Part shown: one piece after another, positions 1-27,573 of the stretch
Position numbering within the stretch: the stretch's first letter is position 1
Layout of the letters: each line of letters begins with the position of its first letter
Origin: Bacillota bacterium
GTDB lineage: Bacteria > Bacillota > Limnochordia > Limnochordales > ZCTH02-B6
NCBI GenBank assembly: GCA_003387805.1
Contig: QGSR01000003.1
Coordinates: 1-27,573 of the forward strand
Reading direction: 5' to 3'
DNA: 27,573 bases
Program-made: the position numbers and the translations under genes
The notes under the pieces: model-generated
What the model was told of the DNA's origin: nothing
The model's input: only the letters and a program-made list of their open reading frames with translations
Databases searched by the model: none

Positions 1-126
1 TCGGGCCACCGGCTGCTTCGTTCCCGGGTGCAGCGGCGGCTTCAGCGGCGTGTCCAGATCCGCCGCGATGTTGTACCACTGCCGCGGGATGTCCCTCTCC
101 GACAACAAAATTTTCGTCTCGCTCAC
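1..126 (-). CDS. trpB: TrpB2-type tryptophan synthase beta chain, N-terminal fragment
   Basis: Only the first 42 codons lie in the window; the gene runs off the left edge. The product starts VSETKILLSERDIPRQWYNI and continues with a TPL-PPLHPGT stretch, which is the conserved N-terminus of the TrpB2 (tryptophan synthase beta-like) family rather than classical TrpB1. The family is PLP-dependent and joins indole and serine to make tryptophan. The start is taken as GTG at 126-124, with GGAG five bases upstream. The PLP lysine and later motifs are outside the window, so the family call rests on this N-terminus alone. The gene is divergent from the small plus-strand gene at 298. Confidence 0.75.
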   Translation of the reverse strand, partial: MSETKILLSERDIPRQWYNIAADLDTPLKPPLHPGTKQPVAR

Positions 127-297
127 CTAAGCTCCGCTCCCCTCGACTGGGAATTTCCTCCTTGTATTCTCCGCCCCGCCGCGCAGTCCTTTTGCGGGCC
201 GCGGCGTCATAAGCTTCTCTAGCGCCGGTGCCGGGCGGCGCGCCGCGGGCCCGACGCGGCGGCGCCGCCGGCCCCGCGAAGGAGGCGAGCTTCGCCG

Positions 298-564
298 GTG
301 GACGAATCCGCGGTGGTCCGGGCCATGGCGGCCATGCGTTTCGTATCGGGGTCCATCGAAATTTTGGCCGCGCTGCTCATTTTGCGGCTGGCCCGCGTGG
401 AGACGGCGGTCCAGATCAACGCCGCGCTGGGCCTGGTGGGACCGGCCTTTTTCATCGCCGTGACGTTTCTCGGCATCGCCGGGCTCAGCGGCAAGCTGCC
501 GCCGGCCAAGCTGCTCCTGATCGCGGCCGGCGTGGCACTGGTTTTCCTCGGCGGGCGCCGTTAG
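298..564 (+). CDS. yqhV: YqhV-like small membrane protein (DUF2619)
   Basis: An 88-residue hydrophobic protein. Three membrane segments can be seen, at about residues 17-32, 42-62 and 68-84. The pattern of an N-terminal MRF-SG-IEI-AAL segment, a central ALGLVGPAFFI and a C-terminal PPAKLLLIAAGVALVFLG matches the YqhV family of Firmicutes, encoded next to spoIIIA in Bacillus. Its molecular function is not known. The start is GTG 298 with AAGGAGG at 279-285, a spacing of 12; ATG 325 is an in-frame alternative. It lies alone between a divergent trpB2 and a convergent ylbF-type gene. The family call is from memory of the B. subtilis protein, not from a search. Confidence 0.7.
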   Translation: MDESAVVRAMAAMRFVSGSIEILAALLILRLARVETAVQINAALGLVGPAFFIAVTFLGIAGLSGKLPPAKLLLIAAGVALVFLGGRR

Positions 565-572
565 CCATGCGT

Positions 573-1034
573 TTACGGCCGCCCGGGAACCCACAGGCGG
601 CTGCGCGGCTCGTCGCCCTCTCCGCTCCCCTCCCCCGGACCCCTTCCCCCCCCGCCGGCGGACCCGCCGGACCCGCCGTCCGTGCCTTCGCCCTCGGCCT
701 CCCCCAGACCCAGCTCCTCGGCGATGACCTCGTTGACTTCGGCCAGCAGCTGTCCCAGCGCCTGCTCCGCCTGCAGCACCGCGGCCACGTACGGGTTGTA
801 CGCCACCGTCTCCAGCGTGCGGCGGTACCGCTCCTCCTCTTCCGGACCGACGGGCTGGCCCGCCTGCACTTTGCGCATGATCTCCGCCTGGGCGCGCTGC
901 AAATCCCGCAGCATAATCTGCGCCGCGGCCCGCTGCTCCAGCTCGGCCCGGGCCTGCTGCCAGGCCCGGAATACGTCGCTCTCTTTGACCGCCTGAGCGA
1001 GAGCCTTCGCCTTTTCCTTCAACGCCTCGTCCAT
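573..1034 (-). CDS. YlbF/YmcA family protein
   Basis: A 153-residue, strongly helical protein. Residues 1-110 fit the YlbF/YmcA (Com_YlbF, DUF964) domain: an N-terminal helix MDEALKEKAKALAQAVKES, then ESDVFRAW-QARAEL, a long charged helix with LRDLQRAQAEIM, and a final YNPYVAAVLQAEQALGQLL segment. In Bacillus, YlbF and YmcA work with YaaT to assist RNase Y and affect competence, sporulation and biofilm; which paralogue this is cannot be told. The last ~40 residues are a Gly/Glu-rich, low-complexity tail not typical of the family. ATG at 1034 is chosen because GGAGG lies eight bases upstream; the open frame extends further up into a tandem repeat and is unlikely to be coding there. It converges on the yqhV-like gene, with 8 bases between them. 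Confidence 0.75.
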   Translation of the reverse strand: MDEALKEKAKALAQAVKESDVFRAWQQARAELEQRAAAQIMLRDLQRAQAEIMRKVQAGQPVGPEEEERYRRTLETVAYNPYVAAVLQAEQALGQLLAEVNEVIAEELGLGEAEGEGTDGGSGGSAGGGGRGPGEGSGEGDEPRSRLWVPGRP

Positions 1035-1085
1035 GCCGACGACCTCCGACCTTTTCAGCGTTATGACTGCGCCCTGACGCCACGC

Positions 1086-1133
1086 CGTCGCACCGTTGCG
1101 CCGTCGCACCGTTGCGTCGTCGCACCGTCGCGC
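1086..1133. repeat. Three tandem copies of a 16-bp unit
   Basis: The unit CGTCGCACCGTTGCGC starts at 1086, is repeated at 1102 with one change at its end, and again at 1118 as CGTCGCACCGTCGCGC. It sits 52 bases upstream of the ylbF-type start codon. The copy-to-copy identity is visible by eye; its role is unknown. Confidence 0.8.
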
Positions 1134-1139
1134 CGACGG

Positions 1140-1394
1140 CCCCGGCCCGCCGCCCGGGCGGCGGCCTCGAGATGCACGGCGGGCGCCTGCGTTTCAGGTA
1201 AAGAATATCCCCCGGCGCCGGAAACACCTGCCTCGGCCGGCAAACACCGGCGCCGCCGCCAGCAACCGACGGGCCGAACCGCCCTTGAAATGCCGGTTTG
1301 GGGAGAGATTCCAAAGGAACGGGCCGCCTTGATCACGAAGGCAACGGGCATGACGGCCCCAAAGGCGGTCCTCCCGAAAGGCGGTTTCAGAAAA
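1140..1394. other. Non-coding stretch, no recognised element
   Basis: Together with the tandem repeat, this makes a roughly 360-base gap between the ylbF-type start and the next plausible start. Open frames cross it on both strands but show no ribosome binding site or recognisable protein. I see G+C-rich inverted repeats near 1150-1165 and no convincing promoter or terminator. Confidence 0.4.
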
Positions 1395-1589
1395 ATGGTC
1401 GAAGTGCTTGTTCTTGACCCCACCCTCGGTCTGTGCTGGCTGGACGGGAAAGTCCACGAAGTGAGACTGACGCTGGACGAGCCGGTGGCGCAGCTGGTGC
1501 GGGAACTTCTGCGGGCCCGCGACGGCAGCGTTTTTCTCGAGCTCGCGCTGGACGAGTCGGGCAAAGGCCGCGTCGTAACCTTGCGCTAG
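1395..1589 (+). CDS. Small protein of unknown function
   Basis: A 64-residue frame beginning MVEVLVLDPTLGLCWLDGKV and ending KGRVVTLR. The composition is protein-like: alternating hydrophobic and charged residues, a predicted strand-strand-helix-strand layout, and one cysteine. I do not recognise the family. The start is uncertain: ATG 1395 has only a weak AAAGGCGG upstream, and ATG 1350 in the same frame would add 15 residues. It stands alone between a divergent ylbF-type gene and the HD-GYP gene 136 bases downstream. It could also be a chance open frame in G+C-rich DNA. Confidence 0.4.
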   Translation: MVEVLVLDPTLGLCWLDGKVHEVRLTLDEPVAQLVRELLRARDGSVFLELALDESGKGRVVTLR

Positions 1590-1725
1590 CCCCGTCGCCA
1601 TGCAGTTTTTCGGCAATTCCGCGGGTGCCCCGCCTTCCCCATTATCTGCATTTTCTGTCAAGGATTTCTGGTGAACTGGAAGAAGCTATAGCTACTCGGT
1701 ATTTGTGGGCAGGGAGGCGCCGCGG

Positions 1726-2679
1726 ATGTCTAGCGGCAGGAGGGAAAACCCTCGAAGGCAAGGCGTTTGGTGGGACGCCTTCGTCGTTGCGCTGAATGTG
1801 GCGGCCGTCGCCGCGCTGAGCTACACGTTCGAATCGTCTTCATCCGCATTTGTTCACTTGTTCTATGTCCCGGTGCTGGCCGGGGCCTTTTTCTTCCGGA
1901 CGGCCGGCGGCGTCGCCGTGGGCGCGATGGCGGGCCTGCTCTCGGGCCCGGCCCGGCCGGTGTTCGGCGCCGCGGCCATGCCCGCCGCGGACTGGCTCAT
2001 CTGGACCACGGTTTTGGTAGGCGTCGGCTACATCGGCGGCCGCGCCGTCGACACCCTTCGGAAGCAGGAAGCCGTGCTGGACTCCATGGCCGAGGAGACG
2101 GTGCTCAGCTTCGTGCACGCGATCCAGGCCATGGACGGGTCCACCGCCGCGCATTCCCAGAAGGTGGCCGAGTACGCGGTGGCCATCGCCCGGGAGCTGA
2201 ATCTGCCCCCGGAGCGAGTGGAGCAGGTCCGCCGCGCCGCGCTGCTGCATGACGTCGGCAAGCTGGCGGTGCCCAAGGAAGTGCTGAACAAGCCCGGGCC
2301 GCTGGACCCGCACGAATGGGAACTGATCCGGCGCCACCCGGTGGAATCCGAGCGCATCGTGGGCCGCATCAGCGTCCTGCGGGCCCTGCTGCCGGCGTTG
2401 CGCCACCACCACGAGCGCGTCGACGGGCGCGGCTATCCCGACGGCGTGCGGGGCCGCGAGCTGCCCCTGGAGGCCCGCATCATCACCGTGGCCGACGCGT
2501 ACGACGCGATGACGTCCCGCCGCGCCTATCGCGAGCCGCTGTCGCAAAAAGAGGCGGTGGAACAGCTTCTGCAAAATGCGGGTTCCCAGTTCGATCCGCA
2601 AGTGGTGGACGCGTTTTTGCGGGCGCTCAACATCTCCTACACCGTGGAGGAGATGGCTGCCGACATGCCTTCGCTCTAA
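1726..2679 (+). CDS. Membrane-anchored HD-GYP phosphohydrolase
   Basis: 317 residues. Residues 16-110 hold three or four membrane segments ending in a short linker (VDTLRKQEAVLDSMAEE). Residues 120-310 are a complete HD-GYP domain: HD in LLHDVGK at 175-176, HHE-VDGRGYPDG at 228-240 with the GYP at 236-238, and the trailing ITVADAYDAMTSRRAYRE signature. Domains of this type usually hydrolyse cyclic di-GMP (sometimes cGAMP) to linear products at a di-iron centre; activity here is inferred from intact ligands. The membrane part has no known sensor fold that I can name. ATG 1726 is chosen over GTG 1705 because AGGGAGG at 1711-1717 lies eight bases upstream. No neighbour suggests its signal. Confidence 0.9.
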   Translation: MSSGRRENPRRQGVWWDAFVVALNVAAVAALSYTFESSSSAFVHLFYVPVLAGAFFFRTAGGVAVGAMAGLLSGPARPVFGAAAMPAADWLIWTTVLVGVGYIGGRAVDTLRKQEAVLDSMAEETVLSFVHAIQAMDGSTAAHSQKVAEYAVAIARELNLPPERVEQVRRAALLHDVGKLAVPKEVLNKPGPLDPHEWELIRRHPVESERIVGRISVLRALLPALRHHHERVDGRGYPDGVRGRELPLEARIITVADAYDAMTSRRAYREPLSQKEAVEQLLQNAGSQFDPQVVDAFLRALNISYTVEEMAADMPSL

Positions 2680-2822
2680 ACACGCCTCATCTGAGAATAC
2701 TGTCAATGGCGGGGCGGCAGGAAGCCGCGCCGTGCACATATAAGATGTGATTGAATTCACGACCGAAGCGGCGGAATCGTATCAAAACGGCAACGGCCGG
2801 AGCGAGATCGGAGGCGCAGAAG

Positions 2823-4238
2823 GTGGCAAGAAACTCGACCTTCCTCGAATCAGTTGACAGAATGTTTTCGCGGGCGGCGTCGTTGATGGACCTGCCGCCG
2901 GGGCTGGCGGACCACATCCGTGAGTGCAACGTCGTTTACCAGCTGCGGTTTCCCGTGGAGATCCGGGGCGAAATCCGCACGTTCCGCGGCTGGCGGGCCA
3001 TCCACAGCGAGCACCGGCTGCCGACGAAAGGCGGCATCCGCTTCTCGCCCAACGTGAGCCAGAGCGAAGTGGAAGCGCTGGCCGCGCTGATGTCGTACAA
3101 GTGCGCCATCGTCGACGTGCCCTTCGGCGGCGCGAAGGGCGCGGTGGAAGTGGATCCTCGCGAGTACACGGAGGAAGAGCTGGAGCGCATCACGCGGCGG
3201 TTTGCGGCGGATTTGGTGCGCAAGGCGCGCCTCAGCCCCAGCCTGGACGTGCCGGGGCCGGACATGGGCACGGGCCCGCGGGAGATGGGCTGGATTTTGG
3301 ACGTGTACAAGACGTTCCATCCCGACGACGTCAACGCGGCCGCGGTCGTCACGGGCAAGCGGCCCACCGCCAGCGGCATCCGGGGCCGGCACGAAGCCAC
3401 CGGGCGGGGCCTGCAGTACGCGCTGCGGGAGTTTTTCCGCCACCCGGACGACGTGAAGAAGGCCGGGCTGGAAGGCGGCCTGGAGGGCAAGCGCATCATC
3501 GTGCAGGGCCTGGGCAACGTGGGCTACCACGTGGCCAAGTTCCTCCAGGAGGAGGACGGCGCGAAAATCATCGGCATCGTCGAGTGGGACGGCGCCCTGG
3601 TGGATGAAAACGGGCTGGACGTGGAGTCCGTCAAGCAGCACATCATGGAGCACGGCGGCGTCAAAGGCTACGGAGGCGCCACCTATGTCGAAAACGGCGC
3701 GTCGGTGCTGGAGGCCGAGTGCGACGTGCTCATCCCGGCCGCGCTGGAGGGCCAGATCACCGAGGAAAACGCCCCCCGCATCAAGGCCAAGGTCATTCTC
3801 GAAGGCGCCAACGGGCCCACGACGGCCGGCGCGGACGAGATCTTGCGCCGGCGCGGCGTCTTCATCATCCCCGACGTCTACGCCAACGCGGGCGGCGTGA
3901 CGGTGTCGTACTTTGAGTGGATCAAAAACTTGTCCCACATCCGCTTCGGCCGCCTGGAGCGCCGCTTCGAGGAGATGCGGGGACAGCAGGTCATCCAGGC
4001 GCTGGAGGAGCTGACGGGACAGCCGGTGCCGCAGAGCATCCGGGACGTCCTGACCTCGGCCGCCGGCGAGCTGGATCTGGTCCGCTCCGGGTTGGACGAC
4101 ACGATGCGGAACGCCTACAATGAAATCAAGGAAACGCTGGCCCGCCGCCCCGAAGCGGAGGATATGAGGACGGCCGCCTACATGCTGGCCATCGAGAAAA
4201 TTTCCCGGGCGTACCTGGAGCACGGCGTCTGGCCGTAA
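2823..4238 (+). CDS. gdhA: Glutamate dehydrogenase (Glu/Leu/Phe/Val family)
   Basis: 471 residues from the chosen start. It catalyses reversible oxidative deamination of glutamate to 2-oxoglutarate and ammonia in the cytoplasm. Visible signatures are PTKGGIRFSP (substrate lysine about residue 69), the catalytic VDVPFGGAKGAV (lysine about 105), VPGPDMGT, the dinucleotide-binding IIVQGLGNVGYH, and EGANGPTT plus NAGGVTVSYFEW near the C-terminus. This is the hexameric NAD(P)-type enzyme, somewhat longer than the usual ~420 residues owing to a C-terminal stretch. An in-frame TTG at 2751 would add 24 residues but has no Shine-Dalgarno; GTG 2823 has GGAGG at 2810-2814, eight bases upstream. It is followed after 23 bases by the DUF420 gene, probably co-transcribed. 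Confidence 0.93.
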   Translation: MARNSTFLESVDRMFSRAASLMDLPPGLADHIRECNVVYQLRFPVEIRGEIRTFRGWRAIHSEHRLPTKGGIRFSPNVSQSEVEALAALMSYKCAIVDVPFGGAKGAVEVDPREYTEEELERITRRFAADLVRKARLSPSLDVPGPDMGTGPREMGWILDVYKTFHPDDVNAAAVVTGKRPTASGIRGRHEATGRGLQYALREFFRHPDDVKKAGLEGGLEGKRIIVQGLGNVGYHVAKFLQEEDGAKIIGIVEWDGALVDENGLDVESVKQHIMEHGGVKGYGGATYVENGASVLEAECDVLIPAALEGQITEENAPRIKAKVILEGANGPTTAGADEILRRRGVFIIPDVYANAGGVTVSYFEWIKNLSHIRFGRLERRFEEMRGQQVIQALEELTGQPVPQSIRDVLTSAAGELDLVRSGLDDTMRNAYNEIKETLARRPEAEDMRTAAYMLAIEKISRAYLEHGVWP

Positions 4239-4261
4239 CGAAGGAGACCTGCGTGTAAGCG

Positions 4262-4816
4262 ATGACTGCACCTAAGGGCGCAAGACCGGACAAGGGCAAG
4301 AACTACCGGGCCATCGGCATCGGCTTGTCGATCATCATCATCGTCACGGTGTTCTTGCTCCTGTTTCTCCCGGGCCAGGGCGAAGACGTGGACCTGGGCT
4401 TCGATCTCAAGATCCTGCCCTTGATGAACGCCGTTTTCAACAGCATCGCGTTCATCTTCCTCGTCCTGGCCCTGGCGGCCATCCGGCGCAAGAAGGTGGA
4501 GACGCATAAGCGGTTCATTTTGGCCGCCGTGGTGATGTCGACGCTGTTCCTCATCACCTACGTGACGTACCACTACCTGGCGCCGTCCACGCCCTACGGC
4601 GGCGAAGGGTTCTTGCGGTACTTCTACTACTTCGTGCTGCTGACGCACATCGTGCTGGCCGTGGTGATGGTGCCGCTGGCCCTCTTCGCGCTGTTTACGG
4701 GCCTGAATCTGGAAGTGAGGAAACACCGGCCCATCGCCAAATGGGCCATGCCCGTATGGCTGTACGTGTCGATTTCGGGCGTGTTGGTGTACCTCCTGAT
4801 CCGGCCGTACTACTGA
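4262..4816 (+). CDS. DUF420 membrane protein (YozB/CtaM-like)
   Basis: 184 residues with five membrane segments (about 17-36, 49-70, 84-104, 121-146 and 160-180). The core LP-MNAVFNS, the histidine after RRKKVETHK, and the YVTYH motif are those of DUF420. The family member CtaM/YozB is needed to assemble an active haem-copper cytochrome oxidase in Bacillus and Staphylococcus; that role is extrapolated here. AAGGAGA at 4241-4247 is 14 bases from ATG 4262, which is long, but the nearer GTG at 4253 is followed at once by a stop. It follows gdhA closely. A strong hairpin lies just downstream. Confidence 0.75.
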   Translation: MTAPKGARPDKGKNYRAIGIGLSIIIIVTVFLLLFLPGQGEDVDLGFDLKILPLMNAVFNSIAFIFLVLALAAIRRKKVETHKRFILAAVVMSTLFLITYVTYHYLAPSTPYGGEGFLRYFYYFVLLTHIVLAVVMVPLALFALFTGLNLEVRKHRPIAKWAMPVWLYVSISGVLVYLLIRPYY

Positions 4817-4838
4817 GGACCGCCACCCCGTTGGCGCC

Positions 4839-4868
4839 GGCGCCCGGCCGTCCCGGCGGCCGGGCGCC
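4839..4868 (+). terminator. Perfect 12-bp hairpin after DUF420 gene
   Basis: GGCGCCCGGCCG at 4839-4850 pairs exactly with 4857-4868 around a six-base loop. It lies 22 bases past the DUF420 stop and ahead of the yetF-like gene. There is no clean T-run after it, only a pyrimidine-rich stretch from 4887, so termination is inferred and could be partial. Confidence 0.45.
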
Positions 4869-4929
4869 CGCCGTTCGCGCATAAATCCCTCTTCCCCTCC
4901 CCCATACTGTGGGCGGGAGGCCCGCCGAG

Positions 4930-5628
4930 TTGATCATCGTCTTCATCCGCGTTCTCATTCTCTATACGACGGTGCTCTTTTTCCTGCGCATCCTCGGCAA
5001 ACGCCAAGTGTCCACCCTGCAGCCGTACGAGCTGGTGACCATCATTTTGCTGGCCGACGTGGCGGCCATTCCCATGGCCGGCACGGGCACGCCCTTGGTC
5101 AACGGCCTGGTCGGGCTGTTCGCCCTCTTGGTCGCGTCGTACACGGTGTCGTTCATTACGATGAAAAGCACCAAGCTGCGGGCGGCCATCAGCGGCCGGC
5201 CCACCATCATCATCGCCAACGGCCGCATCATCGAAGACGCGATGAAGGAGCTGCGCTACACCATCAACGACCTGCTGGAGCAGCTGCGGGTCATGGGCTG
5301 GCCCAACGTGCAGGACGTGGAGTTCGGCGTGCTGGAGACCAACGGCCAGCTCAGCGTCGTGCCCAAATCGCAGAAGCGGCCGGTCAACCCGGAGGACCTG
5401 GGCCTGGAGACGAAATACGAGGGGCTGCCGACGCCCCTGGTGGTGGACGGCCAAGTGGACGTGCAAAATCTGCGCCGCATCGGCCTGGACGAGCAATGGC
5501 TGCGCAGCGAGCTGGCCCGTTTCGGCGCCCGCCGCCCCGGGGACGTGCTGTACGCGGCGCTGGACACGCAGGGGCGGCTGTTCTGCCAGCTCAAGGCGGA
5601 GGCGCAAAACGGAGCGCCGCCGGCATGA
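4930..5628 (+). CDS. DUF421 membrane protein (YetF-like)
   Basis: 232 residues. The N-terminal part has three membrane helices with the family motif LRILGKRQVSTLQPYELV (about residues 19-36) and LLADVAAIPM. The cytoplasmic C-terminal half has the GRPTIIIANGRI strand, DLLEQLRVMG helix and the VEFGVLETNGQLSV segment characteristic of DUF421/YetF/YcaP. B. subtilis YetF (formerly YetF/YdfS/YdfR group) localises to the membrane; biochemical function remains unclear. TTG 4930 is favoured over GTG 4909 because GGGAGG at 4915-4920 has ideal spacing (9) to it, and because the family starts with this hydrophobic helix. Its stop overlaps the start of the DUF4363 gene (ATGA), indicating translational coupling. 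Confidence 0.85.
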   Translation: MIIVFIRVLILYTTVLFFLRILGKRQVSTLQPYELVTIILLADVAAIPMAGTGTPLVNGLVGLFALLVASYTVSFITMKSTKLRAAISGRPTIIIANGRIIEDAMKELRYTINDLLEQLRVMGWPNVQDVEFGVLETNGQLSVVPKSQKRPVNPEDLGLETKYEGLPTPLVVDGQVDVQNLRRIGLDEQWLRSELARFGARRPGDVLYAALDTQGRLFCQLKAEAQNGAPPA

Positions 5629-6020
5629 GGCGCTACATGAGCGATTTCGTCTTTTACGGTTTGTGGATTCTGACGGGGCTCGGTTTCGCCGGCGTGTACT
5701 GGATTATCGGCGCCCAGGAATCGGTGGCTCATGCGCTGACGGCCGAGCTGGAGGCGGCCGAGCGGGCCATTGCGGCCGGCGAGTGGTCGCGGGCGGCCGA
5801 CGTGGTGGACGGCGTCATCGGCCGCTGGCGCCGCATCGAAAAACGGTGGGCGCTGCACACCCAGCACGAGCAGCTGGAGGCCGTGGCCGAAGCGCTGCTG
5901 GAGGCGGAAACGCTCATCGGGCTGCACGACGCGCAGGCGCTGACGCCGCTGCGCCTGGCCCGGGAGCGGCTGCTGACCCTGCCCCGGCGGGATCGGCTGC
6001 TGTTGGAGAACCTGCTGTAA
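5625..6020 (+). CDS. DUF4363 family protein
   Basis: 131 residues. One N-terminal membrane helix (about residues 8-28, VFYGLWILTGLGFAGVYWII) is followed by an all-helical extracytoplasmic or cytoplasmic domain with AHALTAELEAAERAIAAGEW, VVDGVIGRWR and HEQLEAVAEALLEAETLIG. This pattern and the position directly after a DUF421 gene match DUF4363, a Firmicute family that repeatedly follows yetF-like genes. The start ATG overlaps the previous stop by four bases and has GGAG ten bases upstream. Function unknown; a partner of the DUF421 protein is the natural guess. Confidence 0.75.
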   Translation: MRRYMSDFVFYGLWILTGLGFAGVYWIIGAQESVAHALTAELEAAERAIAAGEWSRAADVVDGVIGRWRRIEKRWALHTQHEQLEAVAEALLEAETLIGLHDAQALTPLRLARERLLTLPRRDRLLLENLL

Positions 6021-6055
6021 GGCCGGATCTTTTGCCCGGCGCCTGGGCGGACGGA

Positions 6056-6958
6056 TTAAGGACCCTCGCCCTGCTCGCCCTCAGCGCCCTCTGCGGCGGT
6101 TTCGTCTCCGACGGCCACGGGGTTTTCCGGCACCGAGCACCAGTCGCTCCAGCCGCCGGTGTACAGCTTGGCCCCCGGGCGGCCGATGTGCTCCAGGACC
6201 AGCAGGTTCACGCACGCGGACACGCCCGACCCGCAGTGGAACACGACGCGCTCCATATCGTCCGGCAGCGCCGCGAATCTTTTCTCCAGCTCGTCGCGCC
6301 CGCGGAAAAAGCCCCGCTGGTCCAGATTTTCCATCCACGGCCAGTTGCGGGCGCCGGGGATGTGGCCGGCCACCGGATCCAGCGGCTCCGCCTCGCCCCG
6401 GTAGCGCTCCGGCGCGCGGGAGTCGACGATGAGGCCGTGGTCTCGGCCTCCGTCCACGATACGGCGCACGTCCTCCATGCCCACGGCCATGTGCGGGCCG
6501 AGCCGCAGCACGAAGCGCCGCGGCGCCGGCGCGGGCACCTCGGCCGCTACGGGGCCGCCGGCCGCCCGCCACGCCCCGTAGCCGCCGTCCAGCACGGCCG
6601 CGTCGTCATGCCCCGCGTACCGCAGCAGCCACCAAAGGCGGGCGGCCATCTGCCCGCCTTGATCGTCGTAGCAGATGACGGTGACGCCGTCGCCGACGCC
6701 CCTTCGTCCCAGCAGCTCGGCGAAGCGGTCCATGTCCGGCAGCGGATGCCGGCCGCCCCGGCCCGTCACCGGGCCGGACAGGTCTTTGTCCAGGTCAAAG
6801 TAGACGGCGCCGGGCACGTGGTCCCGCTCGTAGGCCAGCCGGCCCGCGGCCGGGTCCGTCAGATCGAAGCGGCAGTCGGCGATGACGATGTCATCCCGGC
6901 CCAGCCGCTGCCGCAGCCACTCCGCGGAGACGATGGTCCTCGGTTTCGACGGGGTCAC
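6056..6958 (-). CDS. Two-domain sulfurtransferase (rhodanese/mercaptopyruvate type)
   Basis: 300 residues with tandem rhodanese domains. The first (about 1-140) has VIADCRFDL and GAVYFDLDKDLSG; its active-site position is CYDDQGG, without the catalytic loop, as usual in the inactive half. The second (about 155-290) holds the catalytic Cys242 in the loop HCGSGVSACVN. CGSGVTA-type loops are typical of 3-mercaptopyruvate sulfurtransferases, while thiosulfate sulfurtransferases usually have CRKGVTA, so the former substrate is more likely. The C-terminal tail is acidic and low complexity. The start is GTG 6958 with a GGAGGGAGGG run about ten bases upstream, itself inside the end of the preceding gene, which stops four bases before. 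The two form an operon. Confidence 0.88.
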   Translation of the reverse strand: MTPSKPRTIVSAEWLRQRLGRDDIVIADCRFDLTDPAAGRLAYERDHVPGAVYFDLDKDLSGPVTGRGGRHPLPDMDRFAELLGRRGVGDGVTVICYDDQGGQMAARLWWLLRYAGHDDAAVLDGGYGAWRAAGGPVAAEVPAPAPRRFVLRLGPHMAVGMEDVRRIVDGGRDHGLIVDSRAPERYRGEAEPLDPVAGHIPGARNWPWMENLDQRGFFRGRDELEKRFAALPDDMERVVFHCGSGVSACVNLLVLEHIGRPGAKLYTGGWSDWCSVPENPVAVGDETAAEGAEGEQGEGP

Positions 6959-6962
6959 CGCG

Positions 6963-7412
6963 TCACCGCCCTCCCTCCAAGGTTTCGTCCCGCCGGCGTT
7001 CCCGGACCGGCAGCCAAAAACGGGGCGCGTGCACGAAGGTCAATACCAGAGCCACCATGCCCACTCCCATGTGCACGAACAGCAGCCACCGCGCGGGATC
7101 GGGCGCCCGCGACGAGTAAAGCGCCAGCCCCAGCGAGCCGAGATAGGCGCCCGCCAGCAGCAGACCCGTCCACGTCATGCGTGACCGGCCCCGGGCCCGC
7201 CAGGCCGGGACGCCGTGCAGCAGCACGCCGGCGGCAAAGGGCGCCGCCACCGCGATGCTGAACCAGCCGTGGACGACGTAAATCTGCGGGTAGACGGGAT
7301 AAATGAAAAACGAAAGCGGCGGCACCGACAACAACACTCCCGTCCCGGCCGACACGGCCGTGGCCAGGGCCAGCCACCGCAGCAGACGCAAGCTCCACAC
7401 CCAACGCAACAC
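6963..7412 (-). CDS. Four-helix membrane protein, possible cytochrome-b-like
   Basis: 149 residues with four predicted membrane segments (about 10-30, 45-66, 79-100 and 109-128) and a basic tail. I do not recognise a named family. Helix 2 carries His48 and His66; helix 4 carries His114 and His128, separated by 13 residues, the spacing seen for bis-histidine haem b in membrane cytochromes. A haem role is therefore possible but unproven. The start is GTG 7412 with a weak GGGTG upstream; the next codon is TTG. It lies four bases before the sulfurtransferase gene and after the tRNA terminator. Confidence 0.6.
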   Translation of the reverse strand: MLRWVWSLRLLRWLALATAVSAGTGVLLSVPPLSFFIYPVYPQIYVVHGWFSIAVAAPFAAGVLLHGVPAWRARGRSRMTWTGLLLAGAYLGSLGLALYSSRAPDPARWLLFVHMGVGMVALVLTFVHAPRFWLPVRERRRDETLEGGR

Positions 7413-7486
7413 GTTTCACCCGGCCACTAATTCCCCGCCCCGGCGGCGTTCCCCTGCCCGGCGGCCGCATCCGCGGGCCGGCCCGG

Positions 7487-7507
7487 GGCACGGCCGGGGC
7501 CCGTGCC
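7487..7507. repeat. G+C-rich inverted repeat
   Basis: GGCACGG at 7487-7493 pairs exactly with CCGTGCC at 7501-7507 around a seven-base loop. It stands between the tRNA terminator and the membrane-protein gene, in its leader. No T-run follows; the function is unclear. Confidence 0.4.
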
Positions 7508-7524
7508 GGCGCCGCGCCGCGATC

Positions 7525-7554
7525 AAAAAACGGGGACCGCTGCTGCAGTCCCCG
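7525..7554 (-). terminator. Rho-independent terminator of the tRNA unit
   Basis: Read on the minus strand, CGGGGAC and GTCCCCG form a seven-base-pair stem around a ten-base loop and are followed by six T residues. It lies 12 bases past the CCA end of tRNA-Ala and closes the tRNA (or gyrA-tRNA) transcript. Confidence 0.9.
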
Positions 7555-7566
7555 ACAACATCCCAT

Positions 7567-7642
7567 TGGTGGAGCCGAGCGGGTTCGAACCGCTGGCCTC
7601 CTGCGTGCAAGGCAGGCGCTCTCCCAGCTGAGCTACGGCCCC
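7567..7642 (-). tRNA. tRNA-Ala (anticodon UGC)
   Basis: 76 bases with an encoded CCA at 7567-7569. On the minus strand the 5' acceptor strand GGGGCCG pairs with CGGCTCC (one G-U). The D-arm GCTCAGCTGGGAGAGC, the anticodon loop TTGCACG with TGC, and the T-arm GGTTCGAACC are all intact. It is transcribed after tRNA-Ile with three bases between the two genes. Confidence 0.97.
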
Positions 7643-7645
7643 GTG

Positions 7646-7722
<77 letters not shown>

Positions 7723-7734
7723 CCGACCGTTGCC

Positions 7735-7764
7735 ATGATAGCATACGGCCCGGACCAGCGTCAA
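7735..7764 (-). promoter_or_regulatory. Promoter of the tRNA-Ile/tRNA-Ala unit
   Basis: On the minus strand TTGACG (7764-7759) and TATCAT (7740-7735) are separated by 18 bases, with an extended TGC before the -10. The predicted transcription start falls about five bases ahead of the tRNA-Ile 5' end, so the leader would be very short. It lies in the 78-base gap after gyrA. Confidence 0.75.
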
Positions 7765-7800
7765 CCGACGCCTCCGGGCCTCCTCCTGACCGCCGGCCGC

Positions 7801-10317
7801 CTACGCCTCGCCGTCCGGCTCGTTGACCGTCTCGTCGCCGAAAATGCTGGGCTGCTGCAGCCCGCGGCCGTCGTCGCCGTCGTCCTCTTCCTCTCGCTGC
7901 TTGACGTGGGCGATGGCCACCACTTTGTCGTTCTCGTCCAGCCGCATGAGCCGCACGCCCTGGGTGGCCCGGCCCTGCCGGGAGATGTCGTCGACTTTCA
8001 TGCGGATCATGATGCCCTCGGCGCTGATGAGCATCACTTCTTCCCCGTCCCGCACGACGCTGGCCGCCACGATGGGACCGTTCTTCTCCACCACCTGCAG
8101 CGTGCGCACGCCTTTGCCGCCGCGGTTGGTGACGCGGTATTCGTTCAGGTCGGTGCGCTTGCCGTAGCCCAGCTCGCTGACGACCAGCAGATCCGCGCCG
8201 GGCCGCACCACGTCCATGGCCACCACGTGGTCGCCGTCATCCAGGCGCACGCCGATGACGCCCCGGGTGGCCCGGCCCATGGGCCGCACCGTGTCCTCGG
8301 GGAAGCGCACGGCCTGGCCCTGGGCGGTGACCAGCAGGATGTGCTCGGAGCCGTCGGTCAGGCGCACGTCCACCAGCTCGTCGTCCTCGTCCAGGTTGAT
8401 GCCGATGAGGCCGTGCCGGGGGCTGTCGTACTCGGACAGCGGCGTCTTCTTGATGACGCCCTTCTTGGTGGCCATGACCAGGAAGTGATCCTCGTCGTAC
8501 TCCTTGACCGGGATGGCCGTTTGGATCCGCTCATCCCGCGGCAAGTCGATGAGGTTTACGATGGCCGAGCCCCGGGCGGTGCGCCCCGCTTCGGGAATGT
8601 CGTAGCCTTTCACCCGGTACACTTTGCCCTTGTTGCTGAAGAACAGGACGTAGCTGTGGGTGCTGGTGACAAACAGGTGCTCGATGAAATCGTCGTCTTT
8701 GGTGCCGGCCGCCGTAATGCCCCGGCCGCCCCGCCGCTGCGGCCGGTAGGCCGTGGTGGGCAGCCGCTTGATGTAGCCGAAGTGGGTCATGGTAATGACC
8801 ACGTCTTCGTCGGCGATGAGGTCCTCTTCCTCGATCTCGTCGGCCGCGGCCACGATCTCGGTTCGCCGCTCGTCGCCGTACTTCTCCTTGATTTCCTCCA
8901 GCTCCGTGCGGATGACCTCGTAGACCAAGTTGATGTCGCCGAGAATTTCCCGCAGCCGGGCGATGGTCTTCAGCAGCTGCTGGTATTCTTCTTCAATCTT
9001 CTCGCGCTCCAGCCCCGTCAGGCGGCGCAGCTGCATGTCCAAGATGGCGACGGCCTGCTTCTCCGTCAGGCCGAAGCGCTCCATCAAGCCTTGCTTCGCC
9101 TCGGCGTCGGTCTTGGACGCGCGGATGAGCGCGATGATCTCGTCGATGTGGTCCAGGGCAATGCGGAGCCCTTCCAAAATGTGGGCCCGCTCCTCGGCTT
9201 TGCGCAGCTCGTAGCGGGTGCGCCGAATGACCACTTCTTCCTGATGCTTCAGGTAGTGGCCCAGCATCTCTTTCAGGCTCAGCACCCGCGGCTCGCCGTC
9301 CACCAACGCCAGCATGATGACGCCGAAGGTGGTCTCCAGCTGGCTGTGGCGGTAGAGGCGGTTCAGGACCACCCGGGCGTTGGCGTCCCGCCGCAGCTCG
9401 ATGACGATGCGCATGCCGCTGCGGTCCGATTCGTCCCGCAAATCGCTGATGCCCTCAATGGTCTTGTCCCGGTGCAGCTCGGCGATCTTCTGGATCAGGT
9501 TGGCCTTGTTGACCTGATACGGCAGCTCGGTGATGATGATGCGCTGCCGCCCGTTGGCCATCTGCTCGATGCGGGCCTTGCCCCGCACTTTGATGCGGCC
9601 GCGGCCGGTGGCGTACGCCTCTTTGATGCCGTCGCGCCCCAGAATCTGCGCGCCCGTGGGAAAGTCGGGCCCGCGCACGATGCGCATCAGCTCTTCCGTG
9701 GTCACGTCGGGATTTTCGATAAGCTTGATGAGCCCGTCGACCACTTCCGTCAGGTTGTGGGGCGGGATGTTGGTGGCCATGCCCACCGCGATGCCCGCGG
9801 CGCCGTTGACCAAAAGATTCGGGATCCGCGAAGGCAAAACCGACGGCTGCTGCAGCGACTCGTCGAAGTTGGGGACGAAATCGACGGTTTCTTTGTCGAT
9901 GTCCCGCAGCATCTCCAGCGCGATTTTCGACAGCCGCGCCTCGGTGTAGCGCATGGCCGCGGGCGGGTCGCCGTCCACGCTGCCGAAGTTGCCGTGCCCG
10001 TCCACCAGCGGGTAGCGGAAGTTGAAATCCTGCGCCATGCGCACCATGGCGTCGTAGATGGCCGCGTCGCCGTGAGGGTGGTATTTGCCCATGACGTCGC
10101 CGACGATACGGGCCGACTTGCGGTGGGGCCGGTCCGGGCGCAGGCCCAGCTCGTACATGCCGTACAAAATGCGCCGCTGCACGGGCTTGAGCCCGTCGCG
10201 CACGTCGGGAAGCGCCCGGTCGACGATGACGCTCATCGCGTAGTCGATGTACGACCGCTTCATCTCGTCGGAAACCCGGACGGGCACGATGCGGCCTTCA
10301 GTAAATTCCAATGCCAT
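7801..10317 (-). CDS. gyrA: DNA gyrase subunit A
   Basis: 838 residues, a normal length. With GyrB it makes a heterotetramer that introduces negative supercoils. The catalytic tyrosine that forms the covalent DNA link is Tyr124 in [11 protein letters not shown]; the quinolone-pocket region [13 protein letters not shown] is at 78-90. The C-terminal beta-pinwheel begins near 510 and carries the GyrA-box QRRGGRG at 527-533, which marks a true gyrase rather than ParC. The tail is acidic, ending near NEPDGEA. ATG 10317 is preceded by GAGGGGAC; gyrB ends 11 bases upstream, so the two are co-transcribed. There is no intein in GyrA. Confidence 0.97.
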
Positions 10318-10328
10318 AGCGGGTCCCC

Positions 10329-13283
<2,955 letters not shown>

Positions 13284-13285
13284 CT

Positions 13286-13291
13286 ATTATA
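13286..13291 (-). promoter_or_regulatory. gyrB: Extended -10 element of the gyrB promoter
   Basis: On the minus strand TATAAT is preceded by TGC, a perfect extended -10 element, 39 bases ahead of the gyrB start. I see no good -35 hexamer at 16-18 bases, which is common with extended -10 promoters. Confidence 0.6.
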
Positions 13292-13300
13292 GCACATCAA

Positions 13301-13321
13301 AAACCCGCAAAGGCGGTTGCG
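13301..13321 (-). terminator. Weak hairpin plus T-run after recF
   Basis: Read on the minus strand, AACCGC and GCGGGTT can pair (with one bulge) around CTTT and run into a stretch of five T residues. It lies about 60 bases past recF and just upstream of the gyrB -10. The stem is short, so termination is tentative. Confidence 0.35.
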
Positions 13322-13360
13322 ACGCGCATTTCACCCATTTCGCGGTACGCGTTCCGCGAC

Positions 13361-13374
13361 TTTTCCCGGGAAAT
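13361..13374. promoter_or_regulatory. Candidate Noc-binding site
   Basis: TTTTCCCGGGAAAT differs at only the first base from the B. subtilis Noc-box ATTTCCCGGGAAAT. It lies four bases past the recF stop in the recF-gyrB gap. A noc gene is present at 20915 in this window. Confidence 0.65.
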
Positions 13375-13377
13375 AAT

Positions 13378-14526
13378 TCAGGCGGGCGTGACCGTTCCCT
13401 GGTGCACGCGAAAAACGCGTGCGGCCTTCATCAGCCGCTCGGACAAAGGCTCCGGGTTGGCCGTCGTGATGAACGTCTGCACGTGATCGGCCACCGTCTC
13501 CAGCAAAAACCCCCGCCGCACCGGGTCCAGCTCCGACAGCACGTCGTCCAGCAGCAGCACGGGGTGCTCCCCCGTCTCGGCCTGCAAAAAGTCCAGCTCG
13601 GCCAGCTTCACCGCCAGCACGGCGGTGCGCTGCTGCCCTTGCGACGCGTACGTGCGGGCGTCGGCGCCGTCGATGATGAAGCGCACGTCGTCCCGCTGCG
13701 GGCCGGCCAAGGAAACGCCCCGGCGCAGCTCGTCCCGCTCCAGCCGCTCCAGCGCGGCGCGAAACAGAGCCGCCACCGCGCCGGGATCCTGCCAGGCGGC
13801 ATCGGGCTCCTGCTCCTCGTCCCCGGCGAAGAAGGGCTTGTACACCAGCTGCAGCCGCTCGCGGCCTTCGGTCATGGCGCCGTGCACCCGCCCGGCCGCC
13901 TCCGCCAGGCGGTGGACGGCCCGGGCCCGGGCCACCATGACGGGCACCGCTTCCTCCAGCAGCTGCTGGTTCCAGACTTCCAGCAGCTCGCCGCCCCGGC
14001 TTCTCCCCTGCAGCGCCTTCAGCTGCACGTTGCGATGGCGCAGGATGCGGTGATAGCGAATCAAATGCCGCGCGTATTTCGCGTCGGCCTGGCTCAGCAG
14101 CACGTCCAAAAGGCGCCGGCGCTGCGCGGGTCCGCCTTTCACCAAATACAAATCATCGGGGAAAAAGCTGACGGTAGTCAGAAGGCCCAACGCGTCCCGC
14201 GGCCGCAGCGGGCCGTCGTTCCACGTAATGCGCTTGGGCGCGTCGACGGAGACGACGATCTGCAGCTTGCCGGTGCTGTCCCGCTTTTTCACCAGCGCCG
14301 CGGCGGACGCGACCCGGCAGCCCCACCGCACCAGCTCGCCGTCGCGCCCGGTGCGGGGCGACTTGCCGAGGCCGAGGAACAGCACGCTCTCCAGCAGGTT
14401 CGTTTTGCCCTGGGCGTTGCGCCCCAAAAGCACGTTGACCGCGGGCGACGGCTCCAGGTCGACGTGGCGGTAGTTGCGGAAGTCGTGCAAAATGAGGCGC
14501 TGGATGATGGTCTGCGGCGCCGTCAC
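13378..14526 (-). CDS. recF: DNA replication and repair protein RecF
   Basis: 382 residues, normal for the family. RecF is an SMC-like ATPase that binds gapped DNA and helps RecOR load RecA. Visible motifs: Walker A GRNAQGKT at 35-42, the ABC signature region SLAGPQRDDV near 265, and Walker B VLLLDDVLSELD near 325 followed by TTANPEP. The start is GTG 14526, whose last two bases form part of the dnaN stop (GTGA overlap), so dnaN and recF are translationally coupled. The small S4-domain gene (yaaA) usually found between them in Firmicutes is absent. Confidence 0.96.
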   Translation of the reverse strand: MTAPQTIIQRLILHDFRNYRHVDLEPSPAVNVLLGRNAQGKTNLLESVLFLGLGKSPRTGRDGELVRWGCRVASAAALVKKRDSTGKLQIVVSVDAPKRITWNDGPLRPRDALGLLTTVSFFPDDLYLVKGGPAQRRRLLDVLLSQADAKYARHLIRYHRILRHRNVQLKALQGRSRGGELLEVWNQQLLEEAVPVMVARARAVHRLAEAAGRVHGAMTEGRERLQLVYKPFFAGDEEQEPDAAWQDPGAVAALFRAALERLERDELRRGVSLAGPQRDDVRFIIDGADARTYASQGQQRTAVLAVKLAELDFLQAETGEHPVLLLDDVLSELDPVRRGFLLETVADHVQTFITTANPEPLSERLMKAARVFRVHQGTVTPA

Positions 14527-15632
14527 CCCAGGCGCACCGGCATGATGATGCAGAAGCGGTCATCCCCGTCCACCGGCTTGAACGTGGCCGGCACGTCGCG
14601 CTCGTCGAAGGTGATGCGCAGCTGGTCGTCGTCGTACGCGCGCAGCACGTCCAGGATGAAGCGCGCCTGGTACGAATTGGCCCCGTCCTGGCCTTCCTGG
14701 ACCACGTCCAGCTCCTCCTGGGACTGGCCCACGTCGGTTTCCCGGGCCGTCAGCGTCAGCGTGCCGCCCCGCACGTCGGCCACCACGATGGCCGGGCCCG
14801 TCCGGGACAGGACCGACGCCCGCTCCACCGCCGCCGCCAGCTGGGCCCGGGGCACGACGATGGAAATGGGCTGCTCGCGCGGCAGCACCTGGCGGTAGTT
14901 GGGGAATTCGCCTTCCAAAAGGCGCGAGACGAGGCGCACGTTTTCAAAGCGGAAGGAAATTTGCCGGTCCGTCAGCAGCATCTCCACGTCGCCTTCCGCG
15001 TCCGCGGGGATGATGCGGGCCAGCTCCTGCGCGGCCCGGGCCGGCACCACCGCCCGCCGCGTCTGCGGCGACGGCTGGGCCAGCTTCCCCTGCCGGAAGG
15101 CCAGCCGCGTCGAGTCGGTGGCCACCAGGTTGAGGCGGTCCTCCTCCACCTCGAACAGCACGCCGTTGAGGTACGAGCGGTGATCGTCCACCGCGGCCGC
15201 AAAGGCCGTCTGACGGATCATGTCTTTGAGCTCCGCCGCGCCGATGCGCCACGTGACGTCGCCGGAAGGCGCGGGCAGCTCCGGGAAATCGCCCGCGTCG
15301 CGCACGTTGATGGTGAACTCGGCCCGGCCCGAGCGCACCGTGGCCGCGCCCGCGCCCGGATCCCGGGAAAACTCCACTTTGTCCGAGGGCAGCTTGCGCG
15401 TGAGCTGGCTGAACAGCCGGGCGTCCACCATGACCGCCCCCTGCCGCTCCACCTCCGCGGGCGTGGAGCATTCGATGCCCAGGTGGAGATCGAAGGCCGT
15501 CAGCTGCAGGCGGTCTTCGAAGGCCTCCAGCAAAATGCCTTTCAGGTGGTCGTCCACGTCCCGGCTGGGGACGGCCCGCTCCACGGTGCTGATGGCTTCG
15601 GCCAGCTGCTCACGGTTGCACGCAAAACGCAT
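14523..15632 (-). CDS. dnaN: DNA polymerase III beta sliding clamp
   Basis: 369 residues in three repeated clamp domains. The N-terminus MRFACNREQLAEAISTVERAVPSR and the C-terminus ending MPVRLG are family hallmarks, as are HLGIECSTPAEV and VATDSTRLAFRQ (domain 2). The dimeric ring tethers polymerase III to DNA and recruits partners through its hydrophobic cleft. ATG 15632 has AAGGAG at ten bases. A 6-bp inverted repeat (15646-15660, CTTAGA with TCTAAG) overlaps this ribosome binding site and could affect translation. The gene ends in a four-base overlap with recF. Confidence 0.97.
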   Translation of the reverse strand: MRFACNREQLAEAISTVERAVPSRDVDDHLKGILLEAFEDRLQLTAFDLHLGIECSTPAEVERQGAVMVDARLFSQLTRKLPSDKVEFSRDPGAGAATVRSGRAEFTINVRDAGDFPELPAPSGDVTWRIGAAELKDMIRQTAFAAAVDDHRSYLNGVLFEVEEDRLNLVATDSTRLAFRQGKLAQPSPQTRRAVVPARAAQELARIIPADAEGDVEMLLTDRQISFRFENVRLVSRLLEGEFPNYRQVLPREQPISIVVPRAQLAAAVERASVLSRTGPAIVVADVRGGTLTLTARETDVGQSQEELDVVQEGQDGANSYQARFILDVLRAYDDDQLRITFDERDVPATFKPVDGDDRFCIIMPVRLG

Positions 15633-15645
15633 CGCCCACGCACTC

Positions 15646-15660
15646 CTTAGAACTTCTAAG
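15646..15660. repeat. Short inverted repeat over the dnaN ribosome binding site
   Basis: CTTAGA (15646-15651) and TCTAAG (15655-15660) with a three-base loop, overlapping the AAGGAG of dnaN. It may be a leader hairpin or an operator; no known factor fits. Confidence 0.4.
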
Positions 15661-15870
15661 AAATTAATCGGATTTTGTTGGTCGTCGTCGTATCAGTAGG
15701 CGGTGTGCATGGCGGGGATATCCCGCGCAAAGCCCGCCGCTGCGCCCTTTCGCGGTGGGGACAACGTGTGGAGCCGCCCGCGCGCGCTGTCCACATTGTC
15801 CCCCGCGGGCCCGTCTTGTCCCGCGCCGTGCACGGGCCTTCCCAAGACTGTGCCCAGGAAATGCACAGCC
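15661..15870. other. dnaA-dnaN intergenic region with degenerate DnaA-box-like sites
   Basis: About 210 bases between dnaA and dnaN. I see CTGTCCACA at 15787-15795, and further TGTCCCC runs on both strands, each two or more bases from TTATCCACA. A short AT-rich stretch at 15660-15680 lies next to dnaN. In B. subtilis this gap holds the unwinding part of oriC; here the stronger boxes lie on the other side of dnaA. Confidence 0.4.
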
Positions 15871-17295
15871 CTATCCACTGTTCGAGATGAGCTGCTTGAG
15901 CTCCTCCACCGTGGCCGCCAACGCGCGGTCGGCCGCCATCTGCTCCCGCACCTTTTCGTACCCGTGCAGCACGGTGGTGTGGTCGCGGCCGCCGAATTCC
16001 TCGCCGATGGCCGGCAGCGACAAGTCGGTCATGGTGCGGGCCAAGTACATGGCGATCTGCCGCGGAAACGCGATGTTGCGCGAGCGGGAGCGCGAGATGA
16101 GATCCGCCGGACGCAGGCCGAAATAGCGGGCCACGCAGTCCTGGATTTTGGCGATGGACACCGGCTGCGGCCGCTGCGCGGCGATGAAGTCTTTCAGCGC
16201 CTCCGCGGCCAGCTCCACCGTCAGCGGCGATCCGACGGTGCGGGCGTAGGCCACCACCCGGGTCAGCGCCCCTTCCAGCTCCCGGATGTTGGAGCGGGCC
16301 TGCTCGGCGATGTAGGTCAAAACGTCCTGCGACACCTGCAGACCTTCGTCGGCGGCTTTTTTCCGAATAATTGCAGTACGGGTCTCGAAGTCGGGCGCCT
16401 GAATGTCCGCGGCCAGGCCCCATTCAAAGCGGGAACGCAGCCGCTCCTCCAGGTGCGGGATCTCCCGCGGCGGCCGGTCGCTGGAGATGACGATCTGTTT
16501 GTTCACTTCGAACAGCGCATTAAATGTATGGAAAAATTCCTCCTGGGTGCTTTCCTTCCCGGCGATGAACTGAATGTCGTCGATGAGCAAAATGTCCACC
16601 GACCGGTACTTGGCCCGGAACGCCGGCATGGCCTTGTGCTGCAGCGCGTTGATGAGCTCGTTGGTAAACGTCTCGGAAGAGACGTACACGATGCGCCGCA
16701 TGGGATAGTTGACCAGGCTGTGGTGCGCGATGGCCTGCATCAGGTGGGTCTTGCCCAGGCCCACGCCGCCGTAGATGAACAGCGGGTTGTACGCCTCCGC
16801 CGGCGCTTCCGCCACCGCCAGGCACGCCGCGTGGGCGAAGCGGTTGCTGGGCCCCACGACGAACGTCTCGAACGTATACCGGGGGTTCAGCACCAGCGGC
16901 TGCGGATCGTTCAGCACCGCGGCGGCCCGCGCGGCGGCCGGGTTTGGGGCCTGTGGCGCCGGCACGGCGGGTGAAGGCGCCGCGGGTGCGCCCGCGGGAG
17001 ACGCCTCTCGCGGGGCCGGAACCGGGGCCGCGTCGGGCAGCACGAAGCGGACGTCTCGCATACGCCCGGACAACTGTTCCAGCGTGCTGCGGAGGGCCGC
17101 GCCGTAGCGCATGCTCACCCAGTCGCGGGTAAATTTGTTCGGCACTTGGACGATGAGGCAGTCGTCGTCGACGGAGACGGGCCGCGCTTCCTTCATCCAC
17201 GCGGCGAGACTGTCGTCATTGGAATCTCTGACGAGTTTTCGGACCGCCTCGGACCACAGGGGTGTCAACTGCTCGATCATGGGGTGTGCAGGCAC
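15871..17295 (-). CDS. dnaA: Chromosomal replication initiator DnaA
   Basis: 474 residues. Domain I (1-90) is followed by a Pro/Ala-rich domain II linker (90-130), an AAA+ domain with Walker A GGVGLGKT at 176-183 and Walker B LLIDD at 236-240, and the domain IV DNA-binding helix with GRDHTTVLHGYEKV around 436-449. ATP-DnaA binds DnaA boxes and melts oriC. The start is not clear: GTG 17295 has a strong AAGGAGG 22 bases upstream, with a small hairpin (GCAG/CTGC) that could shorten the gap to about ten bases; ATG 17280, five codons in, fits the family N-terminus but has no ribosome site. The gene faces away from rpmH across oriC. Autoregulation through nearby boxes is likely. Confidence 0.97.
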   Translation of the reverse strand: MPAHPMIEQLTPLWSEAVRKLVRDSNDDSLAAWMKEARPVSVDDDCLIVQVPNKFTRDWVSMRYGAALRSTLEQLSGRMRDVRFVLPDAAPVPAPREASPAGAPAAPSPAVPAPQAPNPAAARAAAVLNDPQPLVLNPRYTFETFVVGPSNRFAHAACLAVAEAPAEAYNPLFIYGGVGLGKTHLMQAIAHHSLVNYPMRRIVYVSSETFTNELINALQHKAMPAFRAKYRSVDILLIDDIQFIAGKESTQEEFFHTFNALFEVNKQIVISSDRPPREIPHLEERLRSRFEWGLAADIQAPDFETRTAIIRKKAADEGLQVSQDVLTYIAEQARSNIRELEGALTRVVAYARTVGSPLTVELAAEALKDFIAAQRPQPVSIAKIQDCVARYFGLRPADLISRSRSRNIAFPRQIAMYLARTMTDLSLPAIGEEFGGRDHTTVLHGYEKVREQMAADRALAATVEELKQLISNSG

Positions 17296-17420
17296 AACAC
17301 AGCAGGGGCCTGCGCTGCCTCCTTCGCGCGCGGGTTGGTCGTCGGGTCGTGTAGGAACCTTCTATTCTGGGCTTTCGGCGGCAACTCCTGCCGGTCTCAA
17401 ACCGGCCTCCATCCACCGCT

Positions 17421-17438
17421 TTCCACAGGTTGTCCACA
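17421..17438 (+). repeat. 18-bp direct repeat with DnaA box, copy 1
   Basis: TTCCACAGGTTGTCCACA is repeated exactly at 17501-17518, 80 bases away. Each copy carries a TTGTCCACA DnaA box (17430-17438 here), one base from consensus, and an abutting TTCCACA half-match. Confidence 0.85.
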
Positions 17439-17500
17439 GGCGTACACGGCATGGTTGACCGATTTTCGGCCTTGAGCCCCCTTTAGCTGGGCTTTCGCTA

Positions 17501-17518
17501 TTCCACAGGTTGTCCACA
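17501..17518 (+). repeat. 18-bp direct repeat with DnaA box, copy 2
   Basis: Identical to 17421-17438. The DnaA box TTGTCCACA is at 17510-17518. A TTTTCCACC-like box follows on the opposite strand around 17520-17528. Confidence 0.85.
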
Positions 17519-17672
17519 CGGTGGAAAACCTGCTTCTAGCTGGCGCGCGTCGATTTCTGGCACCTGCCGCGGGCCCTTGGAAGCGCCTGTAGCTGGGCTT
17601 TTGCGCCCGCGCGCCCATGAGAAGGGCGATTTTCCCGACCGCGACAAGACTGTGTGGGAAACCCGCGGACCG

Positions 17673-17693
17673 TTATCCACATAATTATCCACA
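17673..17693 (+). promoter_or_regulatory. Pair of perfect DnaA boxes
   Basis: TTATCCACA at 17673-17681 and again at 17685-17693, same strand, three bases apart. These are the strongest DnaA sites in the window and lie directly beside the AT-rich inverted repeat, as expected for the loading site next to the unwinding element. Confidence 0.93.
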
Positions 17694-17701
17694 GAGAACG
17701 C

Positions 17702-17719
17702 GGCAAAATTATTTTTGCC
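17702..17719. repeat. AT-rich inverted repeat beside the DnaA boxes
   Basis: GGCAAAA (17702-17708) and TTTTGCC (17713-17719) flank TTAT. This is the most AT-rich point in the origin and lies eight bases past the second perfect DnaA box, so it is a candidate unwinding element. It could alternatively act as a small terminator in either direction. Confidence 0.55.
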
Positions 17720-17755
17720 CGTCCGGGAAAATCGCGCTGCGTGAAGGTGCGGCGC

Positions 17756-17785
17756 TTGACGCTCGATCCCGGCGTGGTCTATAAT
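17756..17785 (+). promoter_or_regulatory. rpmH: Sigma-A promoter of rpmH
   Basis: TTGACG at 17756-17761 and a perfect TATAAT at 17780-17785, with 18 bases between. The predicted start is near 17792, about 23 bases ahead of the rpmH start codon. Confidence 0.88.
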
Positions 17786-17814
17786 CGATCCAGTTTTCAG
17801 GAAGGGTGAACGAC

Positions 17815-17949
17815 GTGAAACGCACCTATCAACCGAACCGCCGCAAGCGCCGCCGGGTGCACGGCTTTTTGCGTAGAATGTCCACGCCGGGAGGCCGGCG
17901 GGTGCTGAAGCGTCGACGGGCGAAGGGGCGGCATCGCCTGGCGGTGTAA
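17815..17949 (+). CDS. rpmH: Ribosomal protein L34
   Basis: 44 residues, the standard size: [20 protein letters not shown], then a middle [19 protein letters not shown]34 is a very basic protein of the large ribosomal subunit. The start is GTG 17815, preceded by GGAAGGG at a spacing of about eight; the in-frame GTG at 17806 is too near that site. It heads the rpmH-rnpA-yidD-yidC-jag cluster and has its own sigma-A promoter. Confidence 0.97.
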
Positions 17950-17954
17950 AGCCG

Positions 17955-18314
17955 TTGGAGCGGATGAAGCGGGCGCACGACTTCCAGCAGTGCTATCGGC
18001 ATGGAAGCGTGCGCAGGAACCGTCTGGCGGTGTTGCATGCCATGAAGTCACCCGACGGCGTGACGCGTGTCGGCTTTTCGGTCAGCAAAAAGCTGGGCAA
18101 AGCCGTGACCCGCAACCGGGTCAAGCGCTGGCTGCGTGAAAGCATGCGGTATTATGCGCCTCAACTGGTCCCGGGAGTTCACCTGGTGGTGTCCGCCCGG
18201 GCAGCCGCGCGAGAGGCCGATTTTCACGCGGTGAAAGCCGCGGTCGGCGACCTGCTGTCCCGGGCCGGCCTGCTGCAGCCGCAGCCGTCGGCCGCCGAAG
18301 AAGGAGCCCGCTGA
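17955..18314 (+). CDS. rnpA: Ribonuclease P protein component
   Basis: 119 residues. RnpA binds RNase P RNA and helps it cleave pre-tRNA 5' leaders. The conserved RNR box is at VGFSVSKKLGKAVTRNRVKRWLRE (about residues 39-62); the N-terminal KRAHDFQQCYRHG and the VVSAR strand are also typical. The C-terminus is a short Ala/Gln-rich extension. TTG 17955 is taken as the start since it gives the usual N-terminus; ATG 17964 is three codons later, and neither has a good ribosome site, so translational coupling to rpmH, five bases upstream, is likely. Confidence 0.93.
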   Translation: MERMKRAHDFQQCYRHGSVRRNRLAVLHAMKSPDGVTRVGFSVSKKLGKAVTRNRVKRWLRESMRYYAPQLVPGVHLVVSARAAAREADFHAVKAAVGDLLSRAGLLQPQPSAAEEGAR

Positions 18315-18317
18315 GCC

Positions 18318-18530
18318 GTGATTCGCAAGCTGCTGATCGGGCTGATCAGGCTGTACCAGAAAGCGATTTCTCCTTTGTTTCCGCCGAGCTGCCGGTTTTA
18401 CCCCACCTGCTCCACCTACGCCGTGCAGGCGCTGGAGCGGCACGGGGTCGTGCGCGGGGGCTGGATGGCCGTGCGGCGCATCAGCAAATGCCACCCGTGG
18501 CATCCGGGCGGCTACGATCCGGTGGAGTAA
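18318..18530 (+). CDS. yidD: Membrane protein insertion efficiency factor YidD
   Basis: 70 residues: an N-terminal amphipathic helix ([18 protein letters not shown]), then the cysteine-rich [19 protein letters not shown] and the [13 protein letters not shown] ending that define YidD. It is thought to sit at the inner membrane face and to aid YidC-dependent insertion. The start is GTG 18318, with AAGGAG twelve bases upstream, inside the end of rnpA; only three bases separate the two genes. It is followed by yidC, the usual order. Confidence 0.95.
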
Positions 18531-18560
18531 ACGCTTTTCAGATACGGGGGCGGCTGATGA

Positions 18561-19223
18561 TTGTTTGATTTCCTGAAAGATATGTTCGGACAGATTCTCC
18601 TGTTTTTCTCCCAAATCAGCGGCAGCCTGGGCATGGGCATCATTTTGCTGACCATCGCCATCCGGCTGGCCCTCTACCCGCTGACTTTGAGCCAGTCCAG
18701 GTCGCTGGCCGCCATGCGCGAGCTGCAGCCCAAGCTGCAGGAGCTGCAGAAGAAGTACAAGAACAAGCCGGAAGAGTATCAGCGCAAGATGCTGGAGCTG
18801 TATCAGGAGCACAAAGTCAACCCCTTGGGCGGGTGCTTGCCCATCCTGGTCCAGCTTCCGTTCTTGTGGGCGCTGTTTTACGTCCTGCGGGACCTGCCCA
18901 ACCTGGTGGGCGAGGAGGAGACGACGTTTCTCATTTGGAACCTGTCCGTCTCCGCCGCCGAAGCGGGCATGAGTTTCGCGTATCTGATTCTGCCGCTTCT
19001 GTCGGGGCTCACGACGTACTTCCAGATGTCGCTGACGTCGACCTCGGACCCGAGCCAGCGCATGATGATGATGATCATGCCGATTTTCCTGACGTACATC
19101 AGCACCCAGTTTCCGTCCGGGCTCGTGCTGTACTGGGTCGTCACCAACGTGTTCTCCATCGCGCAGCAATACGCGATCAACCGGCAACTGGCGGCTGCGA
19201 AGAAAGGAGAAGGAGCGGGCTGA
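18561..19223 (+). CDS. yidC: YidC/Oxa1 membrane protein insertase
   Basis: 220 residues in the short Gram-positive form. Five membrane segments can be seen, with IILLTIAIRLALYPLTLSQ (the insertase arginine at residue 34), a cytoplasmic hairpin LQPKLQELQKKYKNKPEEYQ, NPLGGCLPILVQLPFLWALF and FPSGLVLYWVVTNVFSIAQQ. It folds or inserts proteins with or without Sec. Unlike B. subtilis SpoIIIJ it shows no N-terminal lipoprotein signal from this start. The start is TTG 18561, with GGGGG ten bases upstream; the nearby ATG 18557 is out of frame. The stop overlaps the jag start (TGATG). Confidence 0.94.
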   Translation: MFDFLKDMFGQILLFFSQISGSLGMGIILLTIAIRLALYPLTLSQSRSLAAMRELQPKLQELQKKYKNKPEEYQRKMLELYQEHKVNPLGGCLPILVQLPFLWALFYVLRDLPNLVGEEETTFLIWNLSVSAAEAGMSFAYLILPLLSGLTTYFQMSLTSTSDPSQRMMMMIMPIFLTYISTQFPSGLVLYWVVTNVFSIAQQYAINRQLAAAKKGEGAG

Positions 19224-20035
19224 TGCGGGTCGTTGAGAAAGTCGGCCGCACGGTGGATGAAGCCATTCAGGAAGCCCTCAAGCAGCTCGGCGCGACGCGT
19301 CAGGACGTCGAAATCGAGGTGCTGGAAGAAGGCAGCAAAGGCCTGTTCGGGCTTTTGGGCGCGAGAAGGGCCCGGGTCCGGGTGGAGCTGAAGCCGGGAG
19401 TGCAGCCGGCTCCGGCGGCGGAACCGCCGGAGACGGAGGACAGCGAAACCCGGGCTGCGCTGGAAGCCGGGGAGGACGCGGGCGCCGGCGCGCCCGACGC
19501 GCCGGAGGCGGCGGAAACGCTGGCGCCCCCCGACGCGGCGCCGGCCAAGCGCTTGTCCGCGGAGGAGAAGGCCGTGGTGGAGCGCAAGCTGGCCGCGGCG
19601 GAGGAGTTTCTCACCGGGGTGCTGAAGCGCATGGGCGTGGAGGCGGCGCTGGAGACGCGCATGGACGAAGACGACATCGTTGTCATCAACATGGCCGGCG
19701 ACGATTTGGGCCTCGTCATCGGCCGCCGCGGGCAGACGCTGGACGCGCTGCAGTTTTTGGTCAATCAAGTGGCCAACAAGGCGGGCGGCCACCGCGTGCG
19801 CATCGTGCTGGACGCGGAAGGCTACCGGGAGCGCCGGGCCGAGGCGCTGGCGGCGCTGGCCCGCCGCATGGCCGGCAAGGCCCGCCGCGAGCGGCGCAAG
19901 GTGACGCTGGAGCCCATGAACGCGCTGGAGCGGCGCATCGTTCACCTGGCGCTGGCCGATATGCCCGGCGTGGAGACGTACAGCGAAGGAGAGGATCCGG
20001 ACCGGCGGGTCGTCATCGTGCCGCGGGACGCGTAG
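19223..20035 (+). CDS. jag: RNA-binding protein Jag/KhpB
   Basis: 270 residues. The N-terminal Jag domain (1-55) has KSVDEAI-like [10 protein letters not shown] and [18 protein letters not shown]. An acidic Ala/Pro/Glu-rich linker covers 58-108. The KH domain follows, with the GxxG loop GRRG at 167-170, and then the R3H domain with [16 protein letters not shown]. Jag/KhpB binds RNA and, in streptococci, controls cell elongation; it is nearly always encoded after yidC. ATG 19223 overlaps the yidC stop by one base and has AAGGAG upstream. mnmE would normally follow in Firmicutes but does not here. Confidence 0.95.
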
Positions 20036-20116
20036 CGCCCGCGGCGCCGCCGGCGGCTAAGGCGGGCCCGGGGAGGGCCCCGGGGCTGGACGGCCTTGGA
20101 AAGACGTTGACAACGG

Positions 20117-20146
20117 GCGCGGGACCGCAAGGTGCCGCGCTTTTTT
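20117..20146 (+). terminator. Rho-independent terminator between jag and rsmG
   Basis: GCGCGG (20117-20122) pairs with CCGCGC (20135-20140); the inner ACC/GGT adds three pairs across one mismatch around loop GCAA; six T residues follow. It probably ends the rpmH-jag transcript. rsmG starts only 26 bases later, so some readthrough or an unseen promoter must feed it. Confidence 0.85.
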
Positions 20147-20172
20147 GTACCCGGACCGAGAGGGGAAAAGCC

Positions 20173-20835
20173 ATGCTGGAGGGACTGCAGCAGTACGCCG
20201 CGCAAATCGGGGTGCCGCTGTCGGACGAGCAGGCGCAGGCCATGCGGACGTACTGGGCCGCGGTGCTGGAGACCAACCGTCACACGAATCTAACCCGCAT
20301 TACCGACGACAAGGAAGCGACGCTCAAACATTTCATCGATTCGCTGAGCGTGCTGCCTACGGGCGTGTTCGGGCCCGGGGCGCGGGTGGCCGACGTGGGC
20401 ACCGGCGCGGGCTTCCCGGGGGTGCCGCTGAAAATCGCCCGTCCCGACCTGCAGCTGGTGCTCATCGACTCGACGCTGAAACGAGTGCGGTTTTTGCGCT
20501 CGGTCATCCGCCTTCTGGGCTGGGACGACGTGGAGGCGGTGCACGCGCGGGCCGAGGCGCTGGCGGCCGATCCGAAGTGGGCGGGCACGTTCGACCTGGT
20601 GGTCGCGCGGGCGGTGGCCAAGCTGGACGCGCTGGCGAACTGGTGTTTGCCCTTGCTGCGGCCGGGCGGGCGGCTGGTGGCCATGAAAGGGCCCGACGTG
20701 GCCGAGGAGCTGAAGGAGGCCGCGGGGGCGCTGGCCGCGGGCGGCGGGCGGCTGGTGAAGGTGGAGCGGCTGGCTTTGCCCGAAGGCGCGGGCCGGCGGT
20801 CCATCGTCATCGTGGAGCGCACCGGGGCCGGGTGA
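20173..20835 (+). CDS. rsmG: 16S rRNA (guanine-N7) methyltransferase RsmG
   Basis: 220 residues. RsmG (GidB) methylates G527 of 16S rRNA with S-adenosylmethionine. The SAM-binding ADVGTGAGFPGVPL is at 73-86; NLTRITD near 39-45 and the FDLVVARAVAKLDAL segment are also conserved. ATG 20173 has AGGGG seven bases upstream; the open frame runs up to a TTG at 20107, but that would place the terminator inside the gene. It is followed by noc, as in Bacillus. mnmE and mnmG, normally just before it, are missing. Confidence 0.95.
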   Translation: MLEGLQQYAAQIGVPLSDEQAQAMRTYWAAVLETNRHTNLTRITDDKEATLKHFIDSLSVLPTGVFGPGARVADVGTGAGFPGVPLKIARPDLQLVLIDSTLKRVRFLRSVIRLLGWDDVEAVHARAEALAADPKWAGTFDLVVARAVAKLDALANWCLPLLRPGGRLVAMKGPDVAEELKEAAGALAAGGGRLVKVERLALPEGAGRRSIVIVERTGAG

Positions 20836-20914
20836 CGTGCCGTCAAGGCAGGAGCCTTTGGCGCGGCCCTCGAAGAGAAAGAACACTTGCCCACAAGGAA
20901 GCGGGGAAGGTTCA

Positions 20915-21823
20915 TTGCGTTTAGGCGGATTGCTCAGGCGCCGGGCCGCGGGCCTGGAAGGCGAGCCGAAGGACGAGAAGCCCGCGCCGCCCGAGGCGGC
21001 TGCGGCGGCGGCCGGCGGCGAAGATCAAATCCGGCGCATCGCCATCGACGCCATCGCGCCGTCGCCCTATCAGCCCCGGATGCGGGTGGACGAAGGGGCG
21101 CTGCAGGAGCTGGCGGCTTCCATTAAGGAGAGCGGCCTGCTGCAGCCCATCGTCGTGCGGCCGCGGGGCGAAGGATTTGAGCTGGTCACCGGCGAGCGGC
21201 GCTGGCGGGCCGGCCGTCTTTTGGGATGGACCGACATTCCGGCCATCGTGCGGGAGCTGACCGACGAGGAAGCCGCCGCGCTGGCTATGATCGAGAACCT
21301 GCAGCGCGAAGACTTGAGCGCGGTGGAAGAAGCCGAAGGCTACCGCAAGCTGCTGGAGCGGTTCAACTGGACCCAGGGCGAGCTGGCCCGGCGGGTGGGC
21401 AAGAGCCAAAGCACCATCGCCAACAAGCTACGCCTGCTGCGCCTGCCCGAGCCGGTGCAGGAGCGGGTGGTGCGGCAGGCCCTGACGGAGCGTCACGCGC
21501 GGGCCCTGCTGCGCCTGGAGGACCCAGAGCTGCAGGTGAAACTGGCCGAGGAGGCCGAGGCGCGGGGCTGGACGGTGCAGGAGCTGGAGCGGCGGGTGGA
21601 GCGGCACTTGCCCGGCAGCGGCGACGAAGAGCGGCCGGCCCGGCCGAGCCGCCGCGTCGTGCGGGTGTTCAAGGACATGCGCCTTTTTCGCAACAGCATC
21701 CTGTCGGTCGTCAAGGACATGGAGCGGACGGGCCTTAAAGTCGAGGTGGAAGAGGCGGTGGATTCGGATGCCTCCGCCGACAGCTGGGAGATTCGGCTGA
21801 CCGTGCGCCGTGTGAAGGAGTAG
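20915..21823 (+). CDS. noc: Nucleoid occlusion protein Noc (ParB-like)
   Basis: 302 residues from the TTG start. Noc binds Noc-boxes, spreads along DNA using CTP, attaches to the membrane and blocks division over the nucleoid. The ParB/Srx fold has GERRWRA (CTP site) at 93-99 and [17 protein letters not shown]; the helix-turn-helix is near [19 protein letters not shown]. Two arguments favour Noc over a second ParB: the position between rsmG and parA, and the first residues [13 protein letters not shown], which could act as the membrane-targeting amphipathic helix of Noc. TTG 20915 has GGGGAAGG with a short spacing of four; GTG 20837 would add 26 residues and bury that helix. Confidence 0.88.
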
Positions 21824-21834
21824 GAGTGGGTTCC

Positions 21835-22626
21835 ATGGCACGGGTCATCGCGATCGTGAATCAAAAGGGCGGCGTGGGGAAGAGCACCACCGCGGTGAAC
21901 TTGGCCGCGTATTTGGCCGTCGACGGCGCGCGGGTTCTCCTGATTGACCTCGATCCCCAGGGCAACGCGACCAGCGGCGTGGGCGTGGACAAGGCGGCGC
22001 TGGACCAGTGCATGTACGACGTGCTGGTGCACGAGGTGCCGCTGGCCGAAGTGTGCCAGGGGACGGAGATCAAGACGCTCTCCGTCGCGCCGGCCACCAT
22101 CGAGCTGGCCGGGGCCGAGATCGAGCTGGTGACGGCCATGTCCCGGGAGTTCCGCCTGCGCCGCATGCTGGAGCCCGCGCGGGACGCGTACGATTACGTC
22201 ATTATCGATTCGCCGCCGTCCTTGGGCCTTTTGACGCTCAACAGCCTGACGGCCGCGGATTCGGCGCTGGTGCCCATCCAGTGCGAGTATTACGCGCTGG
22301 AGGGGCTGAGCCAGCTGGTGCGCACGCTGAAGCTGGTGCGCGACCACCTGAATCCGGACCTGCGGGTCGAAGGGGTCCTCATGACCATGTACGACGCCCG
22401 CACCAATCTGGGGCAGCAAGTCATCGAAGACGTGCGGGCCTTTTTCTCTTCGGCCGAAGCGCGGCGCTACATTCCGGAGGAGGTGCGGGTGTTTTCCGCG
22501 ATCATTCCGAGGAACGTGCGCCTGAGCGAGGCGCCCAGTTTCGGCCAGCCCATCGTCTTGTACGACCCGCGCTCGCGGGGGGCGCAGGCCTATGAGGAGC
22601 TGGCCCGGGAGGTGAAGGCGGGATGA
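21835..22626 (+). CDS. parA: Chromosome-partitioning ATPase ParA (Soj)
   Basis: 263 residues. It is a deviant Walker ATPase that binds DNA non-specifically as an ATP dimer and, with ParB-parS, moves origins and regulates DnaA. P-loop KGGVGKST at 11-18 includes the signature lysine; [16 protein letters not shown] is the A' motif, and [13 protein letters not shown] the Walker B. ATG 21835 has AGGAG at spacing eight; GTG 21826 in frame is too close to that site. It sits 11 bases after noc, and its stop overlaps the parB start (ATGA). Confidence 0.97.
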
Positions 22627-23492
22627 GCCGTCGCAGGCGGGGGCTGGGCCGCGGCCTGGGCTCGCTGCTGCCGGTGGACGCGGAAGCGACGCTGGACGCC
22701 CGGCTGGTGCCCGTCGATCAAATCGACCCCAACCCGTACCAGCCCCGCCGGGAGATGGATCCCAAGGCCCTGGCGGAGCTGGCCGAGTCCATCCGCACCC
22801 ACGGGGTGCTGGAGCCCATCATCGTGCGGCCCGTGGACAGCCGTTACGAGCTGGTGGTGGGCGAGCGCCGCTGGCGGGCCGCGCAGCAGGCGGGCCTGAC
22901 GGAAATTCCGTCGGTGGTGCGCACCATGACGGACCAGGAGGCGGCCGTCGTCGCGCTGGTGGAGAACTTGCAGCGCGAAGACCTGAACCCCATCGAAGAG
23001 GCCAAAGCCTTCAAACGACTGCTGGAACTGAACATGACCCAGGAGGAAGTGGCCGCGCAAGTGGGGCGCAGCCGATCGGCGGTGGCCAACAGCCTGCGGC
23101 TGCTGACACTGCCGGAAAGCGTGCAGGCGCTGATCAGCAGCGGCGAGCTCAGTGTGGGCCATGCCAAGGTACTCTTGGGCGTCACCAACCCGGTGCAGCG
23201 GCAGGCGGTGCTGCAGCGGGTGCTGTCGGAACAGCTGACGGTGCGGCAAACCGAAGAGCTGGTACGCGGCCTGGCGGCGGGCCCCGACAAGCCGCCCCGG
23301 CGGCGGGTGGCCGCGTCGGGCCGGGCGCCGCGGGATCCCGTCTGGCTGGATTTTGAGGAGCGGCTGTCCGAGGCGCTGGGGACGAAAGTGAAGGTACAGC
23401 CGCAGGGCAAGGGCGGGCGCATCGTCATTGAGTTTTACGACCAAGAGGATATCGGGCGCTTGTTGGAGTTGATTGTTCCACGTGGAACATAA
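22623..23492 (+). CDS. parB: Chromosome-partitioning protein ParB (Spo0J)
   Basis: 289 residues. ParB is a CTP-dependent clamp that loads at parS and spreads. The N-terminus [17 protein letters not shown] is the ParA-stimulating tail; GERRWRA (CTP binding) is at 80-86; [17 protein letters not shown] follows; the helix-turn-helix is around [19 protein letters not shown], and the dimerisation domain is at the C-terminus. The last codons, for IVPRGT, include the parS site itself. It overlaps parA by four bases. A YcgR/FlhG fusion gene starts 14 bases after its stop. Confidence 0.97.
23474..23489. promoter_or_regulatory. parS: parS centromere site
   Basis: TGTTCCACGTGGAACA is a perfect 16-base palindrome and a close match to the bacterial parS consensus TGTTTCACGTGAAACA. 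It lies in the last codons of parB, ahead of the stop. In B. subtilis a parS is likewise inside spo0J. Confidence 0.95.
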
Positions 23493-23506
23493 CGGGAGGG
23501 GACGCC

Positions 23507-24682
23507 GTGTCCACCGAACCGAAAGACCAAGCAACCCTCCTGACCGACTGGACCGCCCTGGAGCCCGGCCGGTCGGTGACTCTGCGAGCCCATTCGTCGC
23601 TTCATAAAGGCGACTACGAGTGTGCGGTGCTGGATCGCACCGCCGACCGCCTGCGTGTGTCCATGCCCATGGAAAACGGCAAGCTGGTGCTGGTGCCCGT
23701 GGGCACCATCGTGTCGGTGGAAGGGCGCACGCCGGCGGGCATCGTTTCCGTGCGGGCGCAGGTGGTGGACCGCCGCAGCGGCCGGGAGCGGAGCCTGCTG
23801 CTGGGGCCTGAGCCCAAGCCCCCCGAATACTTGCAGGCCCGCAGCGGTCCGGCCCTGTGCCGCACCATCGCGGTGACCAGCGGCAAAGGGGGCGTGGGCA
23901 AGACGGCCTTGGCCGTCAACCTGGGCGTGGCGCTGGCGGCCCTGGGGCGGCGGGTGTGCGTCGTCGACGCGGACCTGGGTACGGCCAACGTGGACGTGCT
24001 GCTGAACATGACGCCGCGCTGGAACTTGTCCCACGTCATCAGCGGGGAGAAGAACATTTTCGACGTGCTGGTCCAAGGCCCCCGCGGCTTGGTGGTGCTG
24101 CCGGGCGGCTCGGGCCTGCAGGAGCTGACGGCGCTGGACGATCGCCGCTTCGGCAAGCTTCTGGCCCAGTTTCACCAGCTGGAGCGGTTCGTGGACGTCA
24201 TGCTGCTGGACACCGGCAGCGGTCTGGCCAAGTCGGTGACCAACTTCGTCCACGCGGCCGATGAAACGATTTTGGTGACGACGCCCGAGCCCCACGCGAT
24301 TACCGACGCGTACGCCCTGATCAAGGTCGCGTCGCAGCGGCCCGGGCCGCTGCGGCTGCGTCTGGTGGTCAACCGAGCGCAGGATGAAGGAGAAGCCCGG
24401 GACATCGCGAGGAAAATGTCCTTCGCGAGCCGGAAGTTTCTCGACACGGAGCTGGATTATCTGGGCTGGGTGGTGGAGGACGCGGCCGTGGGCCGCGCCA
24501 TCCGGCGCCAGCAAGATTTGCTGACGGCCGCCCCGAGAAGTCGCGCCGCGGGGTGCGTCCAAGCCATCGCGGCTGCGCTGCACCGGGAGCTGTCCGGGGA
24601 GGACGGCGCCGCCTTTGCCGACGCGGAGGCGGAAGTCCGGCCGTCTTTTCTGCACAGGATTCGGCGGCTGTTCGCCCGCTGA
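23507..24682 (+). CDS. YcgR N-domain fused to FlhG/MinD-type ATPase
   Basis: 391 residues. Residues 7-12, DQATLL, resemble the DQAxxLR motif by which FlhG activates FlhF. Residues 18-108 fit the YcgR-N (PilZN, flagellar brake) domain: LEPGRSVTL, KGDYECAVLDR, LRVSMPMENGKLV and PVGTIVSVEG. The PilZ domain that normally follows is missing. Instead, from about 118 there is an FlhG/MinD ATPase with P-loop SGKGGVGKT at 125-133, DADLGTANVDVLLN at 154-167, VLPGGSGLQEL, LLDTGSGL, and TTPEPHAITDAYALIKV. The tail RPSFLHRIRRLFAR could be an amphipathic membrane anchor. The likely start is GTG 23507 with GGGAGGGG upstream. No flagellar gene is nearby; neighbours are parB and an M23 peptidase. Confidence 0.85.
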   Translation: MSTEPKDQATLLTDWTALEPGRSVTLRAHSSLHKGDYECAVLDRTADRLRVSMPMENGKLVLVPVGTIVSVEGRTPAGIVSVRAQVVDRRSGRERSLLLGPEPKPPEYLQARSGPALCRTIAVTSGKGGVGKTALAVNLGVALAALGRRVCVVDADLGTANVDVLLNMTPRWNLSHVISGEKNIFDVLVQGPRGLVVLPGGSGLQELTALDDRRFGKLLAQFHQLERFVDVMLLDTGSGLAKSVTNFVHAADETILVTTPEPHAITDAYALIKVASQRPGPLRLRLVVNRAQDEGEARDIARKMSFASRKFLDTELDYLGWVVEDAAVGRAIRRQQDLLTAAPRSRAAGCVQAIAAALHRELSGEDGAAFADAEAEVRPSFLHRIRRLFAR

Positions 24683-24702
24683 CGTTGGAGGAGGTTCGTC
24701 GC

Positions 24703-25659
24703 GTGCCGCTCCCAAAACGCCGTACTCGTCGTCCCCGCCGCCAAGGCTATGACGTGCTCGTTGCGGCCCGGGGCGGCGGACCCGTGCAGCGCTGGGCCGT
24801 GCCGCAGTGGCTGCTGACGGCCGCGGCGGCGCTGCTGGCCGCCAACGTGTTTTTCATTGTGGGCCTTTTGTCCCTCAGCGGGGCGCGGGGAATGGAGCTG
24901 GCCTTGCACAAAGCCCAGCTGCAGTCCCTGGCCCAGCGGCACCAGGCCTTGCTGGAGGCCGCCGCGGAGCAAGAGGCGCAGCTGGTCGCACTGGCGCTGG
25001 AGGCGGAGCGCCTGGCCCAGCGGGTGCAGGAGCTGGAAAGCCTGGGCGAGGAGATTTGGCGGCTGCTGGGATACGAAGGCCCGCCCGGCGGCGTCTCCAC
25101 GACGGATTTGGGCCGGGGCGGTCCCGACGACGCCTTTGACGGCGACGTGGTCAGCGCGGCGCTGGCCACGGTCCACACTTTGGCCCGGGAGTTGCCGGCG
25201 CGGTTCCAGGAACTGGAAACACTGCGGGAGACCGTGCTGGCCTACAACCACCGCATGGCCCACACCCCCTCCATCTGGCCGGCGTCGGGGCGGGTGTCGT
25301 CGGAATACGGCATGCGGCGCCACCCGATTTCCGGACAGGTGCAGCTGCACCAAGGCATCGACATCGCCGCGCCCACGGGGACGCCCGTGCACGCCACCGC
25401 GGCGGGCCGGGTGGTCTTCGCGGGCAGCCGCGGCGGCTACGGACTCACGGTCGTCATCGACCACGGCTACGGGCTGCAGACGCTGTACGCCCACAATTCC
25501 CGCTTGTACGTGGCCGAAGGCGACGTGGTGGAACGGGGCGACGTCATCGCGGCGGTGGGCAGCACCGGCCTCAGCACGGGCCCGCACGTGCACTACGAAG
25601 TGCACCGGAACGGTGAAGCCGTCAACCCGCGGGCGTACCTGCCGACGCGCAATCCTTGA
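24703..25659 (+). CDS. Membrane-anchored M23 (LytM) peptidase
   Basis: 318 residues. A basic cytoplasmic start (PLPKRRTRRPRRQ) is followed by one membrane helix (about 31-58), a coiled coil (64-122), and a C-terminal LytM domain (about 190-315). The zinc site has His216 and Asp220 in HQGIDIA and His297 in HVHYEV, with catalytic histidines at 264 (YAHNS) and 295. All are present, so it is likely an active cell-wall endopeptidase outside the membrane. GTG 24703 has GGAGGAGG close upstream; TTG 24685 is an alternative. It is followed by a bactofilin, a pairing known from cell-shape loci in other phyla. Confidence 0.9.
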   Translation: MPLPKRRTRRPRRQGYDVLVAARGGGPVQRWAVPQWLLTAAAALLAANVFFIVGLLSLSGARGMELALHKAQLQSLAQRHQALLEAAAEQEAQLVALALEAERLAQRVQELESLGEEIWRLLGYEGPPGGVSTTDLGRGGPDDAFDGDVVSAALATVHTLARELPARFQELETLRETVLAYNHRMAHTPSIWPASGRVSSEYGMRRHPISGQVQLHQGIDIAAPTGTPVHATAAGRVVFAGSRGGYGLTVVIDHGYGLQTLYAHNSRLYVAEGDVVERGDVIAAVGSTGLSTGPHVHYEVHRNGEAVNPRAYLPTRNP

Positions 25660-25709
25660 CGGCAGACATTACGCCGAGTTCATCGGCGCTAGCAGCACTG
25701 GAGGTACTC

Positions 25710-26114
25710 ATGCTCGGTCGCAGGCAGCAAAGCAACGGCTCGGGGGGCCGGACGATGGAGACGTACATCGGACCGGATACGAAGCTGGAAGGGACGGTGG
25801 CCGCCGCGGGCTCGCTGCGCATCGACGGCCACGTGGACGGGGAAATTCAGGCCGAGGGCGACGTCGTGGTGGGCGAGTCGGGCCGGGTGCGGGCCGGCAT
25901 CACCGCGGCCAACGTCATCATCGCCGGCGAAGTGACCGGCCGGGTCCAGGCGTCGGGCCGCCTGGAGCTCATGGCCACGGGAAGACTGTACGGCGACGCG
26001 GTCATGCAGACGCTCATCGTCGAGCAGGGAGGCGTGCTGGAAGGCACGTGCCGGATGGACCGGGAGGAGCAGCCGCGGCCCGCGGAAGTGCTCAACGGGG
26101 CTCAGGGCGGCTGA
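25710..26114 (+). CDS. Bactofilin
   Basis: 134 residues. The central part (about 18-115) is a repeated beta-helix: YIGPDTKLEGTV, GSLRIDGHVDGEI, GDVVVGESGRVRAGI, ANVIIAGEVTGRV and GRLELMATGRLYGDV-like units, as in bactofilins, which polymerise without nucleotide and often recruit peptidoglycan enzymes. The ends are short and unstructured. ATG 25710 has GGAGGT six bases upstream; an upstream in-frame start at 25656 would overlap the peptidase stop. The last 23 bases overlap the end of the convergent yyaC gene. Confidence 0.92.
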   Translation: MLGRRQQSNGSGGRTMETYIGPDTKLEGTVAAAGSLRIDGHVDGEIQAEGDVVVGESGRVRAGITAANVIIAGEVTGRVQASGRLELMATGRLYGDAVMQTLIVEQGGVLEGTCRMDREEQPRPAEVLNGAQGG

Positions 26115-26724
26115 CCGCCGCTTCCCGGGCGGCCCGCCAGTGCGCGAAGCCCAGGGTCAGGCCGTCCGCGATGACCCGGGCCATGCGCATGACCAGGCTG
26201 AGCCGAGTGTTTTGCAGCACGAAATACTCCATGAAGCCGCCCACGTTGACGATGCCAACGACATGAAACCGGCCCACGGGCGGCAAGTGCTTGTTGACGC
26301 CGGTGCCGGGGTAGAGCGGACCCGGCTTGACGGAGATGCAGCCGACGCTTTCGCTCTTGCCCAGGCACGCGTCTACGGCGATGACGGTGCCCGGCGGAGC
26401 CGACGGGTTGTCGTACAGCTCCCGCAGCACTTCGTGCAAGTTGGCGGCATGGACGGGTTCATCCAGCGTTCCCAGCACCCGTACGTCTTTGCCGGCTCGC
26501 TTGGCCAGCCGGGCGCCCACCAGCGGGCCCAGCGCGTCGCCGGTGGAACGATCGGTGCCGATGCAGACCACGGTGATCCGGGCGTCGCCGCCGGCCGAGG
26601 CCAAATGCTCGGCCACGGCCCAGGACAACGACCGGGCGGCCCAGCGGTCGTCCACGTGCACGCGGTGCAGGGACGGCGCGGGGCGGCGCGTTTTCTCCAG
26701 CGCTTGCGACAGCCGCTGCCACAC
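26092..26724 (-). CDS. yyaC: Spore protease YyaC (DUF1256)
   Basis: 210 residues. It belongs to the YyaC family, related in fold to hydrogenase-maturation and GPR proteases. Family signatures are CIGTDRSTGDALGPLVG (about 55-71), VLGTLDEPVHAANL, VIAVDACLGK, SVGCISVKPGPLYPGTGVNK and a GIVNVGGFMEYFVLQNTR block. In Bacillus the gene lies next to soj-spo0J and is expressed in sporulation, so its place here is conserved and supports a spore-forming host. GTG 26724 has GGAG eight bases upstream. It converges on the bactofilin and overlaps it by 23 bases. Confidence 0.92.
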   Translation of the reverse strand: MWQRLSQALEKTRRPAPSLHRVHVDDRWAARSLSWAVAEHLASAGGDARITVVCIGTDRSTGDALGPLVGARLAKRAGKDVRVLGTLDEPVHAANLHEVLRELYDNPSAPPGTVIAVDACLGKSESVGCISVKPGPLYPGTGVNKHLPPVGRFHVVGIVNVGGFMEYFVLQNTRLSLVMRMARVIADGLTLGFAHWRAAREAAVSRPEPR

Positions 26725-26880
26725 TGAGCGTCACTCCGTTTCCGCCGGCGTCCTTTCCGGGCCGCGCGGGCAGAAACAGTATATGAAGGCGGCGGCGGGC
26801 CTATACGGGAGGCGCGTCCCTTTCGGGCCGGCGGCAGGAACTCGTGCCGGCGCACGGAAGCATTTCCCGTTCCGGCGATT

Positions 26881-26894
26881 ATTGCCCGGGAAAT
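26881..26894. promoter_or_regulatory. Candidate Noc-binding site with adjacent half-site
   Basis: ATTGCCCGGGAAAT differs by one base from the Noc-box ATTTCCCGGGAAAT. A half-site ATTTCCCG lies at 26862-26869, just upstream. The pair is in the 230-base gap between divergent yyaC and the TPR gene. Confidence 0.65.
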
Positions 26895-26954
26895 ACCGGC
26901 CGCCGTCCGTTGCGGGCGCTTTCAGGGAATGTTCACCACGAGGGGGATTCCGCC

Positions 26955-27509
26955 ATGAGCTCTGACCTCGATGCTCACCAGCCCGAGGCGAAACAGCGGG
27001 CCAGCCGGCTGTTAGCCGAAGGGGAGCGTCTGCTGGACACGGGCCGTTTCGAAGAGGCCAAGGAGCTGCTGCTGGAGTGCGTGCGGCTGGAGCCCGCCTC
27101 GGCCGTCTTCCACAACAAGCTGGGCGTTTGCTACGCGCGGCTGGGGATGCGGGAGGACGCGCGCGCGGCTTTTCAGCAGGCGCTGTCCCTCGACCCGACC
27201 TACGCGCCGGCCCACACCAACATGGGCAGCCTGCACCTGGAGGCCGGGCGGCTGGACGACGCGATGGCCGCCTATTTGCAGGCGCTGCGGCACGATCCGG
27301 ACTACTACATTGCCCACCACAACCTGGGCGTCTTGTACCGGCGCCAGGGAAAGATCAGCGAGGCCGTCAGCCACTGGAAGCGGGCCAACCGGCTGGAGAA
27401 GCTGCACATGCGGGACCAGGTGCGCCGCGGGCGGGCCGGCGCGCCGTCGTACGCGACGTGGATTTGGATCGCGCTGGCAGCCGTCGTCGTCTTCTTGCTG
27501 TTGCGCTGA
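26955..27509 (+). CDS. Tail-anchored TPR protein
   Basis: 184 residues. Four tetratricopeptide repeats span about 17-48, 51-82, 85-116 and 119-148, with clear W/LG-Y-A-F-A-P patterning (FHNKLGVCYARLG, AHTNMGSLHLEAG, AHHNLGVLYRRQG). A basic segment (RRGRAG) is followed by one membrane helix at 168-183 reaching the C-terminus, so the repeats should face the cytoplasm. It is probably a scaffold for protein contacts; no specific partner is indicated. ATG 26955 has AGGGGG eight bases upstream. It stands alone, after the Noc-type sites. Confidence 0.88.
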   Translation: MSSDLDAHQPEAKQRASRLLAEGERLLDTGRFEEAKELLLECVRLEPASAVFHNKLGVCYARLGMREDARAAFQQALSLDPTYAPAHTNMGSLHLEAGRLDDAMAAYLQALRHDPDYYIAHHNLGVLYRRQGKISEAVSHWKRANRLEKLHMRDQVRRGRAGAPSYATWIWIALAAVVVFLLLR

Positions 27510-27552
27510 AGGCCGCGGGGGCGGCGCGGTTTCCTTTTCCTCCGCCCTTGGG

Positions 27553-27558
27553 TATAAT
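27553..27558 (+). promoter_or_regulatory. Perfect -10 hexamer at the window end
   Basis: TATAAT lies 44 bases past the TPR gene. No convincing -35 is visible at the proper distance. It probably serves a gene beyond the right edge. Confidence 0.4.
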
Positions 27559-27573
27559 TTCCGTTGGGTAACA

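Follow-up and report, generated by a model that had tools for sequence, protein, structure and literature searches.

A gene directly downstream of parB in the window (the whole stretch of 27,573 nucleotides of DNA that was analysed) encodes a protein which, judged by its sequence, belongs to the FlhG clade of ATPases and in which a YcgR-N domain lacking the c-di-GMP switch replaces the helix that activates FlhF. We put at about one half the probability that this protein is a second FlhG that is probably FlhF-independent and c-di-GMP-blind, is made together with ParAB and places or counts flagella in concert with chromosome segregation. Its flagellar link is supported, with two genomes (G001 and G095) against it, and we infer the coupling to segregation from the gene order. 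A more specific version, namely an FlhF-independent, par-borne FlhG that is tied to ParB-parS, has displaced the canonical FlhG (and in places FlhF) in several lineages and is ATP-locked in one family, is tentative and rather unlikely to hold in full. No description of a PilZNR-FlhG fusion or of an FlhG in a par operon was found in the titles and abstract starts of the open-licence literature, among the matches listed, and the main text of a review of FlhF and FlhG (PMC12826062) does not mention PilZ, a fusion or c-di-GMP.

The initial annotation had described the gene as a YcgR-N domain joined to an FlhG-type ATPase with the PilZ domain absent, and the domain search agreed with it. PF12945 matched residues 19-99 at 42.4 bits against a cut-off of 23, and the ATPase families AAA_31, NUBPL-type ParA and CbiA, all above cut-off, jointly covered residues 119 to 355. 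No PilZ domain was matched by Pfam in the 391-residue protein. The PilZNR (YcgR-N) domain was also recovered in a DNA-level search. The nearest solved structures by sequence were FleN (5j1j, E 9e-58, residues 119-356) and then FlhG (4rz2, E 7e-40), and Foldseek, run with an AlphaFold2 model of the protein (mean pLDDT 85), ranked FleN/FlhG at the top. In the model, strands at residues 23-101 make up a beta domain, which is followed by the ATPase and by a short helix at the C-terminus (381-390). This helix, amphipathic in the model, is probably a membrane-targeting sequence, and tails resembling it were visible by eye in the alignment of many relatives. The ATPase domain carries KGGVGK, D156 and D235, together with a docking triad at K273, K303 and F311. 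Its score with minD_bact was 104.6 bits, below the cut-off of 212.9, and the match to PF09140 (MipZ) was weak and partial (26.5 bits, cut-off 20.7). By our reading, PF12945 was precomputed on 116 of the 120 best homologues listed. The databases name the homologues FlhG, AAA family ATPase or P-loop NTPase, and several of the named ones come from Limnochordia or Limnochordales. The coordinates are given in Table 1.

Table 1. Features of the fusion gene and of the surrounding locus, in window coordinates.
Feature	Position	Strand	Basis or remark
Noc-like ParB paralogue that opens the partition block, after rsmG	20837..21823	+	ParB_N, HTH_ParB
parA (Soj type)	21826..22626	+	PF13614, E 6.6e-68
parB (Spo0J type), overlapping parA	22623..23492	+	ParB_N, HTH_ParB and ParB_C above cut-off
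parS, inside the 3' end of parB, with the fusion start codon 17 bases downstream	23474..23489	.	Perfect match to TGTTNCACGTGNAACA
Shine-Dalgarno-like GGGAGGGG of the fusion gene	23494..23501	+	Read directly
PilZNR-FlhG fusion gene	23507..24682	+	391 aa, GTG start, single unbroken ORF
PilZNR (YcgR-N) domain, residues 19-99	23561..23803	+	PF12945, 42.4 bits (cut-off 23)
FlhG/FleN-type ATPase domain, residues 119-356	23861..24574	+	Sequence, Foldseek, residue mapping
C-terminal amphipathic helix, residues 381-390	24647..24676	+	AlphaFold2 model
M23 peptidase, directly after the fusion	24703..25659	+	PF01551, E 3e-37
Bactofilin	25656..26114	+	PF04519, E 9.5e-28
YyaC-type DUF1256 gene, convergent, end of the conserved block	26092..26724	-	PF06866, E 8e-53

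Upstream of the fusion gene lie jag, rsmG, the Noc-like parB, parA and parB. The Noc-like gene (20837-21823) scored 305.4 bits with TIGR04285 (nucleoid_noc), slightly below the cut-off of 315. The gene had been reported to adjoin parS and parB, and it does: parB is directly upstream and the perfect parS at 23474-23489 is the only one in the window at two or fewer mismatches, where 0.02 are expected. The start codon of the fusion is 14 bases past the parB stop, and from this spacing the gene is presumably co-transcribed with parAB. For the M23 peptidase the longest open reading frame begins at 24553, and the start at 24703 is a guess. The peptidase and bactofilin genes (24703-26114) also follow the fusion in the relatives L126, L130, L131, L144, L145 and L232. 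As a conserved partner of the fusion the pair was rejected, being recognised in only some par loci. The YyaC-type gene was recognised in most of the par loci fetched.

A survey for the same fusion elsewhere found it in 28 of the 72 genomes of the class, each time after parB. These carriers are 27 genomes plus one with a diverged copy (G019); two of the 27 are partial at contig ends, the fusion of G004 being split by a contig break and that of G058 cut by a contig end. Only some of the fusionless genomes of the class were searched below E 1e-60, where the G019 copy surfaced, and more diverged copies are possible. In all 28 carriers, which belong to many families, the first gene recognised behind parB is the fusion (20 loci and the window in one survey, seven loci in a second), and the genes downstream vary. 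With the joined gene at the same place in 28 genomes of the class the fusion is genuine, and a sequencing artefact, a frameshift or a mis-assembly is ruled out. In 26 of the 28 loci a parS-like site with two or fewer mismatches falls in the interval from about -310 to +1250 bases relative to the PilZNR start, these limits having been set after the positions were seen; the exceptions are G001, where the nearest site is about 3 kb off, and the contig-cut G004. When one mismatch at most was allowed, all 20 par-fusion loci had a parS, as against none of 40 flagellar-operon loci and none of 20 loci with other fusions. Since parS is expected near parAB in any case, these counts are weak extra evidence.

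In a sample of the phylum the full-length fusion was found in at least 29 of 299 genomes. Twenty fusions were fetched from outside the class, two of them inside flagellar operons. Neither par nor flagellar genes were recognised near the fusion in 18 of the 20 loci (fetched as 13-19.5 kb), and a general link between fusion and par genes was accordingly rejected outside the class. The neighbours of these orphan fusions are varied genes (20 proteins, from 12 of the 18 loci). A first scan of genome contigs with the single protein as query gave no match, and in a second, judged by a home-made profile, PilZNR and ATPase were found in one frame in none of 80 loci, the best 80 of 465 relatives. In G281, outside the class, an HD_5-domain gene (L192:7905-9038, + strand) ends 33 bases before the fusion gene. 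HD_5 domains are often c-di-GMP phosphodiesterases, so that the neighbour is a possible tie to c-di-GMP; it speaks against complete independence of that messenger.

The varied places of this protein family outside the class are what would be expected if the protein were simply a flagellar FlhG paralogue at the motor, its place behind parB an accident of lineage and the par promoter a source of steady expression. All of the flagellar evidence described below fits such an account equally. The link to parB, however, has been kept in 28 of 28 carriers across many families although the genes downstream have changed, and we consider an accident of lineage possible but doubtful.

The careful tree of the ATPase domain comprised 90 of 98 rows, leaving out the fusions of G019, G271, G318, G071, G028 and G025, Helicobacter, and the FlhG of G337; the truncated FlhG half of the source genome was left out of the ATPase trees. 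The 39 main-clade fusions form a single clade (99/98) on the FlhG side, apart from MinD (100/100), and the 22 par-locus fusions form one clade (99/97) inside it. A tree of the N-domain (88 columns, leaving out G019, G271 and G318) was poorly resolved; its row labelled YcgR (G058) is the contig-cut fusion. The operon fusions of G113 and G336 fall outside the main fusion clade, and the AU test does not reject a single origin, with p 0.387 for all fusions and 0.452 with G113.

A flagellar operon of G113 has the order flhA-flhF-flhG-[PilZNR-FlhG]-ycgR (flhF to ycgR at L203, about 8303-12195, - strand). We infer that a tandem duplication of flhG-ycgR, with fusion of the first ycgR to the second flhG, would give just this order, and the row of genes is a possible snapshot of the origin of the fusion. 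The flagellar-operon FlhG of G336 (L204:9210-10433) has PilZNR between an intact DQANSLR helix and the ATPase, so PilZNR can sit in a flagellar FlhG.

Three residues of Geobacillus thermodenitrificans FlhG, K177, R207 and F215, are needed for FliY and affect GpsB binding (PMC12327844, in part). That paper gives Arginine 277 in its text and R207E for the mutant, and R207 was used here. The triad was mapped through an alignment with 4rz2, in which, by our reading of the chain numbering, subtracting 8 brings all three residues into agreement. The pattern K-[KR]-F is present in 25 of 26 par fusions, 24 of 29 flagellar FlhG, 11 of 16 other named FlhG and 15 of 21 other fusions, and in none of 6 MinD and the single ParA. 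The 26 par fusions scored for motifs leave out G004 and G058, which are cut by contig ends, and the only one of them without the triad is the diverged G019 copy.

The N-terminal DQAxxLR enhancer helix of FlhG activates FlhF (PMC12826062, in part). It was found in 0 of 26 par fusions and 1 of 21 other fusions, and in 26 of 29 flagellar FlhG, which a relaxed motif raises to 28, and 11 of 16 named FlhG; its absence from 5 of those 16 rows means that it is not universal in FlhG. The DQATLL at residues 7-12 of the window protein was rejected as a conserved DQAxxLR, since relatives in the alignment do not share it. Within a stretch of 42 residues spanning the end of YcgR-N, RxxxR, the c-di-GMP motif, was present in 21 of 21 distinct YcgR-like frames as against 2 of 47 fusions, and random windows of the same YcgR proteins contain it by chance in 0.35. 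Both exceptional fusions come from sister genomes. The stricter [QL].R...R was found in 24 of 24 YcgR-like frames, counting repeats (21 distinct), and in 0 of 47 fusions. A c-di-GMP receptor of the YcgR kind was rejected on the lack of a PilZ match and on the occurrence of RxxxR in 2 of 47 fusions. With DQAxxLR and RxxxR gone, both known regulatory inputs, FlhF activation and c-di-GMP, appear to have been stripped, and the ATPase, the tail and the C-ring surface remain.

The second Asp of the DxD motif (D156 in the window protein) is replaced by Ala or Ser in 6 of the 26 par fusions. These are L236-L239, L142 and L143, from genomes of the same class (G025-G030), all six of which keep an ordinary flhG. 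Loss of this residue is the experimental ATP-lock of FlhG or MinD (PMC3228812, in part; 4rz3 chain), and to judge from the substitution the six proteins look naturally ATP-locked.

The position of the gene also suits a MipZ-like ATPase, which would be bound to ParB at the origin, form a gradient and position the divisome or the origin, with FlhG as its ancestry only. Such a protein would be expected after parB, where the gene lies in 28 of 28 carriers, and a parS-like site is near it in 26 of 28 loci. FlhG itself affects division in Campylobacter jejuni, where its deletion leads to minicells (PMC3228812, in part), and in Halothiobacillus anucleate cells arise when FlhG is lost (PMC10241942, in part); G001 and G095 have the fusion without detected FlhA. 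A MipZ-like role is nevertheless unlikely in view of the docking triad in 25 of 26 par fusions, missing only from the diverged G019 copy, the place of the protein on the FlhG side of the tree, the co-occurrence of the fusion with flagella, and MinC in all 21 fusion genomes tested. The same MinC result led us to reject the fusion as a substitute for MinCD. Overall, MinC was found in 29 of 30 genomes tested, the sole miss being the fusionless G045.

As had been anticipated, flhG and ycgR are separate neighbours in the flagellar operon, and separate flhF, flhG and flagellar genes are present in the genome that carries the window. FlhF is encoded on contig C79 (225 bits, cut-off 174), with FliP, FlhB and FlhA upstream of it. 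A separate FlhG with a DQAQSLR helix starts after flhF and is cut by the contig end; contig C403 starts with the end of an FlhG, followed by YcgR (PilZNR + PilZ), a sigma factor and, farther on, rpsB. The operon order is thus flhA-flhF-flhG-ycgR-sigma, away from the window, and a MinC-MinD pair lies on contig C399. Since the genome has its own ordinary flhF, flhG and ycgR, the window gene is an extra paralogue and not a displaced flagellar gene. Elsewhere in the class, all 20 of the second-copy loci that were fetched encode an FlhG consisting of the ATPase only, downstream of flhA and flhF in the flagellar operon (in one of them fliP and flhB are hidden by a contig end, in another the sigma gene).

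FlhA was found in 246 of the 299 genomes of the phylum, compared with 29 of 29 listed with the full-length fusion (of at least 29 carriers). Ignoring relatedness, the Fisher value for this co-occurrence is 0.004 without G095 and 0.024 with it. Two genomes depart from the rule. G001 (91% complete) has an intact par-locus fusion, and FlhA was not detected in it; G095 (99% complete) has a diverged PilZNR-ATPase (L231:1524-2618, - strand), whose PilZNR scored 24.0 bits against a cut-off of 23, and no FlhA.

Among decidable genomes of the class, 7 of 26 fusion carriers have no separate flhG, compared with 0 of 40 fusionless genomes (Fisher 0.0008, relatedness ignored). When the undecided flagellated genomes (G006, G031 and G051) are counted as losses, the numbers become 8 of 27 and 2 of 42 (Fisher 0.011, relatedness again ignored). 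The losses fall in about four families, and their real weight is therefore below the Fisher values. Outside the count are the carriers G001 (no FlhA) and G006 (contig ends after flhA) and the fusionless G031 and G051 (contig breaks at the flhG place, no FlhG elsewhere) and G052 and G053 (no FlhA). FlhG and FlhA are on the same contig in 36 of the 40 fusionless genomes; flhG is cut at a contig end beside flhF in 2 and lies on another contig in 2.

Six of the genomes without flhG (G002, G003, G004, G059, G060 and G061) have an operon that contains flhA, an FlhF-like gene and the sigma gene but lacks flhG; the gene before sigma is a PilZ gene in G060 and G061 and a 149-aa open reading frame in G059. 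Other FlhG-like matches in the six were 2e-44 or weaker, and the best remaining one adjoins minC and is thus minD. FlhF scored 202, 205 and 167 bits in G002, G003 and G004, respectively, and 45 to 72 bits in G059-G061, against a cut-off of 174. The loci of G061, G059 and G060 (L211-L213), which have no separate flhG, keep the start of FlhF with a degenerate GTPase part, and in this family (f2) flhG may have been lost as the placement switch decayed as a whole. In G019 both flhF and flhG are missing from the operon, and its fusion is diverged and has lost the triad. The fusion appears to have taken over from ordinary FlhG in several lineages. It is not simply a replacement, since 19 of the 26 decidable carriers keep an ordinary flhG.

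The suggestion in the initial annotation of a job other than flagellar number control is not supported. It is favoured by G001 and G095, which carry the fusion without detected FlhA. Against it are the retained docking triad, the absence of flhG only where the fusion is present (among decidable genomes), FlhA in 29 of 29 listed carriers and the two fusions inside flagellar operons. A polar or chemotaxis-array positioning ATPase, similar to ParC and with YcgR-N reading the state of the motor, would also account for the co-occurrence with flagella, and ATPases of the MinD/ParA kind do position chemotaxis clusters (PMC10241942, in part). None of the 20 neighbour proteins from 12 of the 18 orphan loci matches a chemotaxis family, however, and the pattern of flhG loss points to the job of FlhG, which makes a role at the arrays very improbable.

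Compared to FlhG/FleN/YlxH, the fusion has the same ATPase clade, deviant Walker A (KGGVGKT), C-terminal amphipathic tail and C-ring docking triad; it differs in lacking the DQAxxLR helix, in its extra YcgR-N, in following parB and not flhF, and in the presence of an ordinary flhG in the same genome. With YcgR/MotI, the c-di-GMP flagellar brake or clutch, it shares the N-terminal PilZNR, but PilZ and RxxxR are missing and the ATPase takes the place of the PilZ half. MipZ, the ParB-binding inhibitor of FtsZ, is alike in being a MinD-superfamily ATPase with a genetic tie to ParB, as well as in the weak PF09140 match, whereas the fusion is on the FlhG side of the tree, has the docking triad and coexists with a Min system in its genome. 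MinD is alike in fold, Walker A and amphipathic tail and unlike in that minD_bact is below cut-off, MinC is on another contig (C399) and the triad occurs in 0 of 6 MinD.

We therefore return to a second FlhG made with ParAB as the preferred reading. FlhG alternates between a monomer in the cytosol and an ATP dimer bound to the membrane, and it binds proteins of the C-ring (PMC12826062 and PMC12327844, both in part), and YcgR binds stator and rotor, its N-domain being proposed to contact FliG (PMC12713396, in part). By analogy, the fusion would cycle as an ATP-dependent, membrane-bound dimer and use its conserved FliY/GpsB-type surface to dock on the flagellar C-ring. YcgR-N would then serve as an additional rotor or stator docking module and not as a c-di-GMP sensor, so that the FlhG surface and YcgR-N would give the protein two points of attachment to basal bodies, whether nascent or finished. 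It would limit or place basal bodies without switching FlhF, and expression with ParAB would let its level and timing follow origin segregation. The minicells of Campylobacter jejuni and the anucleate cells of Halothiobacillus lend support to an interplay of FlhG with the chromosome or division cycle.

The loss of both the FlhF helix and the c-di-GMP switch marks a distinct FlhG subtype, and the missing separate flhG in several fusion-bearing lineages amounts to a natural complementation that can be tested. For the peritrichous system of Bacillus subtilis, a recent review describes the spatial cues as unclear (PMC12826062, in part). A conserved FlhG encoded with parAB offers a direct genetic handle on the timing of flagellar number and placement relative to the cell cycle. 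If the preferred reading is true, a par-borne FlhG would make the number or position of basal bodies follow chromosome segregation.
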